Made by a program: the position numbers and the translations under genes | The notes under the pieces: generated by a model | What the model saw: only the letters and a program-made list of their open reading frames with translations | Database searches by the model: none | Told to the model about the DNA's origin: nothing | NCBI GenBank assembly: GCA_027490145.1 | Contig: JAIXYQ010000006.1 | Span: 372,001 to 436,000, forward strand | Length of the DNA: 64,000 nt | Direction of reading: 5' to 3' | Source of the DNA: Planctomycetaceae bacterium | Lineage (GTDB): Bacteria; Planctomycetota; Phycisphaerae; Phycisphaerales; SM1A02 | Shown here: piece by piece, positions 1 through 64,000 of the stretch | Position numbering within the stretch: position 1 is the first letter of the stretch | How the letters are laid out: each line of letters begins with the position of its first letter

Positions 1-356
1 GAGGCGCCGCCCAAACCGCGTGGACCAGCCGGACCGCGTCCCATGCCGCCGGGACCACGTGGGCCGAACGGGCCGCGCGCGGCGGGCTTCTCGGCGGCAC
101 CGCCCTTGGGCTTCTTCTGCACTTCGTTGATCACGAGCTCACGACCGTGCATCTTCTTGCCCTTCAGGACTTCGATGGCCAATTGACCGCGCTGCTTGTC
201 TCGGAACATGACGATCGCGAAGCAGCGACTGAGGCCTTCCTTGTCGGTGGCCAGCGCAATATCCTCGACGTCAGGGAAGGCAACGAAAAGCGTGCGGACG
301 TCATCGGCCGTCGCCTTGCGGTCCAGATTCCCGACGTAGACCTTGAACATGCCCAT
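1..356 (-). CDS. RRM-domain RNA-binding protein (3' end cut by the window edge)
   Basis: This is a small RNA-recognition-motif protein of the type found in cyanobacteria and planctomycetes, which binds single-stranded RNA in the cytoplasm. Reading from the ATG at 356, the RNP2 motif KVYVGNL lies at residues 5-11 and an RNP1-like RCFAIVMF at about residues 46-53. They are followed by a Gly/Pro/Arg-rich tail that runs off the window. A strong Shine-Dalgarno AGGAGG (363-368) sits six bases before the first ATG. This favours it over the second ATG at residue 3. The target RNA cannot be inferred. The gene lies just downstream of the rRNA terminator and points the same way. Confidence 0.9.
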   Translation of the reverse strand, partial: MGMFKVYVGNLDRKATADDVRTLFVAFPDVEDIALATDKEGLSRCFAIVMFRDKQRGQLAIEVLKGKKMHGRELVINEVQKKPKGGAAEKPAARGPFGPRGPGGMGRGPAGPRGLGGA

Positions 357-461
357 CGTGACCCTCCTGGGGGCGCGGCCCATGCGAACGAACGCTGGCC
401 AGTGCGAATGCTCCGCCGAACGCGGAATGTAGCGACAGCACAGCGACGAAGCCCGCGGGGC

Positions 462-499
462 AAAACGAAAAGAGCCCCCTTGGCTTTCACCAAGAGGGC
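462..499 (-). terminator. Rho-independent terminator of the 23S-5S unit
   Basis: On the minus strand a 10-bp stem (arms 490-499 and 474-483, with one G-T pair) closes a 6-nt loop. It is followed by a T-rich run, TCTTTTCGTTTTG. It begins a few bases after the 3' end of the 5S gene, so it should end the rRNA transcript. Confidence 0.85.
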
Positions 500-506
500 C
501 CATGAA

Positions 507-612
507 GTCGGCGATGACCTACTTTCCCGCTGAGCAGTATCATCGGCGCCAAGGTCTTAACTGCTGTGTTCGGGATGGGAACAGGTGTGACCCCTTGGCT
601 ATCGTCACCGAC
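507..612 (-). rRNA. rrf: 5S ribosomal RNA
   Basis: The minus strand carries the conserved 5S core: CCCATCCCGAACAC, then AGTTAAG, then GCCGATG..ACTG, and finally GGGAAAGTAGGTC. The ends pair (GTCGGT at 612-607 with GCCGAC at 512-507), which sets the boundaries to within a few bases. It follows the 23S gene by about 160 bp and no tRNA lies in the spacer. Confidence 0.93.
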
Positions 613-662
613 AAACCCCAGACACGCCTGTCGGCGAGCCTGAAGAGATGACTTAGGAAACG

Positions 663-758
663 GGTGTCGTGCTCGGCCGACTGGCCGAAACACTCGAGCT
701 CCAAACACGAGATGCTTGAAGGCTTGGAGCCTGGACACCAGACCGTCTGACGACGGTG
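663..758 (-). other. 3' arm of the 23S precursor processing stem
   Basis: Blocks in this spacer are exact or near-exact complements of blocks in the 23S leader. Positions 750-758 pair with 3535-3543 (9 bp). Positions 714-722 pair with 3602-3610 (one mismatch). Positions 703-711 pair with 3613-3621 (9 bp), and 663-671 pair with 3693-3701 (9 bp). The order is nested, as expected for the stalk that brings the two ends of pre-23S rRNA together for RNase III. The pairing is visible in the sequence. The processing role is inferred. Confidence 0.75.
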
Positions 759-770
759 GCTGGTAGACAA

Positions 771-3522
<2,752 letters not shown>

Positions 3523-3534
3523 ACGTCAACCACA

Positions 3535-3701
3535 CACCGTCGTTGACGCACCAGGACGGCCGGCATATGCGACCATCCACTTCGGCTAGGCGCCGAAGCA
3601 GCCCTCAAGCTGCTCGTGTTTCTAATTCACTCGGTGTTGCTGCCCCACCGCTTTGCACGGCTCGCATGAACCGCGCGCGCGCTTGGTCAGCACACGACAC
3701 C
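3535..3701 (-). other. 23S leader with 5' arm of the processing stem
   Basis: This leader holds the complements of the blocks at 663-758, including 3535-3543, 3602-3610, 3613-3621 and 3693-3701. It also contains a local hairpin (7-bp stem, 3580-3586 with 3592-3598). The inferred transcript starts near 3774, so the leader is about 250 nt long. It contains no tRNA and no 16S 3' end. Confidence 0.7.
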
Positions 3702-3747
3702 TACGTTTCCTGATTGTCAATGAAATCAGCCTTGATTTGCAGGGCTG

Positions 3748-3773
3748 CCACACACCGCCGAAACGGTGGGTGG
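3748..3773 (-). other. Hairpin at the predicted 5' end of the rRNA transcript
   Basis: Arms 3764-3773 and 3748-3757 pair over 10 positions with one mismatch around a 6-nt loop. The stem begins at the predicted transcription start, so the precursor would begin with a closed hairpin. A second small hairpin (3723-3728 with 3733-3738) follows. Their function is not known. Confidence 0.5.
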
Positions 3774-3780
3774 AGGGACA

Positions 3781-3808
3781 ATGATAGTGAGTTCATGCTG
3801 CATGTCAA
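3781..3808 (-). promoter_or_regulatory. Sigma-70-type promoter of the 23S-5S unit
   Basis: On the minus strand a perfect -35 box TTGACA (3808-3803) is separated by 16 bp from TATCAT (3786-3781), a 5-of-6 match to the -10 consensus. No gene starts between here and the 23S leader. This supports independent transcription of the unit. The start site should fall near 3774. Confidence 0.75.
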
Positions 3809-3858
3809 GGGGTTGCAAGGGATCGCGACGATTGCACCACTTGTCCACACATTCGCCA

Positions 3859-3886
3859 ATAAAAACGCCCGGCACTGAGCCGGGCG
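3859..3886 (-). terminator. Terminator of the pilM-like operon
   Basis: An 8-bp GC-rich stem (3879-3886 with 3866-3873) with a 5-nt loop is followed on the minus strand by TTTTTATT. It lies 25 bp after the stop of the last gene of the operon and about 50 bp upstream of the rRNA -35 box, separating the two transcription units. Confidence 0.9.
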
Positions 3887-3910
3887 CTAGTTCTGGTGTG
3901 GACAACTCGT

Positions 3911-5878
3911 TCAGGCGCCTGGGCCGCCGGCGGGGCCACCTGCAGGACCCGCTGGCGCACCCCCCGAGGGAGGCGCATCGGCGGCGGGCTTCACCGCTGC
4001 TTCAGCCTTGGCGGCCTTCGCTTCGTTGCTCAGGCTTGCACGCGCGCCGCTGTCCTTGTCGAGGCGGGGCACGCGATACTCAATCAACTTGCCATTGAGA
4101 TCCTGAATCACCACGACCGCCTGTTCACTCGGGTCGGCATCGGCCGCGACCTTGGGATCGACGAAGATGTCGACGATGAACCAGTCGGTGGTGAAGTCCA
4201 CTGCGGCGCCGTCACCCTTGCCGGATGCCGCTTCGCCGATGCGATCACCCGGGCTGACGTTGAAGCTCTCGACCTGGCGCTGGCCATCGTGCAGCCGGTA
4301 GACCTCGACCGTTGCCTCGCCACGGCCTCGTAGGCTGGCTTGCGTGACGAAGATCGCCAGCTCGGATGGGATGGTGTACGGATCGCTCCAAGCGCTGGTC
4401 GCCGATGCAACGGACGATGCCTTGGCCAGCGGCTGCTGGGCAGCAGTGAGCACCGACTCCTTGCCTAGGAACGGATTCAACAGCCTGACGGAGCAGCGGT
4501 AGCGATAGGTCTCCCCTGCCGTCACGTTGACGTCATGCGTCCAGACGCGGACGGTGTCATCCTTGGCCAGGTCCACCTGCTTCGCAGCCTGCTCGACCTG
4601 GGCCGCCGTGCCGCCCAAGGCAACAAGCTGCTTCTTCTTCGCGTCGATGTCCTTCACGGCCTGATCCAGCAACTTGGTCTTCTGGATGCGCTTCTTGTCC
4701 TTCTCGGCATCCTTCCCGGCGTTGGGATCACGGCGGCCCTTCATGCCACCGCCGCCTGCGCCGCCGCCACCGAAGCCGAAGCCGCCGCCGCCCCCGCCGC
4801 CGTCGCCACCTGCGCCGGAGGACTTGTCATCCTTGTCCTTCTTCTTGTCGTCGTCCGCGGGGGCGTCGAGCCGACCTCCGAGCTCCTTGAGTTCAGCCTC
4901 CAAGCGCGCGCGCTGCGCTTCGAGCTTCTTCAGGGCATCCTGGGCCTTGTTGAGTTCGCGGAGCTTGCGGAGTTCCTCGTCCGACAGGCCGACCGGCGCG
5001 ACCGGAGCAGCGTCGTTCGGCTCCATCCAGAGACCGCGCTTGGTGGGATAGAAGTCAGGGCGGAGCACCGCGAGTTGGTCGGCCTGCTGCTTCAGGGTTT
5101 CGACGACCGTGCCGCGGAGCTCGGGCGGGACTGGGCTGGCGGCCAGGTCCTTGCGGAACGACAGTTCCGCGGCAAGCTGGGTGCCCACGGGCTCGACGAC
5201 GGTGGCCGCCGACCACGAACCGTCTTCGCGGCGCTCTTGCCGCTCGAAGACCACATCGGCGATCAGAAGCGTGTTCTCCCACCAACGCGTTGGAATGGCC
5301 TTGGCGTCACCACCGCCCGACGACTCGAGTTCCTCGCGCATGGCGCTGAGGTCGATGAGGGCGGATGGCGTGATCCAAGTGATGTCGGTCGCATCCCCGG
5401 GAAGGACCGGGTCGAGGAACTCCTTGAACGTCGACTTGGCCTCGTCCGTCACCGCATCGGAGGTCGACTGCACCAGGAGCGAGGTCGGCGCGCCGAGCTT
5501 GGGCTCGTGATAGGTGACGTCCTTCGAGAGGCCGTCCTTCACCAGGACCGAGGCGAAGCTCGGACCGTTGGCCGAGACCTTGGTACCGGCGCCCGCTCCC
5601 TCCGCGATGCGCTTCTGGAAGAGGGAACTGGTCGACTCCTTGAGTTCGGGGAACGTCACGGCGGCATCCGCCTCGTCGCGGAGCTTCGACTGCAGCCGTT
5701 GGGCCTCCTTGTCGAGTTCGCCATCCACGGTCGAGATCGGAACCTGCTTCCCGCCTAGCGAGACGGTCGATTCGTTGAGCCCGAATTCCCACACGCCGAC
5801 GCCGATCACGCCCAGCACCGCGGCGCCGAGCACGATCTTCTCGACGTGCTGCTCGAAAGGGTTCATCCTGCTTGCCAT
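3911..5878 (-). CDS. Single-pass membrane protein, third gene of a pilM-like operon
   Basis: This 655-residue protein has a short cytoplasmic start, one membrane helix at about residues 14-32, and a large, presumably periplasmic, part. A charged coiled-coil stretch around residues 303-335 is followed by a Lys/Asp- and Gly-rich segment (about 345-390). The C-terminal half has beta-rich sequence ending in an Ala/Pro/Gly tail. I do not recognise a named family. Its position behind a PilM-like gene and a second single-pass protein suggests part of a pilus or secretion inner-membrane platform. The start at 5878 has GGAG seven bases upstream. ATG at residue 5 is an alternative. Confidence 0.85.
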   Translation of the reverse strand: MASRMNPFEQHVEKIVLGAAVLGVIGVGVWEFGLNESTVSLGGKQVPISTVDGELDKEAQRLQSKLRDEADAAVTFPELKESTSSLFQKRIAEGAGAGTKVSANGPSFASVLVKDGLSKDVTYHEPKLGAPTSLLVQSTSDAVTDEAKSTFKEFLDPVLPGDATDITWITPSALIDLSAMREELESSGGGDAKAIPTRWWENTLLIADVVFERQERREDGSWSAATVVEPVGTQLAAELSFRKDLAASPVPPELRGTVVETLKQQADQLAVLRPDFYPTKRGLWMEPNDAAPVAPVGLSDEELRKLRELNKAQDALKKLEAQRARLEAELKELGGRLDAPADDDKKKDKDDKSSGAGGDGGGGGGGFGFGGGGAGGGGMKGRRDPNAGKDAEKDKKRIQKTKLLDQAVKDIDAKKKQLVALGGTAAQVEQAAKQVDLAKDDTVRVWTHDVNVTAGETYRYRCSVRLLNPFLGKESVLTAAQQPLAKASSVASATSAWSDPYTIPSELAIFVTQASLRGRGEATVEVYRLHDGQRQVESFNVSPGDRIGEAASGKGDGAAVDFTTDWFIVDIFVDPKVAADADPSEQAVVVIQDLNGKLIEYRVPRLDKDSGARASLSNEAKAAKAEAAVKPAADAPPSGGAPAGPAGGPAGGPGA

Positions 5879-5923
5879 GTCTGATCTCCGTAGGTCGTTC
5901 GAGTGGTCGTGATGGGCTGCGGA

Positions 5924-7372
5924 TCAGCCCTGTGGCGCGTCGACGGGCGCCGCGGCGGGGTCAGTTCCATCAGTCGGTGCATCGCTGGCCGGCGCACCGG
6001 CACCGAGCAGCATGCCCGACGTGTTGAGCCGGGAGCGAAGGTCATCCGGCATGAACGGGCCGGTCCACTCGCGCAGCCAGATGGTCTCGAGCTTGAGCGA
6101 CACGGCCGAGACCGGCGCGGCACCGTAGATGTAGCCCTCCTCGGCGGCCGCGAAGGAATCCACGGGCCGGAGCTTGACGTCGGTCACGGTGATGAAGTTG
6201 CGCTTGGCCAGTTCGTCGATGACCTGGGGGATCGCCGACGTCTGCACGATCAGCCGGACTTCGCACGTGATGATGTCGAAGAGCTGGTTGGTCGTGCGCC
6301 CCGTGAACGACTTGCTGTAGTCCGCAGCGGGGAGCGCCGCATCGGGATTGATGGGTTCGCCCGTCGGCGCGGCGGCCACGGCGTCGGCACCGGCGGCGGC
6401 GCCGGATCCGTCATCGACCGGGGGCGGCGGAGGCTCGGCACCGTCGCCGGCGGCAGCTCCATCGGCGGGCGCCGCAGCGGCCGGAGCCTGCAGCGTGGAC
6501 GACAGGGACAGCACGCGCTTGATCGGCCCCTGCAGGACATCCTTCTCACCATTGGCTGCCTTCAACGCACCAAGCACGTCCTCGGCGACCCAGTAGTTCC
6601 ACTGCATGAGGAACAGGTCGATGGGCTTGAGCTTGGTGGTTCGACGCGACGCATCGGGTGCACCGATCGACGCCGCATCGGCGTAGAAGGAGCACTGGCG
6701 TGCGTGTTCGCAGTACCTAGCAAGGCGCTCGTCGGCGAGCTTCGTGCCCAGGGAAGAGCGCTCCTCGGGCGTGAGTTCGGACTCGGTCTTCGCGCCGAAC
6801 TCGGCGTCGACGATCTGCGAGCGGCGCCGCGAGAGTTCCGTGACCATGTCCGCTTCGGGGTACGGCGTGCCGGCGCCCACCGAGGCGAGCAGGCCGGCGT
6901 ACTCCTTCTGCAGGCGGTCGAACACGGTGAGCGGGAGTTCCTTCAGCGCGGGGTCGCCCTTGGCCAGACGCATGCCCACGAAGGGTTCGCGATCCTTGCG
7001 GTTGTGCTTCACCGCGAGCTCACGCGTGGCCACGCTCTGCTTGGACACGGAATCCAATCGCTGCTTGTACTGGTCGATCACCTTCTGGTTGATCACCACG
7101 TTCTGCTGCGAGAACGGCTCCTGCCCGGGCAGGGAGAGCGAGACCTCGGCGGAACCGATGGCCTTGAGGTCGTTCAACTTGCCGGCGCGGGCGGCCGCAT
7201 CGGAGGCCAGCGTGCCGTTCATGCCGTCGGCCACGATGTACGCGGCAACGGGCGCGGCGATGAGCACGACGCCGCCGACGATCACGAGGCCATACTTGCT
7301 CGCGATCTCCTTGGCCTTCTGGGGATTGAGCTTGAGAGCCTTGAGGTCAAGCTTGATGTTCGGCTTCGCCAT
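5924..7372 (-). CDS. Single-pass membrane protein of the pilM-like operon (PilN/PilO-like position)
   Basis: This 482-residue protein has an N-terminal Lys-rich cytoplasmic segment and a membrane helix at about residues 27-50. A helical periplasmic region comes next, then an Ala/Pro/Gly-rich linker at about 290-335. The C-terminal domain (about 350-440) has a beta-alpha-beta pattern that could be a ferredoxin-like fold such as PilO carries. That is inference only, and sequence identity to PilN or PilO is not obvious by eye. Its ATG overlaps the stop of the pilM-like gene by one base (TAATG), so the two are probably translationally coupled. The next gene follows after 45 bp. Confidence 0.85.
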   Translation of the reverse strand: MAKPNIKLDLKALKLNPQKAKEIASKYGLVIVGGVVLIAAPVAAYIVADGMNGTLASDAAARAGKLNDLKAIGSAEVSLSLPGQEPFSQQNVVINQKVIDQYKQRLDSVSKQSVATRELAVKHNRKDREPFVGMRLAKGDPALKELPLTVFDRLQKEYAGLLASVGAGTPYPEADMVTELSRRRSQIVDAEFGAKTESELTPEERSSLGTKLADERLARYCEHARQCSFYADAASIGAPDASRRTTKLKPIDLFLMQWNYWVAEDVLGALKAANGEKDVLQGPIKRVLSLSSTLQAPAAAAPADGAAAGDGAEPPPPPVDDGSGAAAGADAVAAAPTGEPINPDAALPAADYSKSFTGRTTNQLFDIITCEVRLIVQTSAIPQVIDELAKRNFITVTDVKLRPVDSFAAAEEGYIYGAAPVSAVSLKLETIWLREWTGPFMPDDLRSRLNTSGMLLGAGAPASDAPTDGTDPAAAPVDAPQG

Positions 7373-9528
7373 TACTGGGTTCCCTCTGCAGCTGCCGGGG
7401 CGGGTGCGCCCTTCGGATCGCGGAGCTCGACCTCGAAGGTGACTTCCCCGACGAAATACACGTCATCGGGCTGGTAGATGCTGGGCGCTTCGCCGATGCG
7501 GGCCTCCTCGAGGACCTTGATCGACTCGGCTTCGGCACCGGTCGCCGAACCGGACTTGCGTCGGCTCTTGCTCCCTGGGTCGGAGCCACCGGACCAGTCT
7601 GCGCCGCCGGTTGATCCATCACCGGAGCCGTCGCCGGCGCCTTCGCCGCCGCCGCTCAGACCAAGCCCCTGCCCCATCCCGGGCATCTGTCCATCGCCCG
7701 CAGGCGGCTTGCGACGACCCTGCATACCCTTGTTGCCTTGGCCCTGACTCGCAGATGAGCCGGGGTCGCTGGAGGCAGGAGCACCGAAGTCCGAGCCTCC
7801 ACCGGCTGCCCCGCCGGCCGGAGCATCGGCCTTCTGCCGCGCACCCTTGCCGAACTCGATCTCGGTCCAGTCATCGGGAATCTTGATGCTGTCCGCCACG
7901 ATGACGTACGGCACATCCGGACGGTCGGCGTTGGCGCGAAGCCACCCTGCAACGCTCTTTTCCTTGTTGAGGAAGACGCCTGGATCGGCGTGCGAGAGGC
8001 TGACCTTCATCGACACCCGAATGCGGCGCTTGCCATCGGCGCCGGGAGCGACGTAAACGCTGCCGAGTTCATCGAGCGTCACCAAGCGACGCTCGGCGAC
8101 GGGAATCGCCTTGATCTCGTCGACGTTGCCGCCCACGAGAGCGGCCTGAGGATTGGCGGCGGCGAGCGCGCTGAAGACATCGTTGACCACGTGAGGCCAG
8201 ACGCTTCGATAGTCCACCAGCGAGAGCATGTTCTGGGCAGCGCCCCCATTGGCGCCGGCACCGGACAGCTCGTCGTACTGGGCCTTGAACGCCTTGCCCT
8301 GGCTGATGGTCGACTCCACAGAGGCCGGCGGCGAGCTTCCAAGGCCACTACGTCCGGTAATTGGACGAATGAACAGCATGGCACCTATCACCAAGCCAAG
8401 GCCCGCAGCGACGGCAAACCACTTGCCCTTCGCCATCCAGGCGCGCTCGCGACGGACGGCCATCGGGACCAGGTTCACGTTGATCGCACCGAGCCCAACT
8501 CCTTGCAGGGCAAGGCCATACGCAACGACCAGCCCCATGGCGTTGGCCGCGAAGTCTGCGGCCTGGTCGCCCTCGAGCTGAATGCGCTTGAAGTCATCGA
8601 GACGCTCAACCTCAACGCCGATCTGCTGGGTGATGAACTTCCTGAGTCCGGGAATCTTGAGCGTGGAGCCGGTGCCCAGGATCTTCTCGACCGTCGCACC
8701 CGGATGGGTGCTCTCGTAGTAGTCCTTCGACTTGCGGATCTCGCTGATCAGGCTGTCGAAGGTGTCCTTCATGCGCTGCATGACCTGCTTGGCGTGCTTG
8801 CTGGCCGCCCCCTCGAGCTTGAGCTTCTCGGCCTTCTTGTAGGGGATGTCGAAGCCGCCCGAGATGGCCTCCGTGAAGGAGTGGCCACCGAGCGGGAAGC
8901 TGCGCATCCAGCCGATGCCGCGCTCGGCCACGACGATGTCCGTGGCATTGGTGCCCACGTCGACCACCATGACCGGGCCGCTGGCCAGGTCGAGGTTCAG
9001 GTCGTAGGTCACGGCGTTGAAGACGGCGTTGGGCGCGATCGTGATCACGTCCGGGTTGAGGCCACACTCGCGGTACAGCGTGAGCAGTTCGCCGATGCGG
9101 TCCTTCGTGATGGCGAAGATGCCGACATCGACCTCGATGTTGTCCTCGCTCTTGAAGGCCTGGTAGTCCCACTCCACCTGGTCGATCGGGAAGGGAATCT
9201 GCTGCTTGGACTCGAAATCAATGAGTTTTGCGAGATTCTTGAGGTTCCCCCCCACCGGCAGCTTGGCGAAGCGCGCGAACGCATCGCGCCCGGCCACGCT
9301 CACCACCACGCGGTCGGACTTCAGCTTCTCGCCGTTGGCCGCCAGGAATTGACCCAACGTGAACCGAACCATGGCGGCAGGATCGACGTCGGGCGCGGAA
9401 AGCACCTGTTGGTGCGGGATGACCGTGAAATCAGTCACGACGACCGAATCGCCCTCGCGGGAGAGCCGGATGGCCTTCAGGGCCGATGCGCCGATCTCAA
9501 TGCCCCAAGCGGACTTGGCGGTTGCCAT
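7372..9528 (-). CDS. pilM: PilM-like actin-fold ATPase fused to a membrane and PilN-like region
   Basis: The first ~340 residues match the PilM/FtsA actin-like family: WGIEIGASALKAIRL at residues 7-21 is the phosphate-1 loop, VVDVGTNATDIVV in mid-domain is phosphate-2, and GTGST lies later in the domain. PilM binds ATP in the cytoplasm and recruits PilN to the pilus platform. Unusually, the protein continues through a membrane helix (about 369-389) into a periplasmic region and a Gly-rich C-terminus. This resembles PilM and PilN joined in one chain, for a total of 718 residues. I chose the ATG at 9528 because the PilM fold begins there. AAGGAG lies 11 bases upstream. A longer in-frame start exists at 9684. 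Confidence 0.88.
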   Translation of the reverse strand: MATAKSAWGIEIGASALKAIRLSREGDSVVVTDFTVIPHQQVLSAPDVDPAAMVRFTLGQFLAANGEKLKSDRVVVSVAGRDAFARFAKLPVGGNLKNLAKLIDFESKQQIPFPIDQVEWDYQAFKSEDNIEVDVGIFAITKDRIGELLTLYRECGLNPDVITIAPNAVFNAVTYDLNLDLASGPVMVVDVGTNATDIVVAERGIGWMRSFPLGGHSFTEAISGGFDIPYKKAEKLKLEGAASKHAKQVMQRMKDTFDSLISEIRKSKDYYESTHPGATVEKILGTGSTLKIPGLRKFITQQIGVEVERLDDFKRIQLEGDQAADFAANAMGLVVAYGLALQGVGLGAINVNLVPMAVRRERAWMAKGKWFAVAAGLGLVIGAMLFIRPITGRSGLGSSPPASVESTISQGKAFKAQYDELSGAGANGGAAQNMLSLVDYRSVWPHVVNDVFSALAAANPQAALVGGNVDEIKAIPVAERRLVTLDELGSVYVAPGADGKRRIRVSMKVSLSHADPGVFLNKEKSVAGWLRANADRPDVPYVIVADSIKIPDDWTEIEFGKGARQKADAPAGGAAGGGSDFGAPASSDPGSSASQGQGNKGMQGRRKPPAGDGQMPGMGQGLGLSGGGEGAGDGSGDGSTGGADWSGGSDPGSKSRRKSGSATGAEAESIKVLEEARIGEAPSIYQPDDVYFVGEVTFEVELRDPKGAPAPAAAEGTQ

Positions 9529-9770
9529 TCGTGGTGGTGCTCCTTCGCGCCAGGGTGAGCCAATCTGAGCCCGGAACGCCAGCACGGCGCCGGGAGGGTG
9601 GGACTTCGATCGTACAGCGAGACGGGCGCGGCGTCCGCCAACAGGTCGATACGGGCCACTGGCCGTGGCGGTTTCGGGGTTCACCTGCTTCCGACAGGAA
9701 CAGTCGCCTGTAGCATCGCCCCTCCGGTGTCCAACGAGGACCCGGATCGCCCACCACAGCCCCGCTCACC

Positions 9771-11096
9771 ATGTCCGACGACCACACGCCGTCCACGCCC
9801 TCCCCCGCCCCGTCCACCAGCCGACTCGATGCCGGGCTCGAAGCCGAGATCGCCGAGGCGCTCGGCGGGCGCAGCGTCGATGACCTGATGTCGGCTCCGA
9901 GCCGGCCGGCTGCCCCGAAGTCGGGCGGACGTCAGATGCGGACCGGACGCGTGGTCCAGGTGCATGGCCAGGACGTCTTCGTGGAGTTCGGCCCCAAGAG
10001 CCAGGGTGTCTGCCCGATCGCGCACTTCGAGGATCCGCCGGCGCTCGGCGAGAGCTTCGACTTCGTCGTCGAGCGGCTGGACCCGTTCGAGAACATGCTC
10101 ATCCTGGCCCGCCCCGGCCAGGTGACGAAGGCCGCCTTCGGCGACGTCGAGGTCGGCCAGCTGGTCGAGGCGCGATGCACCGGCATGAACCGCGGCGGCC
10201 TGGAGATGGAATTCGCCCACCACAAGGCCTTCATGCCCGCGGCGCACGTGGACCTGCGCCACATCGAGGACATCTCGGTCTTCATCGGGCAGAAGTTCGC
10301 CTGCGAGATCATCGAGCTCAAGAAGGAGAAGGGCCGCATGGTCCTCTCGCGCCGCAAGGTGCTTGAGCGCGACAAGGCCGAGAAGCGCGAGCAATTGATG
10401 GCCGTGCTCGAGGTTGGCCAGCAGCGCAGCGCCACCATCGTCAGCGTGCAGCCCTACGGTGCGTTTGCCGACCTGGGCGGCGCCGACGGCCTGATCCCGA
10501 TCTCCGAGCTGGCCCACGAGCGCCTGCGCCACGCGAAGGACGCCGTCAAGGAAGGCGACGTCGTCGAGGTGAAGGTCATCCGTGTCGAGCGTCAGGGCAA
10601 GGACACCAAGATCACGCTGAGCCGCAAGGCCGTCATGGCTGACCCGGTCGCGACCGCGATGAAGGACCTGCAGGAAGGCGCGACCGTGACCGGCCGCGTG
10701 ACCAACCTGACCGAGTTCGGTGCGTTCGTCGAACTGGCGCCGGGCGTCGAGGGGCTGGTGCACATCAGCGAGATCACGCACGATCGCCTGCCCAATCCGG
10801 TGGCCACGCTCCGCAAGGACGAAGTCGTCACCGTCAAGATCCTGTCGATCGACGAGAAGAAGAAGCGCATCGCGCTTTCGATCAAGGCCCTGAAGGATGC
10901 TCCGCCGCGCCCCGAACGCGAGGACCGCGGCGGCGGCCGTGGCGGACGAGGACGCGAGCGCGAGGAGCCGATGGTCGAGCGCGCAGCCGATCCGTCGATG
11001 GCCAAGCTGCTGCTGAAGTTCGGCGGCGGCTCGCTCAAGGGCGGCCTCGGATCGGTGCCCGGCGACACCAAGGCCGGCAACAAGATCCCGAAGTGA
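9771..11096 (+). CDS. rpsA: S1-domain RNA-binding protein, ribosomal protein S1-like
   Basis: This 441-residue protein carries four S1 OB-fold repeats, at about residues 55-115, 125-195, 210-285 and 295-370. The last two are the most canonical, with VQPYGAFADLGGADGLIPISEL and TEFGAFVELAPGVEGLVHISEI segments. S1 brings mRNA to the 30S subunit. The bacterial proteins usually have four to six repeats, so this is a short member. An acidic/Pro-rich N-terminus and an Arg/Gly-rich segment near residues 385-405 flank the repeats. A non-ribosomal S1-domain RNA-binding role cannot be excluded. It diverges from the pilM-like operon across a 242-bp gap in which I see no convincing promoter. Confidence 0.85.
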   Translation: MSDDHTPSTPSPAPSTSRLDAGLEAEIAEALGGRSVDDLMSAPSRPAAPKSGGRQMRTGRVVQVHGQDVFVEFGPKSQGVCPIAHFEDPPALGESFDFVVERLDPFENMLILARPGQVTKAAFGDVEVGQLVEARCTGMNRGGLEMEFAHHKAFMPAAHVDLRHIEDISVFIGQKFACEIIELKKEKGRMVLSRRKVLERDKAEKREQLMAVLEVGQQRSATIVSVQPYGAFADLGGADGLIPISELAHERLRHAKDAVKEGDVVEVKVIRVERQGKDTKITLSRKAVMADPVATAMKDLQEGATVTGRVTNLTEFGAFVELAPGVEGLVHISEITHDRLPNPVATLRKDEVVTVKILSIDEKKKRIALSIKALKDAPPRPEREDRGGGRGGRGREREEPMVERAADPSMAKLLLKFGGGSLKGGLGSVPGDTKAGNKIPK

Positions 11097-11114
11097 AGCC
11101 GGTGTCAGCCCGGT

Positions 11115-11131
11115 GCGGCCGTCACGGCCGC
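11115..11131. terminator. GC hairpin between convergent genes
   Basis: A perfect 7-bp GC stem (11115-11121 with 11125-11131) with a 3-nt loop lies 18 bp after the S1 gene. Its loop contains the stop codon of the opposing gene. There is no T-run, so it is a weak or factor-dependent terminator at best. Confidence 0.35.
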
Positions 11132-12471
11132 TCGAGGATGTCGGCCGGGTGCTGGCCTTCGCTGGCCTGACGCTGGAAGAGCCAGGCACGCGTGCAGGCA
11201 GCGATGATCGTGCTGAGCGCAGCGGCGCCGATGAGCGCCGAGGCGATCGTGCGCCAGAAGCCGAGGATCCAGGCCTGTGCAGCGTCGACGGCGTCCATGC
11301 CCATCGTGGTCGGGGCGCGCCACGGTTCGAACGGGACCAGGCGACCCACCGCGCCGATCGCCGGGCCATCATCGATGGTGGTCCAGGCGCTGACCGCGGC
11401 ATCGAATCCGCACGAGACGACGACGTCAGCGGCTGCGGTCGCGAGGACGACGGCCACGAGACCGAGCACAAGGTGCATCAGCGCATGGATCGGTCGCGAC
11501 ATGACCGAGGCGAGTGCGCGCTGCGGGGCCTCGACGGCATCCGCGGCATCGCACGCCACCGCTGGAATCACCAGCGGAAGTGCGACCGTGACCGAGGCAC
11601 CGATGATGATCGCGAGGATGCCCAGGAGCAGCGACAGGCCGAAACCGAGCGCACCAACGAGCCCCGCCACCGGGATCAGTCCGAGCAGTGCGGGCAGCCC
11701 CGCCACCGCGATGCAGACGATCATGCCCACGAGCGGGACGAGGATCGCGCCCACCGCGCTCGGCCGCACCGCGGCGCCCCAGGCGCGCGCCTGGGCCAGG
11801 GTCGGTGCGGGAGCTTCGGACAGATCCAGTGCATTCATGCGGGACAGCACGATGCCGATGGTGGCCATGCCCACCGTGAAGAGCAGGACGAGGTAGCCGG
11901 CAAAGCCCCACGACACCCCGATCGCTTCGCGCGGGAGGTCCCACACGAGCGCACCCAGGCGCTGGGGCAGTCCGGACCACTTGAGCGTGACGGCGTCGCC
12001 GACGAAGGCGAGCAGCCGTGTGCGCAAGGCAAACTCCCACGATTCGAACGCCCCGCGAGGACGAACGGCGGCGATCGCGCGGACGGCCGCCTCGGCACGG
12101 TCGCGGGATTCGGCATCGCTCGCGGCATCGATCGACTCCAGCGAGGCTGAGATCAACGCGGTGAGTTCGGCGGGGCTGGCGCCGGCGACGTCGGCATCGG
12201 GCACGACGCTCAGCGCGGCCGACTCCATGATGCGCCGCGCCTGTTCGAGCGTGTCGGCGTCGAGCGTGCCCGAGGCGATGCCTCGGGGCGAGACGGTCGG
12301 CGCGGTCATCAGGTCCCACAGTGCACCGCCGGACATCCACAGCGCGAGCAGGACCAACGCCACGCACAGGCGTGGCGGCCGCAGTCCTGCCGCGGCGGCG
12401 CCCACGATCCGCTGCGCCGGGAAGACCGATCGGAACGAGACGCCATCGACCTGCACGTGCTGCGTCGGCAT
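11122..12471 (-). CDS. Multi-pass membrane protein, unknown function
   Basis: This 449-residue protein has about six hydrophobic helices: one near residues 35-50, one near 190-210, two or three between 250 and 330, one near 345-365 and one near the C-terminus. Between the first and second helices lies an Ala/Glu/Asp-rich soluble segment. It resembles the YIP1-like or DUF-type membrane proteins common in planctomycetes, but I see no motif that fixes a function. I chose the ATG at 12471 (MPTQHVQVDG). The longer in-frame start at 12660 adds an Arg/Pro-rich stretch that does not look like protein. The gene converges on the S1 gene. Confidence 0.75.
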   Translation of the reverse strand: MPTQHVQVDGVSFRSVFPAQRIVGAAAAGLRPPRLCVALVLLALWMSGGALWDLMTAPTVSPRGIASGTLDADTLEQARRIMESAALSVVPDADVAGASPAELTALISASLESIDAASDAESRDRAEAAVRAIAAVRPRGAFESWEFALRTRLLAFVGDAVTLKWSGLPQRLGALVWDLPREAIGVSWGFAGYLVLLFTVGMATIGIVLSRMNALDLSEAPAPTLAQARAWGAAVRPSAVGAILVPLVGMIVCIAVAGLPALLGLIPVAGLVGALGFGLSLLLGILAIIIGASVTVALPLVIPAVACDAADAVEAPQRALASVMSRPIHALMHLVLGLVAVVLATAAADVVVSCGFDAAVSAWTTIDDGPAIGAVGRLVPFEPWRAPTTMGMDAVDAAQAWILGFWRTIASALIGAAALSTIIAACTRAWLFQRQASEGQHPADILERP

Positions 12472-12590
12472 GGGCCGGAGGATAGTGCGCTCGGCCACAC
12501 GGCCGCGTGTGGGCCGGCGGCGTGATCGCAGGCTGCGTCCGAGCGGCCGCGCTTGGGGCGTTGGGGTGATGGTGGCGCTACCGTTCGTGC

Positions 12591-13103
12591 ATGACCCCGC
12601 ACGACTGGATCCGCATGCTCGAGGGCGTGGCCACGCGATCGGACGCACGGCCCCTGCCACCGGGCATGGACGACGGTCCCCGACGCAACGATGTGGACTC
12701 GATCGCGTGGCGCCGGTGGGTCGAAGCCGGTGAGTTGCCTTGGGACGCCATCAAGCCCACGGGTGCGCTGCTCGAGCAAGGCCCCTTCCGCACGATCGAG
12801 GTCTGGACGGAGACGGAGCTGGCCATGCTTCACCTGCTTGAGCGGGGCGTGCATGGACCGGGTCGGGAGCAGGTCATGGCGCGCCTGGCCGACTGCATCG
12901 AATGGCACCTTGAGCACACGCAGCCAGACAACGCCACCAACAGGCCATGGGCGATGCACGCCTTCATCCTGCATGGCAGCCCCGAGGCGGCGCTCTATGC
13001 CCAGACGCTGCTGCACAACGCGCAGGCCGGCGGCGCGATGGGCGACCCCCTCGTGCAGTGGATCCTGGCCGATGCCCACGGCCGCCTCTGCGCCCGAACG
13101 TGA
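12591..13103 (+). CDS. Hypothetical protein, 170 residues
   Basis: No family is recognised. The protein is soluble, with no signal peptide or membrane helix, and is rich in Trp and Leu. The second half looks alpha-helical (LAMLHLLERGVHG, then AMHAFILHGSPEAALYAQTLL), reminiscent of helical-repeat proteins. Third codon positions are strongly G/C as in the neighbouring genes, which supports real coding. It is transcribed away from the membrane protein at 11122-12471 across a 119-bp gap and toward the dipeptidase gene. Confidence 0.65.
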   Translation: MTPHDWIRMLEGVATRSDARPLPPGMDDGPRRNDVDSIAWRRWVEAGELPWDAIKPTGALLEQGPFRTIEVWTETELAMLHLLERGVHGPGREQVMARLADCIEWHLEHTQPDNATNRPWAMHAFILHGSPEAALYAQTLLHNAQAGGAMGDPLVQWILADAHGRLCART

Positions 13104-13196
13104 TGCCGGAGCGGTGGTCCGCGGTGGTGGTCCGCCGCACGGTTCGCAAGGCCGTCAGCGCGGCGGTCCCGGGAGCGCGCGGCTACGCTTGACGCC

Positions 13197-14597
13197 ATGA
13201 GCATGCAGGTGAATACGGTGTTGGAGCGGCTGAGCGCTGATGAAGCCGGAATGCTGCAGCGGCTGAAGGACTTCCTGGCGTTCGAGAGCATCTCGACGGA
13301 CCCGGCCTTTGCGCCGCGGGTCCGCGCCTGCGCGCAGTGGTTGCTCGAGGACTTGCGCAAGATGGGCTTCAACGGCGCGCTGCATGAGACGCCGGGCCAC
13401 CCGATGGTCGTGGCGTCGCACGACGGCCCGCCGGGCTACGACGGACCGCGCGTCCTCTTCTACGGCCACTACGACGTGCAGCCGGTCGACCCGATCGAGC
13501 TGTGGGAATCACCGCCGTTCGCGGCGGTCGTGGTGGATGGTCCCCGAGGCAAGCGGATCGTGGCGCGCGGCGCCGTGGACGACAAGGGACAGGTCGCGAG
13601 CTTCGTCGAGGCGTGCCGAGCATGGCATGCGACGCACGGCACGCTGCCCTGCGCCGTGACGATGTTCATCGAGGGCGAGGAGGAGTCCGGCAGCGCGAAC
13701 CTCGATCCCTTCATCAAGGCCAACAAGGACCTGCTGAAGGCCGACGTGTGCGTGGTGAGCGACACCGGGATGTGGGATGTGGACACGCCGGCGATCACCA
13801 CCATGCTGCGCGGGCTGGTGTACGTGGACATCACCGTGCGCGGGCCGAGCCGCGACCTGCACTCGGGGCTGTACGGCGGCGCGGTACCGAATCCGATCAA
13901 CGTGCTGGCCTCGATCGTGGCGCAGCTGCACGACGGCGACCGACGCGTGCAGATCCCGGGCTTCTACGACGACGTGCGTGAACTGCCTGCACGCGTGGCC
14001 GCGATGTGGAAGGACCTGCCGTGGGATGACGGCGAGTTCCTCGGCGAGATCGGCCTGGCCAAGGGCTTCGGCGAGTCGGGGCGCAGCACGCTTGAGCGCA
14101 CGTGGAGTCGACCGACCTGCGATTGCAACGGCATCGTGGGCGGCTACACGGGGGCGGGCGCGAAGACCGTGATCGCCTCGCAGGCGAGCGTGAAGCTCAG
14201 CTGCAGGCTCGTGGCCGGGCAGGATCCGAAGAAGATCCTGGCGGGCATCGAGCGCTTCTTCCGCGAACGGCTGCCGGCCGGCTGCACGATGGAGCTGCAC
14301 GAGCACGGCTGCAATCCGGCGATCATGGTGCGGGACGACAGCCCCTACATGAAGGCGGCCGAGAGCGGTCTTCGCCGCGCGTACGGCAAGGCGCCGTACC
14401 TGATCGGTTCGGGCGGCAGCATCCCGGCCGTCGGCACGATCCAGCGCGAACTGGGCATCGATGCCCTGCTCGTGGGCTTCGGTCTCGACGACGACCGGGT
14501 GCACTCGCCCAACGAGAAGTTCGAGCTGAAGTGCTTCATGAACGGAGCCATGAGCCATGCCGCGATGCTGGCCGAGTTCGGTGCGCTGCGCCGCTAG
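13197..14597 (+). CDS. M20 family zinc dipeptidase
   Basis: A cytoplasmic metallopeptidase of the M20/CNDP-dipeptidase group, which hydrolyses dipeptides or similar amides with two zinc ions. The metal and catalytic residues are in place: His91 and Asp93 in GHYDVQP, Asp128 in GAVDDKG, Glu161/Glu162 in IEGEEESGS, an Asp in VVSDTGMW, and a His in DRVHSPNEKF near the C-terminus. The 466-residue length is normal. The dimerisation (lid) domain lies between about residues 200 and 330. Its 3' end overlaps the next gene, which suggests cotranscription. Confidence 0.93.
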   Translation: MSMQVNTVLERLSADEAGMLQRLKDFLAFESISTDPAFAPRVRACAQWLLEDLRKMGFNGALHETPGHPMVVASHDGPPGYDGPRVLFYGHYDVQPVDPIELWESPPFAAVVVDGPRGKRIVARGAVDDKGQVASFVEACRAWHATHGTLPCAVTMFIEGEEESGSANLDPFIKANKDLLKADVCVVSDTGMWDVDTPAITTMLRGLVYVDITVRGPSRDLHSGLYGGAVPNPINVLASIVAQLHDGDRRVQIPGFYDDVRELPARVAAMWKDLPWDDGEFLGEIGLAKGFGESGRSTLERTWSRPTCDCNGIVGGYTGAGAKTVIASQASVKLSCRLVAGQDPKKILAGIERFFRERLPAGCTMELHEHGCNPAIMVRDDSPYMKAAESGLRRAYGKAPYLIGSGGSIPAVGTIQRELGIDALLVGFGLDDDRVHSPNEKFELKCFMNGAMSHAAMLAEFGALRR

Positions 14598-17100
14598 CGC
14601 GATCGCTGCGGCGGCCGTGGCCGCCACGGCATCCGGGGACCTGGTGCTCGAGCGCGCCGGGTTCGCGGATGTGGTGCGCTTCGGCGGCATCGTGCCCCTG
14701 CAGCTCCAGGCCTCCCTGCCGGCCGGCGACGACCGTGAGGGCGTCGATGCCGAGGTGGTGGTCGAGATCCCCAACGTGGATGGCGACATTGCGGAGTACT
14801 CGGTCCGCAGTGTGCTGTCGTCCGGGGCGACGTCGATCTGGGTGTATCCCTCCATCGCCTCGGGCGTGTCGGGCAAGCCGATCACGCTGGCGACCTACGA
14901 GCGTGATGACGGGCGACGAGGACGACTGCTCGAGCGGCTGCAGGTTGCGGTCGAGCAACCCACGCGCGGCGCCATGCAGGTCGATCCCACGGTCGACATC
15001 GTCGGCGTGGTCGCCGGCGGGCACTGCGGGATGGCCGCGTGGAATCCCGGCCAGCAGTCGCCGTGCCTCGGTGGCTACGTGACCGTGGGTGAGATCCGCG
15101 AGACCGAGCACCTTCCCGACCGGGTCGAGGGCTGGTCAGGATTCAAGGCCGTGGTCTGGGCAGGCGCGCCGCTGGGCTCGCTGCTGCCCGCGCAGGACAA
15201 GGCGCTTCGAGCGTGGGTCGAGGGTGGCGGCCGGTTGATCCTGCAGGTCTCGGCCGCTGCCGATGGCTTCTCCATCGATGCGCCGCAGCCCGAGTGGATC
15301 AAGGATGCACTGAAGGGCTTGGCCTGGACGCGCGTGGAGGAGGTGAAGGCGAGCACCCTCGCACCGGTCATCTCGTCGCAGCGGCTTGAACTCCGCAAGG
15401 ATGGCACGCAGCCACTGACCACCTTCAGCGAGTGCAGCGCGCCGTGGGTTGAACTGGTGGCGATGCCCGTGCCGCGCGCGTGGAACGGCGTGCCCGAGCC
15501 TCGCCGCGACACGCTTGATGGCGCATGCGTCGTGGTGGAGCGACCGCTGGGCTCGGGAACGCTGGTGGTGAGCGGCCTTGATGCTGATGCGCTGAATCGA
15601 CGCCGCTACGTGGACGGCGACCTTCCCGAAGCGGACATCTGGTGGAACCGCATCATGGGACGTCGCGGCGACACGCCGCCGCGTTCGCGGATGCGCGAGT
15701 GGAAGGACGCGCAGCCTTCACCGATCGAGGCCAACCCGCGGCGCATCGTGATCGGCGGCAGCGAGTTCTTCAACGCGTTCATCGGCATGCGCTCGACGGC
15801 GTCGAACCTGACGTCGATCTCGATCCTGATCTTCGCGGCGTACTGGTTGCTCGCCGGTCCGGTCTCGTTCTACGTCCTGCGGCACCGCAAGCAGGAACGG
15901 TGGAGCTGGTTGGCCTTCGTGGGGATCGCCTGTGCGTTCGGTGCGGTGGCCTGGCTGGCGGGCGCCGTGCTGCGGCAGGCCGATGCGCGCGGCCAGCACC
16001 TGACGGTCATCGACGCCGTGGTGCTCCCGGGCAGCCTGCCCGGAACGCAGCCGCCGGTGCGCATGCACACCTGGCTGAGCGCCTTCCTGCCGAACTACGG
16101 AACGGCAGACGTCGCGCTGCCCGGCGGCCAGGGTGTGCTGCGTCCCTTCTCGCCCGTCGGCGACGATGGCGAGTTCCCCGACGCGACCCGATACACCGTG
16201 CAGGCGTCGCGACCGGGTTCGCTCACGCTTCCTGCGCGCGCCACGGCCACGATGGTGGCCGGCTCGTGGAACGGCGACCTGCCCTCGGCATGGCGAGGGC
16301 TGCCTGCCGTGAGCGGCGCGCCGCTGCAGCAGACGGCCAACGCCACACGCTCGGCCGATGCGGCACCGGCGAGCTACCTCACCGGCAGGCTCAAGCATGG
16401 ACTGCCCGCTGCCTTGACCGACGTGCTGGTGCTGCACGTGACCCCGTTCAGGCCTGCGCCGCCGCGTTTCAACGAGCGGGCCACGGCTGCCACGAAGGCC
16501 GTGCCGGTCACGCCAAGCGATGCGATGCCGAGCATGGTGCTCGCTGCCAGGCTCACGTCGCCCTGGGAGCCGGGTACCGAGCTCGAACTGGCCAATGTGC
16601 TCTATCCACCGGTCCAGGGTCGGCAGGATCGTGCCCTCCCGGTCATCGATCCGGTCGATCCCGGTGTGCTGGGGTTGGACACGTTCCTGGATGCGGGGCT
16701 GATCGCGCCCCTGCGCCAGGCGTTTGCGCCGCTTTCGACGAGTGGCTCGCTCAGCGAGAAGGTCGCACGCGAACACCTGACGATGATGAGCCTGTACGGC
16801 ATGCTGCCGGATCCGCGCTGGTGGGCCGCTGCCGCAGCCACGCGCGGCCCCACCGAGAACGAAGTCGCCGTGCAGCGTGTGGCCGGCCATGCGCTGGACC
16901 TGGGACCCTGGTGCTCCCGCCCCTGCGTGATCGTGATGGGGTTCCTGACCATCGATCCCGACGAGGCGAACCTCGACGGCAGCCCATTGCCGATCACCAT
17001 CGACGGCGACACGGTGCCCATGTCAGGCACGACGCTCGTGCGCGTGATCCTCCCCCTGCCCCAGGTCGATGCCTTGGTGCCGGCAACGATGGTCCGCTGA
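14557..17100 (+). CDS. Large membrane-anchored protein upstream of an ABC ATPase
   Basis: This 847-residue exported protein has a hydrophobic N-terminal segment (about residues 10-26) likely to be a signal peptide. A beta-rich domain and a domain near residues 150-330 follow, the latter having the look of a glutamine-amidotransferase-like fold (AVVWAGAPLGSL, WVEGGGRLILQVS). There are two membrane helices at about 418-441 and 449-472, then a long periplasmic C-terminal half. Similar architectures accompany GldG-type ABC systems, which is inference. The start at 14557 overlaps the dipeptidase gene by 41 bp. A GTG at 14581 is an equally good start and leaves a shorter n-region. An ABC ATPase follows after 27 bp. 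Confidence 0.8.
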   Translation: MPRCWPSSVRCAASAIAAAAVAATASGDLVLERAGFADVVRFGGIVPLQLQASLPAGDDREGVDAEVVVEIPNVDGDIAEYSVRSVLSSGATSIWVYPSIASGVSGKPITLATYERDDGRRGRLLERLQVAVEQPTRGAMQVDPTVDIVGVVAGGHCGMAAWNPGQQSPCLGGYVTVGEIRETEHLPDRVEGWSGFKAVVWAGAPLGSLLPAQDKALRAWVEGGGRLILQVSAAADGFSIDAPQPEWIKDALKGLAWTRVEEVKASTLAPVISSQRLELRKDGTQPLTTFSECSAPWVELVAMPVPRAWNGVPEPRRDTLDGACVVVERPLGSGTLVVSGLDADALNRRRYVDGDLPEADIWWNRIMGRRGDTPPRSRMREWKDAQPSPIEANPRRIVIGGSEFFNAFIGMRSTASNLTSISILIFAAYWLLAGPVSFYVLRHRKQERWSWLAFVGIACAFGAVAWLAGAVLRQADARGQHLTVIDAVVLPGSLPGTQPPVRMHTWLSAFLPNYGTADVALPGGQGVLRPFSPVGDDGEFPDATRYTVQASRPGSLTLPARATATMVAGSWNGDLPSAWRGLPAVSGAPLQQTANATRSADAAPASYLTGRLKHGLPAALTDVLVLHVTPFRPAPPRFNERATAATKAVPVTPSDAMPSMVLAARLTSPWEPGTELELANVLYPPVQGRQDRALPVIDPVDPGVLGLDTFLDAGLIAPLRQAFAPLSTSGSLSEKVAREHLTMMSLYGMLPDPRWWAAAAATRGPTENEVAVQRVAGHALDLGPWCSRPCVIVMGFLTIDPDEANLDGSPLPITIDGDTVPMSGTTLVRVILPLPQVDALVPATMVR

Positions 17101-17127
17101 AGTGGCGCTGCTACGATCCCCGAAGCC

Positions 17128-18075
17128 ATGGCGATGATCGAGACCGTCAACCTGACGAAGAAGTACGGGGAGTTGACGGCCCTGGACAACCTCAACCTGA
17201 AGATCGAGCAGGGTTCCTGCTTCGGCTTCATCGGCCCCAACGGCGCAGGCAAGACGACCACGATCAAGATCCTGGCCACGCTGCTCAAGCCCAGCTGGGG
17301 CGAGGCGCGCATCGACGGCAAGACCGTCGGCTACCAGAATGCCCTGATCCGCCCGGTGATCGGCTACGTGCCCGACTTCATGGGCGCCTACGACGACATG
17401 CTCGTGCAGGAGTACCTGGAGTTCTTCGCGAGCTGCTACGGGATCCACGGCGATGCCCGCCGCAAGGCCGTCTCGGACGTGCTCGAGCTCACCGACCTGA
17501 CCGGCAAGACGCTGGCCGAGGTGAACGGGCTCTCGCGCGGCATGCAGCAGCGGCTCTCGGTGGCCCGGGTGCTGCTGCACGATCCCAAGGTCCTGCTGCT
17601 GGACGAGCCCTCGAGCGGGCTCGACCCCCGCGCGCGCATCGAGATGCGTGAACTCCTCAAGGAGCTGCGCGCGATGGGCAAGACCATCATCATCTCGAGC
17701 CACATCCTGTTCGAGCTCGCCGAGCTCTGCACCCACGTGGGGATCGTCGAGCAGGGCAAGCTCGTCTACAGCGGTCCGATGTCCGACATCATGTCGAAGA
17801 CCGCGGTCGGGCACGTGGTACACGTCGTCGTGGACGAGCGCCCCAAGGAGGCGGCGGCCCTGCTGGCCAAGGTTCCGGGCGTGACCAAGGTCGACCTGCA
17901 GCGCGAGGATGCACTCGTGCGCATCGAGGTGCACCTGGATGCAGCCGCGGCCACCGTGCTGAGCGACCTGCCCAACCGCCTGATCGCGCAGGGCTTCCGC
18001 GTGCGCCGCTTCACCGAGGAACGCCCCGACCTGGAGACGGCCTTCATGCGACTGACCAAGGGACTGGTGTCATGA
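17128..18075 (+). CDS. ABC transporter ATP-binding protein
   Basis: A cytoplasmic ABC ATPase with Walker A GPNGAGKTTT (about residues 37-46), Q-loop region, signature LSRGMQQR, Walker B VLLLDEPSSGLD and switch His in IISSHI. The extra ~80 residues at the C-terminus and overall sequence resemble the GldA/NatA/CcmA-type exporters rather than importers. No classical multi-pass permease is encoded next to it. The preceding two-helix membrane protein is the only candidate partner in this window. Its stop overlaps the NAD kinase start (ATGA). Confidence 0.93.
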   Translation: MAMIETVNLTKKYGELTALDNLNLKIEQGSCFGFIGPNGAGKTTTIKILATLLKPSWGEARIDGKTVGYQNALIRPVIGYVPDFMGAYDDMLVQEYLEFFASCYGIHGDARRKAVSDVLELTDLTGKTLAEVNGLSRGMQQRLSVARVLLHDPKVLLLDEPSSGLDPRARIEMRELLKELRAMGKTIIISSHILFELAELCTHVGIVEQGKLVYSGPMSDIMSKTAVGHVVHVVVDERPKEAAALLAKVPGVTKVDLQREDALVRIEVHLDAAAATVLSDLPNRLIAQGFRVRRFTEERPDLETAFMRLTKGLVS

Positions 18076-18920
18076 GCCGCGCACGCACAGCCATCGCGGT
18101 CGGTCGCACGCGCGATGGCCGGCCGACCATGATCGACGAGGTCCGCGCGATCGTCGCGCAGCACGCCGACATCGTCGCTGAGTTCGCCGTCGATGCTCCG
18201 CATGACCCGCGCGTGGGCTTCGACCGGCTCGTGAGCGTGGGCGGCGACGGAACGCTCATCGCGCAGTGCCGCCGGCTGGCGGGGACGGGCGTCCCGGTGG
18301 TCGGCGTGAACAACGGTCGGCTGGGGTTCCTCGCGGAGTTCGACCTCACCTCGCTCGAGGCCCACGCGCCGAGCATCTTCGGGCCGAGCCCGCTCGTGCG
18401 GCACCGCATGCTGCTCGAGGTGCGCGTGGTCGCGCGCGATGGATCGCTGAGCGCATCGCACGTGGCCATGAACGATGCCGTGGTGACCGCGGGGCCGCCG
18501 TACCACATGATCGAGCTGCGGCTGGGGCTCAACGGCGAGGACGGTCCGGTGATCGACGGCGACGGCTGCATCGTGAGCACGCCCGTGGGCAGCACGGCCT
18601 ACAACGCCAGCGCCGGCGGCCCGGTGGTGCATCCCGACACCGAGGTGCTCATCGTGACCCCCGAAGCTGCGCACAGCCTCGCCTTCCGCCCGGTCGTGGT
18701 GCCCAGCCACACGGATGTCCGGCTCGACCTGATGCGCGCCAACCCGGGTACATCCCTGCTCTGCGACGGCATCCCGGTCGAGAGCCTGAAGGTCGGCGAC
18801 ACGGTCGTCGTGAGCCGGCATCACCACATGGCGCGCCTCATCGCCAACCCCGACTGTTCCTACCTGCACACGCTGTCGCAGAAGCTGCGTTGGGCCGCGC
18901 CCCCCGACTACCGGGGCTGA
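18072..18920 (+). CDS. nadK: NAD kinase
   Basis: Phosphorylates NAD to NADP with ATP in the cytoplasm. The family motifs are present: GGDGT at residues 57-61, the MNDAVV segment (usually NE/ND) at about 133, and STPVGSTAYNASAGGP at about 168-183. The length of 282 residues is normal. The start codon overlaps the stop of the ABC ATPase gene by four bases, so the pair is probably translationally coupled. serS follows after 39 bp. Confidence 0.96.
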   Translation: MSRARTAIAVGRTRDGRPTMIDEVRAIVAQHADIVAEFAVDAPHDPRVGFDRLVSVGGDGTLIAQCRRLAGTGVPVVGVNNGRLGFLAEFDLTSLEAHAPSIFGPSPLVRHRMLLEVRVVARDGSLSASHVAMNDAVVTAGPPYHMIELRLGLNGEDGPVIDGDGCIVSTPVGSTAYNASAGGPVVHPDTEVLIVTPEAAHSLAFRPVVVPSHTDVRLDLMRANPGTSLLCDGIPVESLKVGDTVVVSRHHHMARLIANPDCSYLHTLSQKLRWAAPPDYRG

Positions 18921-18959
18921 ACGGACGCCCCGCGGGGAGTCCGTACACTCCGCGCGACC

Positions 18960-20357
18960 ATGATCGACATCAAGGCCTTCCGTGACGATCCCGAGCGCTT
19001 CCGTGCCGGAGCCCGCGACAAGGGCATGACCTGCGAGTTCGACCGCCTCATCGCGCTCGATGACGCACGCCGTCGCATCCTGACCGAGCTCGAAGGCAAG
19101 CGGGCCGAGCAGAACCGCATCAGCAAGGAGATCGGGCCGCAGATCGGGAAGGCCAAGGGCGCGCTGAAGTCGGCGGCCGACGCCGACCGAGCCCGGCTCG
19201 AGGCCGAACTGCGTGACCTCGAGGCCAAGCCGCTTGCGCTGAAGAACCAGGTCGCCGTGCTCGAGTCGGAACTGCAGCGCATCGAACCCGATTGGCATGC
19301 CGTGCTGCTGACGATCCCGCAGCCGCCGGCGGCCGACGTGCCCAAGGGCAAGGGCAGCGAGGACAACGTGGAGATCCGGCGGTGGAACCCGGCCGGCTTC
19401 GATGCATCGAAGCCGTTCGCGGCCAATCGCGGGTTCACGCCGCGCGGGCACCTCGATCTCGTGAAGCAGCACCGCATGGTCGACTTCGAGCGCGGCGTGA
19501 AGATGGCCGGCACGCGCCACTATGCGCTCACCGGCTGGGGCATGCGCCTGCACCAGGCCGTGCTGCGCATGGCGTTCGACTTCATGACCGTCGAGAACGG
19601 GTTCACGGCGGTCGGCGTGCCGGTCATCGTGAAGGAAGAGTGCATGGTCGGCACGGGCTTCTTCCCGGCCGGTCGCGAGCAGGCATACCACATCGAGGAA
19701 TCCAAGCGCGGATCGGGCCATGACCTGTTCCTGACCGGCACCGGCGAGGTCGGGCTCATGGGCCTGCACGCCGACGAGATCCTGTCGCACGACGACCTGC
19801 CGCTGCGCTACACCACGGTGAGCACCTGCTTCCGACGCGAGGCCGGTGCCGCAGGCAAGGACACGGCCGGGCTGTACCGAATCCACCAGTTCGACAAGGT
19901 CGAGCAGGTCGTGGTCTGCAAGGCAGACGACGCCGAGAGCCGAGCCTGGCATGCGCGCATGCTGGGCTACGTCGAGTCGCTCCTGCAGCGGCTCGAACTC
20001 CCCTATCGCCTGCTGCAGTGCTGCAGCGGCGATCTTGGCGTGAAGAACGAGGACATGATCGACGTGGAGTGCTGGATGCCCGGACGCGGCGAGGCCGGCA
20101 GCGACGGCGTGCCGACCGGCGCGTACGGCGAGACGCATAGCGCCAGCCGCTTGGGCGATTTCCAGTGCCGTCGACTGAACCTTCGGTACCGCGACGAGCA
20201 GGGACGCATCCACTTTGCGTACGCGCTCAACAACACGGTGCTTGCCAGCCCGCGCATCCTGATCCCGCTGCTGGAGATCCATCAGCAGCAGGATGGATCG
20301 ATCGCGATCCCTGCAGCCCTGCGTCCGTACCTGGGCGGCGCGGAGAGGATCGGCTGA
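18960..20357 (+). CDS. serS: Seryl-tRNA synthetase
   Basis: Charges tRNA-Ser with serine. The N-terminal ~110 residues form the typical long two-helix coiled-coil arm that grips the tRNA's variable arm. The class II catalytic domain follows, with a motif 2 segment FRREAGAAGKDTAGLYRIHQF at about residue 290 and a motif 3 segment with NNTVLASPRILIPLLE and ALRPYLGG near the C-terminus. In motif 3 the usual GTALA..R is replaced by NNTVLASPR, which keeps the arginine. The 465-residue length is slightly above the usual ~430. The stop is three bases from the next gene. Confidence 0.96.
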   Translation: MIDIKAFRDDPERFRAGARDKGMTCEFDRLIALDDARRRILTELEGKRAEQNRISKEIGPQIGKAKGALKSAADADRARLEAELRDLEAKPLALKNQVAVLESELQRIEPDWHAVLLTIPQPPAADVPKGKGSEDNVEIRRWNPAGFDASKPFAANRGFTPRGHLDLVKQHRMVDFERGVKMAGTRHYALTGWGMRLHQAVLRMAFDFMTVENGFTAVGVPVIVKEECMVGTGFFPAGREQAYHIEESKRGSGHDLFLTGTGEVGLMGLHADEILSHDDLPLRYTTVSTCFRREAGAAGKDTAGLYRIHQFDKVEQVVVCKADDAESRAWHARMLGYVESLLQRLELPYRLLQCCSGDLGVKNEDMIDVECWMPGRGEAGSDGVPTGAYGETHSASRLGDFQCRRLNLRYRDEQGRIHFAYALNNTVLASPRILIPLLEIHQQQDGSIAIPAALRPYLGGAERIG

Positions 20358-20360
20358 GCC

Positions 20361-21089
20361 ATGCGGCTGCGATGGGGTCGACGATCGTCTGGTCGCGCCC
20401 CGAGCGCCATGACCGAGGCCGCTGCGCGCAGGACGGCGTGGGCCATCACGGCGATCACGGTCATCTTCATGGCCGTCGGCGGCTTCTTCGTCGTGCAGGG
20501 CGTGCACGAGTGGATGCTCGCGAAGGCGAGCGCCGCATGGCCCACCGTGACCGGCACGGTGACGCACAGCGAGGTCACGCGCCACACCAGCACGAGCAAG
20601 GGCCGGACACGGATCAGCTACAGCGCGCGGATCGAGTTCGACTACGAGATCGACGGCGTGACGATTCGAGGCGATCGCCTGACCTACAAGGTCACCTCGT
20701 CGTCGCAGTCGGGTGCGCAGGAGACCGTCGATCGCCATCCGGTCGGATCGACGGTGACGGTGTCGTACGACCCCGACGATCGCACCCGCGCCGTGCTTGA
20801 ACCCGGCTGGGATTGGTCCAATGCGATCCCTGTCGGGGTCGGTCTGTTCGCGATTGCCTTCGCCGGCTTCATCCGATGGCTCGTGCTTCGCGCCATGCGC
20901 AAGGCCGTGCAGCGGATGAAGGACCTTCAGGCGCAGGGCATCGATCCGGACTCGATCCCCGATGATGCCCAGCTTGCGAAGGCCCAACCCGACGCAACGG
21001 CGGTCGGGCCCTCGCCGAGCGGATCCCAGGGTTCGGGGCCCGTGGAGCTCAAGCCCACGTTCCATGACGACCTGCCCGGCTCCCGGTGA
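20361..21089 (+). CDS. DUF3592 membrane protein
   Basis: This 242-residue protein has one membrane helix at about residues 28-50 and a second at about 155-177. Between them is a beta-rich extracytoplasmic domain with the DUF3592 look: WPTVTGTVTHSEV, then FDYEIDGVTIRGDRL and GSTVTVSYDPDDRTRAVL. The C-terminal tail is short, charged and cytoplasmic. The function of the family is unknown. It starts three bases after serS and its stop (TGA, 21087-21089) overlaps a GTG of the next frame. An ATG at 20409 is an alternative start that would drop an Arg-rich stretch. Confidence 0.82.
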   Translation: MRLRWGRRSSGRAPSAMTEAAARRTAWAITAITVIFMAVGGFFVVQGVHEWMLAKASAAWPTVTGTVTHSEVTRHTSTSKGRTRISYSARIEFDYEIDGVTIRGDRLTYKVTSSSQSGAQETVDRHPVGSTVTVSYDPDDRTRAVLEPGWDWSNAIPVGVGLFAIAFAGFIRWLVLRAMRKAVQRMKDLQAQGIDPDSIPDDAQLAKAQPDATAVGPSPSGSQGSGPVELKPTFHDDLPGSR

Positions 21090-21109
21090 CGGCGCACTAC
21101 CATCGCGGC

Positions 21110-22039
21110 GTGGACCATTCGGCACGGATCTTCGTCGCGGGGCACCGTGGCATGGTGGGATCAGCGCTCGTGCGCCGGCTCCAAGCGCGCGGCTACACCA
21201 ATCTGCTGCTGCGGACACGCCAGGAGCTTGACCTACTGGACCAGCGCGCGACCCACGCCTTCCTGGCCGAGCATCGGCCTGACTTCGTCTTCATCGCGGC
21301 CGCCAAGGTCGGTGGGATCCTAGCCAACGACACCTACCGGGCGGACTTCATCCAGCAGAACCTGCAGACCATGCTGAACCTGGTGCACGGCTCGCACCTC
21401 GCTGGGGTCGAGCGGCTGCTGTTCCTAGGCTCGAGCTGCATCTATCCCAAGATGGCGCCGCAGCCGATCGCGGAGGAGTCGCTGCTCACGGGGCCGCTCG
21501 AGCAGACGAACGAGCCCTACGCGATCGCCAAGATCGCCGGCATCAAGATGTGTGAGAGCTACGCGCGGCAGCATGGGCGGCACTACACCAGCGCGATGCC
21601 CTGCAACCTTTACGGTCCGGGCGACAACTACGACCCTGACGGCAGCCACGTGATCCCGGCGATCATCCGCAAGGTGCACCACGCGAAGGTGCGCCACGAA
21701 CCGAGCGTCCCGGTCTGGGGCACGGGCACGCCGCGGCGCGAGTTCCTGTTCGTGGATGACTTGGCCGACGGCTGCATCCGACTGATGGAGCTCGGCTATG
21801 ACGGGCCCTTCGTGAACATCGGCAGTGGCACGGACGTGACGATCCGTGAACTCGTCGAGACCGTGATGGATGTCGTCGGCTTCGCCGGAACGCTCGAGTT
21901 CGACACCACGAAGCCCGACGGCACGCCGCGCAAGCTCATGGACGTGTCACGCATGCATGCGCTCGGCTGGAGCGCCACGACGAGCCTGCGCGACGGACTG
22001 CGGATCGCCTACGACGACTTCCTCGCGCGGCACATGTGA
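21110..22039 (+). CDS. fcl: GDP-L-fucose synthase
   Basis: An NADP-dependent epimerase/reductase of the SDR family, converting GDP-4-keto-6-deoxymannose to GDP-L-fucose for surface polysaccharides. Evidence is the Rossmann motif VAGHRGMVGSALVRRL near the N-terminus, AAAKVGGI, SSCIYP, and the YAIAKIAG segment carrying the YxxxK pair. The conserved NLYGPGDNYD follows, along with the late WGTGTPRREFLFVDDLA. I chose the GTG at 21110 because Fcl proteins start just before the Rossmann strand. A GTG at 21086 overlapping the previous stop is also possible. The partner GDP-mannose dehydratase gene is not in the window. Confidence 0.95.
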   Translation: MDHSARIFVAGHRGMVGSALVRRLQARGYTNLLLRTRQELDLLDQRATHAFLAEHRPDFVFIAAAKVGGILANDTYRADFIQQNLQTMLNLVHGSHLAGVERLLFLGSSCIYPKMAPQPIAEESLLTGPLEQTNEPYAIAKIAGIKMCESYARQHGRHYTSAMPCNLYGPGDNYDPDGSHVIPAIIRKVHHAKVRHEPSVPVWGTGTPRREFLFVDDLADGCIRLMELGYDGPFVNIGSGTDVTIRELVETVMDVVGFAGTLEFDTTKPDGTPRKLMDVSRMHALGWSATTSLRDGLRIAYDDFLARHM

Positions 22040-22055
22040 GCAGCCGCGCCGCCGC

Positions 22056-24176
22056 TCAGGGGCACGCGCCCCAGGCGCCCAGCAGCACACCCAGATCAGC
22101 CCCGTCGATCACGCCGTCGCGATTCAGGTCCGCCGGCCCGGCCGTCGCCCAGGCACCAAGAAGCACCCCCAGATCCGCGCCATCGATCACGCGGTCACCA
22201 CTGAGATCCGCCGGACAGGTCGGCCGGTAGCGCGCCAGACGATCGGGCCACTGCGCCACCCACAGGCTGCCATCGCGGGGATCGAGTTCGATGGAGACCG
22301 GTGCATAGAGCCGCTGCGACGATGGCTCGAGCGGATCGAACTGGTCGAGAGTGCGGACCGCCGTGACCCGCCCCGAGCCATCGAGGGTGAATGCGCGGAT
22401 CCAGTTCGACGTGAAGTCACCCGTCAGCATCACGCCACGCCAGTCAAGCGGCCATGCAGGATCGTTGACGATGGGACCACCCACCGCGCAGAACCCGCTG
22501 AAGGGATCCCCCACCGCCCCGGCCGTGCCGCCGACGTTGGCAGTGGTCGCTGCATTGTTCGTGATCGTCGGCGTCCGCGCGAGCGAGGTGGCGTGGTTCC
22601 ACTCGACGATCGGCCGACGGTGCTCGAAGGTCGGCAACGAGGCGGGCAGCGTCGGTGCGGGCTGGCCGGCTGGCACGAGGGCGATCGAGTCGAGGTTCGG
22701 TCCGCTGTTGGAAATCGTGGCCAGCCGGATCACCCGCGTGCCCGGCTGCAACGACAGCGTCGTCGACAGCAGGCGCCAGTCACCCCATGCACCGGTGCTC
22801 GGGAAGGTCCACAGATTCACCGCGACGGCACCGTCCACGCTCACCCGCAGCGTGCGCGAGGCGGTCACGCCCAGCGTGTAGCGCGCCAACAACGTGTAGG
22901 TGCCCGCCGACGGCACCTGCACCGTGAAGTCGATCCACTCACCGGAGTTCGTCTGGTAGTCGCGGTAGCCCGTGCCCTGGTAGCCACGGTCGTTGCCCAT
23001 GACCGGTGCACCGCTCGCGTTGGCCTGTTCCGCCTGGATGAAGGCGAACGGATCGAGCGCCTGGTCAAAGGTCGGATCGAGTGACTCCTGCCTGAGGAGT
23101 TCACGGAACCTGTGCTGCGCGGGACTCCCCAGTCCGGTCGGCGCGTCGGGATTCAGCGTGCCGGCATCCCAGTAGCCATTGTGCACCGTGAGCCCCTCGA
23201 AGAGCGGCCAGCCGAAGTTCTGGCGCGGGGCGTCGCAGACCTGCACATCCTCCCAGGTGCTCCAGCCGACATCCGCGATCACGATGCGACCGGGGTTCGC
23301 CAGTGCTGGATCCGTCGAACCCGTTCCGGGCTCGATCCAGGACCGGAACGGATTGCGCAGCCCGAGTGCGAAGACGCGGCTCTTGGCCGAGCGCGGCGCC
23401 GCAGCGTCGAACCATGGATTGCTCGGCACGCCGTCGCCGGTCGCCGGATCCAGGCGAAGCACCTTCCCGTTCAGGCAATCGATGAGCTGCGAGCGGAACG
23501 CGCCGATGTTCTCCTTGGCACGGAGGATGCCACGGGCGAGTCCGTCGTTGACCCAGCCGTCGGCGACCTGGCCACCGACGTCGACTTCGTTGTAGCTCGC
23601 GGCATCACCGGTGGTCGCCAGCAGCGTGCCGTCACGACCGAACATCAGGGTGCCTGGACCGTGTGATTGGTGCACGATCGGGATGCCGGTCGATGCACTC
23701 TCACCCACGAGCACCACACGGCTCGACGGGTCGACCGCCGTGAAGCCCGACTCGGGCGTGAGCCGATACCGCGTGATCCGACCAATGGTCGCGGTGAAGT
23801 AGGTGTCCGTAGCTGGGTTGTACTGCGGCGTGCCGGCGGCATCGAGATGGTGGCGATCGACGACGTACATCAGGTAGATGAAGCCGTTCTGCTCGATCTG
23901 CGGATGCGCCACGACCGACATGAGCCCGTAGTCGCGCCAGCCACCGACCTCGTCGCGAAGCGTGAGTGCGGGGTTCGCCGCTCGCGTTCCATCGGCTTCG
24001 AGGATCCACACCGCACCCTGGCGTTCCCACACGAGCGTGCGCCCCTGCGGCAGCGGCTCGGTCCCAACGACCTCGTTCCAGGCTCCGCCGACGAAGGACT
24101 TGGCGATGCCGACCGGGGGTGCGGGGTGGGCGGCCGCAAGGCCGAGCAGCACGATGGGAACGGCCGACTGGAGCAT
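22056..24176 (-). CDS. Secreted glucose/sorbosone dehydrogenase-like protein with carbohydrate-binding and dockerin-like modules
   Basis: A signal peptide (MLQSAVPIVLLGLAAAHP) is followed by a six-bladed propeller of the soluble PQQ glucose/sorbosone dehydrogenase type (about residues 30-380), with motifs such as VVAHPQIEQNGFIYLMY and ALGLRNPFRSW. A beta-sandwich resembling CBM6/CBM35 comes next (GNDRGYQGTGYRDYQTN near 400, then GTYTLLARYT), then a return to propeller-like sequence. The C-terminus has two EF-hand repeats ending GADLGVLLGAWG. It probably oxidises sugars outside the cytoplasm. I chose the ATG at 24176 because the signal peptide starts there. An upstream ATG at 24257 adds unlikely sequence. 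Confidence 0.87.
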   Translation of the reverse strand: MLQSAVPIVLLGLAAAHPAPPVGIAKSFVGGAWNEVVGTEPLPQGRTLVWERQGAVWILEADGTRAANPALTLRDEVGGWRDYGLMSVVAHPQIEQNGFIYLMYVVDRHHLDAAGTPQYNPATDTYFTATIGRITRYRLTPESGFTAVDPSSRVVLVGESASTGIPIVHQSHGPGTLMFGRDGTLLATTGDAASYNEVDVGGQVADGWVNDGLARGILRAKENIGAFRSQLIDCLNGKVLRLDPATGDGVPSNPWFDAAAPRSAKSRVFALGLRNPFRSWIEPGTGSTDPALANPGRIVIADVGWSTWEDVQVCDAPRQNFGWPLFEGLTVHNGYWDAGTLNPDAPTGLGSPAQHRFRELLRQESLDPTFDQALDPFAFIQAEQANASGAPVMGNDRGYQGTGYRDYQTNSGEWIDFTVQVPSAGTYTLLARYTLGVTASRTLRVSVDGAVAVNLWTFPSTGAWGDWRLLSTTLSLQPGTRVIRLATISNSGPNLDSIALVPAGQPAPTLPASLPTFEHRRPIVEWNHATSLARTPTITNNAATTANVGGTAGAVGDPFSGFCAVGGPIVNDPAWPLDWRGVMLTGDFTSNWIRAFTLDGSGRVTAVRTLDQFDPLEPSSQRLYAPVSIELDPRDGSLWVAQWPDRLARYRPTCPADLSGDRVIDGADLGVLLGAWATAGPADLNRDGVIDGADLGVLLGAWGACP

Positions 24177-24363
24177 CGGTCGAAGGTAACACCGCTTCCG
24201 GCTGCCCCCCAACGGGACTTGCCCGACGACGGCCAGAAGGTGCCAAGAACCGACCAAGCGTGTGCTTCCTCACAGGATTCCGCCCATGGCGTGCCCCAGG
24301 TGGGGGTGAATCCCCACATCGACCCAGCGCGAACGTCTCCGGCTCCCTTCCGCCGACACATCC

Positions 24364-25419
24364 ATGTCCATCACCAGAACCACGACGCTGCTTGTCCTGC
24401 TGGCCCTCACCGCCCCCGCCGTCGCCGTCGACCTTTCGGCTCCCGGCGCGCTGGTGCCGTCGCGGCGCGACGTGACCGTGGTCAGGGCCGACGGATCGAC
24501 CTTCCTGGCCACCCTGCATTACCCCGGCACCAGTACGGCCGTCGGCGCGCCCCTCGATGCCAGCGCCGGCCCGTACCCGATCATCGCCTTCGGCCATGGC
24601 TTCCTGTCGGCCGTCACGCTGTACCAGTCCACGGGCGCACACCTGGCCAGCTGGGGCTTCATGACGATCATGCCGCAGACGCAGGGCGGCCTGCTCCCGA
24701 GCCACGGCGCGTTCGCGGCGGATCTTGTGTCCAGCCTGAACTGGCTTGCCGCCCAGGGCGCCAGCAGCGGCTCGCCGTGGTTCGGTGGGGTCGATGCAAG
24801 CGCGCGCGGCGTCATGGGTCACTCGATGGGCGGCGGCTGCTCGCTGCTGGCCGCGCAGGCCGACCCAGGCATCCGTTGCGCCGTGCCATGGGCCGCAGCC
24901 AACACGAACCCCAGTTCGATCACCGCGGCGCTCGGCGTCGAGGGTGCAACGCGGCTCATCGTCGGCAGCCAAGACACCATCGTCACGCCGAGCTCGACCG
25001 CGGCCATGTACCCCAACCTCGCGGGTGCATCCCAGCTGGTCACGATCACCGGCGGCTACCACTGCGGCTTCATCGACTCATCGATCGCGTTCTGCGATTC
25101 GGGTTCGATCACGCGCGAGCAGCAGCTTGCGATCGTGCGGCGCGAATCGACGGAGTTCCTGCTGCTCTACCTGAAGGGGCAAGGCGCGCTGTGGGACGCC
25201 GTCTGGGGCGACCCACCGGCCGGCGCAGGCGTGGTGCAGCAGTCCACGCAGACGCCCGACCTCGATGGCAACGGCCGCGTGGATGGCGCGGACCTGGGCT
25301 TGATGCTCTCGGCCTTCGGCACCAACGATCCGTCGCAAGCGGTCCGAGGCGACCTGAACGACGACGGTCAGGTCGATGGACGTGACCTTGGTGTGCTGCT
25401 GGCCGGTTGGACGGGCTGA
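24364..25419 (+). CDS. Secreted alpha/beta hydrolase with dockerin-like tail
   Basis: This 351-residue protein has a signal peptide (residues 1-22) and an alpha/beta-hydrolase domain of the dienelactone hydrolase/chlorophyllase/polyesterase-like group. The nucleophile is the Ser in MGHSMGGGCS, the acid is probably the Asp in VGSQDTIV, and the base the His in GGYHCGF. An oxyanion-hole segment, FGHGFLS, lies upstream. Two EF-hand repeats (LDGNGRVDGADLG and LNDDGQVDGRDLG) close the protein. It likely cleaves an ester substrate outside the cell. Which substrate cannot be read from sequence. The stop is 7 bp from the convergent gene. Confidence 0.88.
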   Translation: MSITRTTTLLVLLALTAPAVAVDLSAPGALVPSRRDVTVVRADGSTFLATLHYPGTSTAVGAPLDASAGPYPIIAFGHGFLSAVTLYQSTGAHLASWGFMTIMPQTQGGLLPSHGAFAADLVSSLNWLAAQGASSGSPWFGGVDASARGVMGHSMGGGCSLLAAQADPGIRCAVPWAAANTNPSSITAALGVEGATRLIVGSQDTIVTPSSTAAMYPNLAGASQLVTITGGYHCGFIDSSIAFCDSGSITREQQLAIVRRESTEFLLLYLKGQGALWDAVWGDPPAGAGVVQQSTQTPDLDGNGRVDGADLGLMLSAFGTNDPSQAVRGDLNDDGQVDGRDLGVLLAGWTG

Positions 25420-25426
25420 GCCGGGG

Positions 25427-26191
25427 TCACTCCGCCGACGGCGTGAGGTCGGGCTTCGTCGTCCAACGCGGTGACCAACCGGGCTTGTCCACGCGCTTGC
25501 GCAGCACGACCGTGTTGTCCAGGTCGAGGTCCGAGGTCCAGATCCAGCGCGCCCCGGAGAAGTCATGCTGGAAGAAGGGTTCCTTGGGATCGATCCTGTC
25601 CTGTGGGTACTCCGTGGCCTGATCCCATGAGGCATCGTCGAAGCCCACGGCGAACCAGTCCTTGGGCAACGGCTCGCTGCGGACCTTGGGATTGGCCGTG
25701 TCACGGTCGATGGGACCATGCATGAAGCACTTGGCCTTCCAGGATGCGTCGGTGACGGTGCCGTCGGCGAATCGCAGGATGAAGCCACCATCACCGATCT
25801 GCCGGCCGTACTCGCAGCCCGTCACGGGATCGGCGTTGTCCTTCGCGAGCACCGCGATCGTCATCGGGTACTCCGGCAGCAGGTCGATCGCGACCACGTT
25901 GTGCGGCAGGAAGTCGATGCTGTCGACCGCGACCTGCTTGCCGTTGACGTAGAGCATGAACCAGTTGTCGGCGTACATCGCGCCCTTGATCGTGTCCGAC
26001 ATCGATGGCTTCACGATCCCGTCCTGCGGTGGCTTGCGTGCACCGCGCCCCTGACGGTTGCCCTGGCCACCGCCCTGCTTTCCCTTGCCGGGCGGCGGTG
26101 GCTGCTGGTCACCGTCCTGAGGGGGCTGCTGCGCAAGGGCGAGCGACACCAAGGTTCCGGTGGCGATGATCGCGATGGTCCTGGGATTCAC
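25427..26191 (-). CDS. Secreted jelly-roll protein, last gene of the ECF operon
   Basis: The GTG start at 26191 overlaps the stop of the preceding gene (GTGA) and opens directly into a signal peptide (VNPRTIAIIATGTLVSLALAQ). Residues 22-60 form a Gln/Pro/Gly-rich linker like those of its operon partners. The remaining ~195 residues have the beta-sandwich pattern of galactose-binding-like domains, with YADNWFMLYVNGKQV and a late SGARWIWTSDLDLDN segment typical of sugar-binding jelly rolls. I see no catalytic motif. The longer in-frame reading to 26641 is rejected because it overlaps the upstream gene with unlikely sequence. Confidence 0.78.
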   Translation of the reverse strand: MNPRTIAIIATGTLVSLALAQQPPQDGDQQPPPPGKGKQGGGQGNRQGRGARKPPQDGIVKPSMSDTIKGAMYADNWFMLYVNGKQVAVDSIDFLPHNVVAIDLLPEYPMTIAVLAKDNADPVTGCEYGRQIGDGGFILRFADGTVTDASWKAKCFMHGPIDRDTANPKVRSEPLPKDWFAVGFDDASWDQATEYPQDRIDPKEPFFQHDFSGARWIWTSDLDLDNTVVLRKRVDKPGWSPRWTTKPDLTPSAE

Positions 26192-29100
26192 TTGGACTCC
26201 TTCTTCGACGGTGCGACTGCGCGGGGACTCAGCTCGTAACGATCGATGATGGTGCCGTTGGGTTCCTTCGCACCGCCACCGCCGCGACGCCCGCCGCCGC
26301 CTTGGCCGCCGCCCTGCTCGCCACCGGCAACGGCCGTCCGCACGAACTCCACGCTCGCCGAGTCCGGCGCGACGTTGATGCGCACGTGGCCCGGGCTGCC
26401 GTGCAGCGTGCCGCTGGTGTAGCCGTACTGGGCAGCGCTGCGGGTGTTCCCCGCCGGGTTGCCCGGCTGGGGCACGCACTGGTAGTGCACGCCATCGCGC
26501 TGGCTGTGCACGTAGAGGTGATCGTGCCCGTGGAAGACGGCATTCACCCCGTGCTTGGCGAGCAGGTCGTGGATCGGCATCGGCCACCCGGCGCGGTGTT
26601 CCTTGAAGCCCGGCGATCCATCGGCGTTGAGCCCACCCCACTCGAAGTACGGCGAGCTCTCGACGCCGCCCCGTGACTCGCTGCCGCCCATGCCGCCCAC
26701 CAGGTGGTGGATGAACACGAAGCGGTAGCGCGCCTTCGACGACTCGAGGGTGCGCGTGAGCCAGTCGTACTGCTCGCGGCCGAGCGTGGCGTTCCAGCTG
26801 GCATCGGTCGGCTTGAGCGGTTCATCACTCGGGCGCTCGGGGCGCTCGCCCTGACCGCCGCCCTGACCACCGCCTTGACCGCGTCCGCCTTCACCGCCTT
26901 GGCCGCCACCCTGCTGGCCGCGCGCGCTGCCGCCGCCGCCCTTGCCGACGCGTCGGCTGGTCGACCAGAACGGATCGAGCATGATGAACTGTGCATCGCC
27001 CCAGGTGAAGGCGTAGTAGTTCGCACCGCGTCCGTCATCGAAGCCGGTCTTGCCGGTGTACATCGAACCATCGATGACCGGCTCTGGGAAACGCATGGTC
27101 CGCTCGCGGTAGGACCATGGGCCGATGTCATCGTCCGCGGTGCCCGAGTCGCCCTTCTCGCCGTCGTGGTTGCCGAGCACCATGAACAGCGGTGCGCTGT
27201 GGCAGAGCCTGCTGAAGTACCACCGCTGCGCGTCGTACTGGGGCAGCGTGCGCTGGAAGTCCCGGCCGCGCTTGTCCGTCATGAAGGTGTCGCCAAGATC
27301 GACGAAGAGATCGGGCTTCGCCGCAAGCATGTTGGCGAGCGTCTGCTCGTACACGCGCGGATCGACGCCCTGGTCCAGGTGCGAGTCGGCCTGCACCGTG
27401 AAGGTGAAGGACTCGCCGGCGGGCCGTGGGGTGTGGAACGACGACTCCTCCCCGTGGCTGGGCTCGCCGCCGGCGGACGCGCGCCACAGGAAGCGATAGC
27501 GGTACGACGCATCCGGGGCGAGCCCATCCATGGTGAAGCTCACAGGCGTTCCAGCCGTCATCGGCTGCTGCGGCGTCGTGCGCCGCGCTGCATCGCCGTC
27601 GCGCCAGAACTCGACCTGACCGATGCGGTCGCTCGAGGCCACGACGCTGGCCGTCATGGCATCGCGCGTGGGGCGTACGAGGATCACGTCGTGATCATGC
27701 GCGGGGACATCGGTCTTGAACGCGGTCATGCGGGCAAGCAAGCCGCCTTCGCCGCCTTGGCCGCCGCCGCCTTGACCGCCGCCCTCACCGCCACCTTGGC
27801 CGCCTCGACGACCGCGACCACCTTGGCCTTGACCTTGTCCCTGACCTTGGCCCTGACTTTGGCCCTTGCCCTGGGGCGCATCGGTCGCACCGTCCTGGCG
27901 GGCATAGCGCAGATCGACGCTGGCACTGCCGAGCGTGGACTCCTTGATCGCATCAAGCAGCTGCGCGCGCGTGGCACCTTCCTTCAACTTCGGCTCCGCC
28001 GACAGCGCGTAGACCGTTACCGTGTAGACCTTTTCACCGCGGCCCTGCGAGCACGGCGGCGCGTACTCCGCGCGGCGTGACATGGTGTTGGAGCCCCAGG
28101 TGCCGATGCTCGCGTCGCCGAGCTTGAGTTCCGTCGTCGACGCGGGGATGCCCCACACGACCATGTACACATGCTCATCGCCGTCCGGTGGCACGTGATG
28201 CATGGCGATCGCCAGGCTCTTCGCCGCGGCGGGCGCCTTCGCCCAACTCAGCGCGGGGCTCTTGCCCGCGCCGTCACAGGTGCACTGCACATCGAGCAGG
28301 CCCGCTGCATCGAGCGATCCGCACGAGAGCGCAAAGCCATCCTTCGGCGGAGCTGCACCATCTCGCGGCGGCTTCCCGCCTGCGCCGCCCTGGCCTCCGC
28401 CGCCGCCACCACCGCCCTGGCCACGCCGCTGGCCGCCGCCTTGTCCACCTTGACCGCCACCACCCTGGCCGCCTCGACCGCCGCGTGGCTGGTCGCCACC
28501 CTGGCCACGGGCGCGCGGCATGTGTTCCTCCACGCGCTTCTCGCCATCGGGACCGATGAACTCGAAGATGACCTTGCCGCCATCCTCGACCCGGTAGTTC
28601 ACGAACGATGCCTTGCCGCCCACCTCGTACCGCAGTGACCAGGCCTTGGGCCCGGTCTGCTCGAAGCCGGTGATCGATGCTCCACGCAACGGCGGCAGCG
28701 CAGGCCGCACACCATTCGCGCGCGGCTGCGGGATGACCTGCGATTCGTTGCCGGTGCCCTCGAGCTGCACCTTGCCGCGCAGGCCGCCGTTGATGTACGG
28801 GAAGGTCTTCGAGGCGTGGTAGTGGTACGAGCGCGTGCCGCCGTCGAAACCCTGACCCTTCGGCACCTCGCAGAAGTGTCCGTTCAGGTCATCGAGCGGC
28901 TCACGCGAACCCAGCGGGCACGCCAAGTCCTGGCCCTGCTTAGCCTTGGGGTCAAAGAGCCCGTAGACCGGGAAACCATCAAGCGCGAACGCAATCGGCT
29001 TGCCCTTGCCCACGATCGTCTCGATCGCCAGCGGCGCCGCGTGATAGTGGTAGTCGTCGCCACGGCCGCAGTGGCCGCCGAACTCATCGAGTTCGCCGAT

Positions 29101-29625
29101 CGCGTAGCTGTCGCGGCCACCGTTGTTCAGCGCATTGAAGATGGGAATCCCGTTCGCGGCCAGGGCCACGGCACCCTTCATGAGCGCGTTCTTGCCGTGG
29201 ATGGGCGTCTCGGCGAGCTCGGGCTTCAGCGGGATCTGCCAGGCATTCGCGCCCGTGTAGGGCTGCGGCAGCGGCACCTGCTGCTGCCATGAGCGGATAC
29301 CGACCATCATCTTCGTCTCGAGCGGTGGGTGCGGGAGCCCATCCGACTCGACATAGAGCCACCGCTCATCGAACCGCGTGGCCACGAACGGTGCGAATGG
29401 TGCGAACGACTGCGCTTGCCACGGCACCTCGGCAACGGGCGCTGCCGATGGATCGATCAGCAACGCGCCGGGTTCATGCAGCGCCGCGATGGCGGCAGCG
29501 AGTTCTGCGGGCTCGAGTGCGGTGCCGTGACCCAAGCTCACGCGCGGGTCATCGTGGAACCCCGGCGGATGCGCCAGGACCGCAGCGACCGGAAGAACGA
29601 TGACGCTGGCGAACGCGCGAATCAC
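26188..29625 (-). CDS. Secreted YHYH-PEBP-metallophosphatase fusion with Gly-rich linkers
   Basis: This 1145-residue protein starts at a GTG (29625) that overlaps the sulfatase stop and begins a signal peptide. There are three recognisable modules. The first is a YHYH domain (about residues 90-340) with its motif seen twice (DYHYHAAP near 190 and SYHYHASKTFPY near 270). The second is a PEBP/YbhB-like domain (about 428-545) with LSWAKAP and YAPPCSQGRGEKVYTVTVYAL. The third is a purple-acid-phosphatase-like unit: a fibronectin-like domain (about 640-740), then a metallophosphoesterase with QADSHLD (746), DLGDTF (777), GNHDG (816), IHH and HGHDH (1031). Gly/Gln tracts separate the modules. A secreted phosphoester hydrolase is the likely activity of the last module. 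The role of the first two is unknown. Confidence 0.88.
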   Translation of the reverse strand: MIRAFASVIVLPVAAVLAHPPGFHDDPRVSLGHGTALEPAELAAAIAALHEPGALLIDPSAAPVAEVPWQAQSFAPFAPFVATRFDERWLYVESDGLPHPPLETKMMVGIRSWQQQVPLPQPYTGANAWQIPLKPELAETPIHGKNALMKGAVALAANGIPIFNALNNGGRDSYAIGELDEFGGHCGRGDDYHYHAAPLAIETIVGKGKPIAFALDGFPVYGLFDPKAKQGQDLACPLGSREPLDDLNGHFCEVPKGQGFDGGTRSYHYHASKTFPYINGGLRGKVQLEGTGNESQVIPQPRANGVRPALPPLRGASITGFEQTGPKAWSLRYEVGGKASFVNYRVEDGGKVIFEFIGPDGEKRVEEHMPRARGQGGDQPRGGRGGQGGGGQGGQGGGQRRGQGGGGGGGGQGGAGGKPPRDGAAPPKDGFALSCGSLDAAGLLDVQCTCDGAGKSPALSWAKAPAAAKSLAIAMHHVPPDGDEHVYMVVWGIPASTTELKLGDASIGTWGSNTMSRRAEYAPPCSQGRGEKVYTVTVYALSAEPKLKEGATRAQLLDAIKESTLGSASVDLRYARQDGATDAPQGKGQSQGQGQGQGQGQGGRGRRGGQGGGEGGGQGGGGQGGEGGLLARMTAFKTDVPAHDHDVILVRPTRDAMTASVVASSDRIGQVEFWRDGDAARRTTPQQPMTAGTPVSFTMDGLAPDASYRYRFLWRASAGGEPSHGEESSFHTPRPAGESFTFTVQADSHLDQGVDPRVYEQTLANMLAAKPDLFVDLGDTFMTDKRGRDFQRTLPQYDAQRWYFSRLCHSAPLFMVLGNHDGEKGDSGTADDDIGPWSYRERTMRFPEPVIDGSMYTGKTGFDDGRGANYYAFTWGDAQFIMLDPFWSTSRRVGKGGGGSARGQQGGGQGGEGGRGQGGGQGGGQGERPERPSDEPLKPTDASWNATLGREQYDWLTRTLESSKARYRFVFIHHLVGGMGGSESRGGVESSPYFEWGGLNADGSPGFKEHRAGWPMPIHDLLAKHGVNAVFHGHDHLYVHSQRDGVHYQCVPQPGNPAGNTRSAAQYGYTSGTLHGSPGHVRINVAPDSASVEFVRTAVAGGEQGGGQGGGGRRGGGGAKEPNGTIIDRYELSPRAVAPSKKESK
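26845..26940 (-). repeat. Gly-rich coding repeat in the metallophosphatase domain
   Basis: Imperfect short repeats encoding GGGGS, GGQGG and GQGGG runs (about residues 895-930). They interrupt the metallophosphoesterase domain between its GNHD and late HH motifs, so they probably form a surface loop. The reading frame stays open. Confidence 0.6.
27743..27873 (-). repeat. Gln-Gly dipeptide coding repeat
   Basis: Low-complexity DNA encoding GQGQGQGQ followed by GGQGG-type repeats, forming the linker between the PEBP and phosphatase modules. The units are degenerate at the DNA level, and selection for the peptide composition is plausible. Confidence 0.65.
28380..28525 (-). repeat. Gly-rich coding repeat between YHYH and PEBP modules
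   Basis: Degenerate repeats encoding RGGQGGGG, GQGGGQRRG and poly-Gly stretches, about residues 367-415 of the fusion protein. They mark the domain boundary. Confidence 0.65.
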
Positions 29626-31262
29626 TCGGTGCCTCCATCCTGCTTGGACTTGCCGCCACCTTGGCCGCCACCCTGCCCGCCCTGCTTGTTGCCCTTGCCG
29701 CCGCCTTGGCCGCCCTTGCCGCCGCCACCACCGCCGCCTTGGCCGCCGCCCTGGCCGCCGCGGCGTTCGGGTGCCTTGCCGGTTCCCGCCGCAGGATCGG
29801 TGTTCTTCACCGCGCGCTGCGCGTGCACCGCTTCGAGGTAGCTGTCCATCTGCTTGACGAGCGCCGCGACGAGTTCGGCGTTGGCTGCGGCCAGGTCGTT
29901 CGACTCGGCACGGTCCTTCGCGATGTCGTAGAGCTTGATCGTGCCGGCGTCGTCGTTGCGCACGAGCTTCCACTGGTCGCGGTAGATCGCCGTGGCCGGA
30001 CCGCCGTTGTTCAGGTCGTAGTGCGGGAAGTGGATGACCAGGTCGGGGAACGCGCGCTGCACCGCATCGGTGCCACCCTTGAACGCAGGCACCAGCGTGC
30101 CGCCCTCGATCGCAGGGACCGATGACAACGCGGTCGGCTGCTTCACCGGCGACCCCGCAAGATCCAGCATCGTGGGCACCAGGTCCATGCCACAGGCGCG
30201 GACATGGCTGATGGCGCCGGCCTTCACGCCTGGGCCTCGAACGATCAGTGGCACACGGATGCCGCCTTCACTCACGCTGCCCTTGGCTCCGCTGAAGGGC
30301 GGATTCGCCTGCTGGCGACCGCCACCACCGCCGCCACCCTGCGCGCCGTGGTCGGCGCTGTAGAAGACGAACGTGCGATCCGCGATCCCCAGTTCGGCGA
30401 TCGCCGTGAGCACGCGACCGACCTGCGCGTCCACGAGGTTCGCACCCGCGATCGCGCCCATCGGCTTGCCGCTCACACCGGGCACGAGCCCCTTCGCCGT
30501 GGCGAGCGATTCGGGCGTGGCCTCCTCCTCGGAGCCGAAGCCGTAGTGTGAGATCTGCAGGTAGAAGGGCGTGCCGGCCTTCACTTGCTCGCGCATGAAC
30601 GCGATGCCGCGATCGGTGATCTCGACCGCCTGCTTGGGGTTGGGTGCGGTACCGCGCTCGGGCCCCTGGTTCGAGTTCGCGCCGTCGCAGAGCGTGAAGC
30701 CGAGCTGCGTCGGCGACTTGCGGCCGACGTGCCACTTGCCGAAGTGCGCGCTCGCGTAGCCCAGGTCGCCGAGCAGACCGCCGGTCGTCTTCACGCCCGC
30801 CGGCAGGTCGACATCCGCCGTGGGCGGGATCATGCGCATGAGCTTGTACGGCGATTCGCCGTCCTCGGTCTTGCGTCCGCCCTCGGCCTGGTAGGTCATG
30901 TGCAGCTTGGCCGGGCTGATGCCGGTCACGAAACTCGTCCGCGACGGCGTGCAGCGCGGGCACGTGACGTAGAAGTCGCTGAAGCGCGTGCCTTCCTTCG
31001 CAAACGCCTCGAGGTTCGGCGTCAGGCCGGCGGGGCGCGCGGTGCTCGGCGGCTCGCCGTCCATGTCGACCGAGGTGCTCGACCAGCCCTGCGCCTCGGC
31101 CTGGATGAAAACGAAGTTCGGCTTCGCGGCGGACGCGGCAGCCTTGCCGGGCTTGGCTCCATCGGTGGGCTGTTGGCCCACGGGCGGCGCGCCGACGAGC
31201 GCGAGCGTCATGGAGGTGGCGAGTGCAATGAGCGATGGGACGATGGATGCCATGTGGATCAT
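29622..31262 (-). CDS. Secreted sulfatase with Gly-rich C-terminal tail
   Basis: This 546-residue type I sulfatase has a signal peptide and the formylglycine motif Cys104-Thr-Pro-Ser-Arg108, which must be oxidised by a formylglycine-generating enzyme. A late SADHGAQGG segment carries the second metal/substrate site. At the usual metal-binding DD pair near the N-terminus the sequence reads IQAEAQGW, so both aspartates are replaced. The last ~50 residues are a GGQGG/GGGKG tract like those of the next gene. The ATG at 31262 overlaps the anti-sigma stop (ATGA). ATG at 31253 is an alternative start. The substrate is presumably a sulfated glycan. Confidence 0.9.
   Translation of the reverse strand: MIHMASIVPSLIALATSMTLALVGAPPVGQQPTDGAKPGKAAASAAKPNFVFIQAEAQGWSSTSVDMDGEPPSTARPAGLTPNLEAFAKEGTRFSDFYVTCPRCTPSRTSFVTGISPAKLHMTYQAEGGRKTEDGESPYKLMRMIPPTADVDLPAGVKTTGGLLGDLGYASAHFGKWHVGRKSPTQLGFTLCDGANSNQGPERGTAPNPKQAVEITDRGIAFMREQVKAGTPFYLQISHYGFGSEEEATPESLATAKGLVPGVSGKPMGAIAGANLVDAQVGRVLTAIAELGIADRTFVFYSADHGAQGGGGGGGRQQANPPFSGAKGSVSEGGIRVPLIVRGPGVKAGAISHVRACGMDLVPTMLDLAGSPVKQPTALSSVPAIEGGTLVPAFKGGTDAVQRAFPDLVIHFPHYDLNNGGPATAIYRDQWKLVRNDDAGTIKLYDIAKDRAESNDLAAANAELVAALVKQMDSYLEAVHAQRAVKNTDPAAGTGKAPERRGGQGGGQGGGGGGGKGGQGGGKGNKQGGQGGGQGGGKSKQDGGTE
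29640..29765 (-). repeat. Gly-rich coding repeat at the sulfatase C-terminus
   Basis: Degenerate repeats encode a Gly/Gln/Lys tail (GGQGGGQGG, GGKGGQGGG, GNKQGGQGG). The same composition recurs in the two downstream operon proteins. Confidence 0.65.
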
Positions 31263-32239
31263 TCCTCGATGACGTGACGATCGGGAGCGTGATGGGCGGC
31301 GTGCCCGTAGAACGCATCGGGTTGCGACGACTCATCGCGGAGCTGGAACTCGACTGAGCGCGGACCGCCGCGTGCCTGCGGAAGGTTGCCCAACTGCATG
31401 GAGTGGATGATTGAGGTCGCCGGGTCGTAGGCGATCTCGATGGTGCGCGGGCCGCCACGCGCATCGGCGCGCCGCGAGCCGACGATGCGCGGCCGGGGCT
31501 GGCCGAGCCCGGGCGCCGGCGGCACGAGCACGAGGTCGTACGACGCACCGAGTTCCGCCAGGCTCTCGTGCGGGTGCACGAACGGCAGGTCGAACTTGCT
31601 GCCGGGCACCGCACCGCTGAACCGCCGCAGGTCCTTGCTCGTGCGCACGGCGCCGTCTTCGCGCACCAGCCAGGCCTGCGTGCCGTCGCAGCCGGTGATC
31701 ACTCGGCGACCCTCGGCATCGATCCGCACGAGCACGTAGCGATCGGGATCACGAACGGTCAGGATGGCCCCGTCGATCGAAGGCTGCTTGTCGCGCGCCG
31801 GGGCCGGTGCATCGGCGGCGGGTGCGGCATCGCGGCGGCGCTTGCCGCCCTGCTCATCGACGGCGCGCAGCACATAGGTGCGGTCACCGGTGCGCGCGCG
31901 GGCGACGAGACGAGCCACCACATCACCGGCGTTGGCCGTGGGCGACGTGCGAAGGCCGGTCCACAGCAGGAGTCCGGCCACCGCAAGCACGGCCGCCGCG
32001 GCAGCCACTCGGCGCACGATGGTCCATGCAGCGATCTGCCGCGCACTGGTGCGACCGATGACCGCAGCACCATGCTCCTTCGACAACGCATCGTGCAGCA
32101 CGGCCAAGGCGGCGACCTCACGGGCCAGCTCCGGATCGCTGGCCAGGGCCTGGCTGAGTCGATCCGCCCCCGCTGCATCGAGCGTGCCGTCGAGCATGGC
32201 GTGGGCGAGGCCAAGCAGTTGGTCGCGATCCTGGCTCAC
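31259..32239 (-). CDS. Membrane anti-sigma factor
   Basis: This 326-residue protein has a helical cytoplasmic start (residues 1-70), which should hold the sigma factor. One membrane helix follows at about 73-93, then a periplasmic domain of about 230 residues containing a segment reminiscent of LolA/outer-membrane-carrier-like or MucB-like folds (VLRAVDEQ, DRYVLVRIDAEGRRVITG). No zinc-binding HxxxCxxC is present, so it is not a ZAS-type anti-sigma. It overlaps the sigma gene (ATGA) and the sulfatase gene (ATGA). The order sigma then membrane protein supports the assignment. Without that context it would be a hypothetical protein. Confidence 0.8.
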   Translation of the reverse strand: MSQDRDQLLGLAHAMLDGTLDAAGADRLSQALASDPELAREVAALAVLHDALSKEHGAAVIGRTSARQIAAWTIVRRVAAAAAVLAVAGLLLWTGLRTSPTANAGDVVARLVARARTGDRTYVLRAVDEQGGKRRRDAAPAADAPAPARDKQPSIDGAILTVRDPDRYVLVRIDAEGRRVITGCDGTQAWLVREDGAVRTSKDLRRFSGAVPGSKFDLPFVHPHESLAELGASYDLVLVPPAPGLGQPRPRIVGSRRADARGGPRTIEIAYDPATSIIHSMQLGNLPQARGGPRSVEFQLRDESSQPDAFYGHAAHHAPDRHVIEE

Positions 32240-32760
32240 GCTGTGCCCCCGTCCCCGGCGGCGCGTGCATCGATGCAGTCGCGCAGCTGTTCACGAAGCC
32301 GTTGCAGCGACTTCGCGACCGTGTTCGGGTGTAGGCCCATGAGTTCGGCGATGCGGGCCGGCTTCAGGTCGCCGCGGTAGCGCAGGTCACAGAGTTCGCG
32401 CTGCTGTGCGGGTAGTGCCTGGATGCAGTCCGTCAGGTGGTCGAGCCGCGCGCGATCGGCGGAGCCGGCCTGCTCGAACGCCGCAGCCAGGCTGTCCTGC
32501 GCGGCTTCACTCAGCGGTACGGGGAAGCGGGCACCGCGGCGACGGGCGTCGGCGGCGGCGCGGCGGGCGATCGTCAGCGCCCAGGGCAGGAACGGGCGCG
32601 CGGGGTCGTAGGTGCCGAAGGACTCGAGCACGGCGACCGCGGTCTCCTGCAGCACCTCGTCGCGGAGCGCTGCGTTGCCCACGAGCGCGTGCACGAACGC
32701 GCTCACCGCAGGCTGCGCGGCGGTCCAGAGGGCAAAGGCTTGCTTGGTGCGCTGATCCAC
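32236..32760 (-). CDS. ECF-type RNA polymerase sigma factor
   Basis: This 174-residue protein has sigma region 2 at about residues 15-75 (LRDEVLQETAVAVLESFGTYDP, WALTIARRAAADARRR) and region 4 at about 105-160 (CIQALPAQQRELCDLRYRG, then a helix-turn-helix IAELMGLHPNTVAKSLQRLREQL). It is of the planctomycete/verrucomicrobial ECF kind. It heads a five-gene operon whose junctions are all 4-nt overlaps, so it probably controls the secreted enzymes encoded behind it. It diverges from the Fic gene. Confidence 0.92.
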   Translation of the reverse strand: MDQRTKQAFALWTAAQPAVSAFVHALVGNAALRDEVLQETAVAVLESFGTYDPARPFLPWALTIARRAAADARRRGARFPVPLSEAAQDSLAAAFEQAGSADRARLDHLTDCIQALPAQQRELCDLRYRGDLKPARIAELMGLHPNTVAKSLQRLREQLRDCIDARAAGDGGTA

Positions 32761-32838
32761 TGTGAGGGATTCCCGCGTCAGACCGGATCGTGACGGGGAT
32801 TCCCCAATTCTCGCCCGCTCCAGGCCACCCCGATCGGC

Positions 32839-32869
32839 ATGAGCGATGAACCGCCCTTCTATCGCTCAT
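32839..32869. promoter_or_regulatory. Perfect 9-bp inverted repeat between the ECF operon and fic
   Basis: ATGAGCGAT (32839-32847) and ATCGCTCAT (32861-32869) are perfect inverse copies whose centres are 22 bp apart, about two helical turns. The repeat ends 22 bp before the Fic start codon and lies in the divergent region shared with the sigma gene. A dimeric repressor site is plausible. A hairpin in the fic leader is the alternative. Confidence 0.5.
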
Positions 32870-32891
32870 GTGTGATGGATAAGATGGCGCC

Positions 32892-34067
32892 ATGCCGACT
32901 TGGAACTGGCAACTCCCGCAGTGGCCTGAGCTTCGGTGTGATCCCGCGAGCTTGGCGGAAGCCGAAGCCCGGTTCGCGGCCGGCGCAACCGTTCTGCTGA
33001 CCACGCTGGCCGCGTCATCCACCGAGTCGGTGGAGCGCATCATGGTCGAGCTGGTCTCGGACGAAGCGGTCACCACGTCGACGATCGAAGGCGAACTCCT
33101 CGATCGGGACAGCGTGCAGCGCTCGATCCGGCGGGCGCTGAGCCTTGGACTGCCCGATGCGGCCGCGACACCGGCCGAGCGCGGCATCGCAGAACTGCTC
33201 GTCGATGTCTGTCGGACCTTCACGCAGCCGCTCGATGCCGTGACCCTGCATCGATGGCATGCCATGGTCATGCGCGGACGCGATGCGCGGGCCGAACCCG
33301 GCCGATGGCGCACGAGCGCCGAACCGATGCAGGTCGTCAGCGGTCGGCTCGATCGTCCGACGGTGCACTTCGAAGCGCCGCCTGCCGAGCGCGTCCCGGG
33401 CGAGATGCAGCGCTTCATCGAGTGGTTCAACGCCACGGAACCCACGGTCGATGCTCCAAAGCTGGGCGCGCTGGCACGCGCTGGCCTGGCGCACGGGTGG
33501 TTCGAGAGCATCCATCCCTTCGCGGATGGCAACGGTCGGATCGGTCGTGCACTGTCCGAGAAGGCCCTTGCGCAGTCGATGCCGCATCCTTCTTTGACGG
33601 CGCTCTCGCCCGTGATCCTGGCCCGGCGCGGCGACTACTACCGTGCGCTTGCGCAGGCCAGCACCACGCTCGACGTCGGCCCCTGGCAGCGGTGGTTCGC
33701 GGGCATCGCGCTCCAGGCCCAGGCGCGTTCGATCGCCGAAGTCCAGTTCATCGCCGCCAAGGTGCGCATGCTCGCGGCGCTCGGGCGTGACCTGAATGTG
33801 CGTCAGGAAAAGGCGCTCCTTCGCATGATGGAGCGCGGTTCGACGGGATTCGAGGGCGGCATGACGGCCTCGAAGTACATGGCCATCACGCGCGCAAGCC
33901 CCGCGACCGCCACGCGCGACCTGGCAGGGCTCGCGGAGCTCCGCGCACTGGTGCCGCACGGTGCGCGCCGCCACATGCGCTACGAACTGCAGCTGCCGGT
34001 CTGCCCCGTGCCGACGATCACGGTGCTGCCGACTGGAGCGATCGTGGAGACGGTGTCGACCCCCTGA
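32892..34067 (+). CDS. fic: Fic family protein (predicted AMP transferase)
   Basis: Fic enzymes transfer AMP, or another nucleotide part, to hydroxyl groups of target proteins. The catalytic motif HPFADGNGRIGR is complete (residues 208-219). An N-terminal inhibitory helix motif T62-STI-E66-G67 fits the class II auto-inhibition pattern (S/T)xxxE(G/N). A DUF4172-like N-terminal part precedes the Fic core, and a winged-helix-like C-terminus follows it (ASKYMAITRASPATATRDLAGL). The 391-residue length is typical. It neighbours a defence-like gene pair but could equally be a housekeeping regulator. Confidence 0.93.
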   Translation: MPTWNWQLPQWPELRCDPASLAEAEARFAAGATVLLTTLAASSTESVERIMVELVSDEAVTTSTIEGELLDRDSVQRSIRRALSLGLPDAAATPAERGIAELLVDVCRTFTQPLDAVTLHRWHAMVMRGRDARAEPGRWRTSAEPMQVVSGRLDRPTVHFEAPPAERVPGEMQRFIEWFNATEPTVDAPKLGALARAGLAHGWFESIHPFADGNGRIGRALSEKALAQSMPHPSLTALSPVILARRGDYYRALAQASTTLDVGPWQRWFAGIALQAQARSIAEVQFIAAKVRMLAALGRDLNVRQEKALLRMMERGSTGFEGGMTASKYMAITRASPATATRDLAGLAELRALVPHGARRHMRYELQLPVCPVPTITVLPTGAIVETVSTP

Positions 34068-34211
34068 CCACCGAGGACACGCGGAAGTCGCGGTCGCCGG
34101 GGTGGATGGCGAGCGTGACGGTGCAGTCGCGGCAGCCGTGGCGCAGCACCTGATCGACGGCGATGCGGCGGGCGCCGCCGATACCCCGTCAGGCACTAGG
34201 CTGAACCGAGC

Positions 34212-35189
34212 ATGTCCCGAGCACGAGTCACCGGCAGCCACTCAGCGTTAGCGAAGGAGGCCCACCGTCACCTCCTCCTGCTCGAGCGACTGCAACACCT
34301 GCTCCGCGACAGCCGGTACACCACGACCTACAAGTTCGCGGTGCTTCATGCGTTGTGTGATCTTGCACTTGAGATGCCAGTACGGGAACAGCGGGTGCCG
34401 CTCACGCAGCTGGCCGAACGCGTGATGGAGCTCTACTGGCAGCAGGTCATTCCCTTCCAGGCGCCCAGTGCGCGCAAACCGGTTTCGTTGCGCCAGAGCA
34501 CCGGCGGGCCCGCTGCGGTCCTCCAGCTTGTGACGAGTTGTCGATCGGCAGGAATCGGTCGCCGGGGCGCCCGATCGAAGGCAGACCGCCGGGTTGACTA
34601 CACACCGACGATGCTGGCCCTTCTTAAGAAGGATGTGCTACGCCGGTTGCAGCCTGGGGCCACGCCCTTCCTCTACCGAATGCCGATCGGCCGTCAAGAA
34701 CTGGAGTTGTGTCCCGGCGTTGCCGACGCTCTGCGCCGCTTCCACGGTTTGCTCACCGACACGATCCAGGCACGGTGGACGGCGTGGATCGAGCAGCGCA
34801 ATCCACAGGTTCGTGGGAGCGACGCGCTGCGCGAGCATCTCTTCGGGATCGATCGGATCCGCCTGCGAGCGGTGGTACGGCCGCTCTTGGCGCTGCAGGA
34901 CGGCCGCTGCTTCTATTCAGGCATGCGCATCACGGAACGCACGGCCGAGGTCGACCATGTCCTGCCCTGGAGCCTGACCCGCAACAACTCAGTCGGCAAC
35001 CTGGTGCTTGCCAGCAAGCGCGCTAACCTCGCGAAGGGCGATCGCTTGCCGACGGTAGATGAAGCGAAGCGTTGGATCGAGCGGAATAGGGACCACTCTG
35101 ATGCTCTAGCGCGAATTGCCGAGGCGGCGAATCTTGAGTGGAGACCGGAAGGCTTGACGCGACTGGCGCGAAGTCTCTCGACGCAGTGA
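34212..35189 (+). CDS. HNH endonuclease
   Basis: This 325-residue protein has an N-terminal helical domain (LLLLERLQHLLRDSRYTTTYKF, about residues 22-45) and a C-terminal HNH nuclease domain at about 228-280. The HNH core reads RCFYSGMRI, then EVDHVLPWSL with the catalytic His, then NSVGNLVLASKRANLAKGD with the Asn and final Lys/Asp. Only one of the usual zinc-knuckle cysteines is present. It should cut DNA in a metal-dependent way. It ends 15 bp from the convergent helicase gene. The 144 bp before it hold no gene I can support. Confidence 0.85.
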   Translation: MSRARVTGSHSALAKEAHRHLLLLERLQHLLRDSRYTTTYKFAVLHALCDLALEMPVREQRVPLTQLAERVMELYWQQVIPFQAPSARKPVSLRQSTGGPAAVLQLVTSCRSAGIGRRGARSKADRRVDYTPTMLALLKKDVLRRLQPGATPFLYRMPIGRQELELCPGVADALRRFHGLLTDTIQARWTAWIEQRNPQVRGSDALREHLFGIDRIRLRAVVRPLLALQDGRCFYSGMRITERTAEVDHVLPWSLTRNNSVGNLVLASKRANLAKGDRLPTVDEAKRWIERNRDHSDALARIAEAANLEWRPEGLTRLARSLSTQ

Positions 35190-35204
35190 TTCTTCCCGCG
35201 CCGA

Positions 35205-38200
35205 CTAGCGCGCGCGAGATGCGATCTCGAACCAAGCCGGCGGCAAGGGCACCGCGAGTTCACCGGTGACACTGATGGGTCGTTCCCCCTGAAGCTCAGT
35301 GGGGCGGAAGGAACCCATGAAGCAGAACGGGGATGAACCGAACTCGTCTTTCTGGCTTTGGCGCACAAAGAGCCACATCGTTCCTAGCCCCTGTTTCGCC
35401 CTGAGGATTCGCTGCCCAACTTCCGACTCAACATAGGTTGCGGCAGGAGTTTGCCAATGAAACACCGATGGGCTCACCGCATAGTCTCGATATCGCGTGC
35501 GCTCTGTGAACCCCTCGCCGTCCTTATCCAGCGTGACGAACATGACGCTGGAAGAGTGCGAGGGGAGCCAGAGTAACCCCTCCCGTGGCACCCCGGACCA
35601 GCAAGATTTCCAGCCGAATGCAGCCAGGGCTTGCAATCGAGTGTATGAGCCATGAATGAGTAAAGGCACCGGCAGTTCCGCAACCTCAGCTGGGGTCAAC
35701 CGAGGCAGGCCAATACTTGCCGCTCCGGCATCGAGCAAGTCTTGACACTCCGTGCGAAGCACTACGTTCTCTCTCAACTCACCGAGGACGTCGAGCACAC
35801 CTGCTGCGCCATCCAGCCCCCGCTTGCGCTTCACGGCATCCGCAAAGCCAACGCAGACCATGTCGCTGCGCAACCGGTCGCTCTGGGATAGACCAGCCAC
35901 CACGGTCCGCGGATCAGAATGCTCGAGCTCCTTCAGGAGCTTCACACCAAACGAGGTAACACCGTTGTCGCGCATGGCTGCGAGCGCGCCAAGCCCAGCG
36001 AGAAAGGGCGAGATGGAGCCGAGATCACTTGCACCGCCGTCGCCATTCGCCGCCTGGCGAAGCGCGCACCACGCCCGCTTTCCACCTTGCCCGGAGTACA
36101 GCTCGCGCGGATCAAGCTGGCGCCAGTCAAGAAACTCCCGAAGCGAGGGATGGCGTTCGAGCTGCTCACGCTGAAACCTGATGTCTTCCACCCATTGCGC
36201 GGTAAGGCCACGAATTGCCGAGCGAATGCTGGCGATCACGCGCTCTTGCGCAACGCGTTCTAACGTGACCGAGCAACCGGCAGGCAAAGCCGAGAAACCG
36301 CTTCTCACTTGACCCTCAATGGAGACCCCTGGATCAGCCAGCAGCGCTCTCAGCCGCTGGTCGAACCGATACTCCTGACGGTGCTGTCCGACGAAGTCCA
36401 ACACCGTCAAGCAGTCCTTACCCGACCCGGGCGACAGTCGAAGCCCACGGCCAAGCTGTTGCAGAAACACGGTCAAGCTGTTTGTGGGCCGCATGAACAG
36501 CACCGTGTCAACCTCAGGGATGTCAACTCCTTCATTGAACAGGTCCGCAACGAAAACAAGCTGCGTCTCTCCGCGCCGCAACCGGCCAATCACCTCGTCA
36601 CGTCGCTCAAGGTCATCTGATCCATCAAGTGACTCGGCACGAAGTCCAGAACGACCTTGACTCTCTGCGGTTGCGCGCCACCTCTCGAACACGCCGGCCA
36701 TGTAACGAGCATGGTCCACCCCACTACAGAATCCGATCGCGCGCATACGCGAGGGGTTGGCAACATAGTTGTCAATCGCGGCGCTCACACCACTCACCCA
36801 AGATTGACCAGCCAAGATGTATCGACTCTCTACGGCTGACATGACGTAACCGCGTTGGCTCAACCAGCCCACCTCACGGAGGTCGATGTCATCTGTAACT
36901 CCGAAGTACCGAAACGGCACAAGCAGTCGACGTGCAATCGCATCGGGTAATCGAATCTCGGCCGTCACTCGCGATTCAAAGTGCCGCGTCACATCGGATC
37001 CATCAGCGCGCTCAGGCGTTGCGGTCAGGCCGAGCAGCGAAGCGGGATCGAGGGACTCAAGAAGCTCACGCCACGTCGGCGCTTCCCCGTGATGAACTTC
37101 GTCTACGACCACAAAGTCGAAGTCACCTGGGGACATGGAGCCGTCACGCACACGGGCCGACCACGACTGGATCGAGGCAAACAGCGCTTGACAAGGCCAA
37201 TCGTTCTCTCCGCCCACCAAGAACCCGCCGAAGTTGAGATCACGCAAGACTTGGCCGAACATGACCCGGGCTTGACGGAGGATGCGCTCTGATTGCGCGA
37301 TATACAGCAGCTTTGGACGGCGTCCCTCGCGGGCAACAAAGTCGGCTTCGAAGCGGCGATAGTCGAAAGCCGCAATCATCGTCTTTCCGGTTCCCGTCGC
37401 CGCGACGACAAGATGCCGCCGACGTCCGAGCAAACGGTCAACCTGAATCTTGTCAAGGATGGCCTGCTGGAACGGCTTTGGCTCAAGATCAAAGAGAGGA
37501 AGCGAAACAGCTTGAGGAGCCACACCCGCGAGTGCGCCCGATTCGCGCGCTACCAAGTCCCTGAACTGCTGGTGAGTCGGGTGGTCCTCTGCGAGGCCGT
37601 ACTCGATGAACTCAGGGTCGCCCCACCATTGGTCGAATGTCTCTTCGATCTTGGTCCACAATCCAGGCGAAGCAACTTGAGACAGGCGAACGGTCCATTC
37701 AAGGCCTTCGGTGAGCGCTGGCCGCGACAGGTTCGCAGATCCAACGTAGGCGCTACCGAATCCACTGCTGCGCGCATGGATGTAGGCCTTGGCATGTAGT
37801 CGCGTTGAGTCGGTCTCAGTGGAGAAGCGGATCCGAAGCCGCCCGTGATGCTGCCTTGACACGGCAGCAAGAACGTCCAATGCCTTCGGATCTGTTGCAC
37901 CCATGTACGCCGTCGTGACCACCCGCATCGAGCCGCCACGCTCGAGAAATGCAGCCACATCGCTCTGCAACAGCTTGACAGCGCTGAGCTTGATGAAGGA
38001 CACCAGCCAGTCCACGCGATCGCAGGTAGCCAGCTCGCGCTTCAACTGCAGCAGAAGGCTCTCAGTGCCTTCTCTGCCTGTGAGAAGTCCATGGTCGGAG
38101 AGATCTGGCGGTTGATCGCCGCGCTTCGGGCCGATGCGCTCGAGCACCTGCGGCTGGATTGAAGTCGCGCGAACAGCCTCGCTATCAGTTCCATTACCGA

Positions 38201-38483
38201 TGAAGGCGAGCAACCGATTAGCGAGCTCGATGTCCGACTGCGTGGCTTCTCGATCAAGACCAAGCCGCTCCTCCAGGGACTCCAGAAGCGACACCGCGAG
38301 CTCTCTTGCCACAAGCCGCGCATCCCGACCCTTCATCGGCCGCGTCGCCACCTCGAATCCCGCCCGACGAGCGGACTCCAGCAACTCCGACACCCGGCCG
38401 TCAATCAGACTGTCATACAGCCCCTCAACCGGTAGCCCGTTGACTCGGCGGATTCGTCGGTAGGAGGGCGATTCGAACGACAC
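35205..38483 (-). CDS. PLD-family nuclease / SF2 helicase / DUF3427 protein
   Basis: This 1092-residue multi-domain protein starts with a phospholipase-D-like nuclease domain (about residues 130-290) with the HKD-type motif HAKAYIH near 230 and GSANLS shortly after. The SF2 helicase core follows, with Walker A AATGTGKT (about 361), DEVHH (about 458), LTATPERAD, and motif VI QQLGRGLR (about 673). The last ~300 residues match the DUF3427 type. Proteins of this architecture are found in bacterial defence islands. Base composition is visibly lower in GC than the flanking genes, which suggests transfer. Confidence 0.9.
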   Translation of the reverse strand: MSFESPSYRRIRRVNGLPVEGLYDSLIDGRVSELLESARRAGFEVATRPMKGRDARLVARELAVSLLESLEERLGLDREATQSDIELANRLLAFIGNGTDSEAVRATSIQPQVLERIGPKRGDQPPDLSDHGLLTGREGTESLLLQLKRELATCDRVDWLVSFIKLSAVKLLQSDVAAFLERGGSMRVVTTAYMGATDPKALDVLAAVSRQHHGRLRIRFSTETDSTRLHAKAYIHARSSGFGSAYVGSANLSRPALTEGLEWTVRLSQVASPGLWTKIEETFDQWWGDPEFIEYGLAEDHPTHQQFRDLVARESGALAGVAPQAVSLPLFDLEPKPFQQAILDKIQVDRLLGRRRHLVVAATGTGKTMIAAFDYRRFEADFVAREGRRPKLLYIAQSERILRQARVMFGQVLRDLNFGGFLVGGENDWPCQALFASIQSWSARVRDGSMSPGDFDFVVVDEVHHGEAPTWRELLESLDPASLLGLTATPERADGSDVTRHFESRVTAEIRLPDAIARRLLVPFRYFGVTDDIDLREVGWLSQRGYVMSAVESRYILAGQSWVSGVSAAIDNYVANPSRMRAIGFCSGVDHARYMAGVFERWRATAESQGRSGLRAESLDGSDDLERRDEVIGRLRRGETQLVFVADLFNEGVDIPEVDTVLFMRPTNSLTVFLQQLGRGLRLSPGSGKDCLTVLDFVGQHRQEYRFDQRLRALLADPGVSIEGQVRSGFSALPAGCSVTLERVAQERVIASIRSAIRGLTAQWVEDIRFQREQLERHPSLREFLDWRQLDPRELYSGQGGKRAWCALRQAANGDGGASDLGSISPFLAGLGALAAMRDNGVTSFGVKLLKELEHSDPRTVVAGLSQSDRLRSDMVCVGFADAVKRKRGLDGAAGVLDVLGELRENVVLRTECQDLLDAGAASIGLPRLTPAEVAELPVPLLIHGSYTRLQALAAFGWKSCWSGVPREGLLWLPSHSSSVMFVTLDKDGEGFTERTRYRDYAVSPSVFHWQTPAATYVESEVGQRILRAKQGLGTMWLFVRQSQKDEFGSSPFCFMGSFRPTELQGERPISVTGELAVPLPPAWFEIASRAR

Positions 38484-38506
38484 TGCCGGAGCTTAACCGA
38501 GCCCCC

Positions 38507-39019
38507 TCACCTCCGACCCTTCCGCCGCTTCGGCTCGACTAGCAGGCCGTGGTCGCTGCGATCGTCGATGCGCTTGCCGCCGCTGGCCACCACGAACTCG
38601 TACAGCGCACGCGCGGCGGCGAGCATCACAGCATCGTCAGGCGGCTTGATCCACGCCGCAACGACGCGCTCGTACACACGGTTCTGCGCCTTCTCCAGCG
38701 TGGTCCCCCACAGTGCCTGAAGCTGGTCATCACTCAGCCGACCATCCTCGACATCCTCCTCGGTCACGTCATCGAGGCAGGTGTTGCGCTCCGATGACTT
38801 GAAGACCCATGCACCCGACTCATGACGCCGGATCAGGTACGACACACTCCCGCCGTGATAGGCGTCTTCGTACCACTCGCCCTCGATGGCGAGCGTCCAT
38901 TCGGCAAGCGTCAAGGAGTTCCTGAATTCGCCGAGCAGGTCCGGCGGGATGGACTCCGGCGGCAGGATGCCCGACACGGGCTGTGGCTTGGCCGGATCCG
39001 ACCCTGCTTGCTGCGCCAT
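38507..39019 (-). CDS. Hypothetical protein, 170 residues
   Basis: No family is recognised. It is a soluble acidic protein with a central beta-rich segment (LAEWTLAIEGEWYEDAYHGGSV) and a helical second half. The tail is strongly basic, PKRRKGRR. It lies 23 bp upstream of the helicase gene on the same strand, so it is probably cotranscribed with it. The ATG at 39019 (MAQQAGSDPAK) is preferred. An upstream ATG at 39073 would overlap the neighbouring gene. Confidence 0.65.
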   Translation of the reverse strand: MAQQAGSDPAKPQPVSGILPPESIPPDLLGEFRNSLTLAEWTLAIEGEWYEDAYHGGSVSYLIRRHESGAWVFKSSERNTCLDDVTEEDVEDGRLSDDQLQALWGTTLEKAQNRVYERVVAAWIKPPDDAVMLAAARALYEFVVASGGKRIDDRSDHGLLVEPKRRKGRR

Positions 39020-39063
39020 GCTCGTGCTCCGCCAATCGGACGGCCAGGCTGACGCCCCACCGC

Positions 39064-39834
39064 TCACGGGCACGCGCCCCAGCCGCCGAGGACGAGCGCC
39101 AGGTCGCCGCCGTCGACGAGACCGTCACCGTTGAGATCGGTGTCGAACTCGCCCTGGCCGTTGGTGCCCCACGCTGCGAGCAGGATGCTCAGGTCCGCGG
39201 CGTCGACCGTGCCGCCCTTGGTGACATCGCCGGGGCATGGAGTGCAGGACTCGGCCTGATCGCAGCAATCTGGCACGCCGTTGGCGTTCAGATCGGTGAA
39301 GGTGCCGTCGCGGATCTGGCCGTAGTCGACGATGCCGTCGGAGTTGCAGTCGGCGGACCACTCGATGGCGAAGTGGTAACTCCCGCCAGAGAGGTCATTC
39401 CACGTACACGACAATGCGTCTAGGTGCGCCCAGTTCTCATCCGCCGTAAGGTTGTTTGGCTCGTTGGGTTGGCCATTCGTATTCATGCGCCAGTTGGTGA
39501 AGCCAATCTCTTCCCCCGTTACCCACTTCCAGCCTCCCGATGGCTCGACGAACTCGGGTGCGGACGGATCCTGGAACAGGCCGATCCAACAAGTCGCTGA
39601 ACCGAGTGATCTGATCAAGGCACACTCAGGCTCGCTCTGAATCGTCGCCAAGTGACCGCCAATCGCTTCCGCATACGAGCGGGCTTCTTGCCACGAACGT
39701 GGTGAGTTGTTGTACCAATACCAATGCCCATTCCCTCCATCCTGCACGCGCCACTGCACCGCATCTTGGGCGCACACAGGTGAAACGATCGCGAACACGG
39801 CAGCTGCAGCGACGGCAGGTCCAATCTTCATCAT
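39064..39834 (-). CDS. Secreted C-type-lectin-like protein with dockerin-like repeats
   Basis: This 256-residue protein has a signal peptide (residues 1-22). A C-type lectin-like domain spans about residues 30-160, with SWQEARSYAEAIGGHLATI, CWIGLFQD, GFTNWRMNTNGQPNEPNN and WNDLSGG. The EPN-like motif predicts calcium-dependent sugar binding. A Cys-rich calcium-type segment follows, DCNSDGIVDYGQI with FTDLNANGVPDCC. Two dockerin-like repeats ending LALVLGGWGACP close the protein. GAGGAG lies seven bases before the first ATG. It is probably a secreted carbohydrate-binding protein. Confidence 0.85.
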   Translation of the reverse strand: MMKIGPAVAAAAVFAIVSPVCAQDAVQWRVQDGGNGHWYWYNNSPRSWQEARSYAEAIGGHLATIQSEPECALIRSLGSATCWIGLFQDPSAPEFVEPSGGWKWVTGEEIGFTNWRMNTNGQPNEPNNLTADENWAHLDALSCTWNDLSGGSYHFAIEWSADCNSDGIVDYGQIRDGTFTDLNANGVPDCCDQAESCTPCPGDVTKGGTVDAADLSILLAAWGTNGQGEFDTDLNGDGLVDGGDLALVLGGWGACP

Positions 39835-39948
39835 GATGGTTCTCCTCGGAAGGTTGCGGCCAGTCTAGCCCCGCCACCCCGGAACCCCAAAGCGCCCTCG
39901 CGGGCTCCAAGTACCGTCTCCCGTCAGGCCGCGGCGCACGGAGCGCTC

Positions 39949-40055
39949 ACCGCCCCGCCAGCCGCACCGAAACGACCGAACCGACCGCCCGCCCCACACC
40001 ACCGACCCGCCCCCCGCCTCGCGCCACCCGCCCCCCGCCACCAAGGAGCCCGCTC
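39949..40055 (+). other. C-rich, almost T-free leader of the MBL-rhodanese gene
   Basis: Of about 105 bases before the start codon only two are T (40019 and 40054), and C dominates. Such a transcript leader would be unstructured and resembles a Rho-binding segment. An AAGGAG Shine-Dalgarno lies seven bases before the ATG. Confidence 0.4.
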
Positions 40056-41495
40056 ATGTTCATGCGCACGGTCTATGACGAAAAGCTTGCCGAAGCCGCG
40101 TACCTGATCGGTTGCCAGCGCACCGGCGAAGCCGTCGTCATCGACCCCCAACGCGACATCGACCGCTACGAGCGCATGGCCGCGCAGCATGGGCTCCGGA
40201 TCGTCGCCACCGCCGAGACGCACATCCACGCCGACTTCCTGAGCGGTTCGCGCGAGCTGGCCGAGAAGGGCGCGCACGTCTACGTCAGCGACGAAGGCGA
40301 CGCGGATTGGAAGTACCAGTGGCTGCAGTCCAGGACCGGGGGCGGCGCCTACGCACACACGCTGCTGAAGGATGGTGACAGCTTCATGGTCGGCAACATC
40401 CGGCTGACCGCCGTGCACACGCCGGGGCACACACCCGAACACCTGTGCTACCTGGTCACGGACCTGGGCGGCGGTGCGACCGAACCGATGGGCGTGGCGT
40501 CGGGCGACTTCATGTTCGTGGGCGACCTGGGCCGGCCCGACCTGCTCGAATCGGCCGCGGGCATCGTCGGCAAGGCCGACCCGAGCGCGCACCGGCTCTT
40601 CGCCACCGTGCAGCGCGTGCAACGCGAATGGCCCGACTGGCTGCAGGTCTGGCCCGGCCACGGCGCAGGCAGCGCATGCGGCAAGGCCCTGGGCGCCGTG
40701 CCCACCACGACCATGGGCTACGAGCGTCGCTTCAACCCCGCCCTGCAGGCGGCGAGCAGCGAGGAACGCTTCGTCAACTTCATCCTCGATGGTCAGCCCG
40801 AACCACCCATGTACTTCGCCCGCATGAAGCGGGACAACAAGCTCGGGCCCCGCGTGCTCGGTGCGCTGCCGACCCCCCGCCGACTCGATGCCGCGGAACT
40901 CGCCGCGATGGATGGACGCTCGACCGCCATCGTCGATACGCGCACCTGGACTGAGTTCATGGCCGGGCACCTGCGCGGTGCGTTCTGGTTCCCCGTCAAC
41001 GCAGCCTTCAACACCGATGCGGGCTCGATGATCCGCGACGACGAGCCGATCGTGCTCATCATCGATCCATCCAAGCTCGACGAAGCGATCCGCGACCTGG
41101 TGCGGATCGGGCTCGACCGGATCGAGGGCTGGTACGACGCACGTGAGATGGATGCGGTGCGCGCGAGCGGTGCCGCGCTGGAGTCGACCGAGGAACTCAC
41201 GCCTGCGGAGGCGAACGCCCTGATCGAGCGCGAACGACCGTTCGTGCTCGACGTGCGGCGCGCGACCGAGCACGCCGCCGACGGCCGCGTGGAGGGTGCG
41301 CACAACATCGCGCACACGCGCCTGGCCACCCGACTGGCCGAGATCCCGAAGGACCGCACGGTGCTGGTGCACTGCCGTGGGGGCATCCGCAGCGCCCGCA
41401 GCTGCGCGCTGCTGCAACGCCAGGGCCACCGCGTGGTGAACCTTGCCGGCGGCATGCTCGCCTGGCAGAAGTCCGGCCAGCCAACGCAGATGTGA
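40056..41495 (+). CDS. Metallo-beta-lactamase-fold hydrolase with two rhodanese domains
   Basis: The N-terminal ~250 residues are of the persulfide dioxygenase/glyoxalase II type, with the metal motif THIHADF (His56, His58, Asp60), HTPGHTPEH and a later GHG. Two rhodanese domains follow at about 285-370 and 380-475. The second has the active Cys440 in VHCRGGIRS. The first has no cysteine at the matching site (LIIDPSKLDE) and should be inactive. The protein probably handles persulfide sulfur, for example oxidising glutathione persulfide or a similar thiol. That is family knowledge, not shown here. Confidence 0.92.
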   Translation: MFMRTVYDEKLAEAAYLIGCQRTGEAVVIDPQRDIDRYERMAAQHGLRIVATAETHIHADFLSGSRELAEKGAHVYVSDEGDADWKYQWLQSRTGGGAYAHTLLKDGDSFMVGNIRLTAVHTPGHTPEHLCYLVTDLGGGATEPMGVASGDFMFVGDLGRPDLLESAAGIVGKADPSAHRLFATVQRVQREWPDWLQVWPGHGAGSACGKALGAVPTTTMGYERRFNPALQAASSEERFVNFILDGQPEPPMYFARMKRDNKLGPRVLGALPTPRRLDAAELAAMDGRSTAIVDTRTWTEFMAGHLRGAFWFPVNAAFNTDAGSMIRDDEPIVLIIDPSKLDEAIRDLVRIGLDRIEGWYDAREMDAVRASGAALESTEELTPAEANALIERERPFVLDVRRATEHAADGRVEGAHNIAHTRLATRLAEIPKDRTVLVHCRGGIRSARSCALLQRQGHRVVNLAGGMLAWQKSGQPTQM

Positions 41496-41600
41496 GCGGA
41501 ATTCTGGAGTATCCCCCGGGATCCCGGCTGATCTTGAACAGGGTTGGGGTACGGTGTCCGACCCGCGCGCGCACGCCGCGCGCACGGGAACGGAGAAACG

Positions 41601-43766
41601 ATGCCCATGCACTCGCCCTCGACCCTTCGCGCCCTGGCCTGCGCAAGCGCCTGCTTCCTGCTCCTTGCTGGTGCTGCACCATCGGCGACGCCCATGGCCG
41701 GTGCCGCGGCCGCACAGACGGGATCCTCGCCCACCAACATCCTGTTCATCATCCTTGACGACGTCGGCGGCGACCAGCTCTCGATCACCAACCCGTCCAA
41801 TCCCGCCCTGGCCAGGACCCCGACGATCGAGGCGCTCGCCTCGCAGGGTGTGAACTTCACCAACTGCTGGGCCATGCCCGAGTGCTCGCCGAGCCGCGTG
41901 AGCTTCTTCACCGGCCGCTACCCAGCCCGCACGGGCGTGGGTTCGCCGCTGACGCAGACGACCTTGGCGCAGTCGCAGTGCTCGCCGTTCGAAGTCACGG
42001 CGCCGCGCCTGCTCGCGCAGGCCGGCTACGCGAGTGCGCTCTTCGGCAAGTTCCACCTGGCGCAGAATGAAGAGAACCCCTACGGCATCGGCGCGCCGGC
42101 CTCGGTGGGATTCACCCACTTCAACGGCACGCTCCTTGGTGGGCCGCCGTTCATCGACGAGACGGTGGCCGGCCAGATCACCGACCCGGGCGCAGTGGCC
42201 TCGTGCGGGTATCCCGTCCTGGGCAACGCTCCCGCGATCTGCGCCTGCGCGTTCGAGGACGGCACCTGCGAGGAAGGCATCGATGCCGTGGAGTGCCTGA
42301 CCGCCGGCGGCGTGCCGCTGACCGCGGCCGACGGCTCGCCGATCACGACCTGCGACGACGATGCGATCGCGCGCATCGATTGGTCCACGACCAGCGGCAA
42401 CTACGCGTGGCCGCGCACCGTGAACGAAGGCGGCGCCGCGTTCCAGGAGATCCCCGTACGCGTCTACGCCGACACCGACCAAGCCGAGCTCGCCACGGCG
42501 TTCATACTCGAGCATCGCGCCGCCGGAACCCCGTGGATGTGCTCGCTCTCGTTCACTGGCGATCACGATCCCTGGCAGCAGCCGCCTGCGGAACTGCTGC
42601 CGCCGGGCACGCAGTGGCCGCAGGACCTGCCGTATGCGTGCGACGTGGAGCCGGGCATCGACAGCGCCGGTCTGCAGCAGCGCCTGCTCTCGGACTGGAC
42701 CATCGAATCGATGGATCGCCAGATCCGCCGCGTGCTCCTGTCCACCGGACTGGCTTCGATCGGTCCCAAGGGGCTCACGATCAACGCACCGGACACGCTC
42801 ATCGTGCTCATCGGTGACAACGGCTCGTTCCTCACCACGGTCAAGGCACCCTTCAACCCGGTCCGTGCGAAGGCCACGGCGTACCAGACCGGCATCGTGG
42901 TGCCGCTGGTGATCAGCGGCGGCCCTGTCGTGGCGCCCGGCCGCGCCGTCGACGCGATGGTGAACGTGGTCGACCTCTTCGAACTCTGGGGCGAGGCCGC
43001 CGGGCTCGATGTGCGTGAGTCCATGCCCGGCACGCGCCAGCTCGATTCGTTCCCGATGATGCCCTACCTGCGCAATCCGGTGCAGGAGCCCTTGCGGCAG
43101 TTCAACTACTCCGAGTACCGCGAGCCCTATCAGGCCGAGCCGTGCTACCCGTGCCTGATCGCCTCACCCGGCGGAGCCACCTGCACCGACACGATCCTGA
43201 CGACCCAGCAGCTGTGCGAGAGCCAAGGCGGCGTGTGGTACGGCCCCGGCGGCGTGGTCACGGGCGCGCCGCAGGACACGTGCTGCGAACTGTTCCAGGC
43301 GCTCGACGAGCCCGCTGGATTCGCCGTCGTCTACGGCACCCAGCAGGCGATCACCGACGGGCGGTACAAGCTGATCGCCAACACGCTCGAGTCCTGCAGC
43401 GTCTCGATCCCGGGAACGGCGGCGTATGAGTTCTATGACCTGACGCAGTGCCCCTTCGCGAACGTGCTGTTCGGTCGCGGCATCGACAATCCGGGCGCCA
43501 ACCTCCTCACCAGCGGCACGCCGCTCAGCCCTGAACAGTCGGCGGCGTTCGACAGCCTGTCGGCCGCACTCGATGCGCTCAACGCCGACATGGCGCCGTG
43601 CCTCGGCGACGTCAATCTCAACGGTGCCGTGGGCGGCGCCGACCTTGCGGCAATGCTCTCGTTCTGGGGCGGGCCCAGCGTGGCGGACCTCAACAACGAT
43701 GCGTTGACCGACGGCGCCGACCTGGCGATCCTGATCGGCGCGTGGGGGCCGTGCGGCCCGGATTGA
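41601..43766 (+). CDS. Secreted sulfatase with dockerin-like tail
   Basis: This 721-residue protein has a signal peptide (about 1-40) and a type I sulfatase domain. The metal aspartates are canonical here (ILDDVGGD, Asp53-Asp54). The formylglycine motif is Cys95-Ser-Pro-Ser-Arg99 followed by FFTGRYPARTG, and a late LIGDNGSF carries the second metal pair. Cys-rich insertions near residues 210-260 and 510-560 are unusual and could be disulfide loops. Two dockerin-like repeats (GDVNLNGAVGGADL and LNNDALTDGADL) end the protein. GGAG five bases upstream supports the ATG at 41601. Confidence 0.9.
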   Translation: MPMHSPSTLRALACASACFLLLAGAAPSATPMAGAAAAQTGSSPTNILFIILDDVGGDQLSITNPSNPALARTPTIEALASQGVNFTNCWAMPECSPSRVSFFTGRYPARTGVGSPLTQTTLAQSQCSPFEVTAPRLLAQAGYASALFGKFHLAQNEENPYGIGAPASVGFTHFNGTLLGGPPFIDETVAGQITDPGAVASCGYPVLGNAPAICACAFEDGTCEEGIDAVECLTAGGVPLTAADGSPITTCDDDAIARIDWSTTSGNYAWPRTVNEGGAAFQEIPVRVYADTDQAELATAFILEHRAAGTPWMCSLSFTGDHDPWQQPPAELLPPGTQWPQDLPYACDVEPGIDSAGLQQRLLSDWTIESMDRQIRRVLLSTGLASIGPKGLTINAPDTLIVLIGDNGSFLTTVKAPFNPVRAKATAYQTGIVVPLVISGGPVVAPGRAVDAMVNVVDLFELWGEAAGLDVRESMPGTRQLDSFPMMPYLRNPVQEPLRQFNYSEYREPYQAEPCYPCLIASPGGATCTDTILTTQQLCESQGGVWYGPGGVVTGAPQDTCCELFQALDEPAGFAVVYGTQQAITDGRYKLIANTLESCSVSIPGTAAYEFYDLTQCPFANVLFGRGIDNPGANLLTSGTPLSPEQSAAFDSLSAALDALNADMAPCLGDVNLNGAVGGADLAAMLSFWGGPSVADLNNDALTDGADLAILIGAWGPCGPD

Positions 43767-43833
43767 GTGAGCGCGGCCGCCGTGCGCGCGGCCTTCGGCA
43801 CGTGCACGCAGCAGCGCTGCCTGATTCGATGGG

Positions 43834-46800
43834 TCACTTGCCCGCCGTGGTCCCCACAAGCTTCTCGGCGAACGCCTGGCCGATGGGTGCGATGATCTTT
43901 GCCGCACCGAGGTAGTGGTAGCCGCCGTTGGACACTCCCACCTTCAGCCGCCGCAGCTCGTCAGGCGTGAACTCCCGCTCGAGCGCCTTCTGGCGGGCGG
44001 CTTCCTTCTCCGGCTCGGTGGGGGTCGGCTTCGCATTCCGGAACGACTGTTCCAGCGTGTCGTAGAGCCGCTCCTTCCGCTCGACCAGCGCCTCCAGATC
44101 GTCATCCCAGAACCGGGCCGTCTCGACGGCGAACACGTTTCCCTTGAACTCGTCAAGCGTGGTCGGCTGCCGCTGGGACGCGCGGAAGTTCATCATCGGC
44201 GCCTTCGTGTCGCCCTTGAGGCCGTCGATCCCCATGACGCCGATGACGAAGGGCAGCTTCGGGGCGGAGAGGTCGCTTCGAACATCCCGAATGAAGTGGC
44301 CGAGCAACTCGGCGTACAGGTCATACCCACCGACCTGGTCCTGCCGTGGGTACACGCCGCCGTCGACATAGTCGTTGAACCCCTGGAACCAGACGAACCC
44401 CGCCAACTCGTAGCCTTGCGCCTGGTCGTAGTCCGGCACCACGCGCTTGATGTCCTTCAGCACCTTGCGCACGTGCTCGATCATCTCGCGGTAGTACACG
44501 CCGGTGGCGGCTTTCTTCTCGGCCCAGAACGCGGGCCGATCCTCGGCTTTCGGAATGCCGTGAGCACCCTGGGGATGTTCGTCCCACAGCGCTTGGGTTT
44601 CCTTGGCCAGGACGAAGGGGCCCGCGCTCGGCGATCGGAAGTCGGTGTGCAGGCTTCGCCCGCCCCACGAGGTCTTGATGATCAGCACCGGCTCGTTCAG
44701 CCGCTTCTGCATCGTCAGGCCGAAGGTGAACTCCGGCCCGATGGTGTCCATGCCCCCCGCGCCGAATCCGGCGGTCAGCTTGCCGTTCTGTTCACGCAGG
44801 TCGTCGTAGGCGTTGCCGAGGCACCCGACCGACGAGATCCACACCCGATCGCACACGCGGGGCGTGCCGTCGGGGCCGCGCATCTCCTTCAACAGCGCGG
44901 CCGTCTTTGGGTCATCGGCGAGGGAGTCGAAGGTCGAGATGTTCGCGTGCCCCTGCATGTTCGACTGCCCGGCGAGGATGAACACCTTCAGCGGAGCCTT
45001 CGTGGGGCCGGTCGTGGTCGCTCGTGCCCCCTGCTTCATGCCGAGGCTGATGAGCACCGGCGTCGCGGTGGATGCTTCGATGGCGCGGATCGTGTCCCGG
45101 ACGCACGCGACCTTCCGCTTCCTCAGGTCCTCGGGGAAGTCCCGCTCGTCATGTTCGAAGTAGTCCGCGATCGCCGTCAGCTGCGGAATGACCGCCTTGG
45201 CGTGGGTGCCGTAGCTGAGCAGGACCTTCATGAGTTCAGGCGTCCGCTCCTGACTGTCCCACCCATTCTGGTGACGGGTGTAGTCGACACACGCCTCGAT
45301 CCCCTCTTCGATGTGGTGCTTCGCGAACAGGCGAAGCCCCTCGATGCGAACCGAGTCAGCGAACATCTCCCCGCTCGGGGCCGGCTCGACGATCGCCCGA
45401 TGGATCGCCGGCAGCAACGGCTCGATTTCCTTGGCGGAGAGAATCCGGTAGACCGAAGCGAGACTGCCCCGCGCCCGCCCGTCCTCGTTCTTCAGCCCGG
45501 CCCGCACCGCCGCGTACAGAGCCTCGCGGTCAACGCCATCGATCGACTGGCTGAGCAAGCCCTCGCCATCGAACAGTGCGAAGGTGAGATACCGCTGCTG
45601 CATGCCGCGTGGGTCGTTGACCCGGTCCACCTCGGCCATGAGTTCGAGCAACTTCGGGACCGCAGACGCGGAGGCGGGCCCGATCCGGGCCAGGGCATCC
45701 GCCGCCTTGATGCGGAGCCAGAGGTCCTTCTCGGTCAGGCATTGCTGAAGCGCTTCGACGGCCGGAGCGGCCCGCGTGCCGAGAGCCCCCAACGCCTGAC
45801 ACGCACCGTAGCGAGCTTCAAGTTCGCGAGCGTCGAGTAGCTCCACGATGGCCGCAACCGGAGCCTCTTCCCGGCGGGCCAGCGCCATCCCCGCTCGCTC
45901 GCGAACGACCGGCGACCAACTGCCGAGGCGCTCGATGAGTTGATCGCCACTGAGTGCGTCGTACGCGCTGGTGCGGTCCTTGTTGTCCCACCCCCGACCA
46001 TCGGCGATCAGGGATTCCGAAGCCGCGGCATCGAGTGACGCCACCACACTGCGCCCGCTGCCCGTGAGCCGGACTTTCTTGAGCGGCATCGCGTAGGCCA
46101 GCAGGTAGGTGCCGGAGGCATCCCAACCCTGATAGCTGTCGCCGTCAGGCTCCGGCGGACCTTGGTGCGGGTAGCTGCCATCCCAGCGGCGGGCCAGGTC
46201 GAACGACCAGGAGCCGAACTCCTTCATCCAGGCCCCGGTCGCGCGCGGGCCAGAGAGGGCGACCCCGGGCATCGCCCACAGCATGTTGAAGTAGTTGCCG
46301 GTGTGCCCGCAGTCGCGCTCCGGTCCATGCGAGGCAACGCTCATCCGCGAGAAGAACTCGGCCTCCTCCTGCTCGCCGAGTGCGTTGAACAGGACCGCCG
46401 CCATCCCGCACTTGCCGTTGTCGTCGTGCGTCTCGATCCACGGGTGGTGGTCACCGTAGGGGACGGCACCCTTGCCAGCGTAGAACCGCAGCAGCCTGGC
46501 ACTCCGTTCGATGGCGGCAGCCACCTCGGGATCCTTCACCCCCGCTTCCCGTGCCAGCACCAGCCCGATGGTCAGCACCAGACCGGGCGAGTTCATCATG
46601 CCATACCCACCCAAGCGCCCGTCCGGGATGGCGAAACCGTGGCCCCAGGATCCGACCGCACTTTGCCCCGCGGCGGTTTCCATCGCGAGCCGCTTCAGGC
46701 CCGGCAGCACCGACTCGTCGCCGGACGCCAGCGCGTACTCGGCGAGGAACATCATGCAGTAGCCGTAGTACCAGCTCTGCATCCCTTGGTCTGCATAGTC

Positions 46801-47451
46801 GGCTGCCCACTGGGCTTCTCGCTTCACAAGCGGGATGTACTCGGCGTTCCCGCTTGCCAGCATCGCGAGCGCGTTCAGCGACCGCGGAATGGCGTCCATC
46901 TCGGTGTAGTTCGGCTGCGTCATCCGAGCGGCGAGCGCCTTGCACCCGTCTTCGAGAAGGCGCTTGGACTTCTGACACCCGAAGGGGGCTGTCGCGGCGT
47001 AGTCCCCCAGCACCGCAAGCGGGATCGTCACCTCTGCCGTCTTGCCGGCCCGCCAGCGGGTGAGGGCGAGTCTCCCGTTGCGGTCGTTCGATTCCGCGAT
47101 CGAGATCGCCTGGCCCAGTTCCGTGCGCGGGTCGAAGCTGAAGGCCTTGCCTGCGACGCCCAGGATCACATCGCCAGCCTCGACCACGCCATCGGCGGGG
47201 GAGCCCCTGTCCACCGTGGTGATGAGGATCTGGCGGGCGTCGGTCGTCACCAGTTGGTCGCTGTGGATCCAGCCGCGCAGCCCCGTCGGGCCGAGGTTCC
47301 AATCGTGCTTTGCATCTTTCGGGATGGTCCCGCCCGTGGTGAAGTCCGGAGCGGGCTTCGCATCCTGCGCAGTGGCAGTCGCGTTGTGAGCGAAGAACGC
47401 CGCAAGAACGAGGGTGCAGAGTCGAAGGGCCGACAGCCTGATCGTGGTCAT
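43834..47451 (-). CDS. Secreted PDZ / DUF6288 / HEAT / SGNH-esterase protein
   Basis: This 1205-residue protein has a signal peptide (about 1-28) and a PDZ domain at about 55-140 (ILITTVDRGSPADGVVEAGD). A DUF6288-like helical domain follows (about 150-480, with GYGMMNSPGL and PHQGPPEPDGDSYQGWD), then HEAT-type repeats (about 530-720). A C-terminal SGNH/sialate-O-acetylesterase-like domain starts at FILAGQSNMQGH (about 822), where the Ser is the nucleophile. The enzyme domain probably removes acetyl groups from a glycan. GAGGAG lies six bases upstream of the ATG at 47451. A longer in-frame start exists at 47559. Confidence 0.88.
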   Translation of the reverse strand: MTTIRLSALRLCTLVLAAFFAHNATATAQDAKPAPDFTTGGTIPKDAKHDWNLGPTGLRGWIHSDQLVTTDARQILITTVDRGSPADGVVEAGDVILGVAGKAFSFDPRTELGQAISIAESNDRNGRLALTRWRAGKTAEVTIPLAVLGDYAATAPFGCQKSKRLLEDGCKALAARMTQPNYTEMDAIPRSLNALAMLASGNAEYIPLVKREAQWAADYADQGMQSWYYGYCMMFLAEYALASGDESVLPGLKRLAMETAAGQSAVGSWGHGFAIPDGRLGGYGMMNSPGLVLTIGLVLAREAGVKDPEVAAAIERSARLLRFYAGKGAVPYGDHHPWIETHDDNGKCGMAAVLFNALGEQEEAEFFSRMSVASHGPERDCGHTGNYFNMLWAMPGVALSGPRATGAWMKEFGSWSFDLARRWDGSYPHQGPPEPDGDSYQGWDASGTYLLAYAMPLKKVRLTGSGRSVVASLDAAASESLIADGRGWDNKDRTSAYDALSGDQLIERLGSWSPVVRERAGMALARREEAPVAAIVELLDARELEARYGACQALGALGTRAAPAVEALQQCLTEKDLWLRIKAADALARIGPASASAVPKLLELMAEVDRVNDPRGMQQRYLTFALFDGEGLLSQSIDGVDREALYAAVRAGLKNEDGRARGSLASVYRILSAKEIEPLLPAIHRAIVEPAPSGEMFADSVRIEGLRLFAKHHIEEGIEACVDYTRHQNGWDSQERTPELMKVLLSYGTHAKAVIPQLTAIADYFEHDERDFPEDLRKRKVACVRDTIRAIEASTATPVLISLGMKQGARATTTGPTKAPLKVFILAGQSNMQGHANISTFDSLADDPKTAALLKEMRGPDGTPRVCDRVWISSVGCLGNAYDDLREQNGKLTAGFGAGGMDTIGPEFTFGLTMQKRLNEPVLIIKTSWGGRSLHTDFRSPSAGPFVLAKETQALWDEHPQGAHGIPKAEDRPAFWAEKKAATGVYYREMIEHVRKVLKDIKRVVPDYDQAQGYELAGFVWFQGFNDYVDGGVYPRQDQVGGYDLYAELLGHFIRDVRSDLSAPKLPFVIGVMGIDGLKGDTKAPMMNFRASQRQPTTLDEFKGNVFAVETARFWDDDLEALVERKERLYDTLEQSFRNAKPTPTEPEKEAARQKALEREFTPDELRRLKVGVSNGGYHYLGAAKIIAPIGQAFAEKLVGTTAGK

Positions 47452-47600
47452 CGGTTTCTCCTCATGCGCGGAAGTGGCTTGGTGGTGGTGCCCACGACCA
47501 CCGAGGGTATCCGTCAGCGATAGGCGCCGCGGAATCCGTGGCGGTGCCGCCGCCCGCACGCCTGATCACCGAAATGGAGTGCGGCGGCGTGACGGGCGTC

Positions 47601-47638
47601 CCGAATCGTGCCGAATTGTGTTTCGTTTGTTTCGTTTG
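47601..47638. repeat. Two stacked pairs of direct repeats upstream of the antitoxin gene
   Basis: CCGAATCGTG and CCGAATTGTG (47601-47620) lie directly before TTTCGTTTG and TTTCGTTTG (47621-47638). They end 18 bp before the antitoxin start codon. Tandem sites at this place fit autoregulation by a DNA-binding antitoxin. Confidence 0.5.
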
Positions 47639-47656
47639 ATCCGGCGCGACCGTACC

Positions 47657-48112
47657 ATGTCCATCATGCCCCGACAGCCCAACCAACCTCAGCGCCCTCG
47701 CGCTGCCGATCGCCGGGCGGCTGCAGCCTGCGCCCGGGCGCTCGCGGCAGGCCGAACGAAGCGAAACGCCCGGGCCGTCATCCGGGTGCCTGGGGTGGGC
47801 GATGTCCCGCTCCCCTCGCCCGCCATCCCGCTGGTGGTCGAACTTCTCGAACGAATCGCCTCGGGCGAACCCACCGCGATGTTCGGTGCTCGGCAGGACC
47901 TGACCACGCAACAGGTTGCGGATCTCCTGGGCGTTTCCCGCCCATTCGTGGTCCAGTTGATCGATGCAGGGCAGTTGCCGGCCCATCGGGTCGGGACGCA
48001 CCGGCGCATCCGGGCCGCCGATGCGCTCCGATACCGCGATCAGCAGCGGCGACGCGCCAACCGCGCACTTGACGAGCTCGCCGAACTTGATCGGTCCATG
48101 GGATTCCTCTGA
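47657..48112 (+). CDS. Helix-turn-helix antitoxin (excisionase-type DNA-binding)
   Basis: This 151-residue protein has a MerR/excisionase-like helix-turn-helix in the second half: DLTTQQVADLLGVSRPFVVQ, then GQLPAHRVGTHRRI. The N-terminus is Arg/Ala-rich. It is followed after 24 bp by a PIN-domain gene, the standard order antitoxin then toxin. It should bind both its promoter and the toxin. ATG at 47657 is used. A second ATG at 47666 is possible. Confidence 0.82.
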   Translation: MSIMPRQPNQPQRPRAADRRAAAACARALAAGRTKRNARAVIRVPGVGDVPLPSPAIPLVVELLERIASGEPTAMFGARQDLTTQQVADLLGVSRPFVVQLIDAGQLPAHRVGTHRRIRAADALRYRDQQRRRANRALDELAELDRSMGFL

Positions 48113-48136
48113 TCCGGCGGCCGTAGGTTCGGCGCA

Positions 48137-48700
48137 ATGGGCCGAATCGCGGTACTCGATGCGTGCGTGCTGTTTCCCGGGCTGCTCCGTCACCTGCTGA
48201 TCCAACTCGGGGTCGACGGACTGTACGAAGCGCGATGGTCCGACGAGATCAATGCGGAGTGGTCCCGGGCGCTGCTTCGCCGACGACCCGACCTGAGCGC
48301 CGCGGCGATTGACCGGACGATTCGATTGATGAACCAAGCACTGCCCGGTGCGCGCGCGTGCCTGCTCGATCCAGCATCGAGAAACCCACGCTGCCGCGAT
48401 CCCAAGGATGAGCATGTCCTGCGCCTGGCAGACGAGACCCGGGCAGACTTCATCGTGACCTTCAACGTTCGCGACTTTCCAACCGCAATGCGGAACAAGG
48501 CTGGCCCACTGGTCCTCGCACCTGACCCGTGGCTGTGCAGCATCTGGTCACAGGCGCCGTCTGCAGCACACCAGTCTGCACTGCGCGTGATGCAGCGACT
48601 TCAGCATCCGCCCATGAACATCAGTTCATTCTGCAAGCGACTCGCGATCGAGGGGGCGGCAAGCACTGCTCAATTGATTCGCGCTGCGGATGGCCACTGA
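48137..48700 (+). CDS. PIN-domain toxin (predicted ribonuclease)
   Basis: This 187-residue protein is of the VapC-like PIN group, which cut RNA using metal ions held by acidic residues. Asp8 lies in VLDACVLFPG, a Glu in INAEWSRAL, an Asp in CRDPKDEHVLRLA, and an Asp in TFNVRDFP, the usual quartet. The pairing with the helix-turn-helix gene just upstream supports a type II toxin-antitoxin module. The C-terminal ~50 residues beyond the PIN core are unassigned. Confidence 0.85.
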   Translation: MGRIAVLDACVLFPGLLRHLLIQLGVDGLYEARWSDEINAEWSRALLRRRPDLSAAAIDRTIRLMNQALPGARACLLDPASRNPRCRDPKDEHVLRLADETRADFIVTFNVRDFPTAMRNKAGPLVLAPDPWLCSIWSQAPSAAHQSALRVMQRLQHPPMNISSFCKRLAIEGAASTAQLIRAADGH

Positions 48701-48767
48701 GCGCGATGCCGCGATCGGACTTCATCGAGCCCATTCGCTCGCGAGACCGTCGCACCCGAACACCCCT

Positions 48768-49058
48768 TCACCCCCGGCGCGAGCCGAGCCAGAGCGCGAG
48801 GCCGGCCACGAGGGCGGCGATGCTCGGCCAGAAGCTGAAGAACGCAAGGATGCCCGGGCCGATCGGGTTGGGGTTCGGGTCGGCCGCCCAGCCCATGCGT
48901 GCGGCGACGATGACCGCGATGAGCGGCCCGGTGCCCAGCAGCAGCCCGGCCATGCCCGCGAGCATGAGCCAACGCCCGGGCGTCCGAATCGGAGGCGGAG
49001 GTGGGTGCGACACGCTCGGAGTATGCCATGCGGCGCGGCCGGTCACACCGAGTGCCAT
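48768..49058 (-). CDS. Small two-helix membrane protein
   Basis: A 96-residue hypothetical with a Pro-rich start and two clear hydrophobic helices (WLMLAGMAGLLLGTGPLIAV and ILAFFSFWPSIAALVAGLAL). It fills the otherwise empty gap between the toxin and the sulfotransferase genes, on the opposite strand. The start is uncertain: ATG at 49058 is used, and GTG codons at about 49046 and 49013 are alternatives. Confidence 0.55.
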   Translation of the reverse strand: MALGVTGRAAWHTPSVSHPPPPPIRTPGRWLMLAGMAGLLLGTGPLIAVIVAARMGWAADPNPNPIGPGILAFFSFWPSIAALVAGLALWLGSRRG

Positions 49059-49079
49059 CTGAATCCGGTCCGGTCTAGG

Positions 49080-50510
49080 ATGGCTCGCGTGACTACCGTC
49101 GTCCCCATCGCCCAGATCAATGACTTGCTGGCCAAGCGCGCCTTCGGCCAGGCGATCCCGCTGGCAGAGGCCGCGACGAAGGCCGCGCCGCGCAACGCGG
49201 CAGCCTGGTTTGCGTTGGCGCGCGGCACCTTCGGCCTGGGGCGGTGCGCGACCGCCGACCATGCGATCGAGCAGGCGATGCGCTTGGGCGCAGGCGGCCC
49301 CGATGTCGACTTCCTGCGCGCGCTGATCGACCACCGGCTCGGGCGCAGCGAACGTGCGCTTGGAAGACTGCGCGCGCTGGTCGAGGCCGGCGGACCGCAT
49401 GCGGTGCAGGCATCGTTCGCGCTGGCGGAGGTGCTCCACCGGTCCGGGCGCGCCGACGAGCTCGCTGCCTTTGTGGCTGCCGGCGGCGCCTGGCTCAACG
49501 ACCCACGCTCCGTGCTCGCGCGTGCCCGCGTGATCAAGGCGACCGACGCCGCACGCGCGATGGACCTGCTCGAGGAGAACGCGCGCAGTGCTGCGCCGCC
49601 GCTGGAACGACGCGTGTCGGGCTTCGAGGCGGTTCGCATGCTCGATGCCGCCGGCCAGTACCGCCGCGCGTTCGACCTGGCCACGCACCTGCATGCGACG
49701 ACGGGGACGGGCTTCGACCTCGAGGGCCTGCTGTCCGATGCCCGCGCGCAGGTTGCGCTGCTCAAGGGGCCCGCCGGCTGGTGTGCGCCGATCGCTCCCG
49801 CGGTGCGCGGCGTGGCCATGGTCGTGGGCATGCCCCGCAGCGGGACCACCCTCTTGGAGCAGATGCTCGACCGGCACCACGCGGTTGGTGGGATCGGTGA
49901 GTTCGAGGGGCTGCTGGCACTCGGTCACGGCATCGCGGGCGAAGGACTGTGGCCGGATCGCATCGCATCGCTCACGCCAGCGAAGGCGCGCGAACTGCAA
50001 CGCGACTACCTGCAGGGTGCGGCATCGCTGCGACGCCCCGGCGCGAAGGTCAGCTTCGACAAGACGCTGCACGCCTGGCGCTGGCTGCCGGCGATCGCCG
50101 CGGTGCTGCCGGGCGCCGTCTGCCTGCGCATCGAGCGCGATCCGCGCGACACGGCGACCAGCCTGTTCCTGTCGAACTTCCATCCGCAGGCCTTCGGATG
50201 GACCGGATCGCTCGAGTCGATCCGCCGGGTGATCGCCGCCGAACGCGAGCTGGCGCCCTTGGCCCTGCGCACCCTCGGTATCCCGCACGAGGACATCCGA
50301 TACGAAGACCTCGTCGAGGATCCACGCGGCCACATGGAGCGCGTGCTCGCTCGGCTCGGGCTCCCGATGGACGAGCGCGTGCTCGCCCCGCAGGAGAATG
50401 CGCGCACCGTGCTCACCCTCAGCCACGAGCAGGTGCGCAAGTCGATCAACCGGGGCTCCATCGGCCGATGGCGCAACTACGAGTTCGCCTTCGGGCCGCA
50501 GTGGGCGTGA
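49080..50510 (+). CDS. TPR-containing sulfotransferase
   Basis: This 476-residue protein has N-terminal tetratricopeptide-like helices (about residues 10-220) followed by a sulfotransferase domain. The 5'-phosphosulfate loop is GMPRSGTTLLEQML (about 247-260) and the 3'-phosphate segment is IERDPRDTATSLF. It would transfer sulfate from PAPS to an unknown acceptor in the cytoplasm. Planctomycetes carry many such TPR fusions. The ATG at 49080 is used. GTG at 49089 is an alternative. Confidence 0.88.
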   Translation: MARVTTVVPIAQINDLLAKRAFGQAIPLAEAATKAAPRNAAAWFALARGTFGLGRCATADHAIEQAMRLGAGGPDVDFLRALIDHRLGRSERALGRLRALVEAGGPHAVQASFALAEVLHRSGRADELAAFVAAGGAWLNDPRSVLARARVIKATDAARAMDLLEENARSAAPPLERRVSGFEAVRMLDAAGQYRRAFDLATHLHATTGTGFDLEGLLSDARAQVALLKGPAGWCAPIAPAVRGVAMVVGMPRSGTTLLEQMLDRHHAVGGIGEFEGLLALGHGIAGEGLWPDRIASLTPAKARELQRDYLQGAASLRRPGAKVSFDKTLHAWRWLPAIAAVLPGAVCLRIERDPRDTATSLFLSNFHPQAFGWTGSLESIRRVIAAERELAPLALRTLGIPHEDIRYEDLVEDPRGHMERVLARLGLPMDERVLAPQENARTVLTLSHEQVRKSINRGSIGRWRNYEFAFGPQWA

Positions 50511-50511
50511 C

Positions 50512-51564
50512 ATGGGACATCCGGCCACGCATGCCCTGCCCCGCGCGCCACGCCTTGTGGCCACGCTGATCGTGCTGGTGCTTGGCTCCTGCGCTGATCG
50601 AAGCAGCCCGCCCAAGGACATGAGCTGGATCCCCGGCGGCGAGTTCACCATGGGGAGCGATGCTCCGGATGCGCGACCCGACGAGCGACCGGCGCACCGC
50701 GTGCGCGTGAACGGCTTCTGGATCGATCGGCACGAGGTGACCAACGATGAGTTCGCGGCCTTCGTCGCGGCGACGGGCTACGTCACGGTGGCGGAGCGCC
50801 CGGTGGATTGGGAACTGCTGAAACTCCAGGTCCCGCCGGGCACACCGAAGCCCGCGGACGAGATGCTGCAGCCCGGTTCGCTGGTCTTCACCCCGACGAC
50901 CGGCGCGGTGCGGACCGATGACGCGAGTCAGTGGTGGCGTTGGGTGAGTGGCGCGGACTGGCGCCACCCCGAAGGGCCTGGCTCCTCGATCGAGGGCAAG
51001 GGCAATCACCCTGTGGTGCAGGTCGCGTTCGAGGATGCGCAGGCCTACGCCGCCTGGGCCGGCAAGCGCCTGCCCACGGAAGCCGAGTGGGAATACGCCG
51101 CGCGGGGTGGGCTCGATGGAGCAACCTTCGTGTGGGGCGAAGCGCCGCTCGATGCGACGCGGTGCAACGTCTGGCAAGGCGAGTTCCCCCATCTCAACAC
51201 GCGCGAGGACGGCTTCGTGACGACCGCTCCCGTCGGTTCCTACCCGCCCAACGGGTACGGGCTCGTGGACATGGCGGGCAATGTGTGGGAGTGGTGCAGC
51301 GATCAGTATGCACCGGGCGAGTACGCCGAGCGCGTGGCCGCCGCGGGCGGCTCCGGCGTGGTCACCTGTCCAAGTGGGCCAAGCACGACGCGCGACCCGC
51401 GCAACCCGTTCTCGAGCGAGAGCCGCGTGCATCGCGGCGGTTCGTTCCTGTGCAATCCGTCGTACTGCTCGAGCTACCGTCCGAGTGCACGGATGGCCTG
51501 CACGGCCGACTCATCACTGCAGCACCTCGGGTTCCGCTGCGTGAAGGATGGCTCGGCACCGTAA
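50512..51564 (+). CDS. Formylglycine-generating enzyme, predicted lipoprotein
   Basis: This 350-residue member of the SUMF1/FGE family oxidises the Cys of sulfatase CxPxR motifs to formylglycine. The FGE-sulfatase fold runs from IPGGEFTMGSD to LGFRCVKDG. The two active-site cysteines are both present as Cys314 and Cys319 in LCNPSYCSSYRPSAR, spaced as in human SUMF1. It starts with a signal segment ending in a lipobox (LVLGSC, Cys27), so it is predicted to be a membrane-anchored lipoprotein rather than cytosolic. The upstream gene ends one base before it. Confidence 0.9.
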   Translation: MGHPATHALPRAPRLVATLIVLVLGSCADRSSPPKDMSWIPGGEFTMGSDAPDARPDERPAHRVRVNGFWIDRHEVTNDEFAAFVAATGYVTVAERPVDWELLKLQVPPGTPKPADEMLQPGSLVFTPTTGAVRTDDASQWWRWVSGADWRHPEGPGSSIEGKGNHPVVQVAFEDAQAYAAWAGKRLPTEAEWEYAARGGLDGATFVWGEAPLDATRCNVWQGEFPHLNTREDGFVTTAPVGSYPPNGYGLVDMAGNVWEWCSDQYAPGEYAERVAAAGGSGVVTCPSGPSTTRDPRNPFSSESRVHRGGSFLCNPSYCSSYRPSARMACTADSSLQHLGFRCVKDGSAP

Positions 51565-51576
51565 ACTCCAGTCCCC

Positions 51577-52032
51577 GTGTCGAGCTCTCCGTCGATCATC
51601 GGCCGCCTGCTTTGGAGCATCATCGGCGTCGTCACCGGCGCACTCGTGGGCGCGATCGCCAACGGCGTCACGTTGAATGTGAGTACGGCGCTCGTCCCGC
51701 CTCCGGCCGGCGTGGATCATCAGGACATCGAGTCCATCAACGCGTCCATCGCGCAGTACTCGGCGGCGCAGTTGATGGCGCCGTTTGCGGCGCATGCCGT
51801 TGGGGCACTGCTCGGCGGTGCGATCGCCTGGGCCATCGCACGCGGACGCACCGCCGGGATGGTCTCGGCGATCGTGGTTGGCGCGCTGTTCCTCGCGGGA
51901 GGCGTCACCATGGTCGTCATGCTTCCCAACACACCCGCCTGGTTCGTGGCGCTGGACCTCATCGGCGCGTACGTCCCGATGGCGTGGCTGGGGACGCGGA
52001 TCGCACGGCTGCTCCTGCCCTCGCTCGCGTAG
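51577..52032 (+). CDS. Small multi-pass membrane protein
   Basis: A 151-residue protein with four hydrophobic helices, at about residues 10-32, 72-90, 93-112 and 122-140, and a short extracytoplasmic loop after the first. The GTG start at 51577 comes 12 bp after the FGE gene, so the two are probably cotranscribed. The function is unknown. I see no motif tying it to sulfatase maturation. Confidence 0.72.
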   Translation: MSSSPSIIGRLLWSIIGVVTGALVGAIANGVTLNVSTALVPPPAGVDHQDIESINASIAQYSAAQLMAPFAAHAVGALLGGAIAWAIARGRTAGMVSAIVVGALFLAGGVTMVVMLPNTPAWFVALDLIGAYVPMAWLGTRIARLLLPSLA

Positions 52033-52142
52033 ACGCCCGCTGGCTCGGGGCGCCGTCGGCCGGACCAACACCTGGGTCGGACGCCTCCTTCCTGAAGCCA
52101 AACCGCGATTCTGAGCTGCAGTCGGCCCTTGAGCGTCAGTGC

Positions 52143-52172
52143 ACTTGACATTTGATGCATGGAATGTCAAGT
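52143..52172. repeat. Perfect 10-bp inverted repeat, extended with mismatches
   Basis: ACTTGACATT (52143-52152) and AATGTCAAGT (52163-52172) are perfect inverse copies around a 10-nt spacer, with partly matching extensions outward. There is no T-run after it. It lies in the 383-bp gap between two plus-strand genes and could be an operator for the downstream lipoprotein gene or a hairpin in its leader. Confidence 0.5.
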
Positions 52173-52270
52173 CGAGTGACAGTTGGCCGCGTCGCAGCAG
52201 GTCGTGCAGGTGGACCTAGCCGCGCTCGAGAGCGTCGGCCTTGGTACGCGGCCGCTCCTGGGTGAGCTCG

Positions 52271-52341
52271 AGCGATCGACGCGGCGTGATCGACGCGGAG
52301 TGATCGACGCAGAGCGATCGATACGGTGCGATCGCGTTCGG
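52271..52341. repeat. 14-bp tandem repeat, five units
   Basis: Units such as AGCGATCGACGCGG recur at 52271, 52285, 52299, 52313 and 52327 with a few substitutions each and a GATCG core. The array sits 75 bp before the substrate-binding lipoprotein start codon. The rest of the gap (52033-52415) shows only the inverted repeat at 52143. Confidence 0.7.
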
Positions 52342-52415
52342 ATTGGACGCCTTCACGGTTGCGGCACCGGACTGAGCCACGCCAAGGCCGTGCCGCGCAC
52401 CCGTACACTCGAGCC

Positions 52416-53690
52416 ATGCTCCAACGCCTTGGCATCGTTGCTTGCACCGTGGCCCTCGCCGCGGGCTGCGAGCGCTCGAACCGCATCGCGGTGATCTTCG
52501 ACGAGACAGGCTCGCAGGCCGCGCTCGGCACACCGGCATGGAAGGGCGCGCAGCTCGCCCTGCAGTCGCGCAACCCGCCGGCTTGGCTCCTGGAACAGGA
52601 CATCGCATGGGCGCCGGACGATCCCGCCAGCCGCAGCATCGGCTCGGACTGGGCCACCGCCAGCAACCATGGCGCTGCCCGCGTCTTCGAACGCTGGCAG
52701 TCCGCGCAGGTCGATCGCGGCGACTCGCGCTCGAGCCCCTCGACAGCAGCGGTCGTCGGTGAACGACTGCGTCGCGAGGGAGCATCCATCGGACTCGGCT
52801 TCACCGACTCGGACATCGCCGCCGCGGGCATGCGCGCCTTCCTGTCGGCAAACGCCAAGGATCCGCAGTACGCCGCGCCGTTCGTCGTGGTGGGCGCGAC
52901 CGATCCACGCCTGCCGGAGCTCGGGCACTGGCCGGCAAGCACGTTCCTCGCCTGCTTCACCGACGATGCACAAGCCGTCGCGGCGGCGCAGTACATGGTC
53001 GAGCGCTGGGGCAAGCGTGTGGTGGTGGTGATCGACCCGCAGTACGACTACACGCGCACGCTCGGCAGCTTCGTGGAGAAGGCCGTACCGGCCATGGGCG
53101 GAACCGTGACGCTCGCGGTGAGTGCGCGATCCACGCAACTCAAGCAGCAACTCGAGGCGGTGGGCGCCAAGGGTGCCGACGCGGTGTTCCTGGCGCTCGA
53201 GCCAGACTTGGTCCCGACGGTGCTGCCGATCGTGCGTGCCGCCCTGCCGGGCGTTCGGTGCATGGGCGGTGACGGGCTCGACTTCAACGGCCTCGACACG
53301 CTCGTCGACGGCGCGACCGACGGCGTGGCGTTCTGCGCTCACGCCTGGTTCGGCGAAGGGGCGACCGAAGCGGCGCACCGATTCGCCCAGGACTACACAG
53401 CCGCCTTCGGCGAAGCACCCACGGGCTTCTCGGCGCTCGGCTACGACGCAGCGATGCTCGTGAAGTTCGCGCATGCGCGCGCACCCAAGACGTGGAACCA
53501 TCGCGCGCCGGGCTGCCCCGCCACGATGACGGCGGAGCTCGATTCGATCCGCGGCTACCCCGGCGTCAGCGGCACGATCTCGTATGCGAATGGGCCGATC
53601 CCCGAGAAGGATGTGTGGATCGTGGAGCTGAGGAAGGGCCAACGCACGCTCGGTGCCGTCATCCGACCCGATCGACGCAAGGCCAGGTGA
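52416..53690 (+). CDS. Periplasmic substrate-binding lipoprotein, LivJ-like
   Basis: This 424-residue protein starts with a lipoprotein signal whose lipobox is LAAGC. The rest has the type I periplasmic-binding fold of the branched-chain amino-acid/amide receptor family: RIAVIFDETGSQAALG near the start, VVVVIDPQYDYTRTLGSFVEKAV at mid-length, and TGFSALGYDAAMLV later. No LIV-type permease or ATPase gene is next to it, so it may serve a sensor or a transporter encoded elsewhere. The ligand is unknown. Confidence 0.85.
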   Translation: MLQRLGIVACTVALAAGCERSNRIAVIFDETGSQAALGTPAWKGAQLALQSRNPPAWLLEQDIAWAPDDPASRSIGSDWATASNHGAARVFERWQSAQVDRGDSRSSPSTAAVVGERLRREGASIGLGFTDSDIAAAGMRAFLSANAKDPQYAAPFVVVGATDPRLPELGHWPASTFLACFTDDAQAVAAAQYMVERWGKRVVVVIDPQYDYTRTLGSFVEKAVPAMGGTVTLAVSARSTQLKQQLEAVGAKGADAVFLALEPDLVPTVLPIVRAALPGVRCMGGDGLDFNGLDTLVDGATDGVAFCAHAWFGEGATEAAHRFAQDYTAAFGEAPTGFSALGYDAAMLVKFAHARAPKTWNHRAPGCPATMTAELDSIRGYPGVSGTISYANGPIPEKDVWIVELRKGQRTLGAVIRPDRRKAR

Positions 53691-53723
53691 TGCACGCCAC
53701 CAGGCGCGCGGCGGTCCGATGCA

Positions 53724-54677
53724 TCAAGGCCTTTGGGTGCGGGTTGGCCCGCACCGATCGCATGCCTGATCCACGCACGGTTCGACGTGGGCCGTCGCCG
53801 TCCCCGGCAAGAGCGACTCGAGTTCGTCTTCGGCACGCTTGGCGATCGAGTGCGCCGTGGCGATGTCCAGCGTCGCCGGCAGCTGCACGTGGAAGTCGAT
53901 CCAGTGTTCCCGGCCGACGTGCCGATGGCGGATCTTGTGGAAGGAGCAGAGTCGCTCGGCTCCTGCCGATGCCTGCGTGCGTCGCGTGAGCACGTCGTGG
54001 ATCACGCGGGCGTCGGACGCATCGCTCTCGTCCAGCAGCAGGCCGAGTGCCTCGCGCACCAGGCGGATCCCCGCAACGAGCGCTCCCACCCCGAGCGCGA
54101 TGGCGCCGATCGAATCCCACATCGGCTGGCCGGTCCACTCGACCAGCAGTAGCGCCACGATGCCGATGAGCGTCGAGCCCGCATCGGTGAGCAGGTGGAT
54201 GCCGCCCGCGCGGAGCACGATCGAGCCATGGCGCGCACCGTGCCGCATGAGCCATGCGCCCATGAGCGCATTGGCCACGGCGGTTCCGCCAGCCAGCCAC
54301 AGCCCACGCCCGATCATGCCGGCATCGAGCGTCGGGGCGAACAGTCCTTCGACGCCGCGGATCGCGATCGCGGCGGCGGCCAGCAGGACCATGCCACCCT
54401 CGAAGGCGGCCGTCACGAACTCAATGCGACCATGCCCATAGGGATGGGTTTCATCCGCCGGCCTGGCTGCCCAAGCCAGGCTCGCGAGCGCCATGCCGCC
54501 CGCGATCACGTTGACGATGCTCTCCACGGCATCCGACCACAGCGCCGTGGACCGCGTGAACCACCAGGCCGCAGCCTTCACGCCCAGGATCACGATCGCC
54601 AGCGCAAAGGTCCATGCGGCGAGCGACCGCTCGTGGCGGCGCTGCACCGCCGTCGTGGGATCAAGGTGCCCCATCAT
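53724..54677 (-). CDS. Cation diffusion facilitator metal exporter
   Basis: This 317-residue inner-membrane protein has the six-helix CDF pattern. The helix-2 site reads SDAVESIVN and the helix-5 site HLLTDAGSTLIG. Both carry the Asp expected to hold the transported metal. A cytoplasmic ferredoxin-like domain follows (about 205-295, with HIDFHVQLP-like HWIDFHVQLP). It likely exports zinc or another divalent ion with proton antiport. The helix-2 partner is Glu where many members have His or Asp, so metal preference may differ. It diverges from the sugar kinase gene. Confidence 0.92.
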   Translation of the reverse strand: MMGHLDPTTAVQRRHERSLAAWTFALAIVILGVKAAAWWFTRSTALWSDAVESIVNVIAGGMALASLAWAARPADETHPYGHGRIEFVTAAFEGGMVLLAAAAIAIRGVEGLFAPTLDAGMIGRGLWLAGGTAVANALMGAWLMRHGARHGSIVLRAGGIHLLTDAGSTLIGIVALLLVEWTGQPMWDSIGAIALGVGALVAGIRLVREALGLLLDESDASDARVIHDVLTRRTQASAGAERLCSFHKIRHRHVGREHWIDFHVQLPATLDIATAHSIAKRAEDELESLLPGTATAHVEPCVDQACDRCGPTRTQRP

Positions 54678-54752
54678 GGTCGGGTTGTACCGCGGATCGA
54701 ACCTCCGCGGACTGCCGTCGCCTCCGCTGCGACCGCTACTCTGCGTGCCCGT

Positions 54753-54788
54753 CGGGGAATGACCCCACCGAATTGGGTTTCATCCCCG
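54753..54788. other. Hairpin upstream of the ROK kinase gene
   Basis: CGGGGA (54753-54758) pairs with TCCCCG (54783-54788), and inner bases TGA/TCA and CCC/GGG extend the stem with a bulge. The structure ends 40 bp before the kinase start codon and sits in the 151-bp divergent gap. A leader or operator role is possible. Confidence 0.35.
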
Positions 54789-54828
54789 AAGCACCTGCCA
54801 TGAATCCCGGGCATATGCACCTGAAACG

Positions 54829-55758
54829 ATGAACGTCAATCCACCCATCGTCGGCGCGATCGAACTCGGCGGCACGAAGGTGCTCGCCGCGATCGGGACC
54901 GGTCCGGGCGACGGCATCCTCGCTCGTGAGCGCTTCGCCACCGGGGATGATCCGGCACGAACGCTCGGCGCCGTCATCGAGTGGCTGCGTGCGCAGGCAT
55001 CGCGCACAGGACGCATGCAGGCCATCGGCATCGCCTCGTTCGGACCGCTGGACCTGGATCCGGCATCACCGACCCACGGCTTCATCACGACCACCCCCAA
55101 GCATGGATGGGCGCGCACCGACGTGCTTGCACCATTCCGTCGCGCGTTCCCCGCCCTGCCCATCGCACTCGACACCGATGTCAACGGCGCTGCCATCGGC
55201 GAGGGACGCTGGGGCGCTGCGCAGGGCCTCGATGACTTCGTCTACGTGACCGTGGGCACGGGCATCGGTGGCGGTGCGATCGTGCGTGGGAAGCCCGTGC
55301 ACGGCCTCGTGCATCCCGAGATGGGGCACATCCCGATGCCGCGCGCCGAAGGCGACGCGTTCCCCGGCGCATGCCGCATCCACGGCCGCTGCTGGGAGGG
55401 CCTGTGCGCAGGTCCTGCGATCGCTGCGCGCGCAGGGTGCCCCGCCGAGGAACTCGACGCCGACGATCCGGCGTGGGACGCCGTGACGGCATCCATGGGG
55501 CATGCGCTTGCCACCATCACGCTGATGCTCTCACCCAGGCGCATCATCATCGGCGGCAGCGTGCGCAAGGCCGGCCGGCTCGGCGAGGATCGGTTCTTCG
55601 AGCGCTGCCGCGTGAGCCTCGAGCGGAGCCTGGCCGGGTACGTGTATTCACCCGTGCTTTCCGGCGATGGACTCCGATCATTCGTCGTCCCGCCGCGGCT
55701 GGGCGACGATGCGGGAGTGTGCGGCGCCATGGCGATGGCGTTGGCCAGCGCGGGTTAG
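54829..55758 (+). CDS. ROK family sugar kinase (fructokinase-like)
   Basis: This 309-residue kinase phosphorylates a hexose with ATP. The phosphate loop IELGGTKV is at residues 11-18, the catalytic Asp lies in DTDVNGAAIGE, and TVGTGIGGG binds ATP. The zinc motif is of the fructokinase type: GHIPMPR followed by CRIHGRCWEGLC, supplying His and three Cys. This pattern, with little extra sequence, favours fructokinase over glucokinase. That is inference. Its 3' end overlaps the small minus-strand gene by 4 bp. Confidence 0.92.
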   Translation: MNVNPPIVGAIELGGTKVLAAIGTGPGDGILARERFATGDDPARTLGAVIEWLRAQASRTGRMQAIGIASFGPLDLDPASPTHGFITTTPKHGWARTDVLAPFRRAFPALPIALDTDVNGAAIGEGRWGAAQGLDDFVYVTVGTGIGGGAIVRGKPVHGLVHPEMGHIPMPRAEGDAFPGACRIHGRCWEGLCAGPAIAARAGCPAEELDADDPAWDAVTASMGHALATITLMLSPRRIIIGGSVRKAGRLGEDRFFERCRVSLERSLAGYVYSPVLSGDGLRSFVVPPRLGDDAGVCGAMAMALASAG

Positions 55759-55907
55759 GCCTTGCGTGCCGTCACGTCGAGGCTCACCACGAAGTCGCTC
55801 GGTCGCGTGCCTGCCGGCAGCGCCTGCATGATGCGCTGGCAGAGCGGGTCGTTCCAATCGGCGGGCGCATCGACGTACCCGGGCTTGGGCCGCAACTCGA
55901 TCTCCAT
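55755..55907 (-). CDS. Small hypothetical protein, 50 residues
   Basis: An open frame from ATG 55907 encodes a hydrophilic 50-residue peptide with MEIELRPKPGYVDAPADWND at its start. Third codon positions are almost all G or C, as in the surrounding genes, which argues for real coding. No family is recognised. It converges with the kinase gene. Reading further upstream in frame (to 56033) is possible but overlaps the next gene's 5' region. Confidence 0.5.
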   Translation of the reverse strand: MEIELRPKPGYVDAPADWNDPLCQRIMQALPAGTRPSDFVVSLDVTARKA

Positions 55908-56025
55908 GATCCAGCCCGCAGCCCATGAAATCGCAAGGAATGGACGTTTCGCGACGAATTCGGCGCATCGGCTCCGTTGACATGATGAGCGGAGTCCTTC
56001 CCCAGCCCCAACCACGGAGCCCATC

Positions 56026-56997
56026 ATGCCCATCGTTCACGTCGCTGTGCTGTCCTTGACCATCCTCGCAGGATCAATGGCCCCCCCGCTCCCACAACCC
56101 GATGCGCCGGGTGATGCGGCCGCGGCTTCGATGACGGCATCGAAGACTTCACGTGCAACGGAACCCATCCTCGCCATGGGTGACTTCACCGTGGGAAAGC
56201 CCAAGTCCGTTCCCTTCGTGGTCCGGAACGCCGGAACCGAACCGATCGTGGTGACGTCCATCAAGGGCGGATGCGGCTGCACCACGGTGTCCACGCCACC
56301 AGCCGGTCCCATCGTCCCTGGAGCATCCATCACGGTCCAGGTCACCGTCGATCCGGGCAAGCGTGGTGGCATCGACCTGGTCAAGCCTCTCTACGTGACC
56401 TTCGAGGGCGGCGCGATCGAGTCAGTCCAGATCACGGGGAAGGTCCTGCCGGTCGTCTCCGTGGTGCCAGAAGTGATTGATGTGCTCGATCCAACCGCCG
56501 CTGCCCCGAGCATCATGATCGGCAGCATCGATGGCGCCGCATTCCGGGTGTCGGGTTCCGCTCCGGTCGGGGTGATCGGTCTGCCGCCGACCGGGTCGAC
56601 GGCAGGTCGACATGAGGTTCCGTTCGACCTGTCTGCGTGGGTCGCCGCCGGTCGACCGGCATCCATCGTGCTGAACACCGACTTGCCGGGCGCGGAGGAG
56701 ATCATCATCCCGATTCGCTCCAGCGAGGTCGTGGTGATGTTCCGGTTGCCGCCCGCAACCGCCGACGCACCGTCCAAGGCGGAGATCGAAGCAACGCAGG
56801 ACAGGATCCTCCAGCAGCTCGCGCGAGACTCCGGCGATGCGGAACGGTCGCCCAGCTTCCGTCTCCGGCTCCACCGCGAGTCCGGCATGCTGTTCGTGCA
56901 TGGCTCGGTCGAGGACGTCGACTCCGTCCGCGCAGCGGTGCGGGCACTGCCGGAGTCCTTCGGCGTGCGTGAGACCGCTCCCGGAACCGCAGGATGA
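56026..56997 (+). CDS. Secreted DUF1573 protein
   Basis: This 323-residue protein has a signal peptide (about 1-19) and one DUF1573 domain at about 45-140, an Ig-like ASH-type fold. It is recognised by the phrases FTVGKPKSVPFVVRNAGTEP and KGGCGCTTVS, the latter being the family's GCGCT core. The C-terminal ~180 residues are a second beta-rich region plus a charged helix with no family I recognise. Its stop overlaps the start of the sigma gene (ATGA). Confidence 0.85.
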   Translation: MPIVHVAVLSLTILAGSMAPPLPQPDAPGDAAAASMTASKTSRATEPILAMGDFTVGKPKSVPFVVRNAGTEPIVVTSIKGGCGCTTVSTPPAGPIVPGASITVQVTVDPGKRGGIDLVKPLYVTFEGGAIESVQITGKVLPVVSVVPEVIDVLDPTAAAPSIMIGSIDGAAFRVSGSAPVGVIGLPPTGSTAGRHEVPFDLSAWVAAGRPASIVLNTDLPGAEEIIIPIRSSEVVVMFRLPPATADAPSKAEIEATQDRILQQLARDSGDAERSPSFRLRLHRESGMLFVHGSVEDVDSVRAAVRALPESFGVRETAPGTAG

Positions 56998-57635
56998 GCC
57001 ACGGCCCCGACGGGTTCACGACGGTCGGCGCACCCTCGACCGAAGGAGGTACGAAGCACGCCGACGACGATCGGCACCGGATCCACACGGAACTCGACGA
57101 TGCGGCGGTCTGCGTCATGACGCGTCGGATGGTGGATGGTGACCGGATGGCGTACGAGCAGCTCTTCCGCGCTCGATGTGCCTTCGTCGAGCGTGAAGCA
57201 TCGCGACGCCTGCATCGACGACCTGACCTGGCCGACGACGCGGGACAGGAGGCGTGGCTCCGTGTGGCTCGCGCACCCCGTCACTGCACCAGCGTGGTGC
57301 ACCTCGATGCATGGCTTCGGAGAATCGTCACGAGCACCGTGATCGACCTCATCAGGAGCGAACTGGCGAGAGACAGCAGGGAACGCCGCTTCGCCCACGG
57401 ACGTTCGGAGGCCATCGACCTGATCGCGCGCTTCGATGACCTTGAGGAGATGCGGCGCGAACTCGAGGGCATGAACGGATGGTCGAGGGACGATCGGCTG
57501 CTCGTCGAGCTGCAGATCCGCACCGGGGCGACACTCACGAGGATTGCAGGATGGCTCGGCATCGGCCGCGCCGCACTCGACAGCCGCATCAGACGCGCCA
57601 TCGAACGGGCAAAGGCCCGGCAGGAGAACGCATGA
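56994..57635 (+). CDS. ECF-type sigma factor
   Basis: This 213-residue protein has sigma region 2 at about residues 50-115 (AYEQLFRARCAFVEREASRRL, DLADDAGQEAWLRVARAP, WLRRIVTSTVIDLIRSEL). Region 4 lies near the C-terminus (DRLLVELQIRTGATLTRIAG, then the recognition helix GIGRAALDSRIRRAIERAK). It overlaps both neighbours by four bases, so the three genes are one translationally coupled unit. The link of a DUF1573 protein to a sigma factor is unusual and may mean the exported protein is a sensor. Confidence 0.83.
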   Translation: MSHGPDGFTTVGAPSTEGGTKHADDDRHRIHTELDDAAVCVMTRRMVDGDRMAYEQLFRARCAFVEREASRRLHRRPDLADDAGQEAWLRVARAPRHCTSVVHLDAWLRRIVTSTVIDLIRSELARDSRERRFAHGRSEAIDLIARFDDLEEMRRELEGMNGWSRDDRLLVELQIRTGATLTRIAGWLGIGRAALDSRIRRAIERAKARQENA

Positions 57636-57970
57636 ACCCACTGACCGACCGCCAGCGCACCGTCCTTCATCTCGGCCTCGACGCATTCGATCGATCCGCA
57701 CGGCGGCGTCGACGCTTCGCCAGGGTTGCACGAACGGGCCTGGCCGCGGGTCTCATGATGGCCATCCTGGCGATTGCGCTCGACGCCACGAGGCCAGCCC
57801 GGGCACAGATCCCCCGCTGCGTGGAGTTCATCACCACCGACGGTGAGTTGGCCGGCGCACTGCGCTTGGCCGATGCCTGTGAGCATGTCGAGCGTTCCGG
57901 GGGGCGGCTGCGCGTCGTCGAGTGCATTGCGCTCGCCCCGCCCGTGCCCGGGACGCCGCCGGGGCGGTGA
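57632..57970 (+). CDS. Small membrane protein downstream of the sigma gene
   Basis: A 112-residue protein with an Arg-rich N-terminus (RSARRRRRFARVA), one membrane helix at about residues 34-52, and a ~60-residue outside segment with two Cys. The ATG overlaps the sigma stop (ATGA). The position behind an ECF sigma gene suggests an anti-sigma or a partner, but no anti-sigma motif is visible and the cytoplasmic part is short. Confidence 0.7.
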   Translation: MNPLTDRQRTVLHLGLDAFDRSARRRRRFARVARTGLAAGLMMAILAIALDATRPARAQIPRCVEFITTDGELAGALRLADACEHVERSGGRLRVVECIALAPPVPGTPPGR

Positions 57971-58062
57971 CGCCCCCCTTGGGCAGCCGGAAGTGATGCC
58001 GGCGTGTCCGGAGCGCTGGCCATGGGGCAAGATGCGTGGCATCCTTCCGGAGGACACCACGC

Positions 58063-59130
58063 ATGCGCCGAGCGATCCTGAACGTCGTGACCATCGCCCT
58101 GACGGCAGCGACCGCCCATGGCCAATGGACCACCGAACCGGTGTCGGCGCCACGGGTGCAGTACCAGACGTTCGCGAGCAGCGCTGCCGGCACGACCGTG
58201 AGCTTCCACGTGTACCTGCCGCAGGCGTATGACCAGCAGCCGAACGCCCGATTCCCAGTCCTGTATTGGCTCCACGGGAGCGGCAACCCGATTGCGGGGA
58301 TCCCCTGGCTGAGCAACTTCTTCGCCACTGCCATGGGCCAGGGCCGGATCCCGCCCATGTTGGTCGTCTTCCCCAACGGCATGAACTACAGCATGTGGTG
58401 CGATTCGAAGGATGGCGACGTTCCGATGGAGCGGGTCGTGCTCGATGACCTCATCCCCCATGTGGATGCCACGTTCCGCACCGTTGCGCAGCGCAACGGC
58501 CGCATCGTCGAGGGGTTCAGCATGGGTGGCGCGGGCAGTGGCCGGCTCGGCTTCCGCAGACCCGACCTGTTCGCGGGGATCTCGATGCTCGGGGCGGGGC
58601 CGATGCAGCTCGACTTCCTCGACGAACCGCTGGGCAGCGACGTCTCGCCCGAGATGCGCCTGGCGATCTACGACATGGTCTGGGGAAGTGATCCCGCGTA
58701 CTACCTGGCGCAGAACCCCCGCACGATCGTCACCGACCGCGCGCAGGCCGTGATCGAGGGCCAGGTGCGGGTGCGGCAGGCGCTGGGCTCGCTGGATCTG
58801 CTGGTCCCCATGAACCAGGACGTCGATGCACTGCTCACGAGCCTCGGCATCGAGCATGCCTTCACGATCCTGCCGGGACTCGACCACAGCGCGGCCACGG
58901 TGCTCCCGGCACTGGGCCAAGCCAACTGGGACTTCTACAACGCAGCGCTCGCCATCCCCTGTCGCCACGCCGCGGACCTGGACTGCAGTGGCACGGTGGA
59001 TGGCGCCGATCTTGCATCCTTGCTGGCGGCCTGGGGCCCCGGGCACGGTGCCGCCGACCTGAATGGCAACGGCGTCGTCGATGGGCAGGACTTGGGCTCG
59101 ATGATCGCAGCTTGGGGGCCGGTGCCGTAA
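58063..59130 (+). CDS. Secreted esterase with dockerin-like tail
   Basis: This 355-residue protein has a signal peptide, then an esterase-D/feruloyl-esterase-like alpha/beta hydrolase domain. The nucleophile is the Ser in EGFSMGGAGSGRLGF and the base probably the His in PGLDHSAATV. YWLHGSGNP forms the oxyanion hole. Two dockerin-like repeats (LDCSGTVDGADLASLLAAWG and LNGNGVVDGQDLG) end it. A GGAGG nine bases before the ATG at 58063 decides the start. The catalytic domain is clearly related to the N-terminal half of the protein at 62100-63932. Confidence 0.88.
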   Translation: MRRAILNVVTIALTAATAHGQWTTEPVSAPRVQYQTFASSAAGTTVSFHVYLPQAYDQQPNARFPVLYWLHGSGNPIAGIPWLSNFFATAMGQGRIPPMLVVFPNGMNYSMWCDSKDGDVPMERVVLDDLIPHVDATFRTVAQRNGRIVEGFSMGGAGSGRLGFRRPDLFAGISMLGAGPMQLDFLDEPLGSDVSPEMRLAIYDMVWGSDPAYYLAQNPRTIVTDRAQAVIEGQVRVRQALGSLDLLVPMNQDVDALLTSLGIEHAFTILPGLDHSAATVLPALGQANWDFYNAALAIPCRHAADLDCSGTVDGADLASLLAAWGPGHGAADLNGNGVVDGQDLGSMIAAWGPVP

Positions 59131-59175
59131 GCGGGCGACCGCGCCTCGGCGTGCGCAACACGATCTGCCTTCGTC

Positions 59176-61317
59176 TCACTCGCCGAAGTCATCCTTCGAC
59201 AGCACGCCGTCCTTGTTCGCGTCGAGCTGGTCGAAGCGTCCATGCAGCGCCGGAGCGACCTCGTCCCTCTCGATGCGGCCGTCGTCGTTGGTGTCGAACT
59301 GACGCTGCAGCATCGTGAACGACGGCTTGCGTCCCGCTCCACCCGCGTTGCCGAGGCGCCCACGCAGCCCGCCGCGACCCGGCAGGTCCATCGGCTTCAT
59401 CGGGTCCTCATCGACGAGGTAGTACTCGATGTACCCGAGCATCATCTCGTCGACGGTCTGCGGGCCCCATCGCACAGTCTTCGTCGGATCGGGATTGGCG
59501 GGATTGTCGGCGCTGTTGTCGTACCAAGCCGTGCCGTGCAGGGTCGCCCCCCGCGGTGCCTCGAGCGGCTCGCGCAGTTCGTACCGAAGCTGCCAGTTGA
59601 AGTCGTAGTCGGGGATGTCGAGCAGCGTGCGGCGGGCCTCGCCGGGCACGTCGAGCTCGTATCGATACGCCTTGCCGCGCACATGCATGTGCGGCATGAA
59701 GGCCACGATCCTGGCATCGGCGGGCAGGCGCACCGTGGCATCCTCGCGGTGGTTGCTGGCACCCGGCGGGATGGCGATCCGGCGCGCGGCCACGGCCGCC
59801 GTCCGCACGAGATGCCTGGGCGCTTCGTCGGTGAAGACCATGCCGAGCTTCATCTGGTCCTGCGTGGCGGTGCCGTTGGGGGTGTAGTGGATCTGGAAGA
59901 GCAGCGACGATCGCGCCGGCAGACGCCGCGCCATCCCCTCGGGGAAGGTGATCGCGTCGTTGCCCGGCACGTACGCCGCCCAGTAGCCGCCCGACTCATC
60001 GGCAGCCAGACGGCGTCGCGTGGCCGGGTCCTTCGCGGCATCCTCATCGAGCGCGAAGACCAGCACATGGTGCACCACCGACGGATCGGTCGGCACGATC
60101 TGCACGCCCTTGACCCAGCGATCCTCGGTCATGCCCGTCGGCACGACCACCATCTGGTAGGCCATGAAGCCATCGGCCTTGATGGCGATCGGCTCAGGAA
60201 GCTGGATGACCTTGTCGGGCATGCCGATCGTCCATTCATCCTTCGCGAATGAGCGTGGCAGCGGAAGGTCCTTGGGATCACCCTCGGGCTTGCCGGCGTC
60301 GATCCAGGCTGCGATGGACTGCTTCTCGGCGGTGCCCAGCGAACGATCGTTCGCCCAGGGGCTCGGCAACGCAGCACCGTCCTTCCCGTGCATGGGCGCC
60401 GCGAACCAGGGCGGCATCGTGCCCGCTTCGGTCACGGATCGGATCATGGTCGCGCGACGAGCCACCGCTTCGTACGAGTCGAGCGGGAACGGCCCGACGC
60501 CGCCCGACCGATGGCACTCGACGCAGTTCGCGTTGATGATGCGGGCAATCTCGCGCGCGTAGGTGGGCGCGGCGGTCGGCGCGGGTGCTTCAGCATGCTT
60601 GCGTTCGATCGCACAGCCGGGCGATGTCGTGGCCGCCGTAGTGGGCTGCGCACCCTGCAGTACCGCGCGAAGGGCGTCCTCAAGGTAGTGCTCGCGCGCA
60701 GCCTCGCGCGTGAAGTCCACGCCGTACTGGTCGCTCACCGCGCCGCGGTAGACCAGCGTGCTGGCGGCATCGACCACGAAGACCTCGGTGGTCGTGCGCG
60801 CATCGAGGGCATCCACGATCGACTGGTTCCGATCCTCGAGGTAGAGCCCCTTGAACCCGGCATCAGCCACCTGCTTGCGCATGGCCTCCTTCGAGTCGAG
60901 GCCACTGACGTTGACGTAGACGAACGAAACCCCCCGCTTCGCGAACTCCGACTCGATGCGCGCGAGCGACGGTGCGAACTTCCGGCAGAGCGGGCAGGTC
61001 ACGCTGGTCAGCGCGATCACCGTGGCGCGCTCGCCACGACCCGATCGCCACGAGCTCGATGCACCGTCGAGCGTCGCGCCGGACGCATCGGGAATCATCC
61101 GGCCGACACCCATGTCCCGGGCATCCCGCGGTGATGGCGGCGCCAGCACCGAGTCAGCCGGCGGAGGATCCGCTGCCGCCGCAAGCGCCGCCGAGGGTCC
61201 CAAGGCCAGCATCACGAGGGCCGGGATCAGGAGGGCTTGGCCCGGGTGCACCCGGTGGGAAGGCCGCTCGATCACGTCGGCCGAATGCTGGAGCGTCTGG
61301 GGTGTTCGCGCGCGCAT
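59176..61317 (-). CDS. Thioredoxin / cytochrome c / copper-monooxygenase-like fusion with EF hands
   Basis: This 713-residue exported protein has a thioredoxin-like domain with the redox pair CPLC near residue 110. A c-type heme site CVECH follows near 264. Next comes a region of the copper type II monooxygenase (PHM) C-terminal kind, with candidate metal residues in VVHHVLVF (about 413), QIHYTPNG (about 475) and PHMHVRGK (about 543). Two EF hands end it (DTNDDGRIERDE and DANKDGVLSKDD). Thiol/redox, electron-transfer and copper sites in one chain suggest an oxidase or monooxygenase outside the cytoplasm. The substrate is unknown. The ATG at 61317 has AGGA nearby. Confidence 0.88.
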   Translation of the reverse strand: MRARTPQTLQHSADVIERPSHRVHPGQALLIPALVMLALGPSAALAAAADPPPADSVLAPPSPRDARDMGVGRMIPDASGATLDGASSSWRSGRGERATVIALTSVTCPLCRKFAPSLARIESEFAKRGVSFVYVNVSGLDSKEAMRKQVADAGFKGLYLEDRNQSIVDALDARTTTEVFVVDAASTLVYRGAVSDQYGVDFTREAAREHYLEDALRAVLQGAQPTTAATTSPGCAIERKHAEAPAPTAAPTYAREIARIINANCVECHRSGGVGPFPLDSYEAVARRATMIRSVTEAGTMPPWFAAPMHGKDGAALPSPWANDRSLGTAEKQSIAAWIDAGKPEGDPKDLPLPRSFAKDEWTIGMPDKVIQLPEPIAIKADGFMAYQMVVVPTGMTEDRWVKGVQIVPTDPSVVHHVLVFALDEDAAKDPATRRRLAADESGGYWAAYVPGNDAITFPEGMARRLPARSSLLFQIHYTPNGTATQDQMKLGMVFTDEAPRHLVRTAAVAARRIAIPPGASNHREDATVRLPADARIVAFMPHMHVRGKAYRYELDVPGEARRTLLDIPDYDFNWQLRYELREPLEAPRGATLHGTAWYDNSADNPANPDPTKTVRWGPQTVDEMMLGYIEYYLVDEDPMKPMDLPGRGGLRGRLGNAGGAGRKPSFTMLQRQFDTNDDGRIERDEVAPALHGRFDQLDANKDGVLSKDDFGE

Positions 61318-61510
61318 GCTGGGTTCCTGCCGGGGCATCTTGGCATGAAGCCCGCCCGACGGACAAGCCGCGCGCAGAATCGATGCCAGGACGAGCAGCC
61401 TTTCGCGCAGGTGCCTCCAGGGCTGCTGGTCCAGCGCTCGGTTCCTGGCTCCGGCACGGTGCCTGATCACGGAACCCCAGACCCGGCTCGGTTACGCTGA
61501 CCGCCACGCG

Positions 61511-62146
61511 ATGACGATCCGATCGCCCGGGCATTCCAGCGCCGACAAGCCACCCGTGATGGCTGCCGTCGCCTGCTTGGCAGCAGCGGTCTGGTCCCTC
61601 ACGGGCGCGACCGACATCGGGGTCTGGGCGTTCGAGGTCCTGCCGCTCGGGCTGGGCATCGTGCTGCTGGGTGCGTTCCGCAAGCGGCTTCCGCTGCACC
61701 CGTTCACCTCCACGGTCCTGGCGGTGGGCTTCATCATGCAGTGCATCGGAGGCCGCTACACCTTCTCGGCCGTACCCCTGCCCGATATCGTCATCAACGG
61801 CCTTGGCCTGACGCGCAACCCCATCGACCGGATCGGCCATGTGCTGCAGGGGTTCATCTCGGCGGTGTTCCTGTGCGATGTGGTCGTGCGGCGTACCCCG
61901 TTGCAGCCGGGCTGGTGGCTCACGGCGCTCGTCATCGGCACGAGCCTGGGTTTCTCGGCGTTCTACGAGCTTGCCGAAGCCTGGATGGTCATCGGCTTCT
62001 ATCCCGACGCCGGTCCGGAGTGGCTGGGCACGCAGGGCGATCCGTGGGATGCCCAGTGGGACATGACGATGGCGCTCATCGGCGCCGTGCTCGCCATGAT
62101 CACGGTGCCGCGGCTGGTGCCCGGGCCACGCGCGACGTGTCCTTGA
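61511..62146 (+). CDS. DUF2238 membrane protein
   Basis: This 211-residue inner-membrane protein has about six helices and the look of the DUF2238/YjdF family: GGRYTFSAVPLPD, a loop with RNPIDRIGHVLQGF, and GFSAFYELAEAWMV carrying the conserved Glu. The function is unknown. Its last 47 bp overlap the 3' end of the convergent esterase gene. The 193 bp upstream, shared with the diverging gene, show no promoter I can defend. Confidence 0.87.
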   Translation: MTIRSPGHSSADKPPVMAAVACLAAAVWSLTGATDIGVWAFEVLPLGLGIVLLGAFRKRLPLHPFTSTVLAVGFIMQCIGGRYTFSAVPLPDIVINGLGLTRNPIDRIGHVLQGFISAVFLCDVVVRRTPLQPGWWLTALVIGTSLGFSAFYELAEAWMVIGFYPDAGPEWLGTQGDPWDAQWDMTMALIGAVLAMITVPRLVPGPRATCP

Positions 62147-63932
62147 AGAACGCCCACACGCGCTCGGCTCCCTTGAAGGCAGCTATGGGTGCGTTGCCTC
62201 CACGGCGCGACCGCGTACCGGGCCAACCGTGGCCACCCGCGCTGTCGACGACGACCTCCGTCACGGCCCCACCTGGCCCAGCCGCGTAGTTCGTGGTGGT
62301 GATCGTCCCTGCCGTGACGATGTCGCCCTTCGGCGTCGACGCGTTGGCCTTCACCCAGAAGTCGACCACCTCCGCCAACGGCTTGTACGGCGTCGACTGC
62401 GCGTTGCGGACCAAGGGGTTCCTGCTCATGCCACCCTCCAGCGGGACCTCCTCGTCCTTCGCTCCGTTGATGATGAGGATGGGCAGCGGCGTGGATGGCG
62501 ACCGATCGAACGAGAACATGCTCGCCACGACCGGAGCGACCGCCGCGAGCCGCTCGGCACGCGCCGCCGCGTAGACGAAGGTCATCATGCCACCGTTGGA
62601 CCCGCCGGTCATGAAGATGCGCGCCGGATCGGCGCCGTGATCACGCACCAGCGTGTCGATGAGGGCGTCGAAGTACCGGAGGTCATCTGCATCACGCACC
62701 TGCCGCCGCAAGAGGTGCCCGGTGTTCCAGGCCCGCCGCCCGTCGCCGAAGTCCGTGCCCTGCGCGTACACCGCCATGAAGCCGTTGGCGCGCGCAACGG
62801 CATCGAATCCGGAGGTCTGCCGCATCTGCTCGGCGCTGCCCATGCCGCCATGCAGCACCAGGACGGCCGGCCGCGTCTGCCCCACCGCCGGCGGGTTCAC
62901 CACGATGGCGCTGCGCTTCGCACCCTTCACCATGACGGCGATCTCGCCATCCTTGCGCGGTTGCAGCGTGGCGGGAGCGCCGAATGCCTTGCGGTAGAAC
63001 GCCCAGGCTCGGTCACCGAGCGCCCGGAGCGTCTTCATCGGATCGTGCTCGACACCCTCCAGCGGCAGCCAATCGTGCTGGATGCCGAGCTTCACGAGGT
63101 GCTCATGGAACTCCTTGTTCATCGCGAAGGTCTCGTCACGGTCACCGACGGCGATCCGCAGCAGCGTGTCCTGCTTGAGTTGGTCGGCCCTCTGCTCCGC
63201 AAGCACCCAGGGGCTGACCTGGCGGAAGGTGGCACGATCGCCGTACACGCGTTCGAGCAGCCCGTCGCGCGCACGGGGATTGGCGCGCGGCGTGCGCTCG
63301 AAGTCCGGGTCGAGCGGACCCGCACCGAGCATCGACACCGCGCGGAACAGCTCGGGGTGCGCGAAGCCCAGGCGCGCCGCGCCGTAGCCGCCCATGCTGA
63401 AGCCGTCGAGCAGCCTGCCTTCGCGGGTGGGGATCGTGCGGTACGTCGCGTCGATGTGCGGCACGAGGTCCTTCACGATCATGCTCTCGATCGGCGTCGA
63501 GCCATCCTTCCAGTCGACGTACATCCCCTGCGAGAGCCCATTGACGAAGACCACGAAGCACGGCGGCGTGGAGCCGGATTCGATCGCCTCATCGACGAGC
63601 CGAGCCAGCGGCGCGATGCCTGCGGCGCCCCCGCCGGAGCCATGCAGCCAGTACACCACCGGGAATCGTGCATCAGGACCCCGGTCATGCGCAGCCGGCG
63701 TGTAGAGGTGGTAGCTCACCGTTGCCTTGGCGCACGCGCTCTCGAAGGTGTGGAAGGACACCCGTGGCGCACTGACGGCCGGCGTGACCCACTCGGTCGC
63801 CTTGGTCGGCGCAGACTTCGTGGGCGATGCGGATCCCCGGCCGGGCACGGGATCCTGATGTGCCGCGGTCGTGGCCGCGACCGTCGCGTGGAGCACAAGG
63901 CAGACGAGGATCATCAAGCGGTGCAGCGGCAA
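62100..63932 (-). CDS. Secreted two-domain esterase (esterase D-like plus PHB-depolymerase-like)
   Basis: This 610-residue protein has a signal peptide (about 1-24) and two alpha/beta-hydrolase domains. The first (about 40-310) has YWLHGSGGG and the nucleophile Ser in DGFSMGGYGAARLGF, and is closely related to the esterase at 58063-59130. The second (about 325-595) is of the PHB-depolymerase/feruloyl esterase LpqC type, with LHGGMGSAEQ, TGGSNGGMMT as the nucleophile segment, NGAKDEEVP for the Asp and GGHGWPG for the His. Both triads look intact. It would cleave esters of plant-type or storage polymers outside the cytoplasm. Met7 is an alternative start. Confidence 0.88.
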   Translation of the reverse strand: MPLHRLMILVCLVLHATVAATTAAHQDPVPGRGSASPTKSAPTKATEWVTPAVSAPRVSFHTFESACAKATVSYHLYTPAAHDRGPDARFPVVYWLHGSGGGAAGIAPLARLVDEAIESGSTPPCFVVFVNGLSQGMYVDWKDGSTPIESMIVKDLVPHIDATYRTIPTREGRLLDGFSMGGYGAARLGFAHPELFRAVSMLGAGPLDPDFERTPRANPRARDGLLERVYGDRATFRQVSPWVLAEQRADQLKQDTLLRIAVGDRDETFAMNKEFHEHLVKLGIQHDWLPLEGVEHDPMKTLRALGDRAWAFYRKAFGAPATLQPRKDGEIAVMVKGAKRSAIVVNPPAVGQTRPAVLVLHGGMGSAEQMRQTSGFDAVARANGFMAVYAQGTDFGDGRRAWNTGHLLRRQVRDADDLRYFDALIDTLVRDHGADPARIFMTGGSNGGMMTFVYAAARAERLAAVAPVVASMFSFDRSPSTPLPILIINGAKDEEVPLEGGMSRNPLVRNAQSTPYKPLAEVVDFWVKANASTPKGDIVTAGTITTTNYAAGPGGAVTEVVVDSAGGHGWPGTRSRRGGNAPIAAFKGAERVWAFFKDTSRVARAPAAAP

Positions 63933-64000
63933 GGGTGGGGCTCCTGGTCGGTGCCGGTGTCGGCAACCGCCATGATTGTCGCCGATTCGCCGGATCGGAC

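Follow-up and report, generated by a model that had tools for sequence, protein, structure and literature searches.

Five genes on the reverse strand at positions 25427–32760 of the window (the whole 64-kb stretch of DNA that was analysed) appear to form a dedicated, signal-responsive operon whose exported hydrolases would act together on a single complex substrate of surface or environmental origin, a reading to which we give a probability of roughly 60%. The operon encodes an ECF sigma factor, a membrane anti-sigma-like protein, a sulfatase, a YHYH-PEBP-metallophosphatase fusion and a jelly-roll protein, the last three of which are predicted to be exported. Sequence comparison establishes the gene set, gene order, fusions and domain assignments, as well as conserved catalytic motifs and a conserved promoter-like motif, and we infer a regulated surface enzyme set for a compound substrate with sulfate, phosphate and sugar groups. 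Below we propose how sensing, sigma release, autoregulation, substrate and enzyme activity may fit together.

Operon layout and gene junctions

The operon begins with the gene for the sigma factor (32236–32760, −; 174 aa). It is followed by the genes for the anti-sigma-like protein (31259–32239, −), the sulfatase (29622–31262, −), the YHYH-PEBP-metallophosphatase fusion (26188–29625, −; 1145 aa), and the jelly-roll protein (25427–26191, −; 254 aa), which has no Pfam family. Successive genes overlap by 4 nt: GTGA between sigma and anti-sigma (32236–32239), ATGA between anti-sigma and sulfatase (31259–31262), GTGA between sulfatase and fusion (29622–29625), and GTGA between fusion and jelly-roll gene (26188–26191). 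The first-pass annotation had placed the same five genes and their 4-nt junctions correctly, but had read the first junction as ATGA.

A 4-nt overlap is the commonest operon junction in bacteria; such overlaps say little alone, and their conservation is what counts. The sigma/anti-sigma overlap was conserved in all eight loci compared (relatives plus the window). The anti-sigma/sulfatase overlap was found in two of these eight, the others being spaced by 0 to +21 nt, and every junction other than sigma/anti-sigma kept its overlap only partly. Thus, the coupling of sigma to anti-sigma is conserved and that of the enzymes is looser. Fixed 4-nt overlaps, which had been singled out as a telling feature, were rejected as a signature of the system.

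A scan of the operon for sigma-70 promoters and intrinsic terminators found none. An Rfam search of the 64-kb window found no riboswitch or leader RNA, its matches being confined to 23S and 5S rRNA. These rRNA genes lie at 506–3522 (−), with no 16S gene in the window; thus, the 16S gene appears to be unlinked to 5S/23S.

A PETase/chlorophyllase-like hydrolase with a dockerin-like tail (24364–25419, +) is convergent with the operon, 7 nt from its end, and such a hydrolase also adjoins the cassette in genome G117 (82% identity). At 22056–24257 (−) lies a gene for a glucose/sorbosone dehydrogenase-like protein with a CBM6, in which a GC-type dockerin-like domain scored just below the cut-off. Divergent from the sigma gene is a gene for a Fic protein (DUF4172-Fic; 32892–34067, +), followed at 34212–38483 by an HNH-like ORF and a PLD-helicase-like ORF recognised by eye; the stretch from the Fic gene onward is possibly a defence region.

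Promoter-like motif

A promoter-like motif, GTCACGATCCGGTCTGACGCGGGAAT, was found at 32769–32794 (−), with its GTCAC lying 34 nt upstream of the first codon of the sigma gene. GTCAY occurred at −34/−35 upstream of the sigma start in seven of eight Phycisphaerales, and farther from the aligned start in Planctomycetia and in two Verrucomicrobiota loci. The downstream half, GCGGGAAT, was common to about half of the Phycisphaerales examined (n = 8). Genome-wide (2.66 Mb) the full motif had one exact site, which favours a local regulon, and it was not seen before the paralogous sigma genes that we looked at. Nine sites in the genome carried two mismatches, with none for a reversed-pattern control, and these nine gave no sign of a wider regulon above background. 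The sigma factor probably drives its own operon. Because the −35-like element stands at −34, transcription would start at about the start codon, predicting a leaderless message, and the operon mRNA is perhaps of this kind. The suggestion of a self-contained regulated operon gained from this putative autoregulated promoter, given the conservation of the motif, its single exact site and its absence before paralogous sigma genes.

Sigma factor and putative anti-sigma factor

The sigma factor matched TIGR02989 at 130.1 bits, above the curated cut-off of 124.55 bits, and carries regions 2 and 4 (Sigma70_r2 and Sigma70_r4_2 matches). In a tree, the sigma factors of 13 Planctomycetota cassettes formed one clade (support 90/88), and those of three distant loci with LolA-type anti-sigmas belonged to another lineage. 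A single clade for all cassette sigmas was not supported; those of Verrucomicrobiota do not join firmly.

The anti-sigma protein of the window had no Pfam match, and its orthologues gave weak matches to zf-HC2 (0.00093) and RseA_N (0.072). An alignment of eight orthologues and an AlphaFold model (pLDDT 74.8) delimited a putative N-terminal anti-sigma region, a hydrophobic segment at about residues 72–93 (by eye), and a LolA/RseB-like domain at about residues 104–326 (31262–31930, −). The model has helices at the N-terminus, a long helix that spans the hydrophobic stretch, and a beta domain at the C-terminus. A sequence search for solved relatives found none, and the fold search alone was informative. 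Using Foldseek, the C-terminal domain matched LolA (4mxt, 9.1e-9; 1ua8, 2.4e-7) and RseB (2v43, 1.2e-5), whose common fold is a convex beta sheet with covering helices. As modelled, the protein looks like RseA-like and RseB-like parts in a single chain; its position, topology and weak domain matches suggest a putative anti-sigma function. Two of the three distant LolA-type anti-sigma loci (G400 and G442) lie near PEBP and metallophosphatase genes and are without YHYH or jelly-roll. From this we suggest that the sensor belongs with the PEBP/phosphatase part.

Exported proteins

The sulfatase is of S1 type, with a PF00884 match (4.6e-35) and the formylglycine motif CTPSR, and its residues C104 and R108 were conserved across cassettes. 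Its best solved relative was 9fo1, a kappa-carrageenan sulfatase of S1_16 (3.5e-48). In the fusion protein, a YHYH region (~28471–29475, −; PF14240), a PEBP domain (~27904–28296, −; PF01161) and a calcineurin-like metallophosphatase (~26296–27684, −; PF00149, 9.2e-10) are joined by G/Q-rich linkers. The DxH, GD, GNH(D) and GHxH motifs of the metallophosphatase were kept in 61 sequences. In the YHYH domain, H135, H143, H145, D130, D140, D141 and D166 (numbered in the excised domain) were at least 95% conserved (n = 88). An earlier study predicted that YHYH acts as a Zn-dependent hydrolase (PMC7824862), and we treat the domain as a putative Zn hydrolase. These conserved motifs, suited to sulfate and phosphate esters, agree with the first-pass proposal that the enzymes would act on sulfated and phosphorylated substrates.

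G/Q-rich (GGQGG) tracts were located on the reverse strand at 29625–29775, 28370–28510, 27730–27870, 26830–26950 and 26040–26090. They occur in all three exported proteins, including the C-terminal tail of the sulfatase, and also in the orthologues; they may be linkers of a common type or a localisation feature that the proteins share.

The jelly-roll protein has a core at about residues 61–238. Its model had a pLDDT of 64.6, with much of the core at 60–90. By VIA, the model best matched residues 166–296 of SaRha78A (Z 8.3 over 118 residues) and a Pleurotus lectin (Z 7.6), a Z of about 8 being not far above that of unrelated models; the best Foldseek E value was 0.045. Weak sequence matches to rhamnosidases 6i60 (E 0.087) and 2okx (E 0.94), and a PF08531 match in one of 20 homologues (E 0.0011), point the same way as the fold match to SaRha78A. 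The protein thus weakly resembles, in its modelled fold, the sugar-binding (CBM67-type) domain of alpha-L-rhamnosidases. As a lead only, the aligned ranges would place Asp179-Asn180 of SaRha78A, which we take to participate in rhamnose and calcium binding, near D75-N76 in the invariant ADNWF motif.

Conservation of the gene set across genomes

The same gene order, which the first-pass annotation had proposed to seek in planctomycete genomes, was found in several genera and is thus not confined to this strain. When 151 genomes from this family were searched, the succession sigma, anti-sigma, sulfatase, YHYH-PEBP-phosphatase, jelly-roll was observed in genera g1, g25, g26, g42, g43 and g45, with some loci incomplete at contig ends, and the fusion protein was near full length in several genera. 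The five-gene order was complete in G070, G072, G058, G045, G133 and G329. Genome G026 had the same order, the jelly-roll being undetected, and three others (G117, G149, G043) had part of it, as far as their contigs reach. Within the window's own genus the cassette was patchy.

Farther afield the set recurs with changed order, in Planctomycetia, in Verrucomicrobiota and in G440. In G235, from another family, YHYH-PEBP, phosphatase, jelly-roll and sulfatase are present without this sigma. The parts are also fused in different ways. In G026, a single frame of 1772 codons holds matches to sulfatase, YHYH, PEBP and phosphatase (one match was flagged with a stop); in G139, G150 and G090, sulfatase and phosphatase share a frame and YHYH-PEBP stands apart; and in G106 and G325, YHYH-PEBP-jelly-roll is a single frame. 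Such changing fusions of the same parts argue that the parts act together. Two Verrucomicrobiaceae loci, L129 and L131 (2–6920), have frames of about 2300 codons just before YHYH-PEBP-jelly-roll, with two sulfatase matches and one metallophosphatase match.

A scan of genome contigs yielded 213 jelly-roll homologues, and the best 80 of these 213 loci were read. By record title they came from Planctomycetota, Verrucomicrobiota and Armatimonadota, with a few labelled otherwise that are probably mislabelled MAGs. YHYH was present in 69 of the 80, PEBP in 60, phosphatase in 59, sulfatase in 53, and sigma plus anti-sigma in about 14; YHYH, PEBP and jelly-roll shared one frame in 40. The strand count was limited to those 42 loci that had 6 kb of sequence to either side. 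In these, YHYH (39), PEBP (37), sulfatase (34) and phosphatase (29) lay on the same strand as jelly-roll, and the opposite strand held YHYH once and sulfatase twice. Conservation was highest for the jelly-roll protein (median identity of 67% to the window protein, across phyla), a ranking that the jelly-roll-based locus search favours; median identities were 50% for YHYH, 46–60% for phosphatase, 41% each for PEBP and anti-sigma, and 37% for sulfatase. The exported set was also found in Brevifollis gellanilyticus NBRC 108608 (L156), with no sigma gene within the stretch read.

Outside a few lineages most cassettes were without the sigma factor, and it can no longer be regarded as an obligatory member of the system. 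Outside some of the Planctomycetota, most cassettes lack the sigma/anti-sigma pair; thus, regulation by this pair is either dispensable or recruited.

Discussion

We propose the following mechanism for the operon. The sigma factor would be held by the membrane anti-sigma, whose LolA/RseB-like domain, on the periplasmic side, would detect a signal of amphiphilic or glycan nature. Once set free, through proteolysis or a change of conformation, the sigma factor would transcribe the operon to which it belongs, using the GTCAY...GCGGGAA promoter. Export would bring the sulfatase, the YHYH domain (a putative Zn hydrolase), the PEBP domain and the phosphatase domain to a substrate that the CBM67-like protein would bind. 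That substrate is likely an algal or bacterial glycan or glycolipid that carries sulfate and phosphate and perhaps contains deoxyhexose.

Alternatively, the enzymes could target a lipid or lipoglycan (LPS, glycolipid or phospholipid) and not polysaccharide in free form. In that case lipid would be bound by PEBP and by the LolA-like domain, and sulfatase and phosphatase would trim polar groups of a membrane amphiphile. This amphiphile could come from the cell itself, in envelope remodelling or under stress, or from another cell. LolA is a carrier of lipoproteins, PEBP is frequent among the loci read (60 of the best 80 of 213), and the distant LolA-type anti-sigmas of G400 and G442 accompany PEBP and metallophosphatase in loci that lack YHYH and jelly-roll. 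RseB, moreover, has been proposed to bind LPS (PMC8103513). We nevertheless judge a lipid target the less likely reading: the most conserved part resembles a sugar-binding domain, the best solved match of the sulfatase acts on carrageenan, and ligands are known for few bacterial PEBP proteins.

A different doubt concerns the regulators. The exported set may be the real unit, with the sigma/anti-sigma pair only a neighbour, through co-transcription or recent recruitment, that answers general envelope stress and not the substrate of the enzymes. The pair's rarity (about 14 of the best 80 of 213 jelly-roll loci), the families that retain the set without it, and the known role of RseB-like domains in envelope stress sensing all speak for such an arrangement. 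Yet the pair heads the cassette in several Planctomycetota classes with one sigma clade, and the single exact motif site favours a local regulon; we see a merely neighbouring pair as the less likely reading. That the five genes are ordinary neighbours in an unremarkable compact operon, with no shared function, we consider very improbable indeed. Overlaps of 4 nt are frequent in bacteria, and PVC phyla are rich in sulfatases (PMC5615132), but the parts co-occur across phyla, favour one strand and have fused with each other repeatedly, all of which weighs against it. We retain the dedicated, signal-responsive operon as our preferred reading.

More tentatively, the cassette may represent a surface-hydrolase machine, undescribed and spread across phyla, that comprises YHYH, PEBP, sulfatase, metallophosphatase and CBM67-like protein and serves one specific substrate class. 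In some lineages it would be switched on by a sensor of a little-known type, an anti-sigma that itself includes an RseB/LolA-like domain for ligand binding. A literature search, mostly outside subscription journals and thus weak as to absence, returned no paper on the cassette, on YHYH with a sulfatase or on LolA-fused anti-sigmas. The parts are of known kinds; no match was found in the literature searched for their combination, for the conservation of that combination across phyla, or for a LolA-type anti-sigma made in one piece. Through the cassette, the enigmatic YHYH domain would gain catalytic partners and a functional context that is conserved, bacterial PEBP proteins would be linked to extracellular hydrolysis, and an example would be at hand of an anti-sigma that unites sensor and inhibitor in a single chain. 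The presence of the exported set in a named strain, B. gellanilyticus NBRC 108608, makes substrate tests possible.

Comparison with known systems

Like other YHYH domain proteins (PF14240), the fusion has the YHYH motif together with the three His and the Asp that make up the predicted Zn site (PMC7824862). It differs in being an exported fusion with PEBP and metallophosphatase, encoded in a putatively regulated cassette with a sulfatase partner.

Polysaccharide utilization loci of Bacteroidetes place secreted glycan enzymes under ECF/FecR control. As in those loci, an ECF sigma factor and a putative membrane anti-sigma stand here beside secreted enzymes that may act on sulfated glycans, whereas SusC/SusD, the TonB receptor, glycoside hydrolase and lyase are lacking and a LolA-like sensor replaces FecR signalling. 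Domain searches found no glycoside hydrolase, lyase or transporter among the five genes, and the operon therefore does not qualify as a polysaccharide utilization locus as commonly defined.

The envelope stress switch RpoE-RseA-RseB of E. coli combines a membrane anti-sigma, with its cytoplasmic anti-sigma region, and a periplasmic regulator of LolA fold (RseB), features that the putative anti-sigma described here would share. In our operon, by contrast, the LolA/RseB-like domain would be inside the anti-sigma itself, and the exported hydrolases are encoded in the operon. Clostridial SigI-RsgI senses biomass through an anti-sigma fused to an extracytoplasmic ligand-binding domain and controls polymer-degrading enzymes, a plan that the present operon appears to share. 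The sensor there is a carbohydrate-binding module, whereas here it would be LolA/RseB-like; the sigma families differ, and the sugar-binding-like protein of our operon is a separate exported protein.
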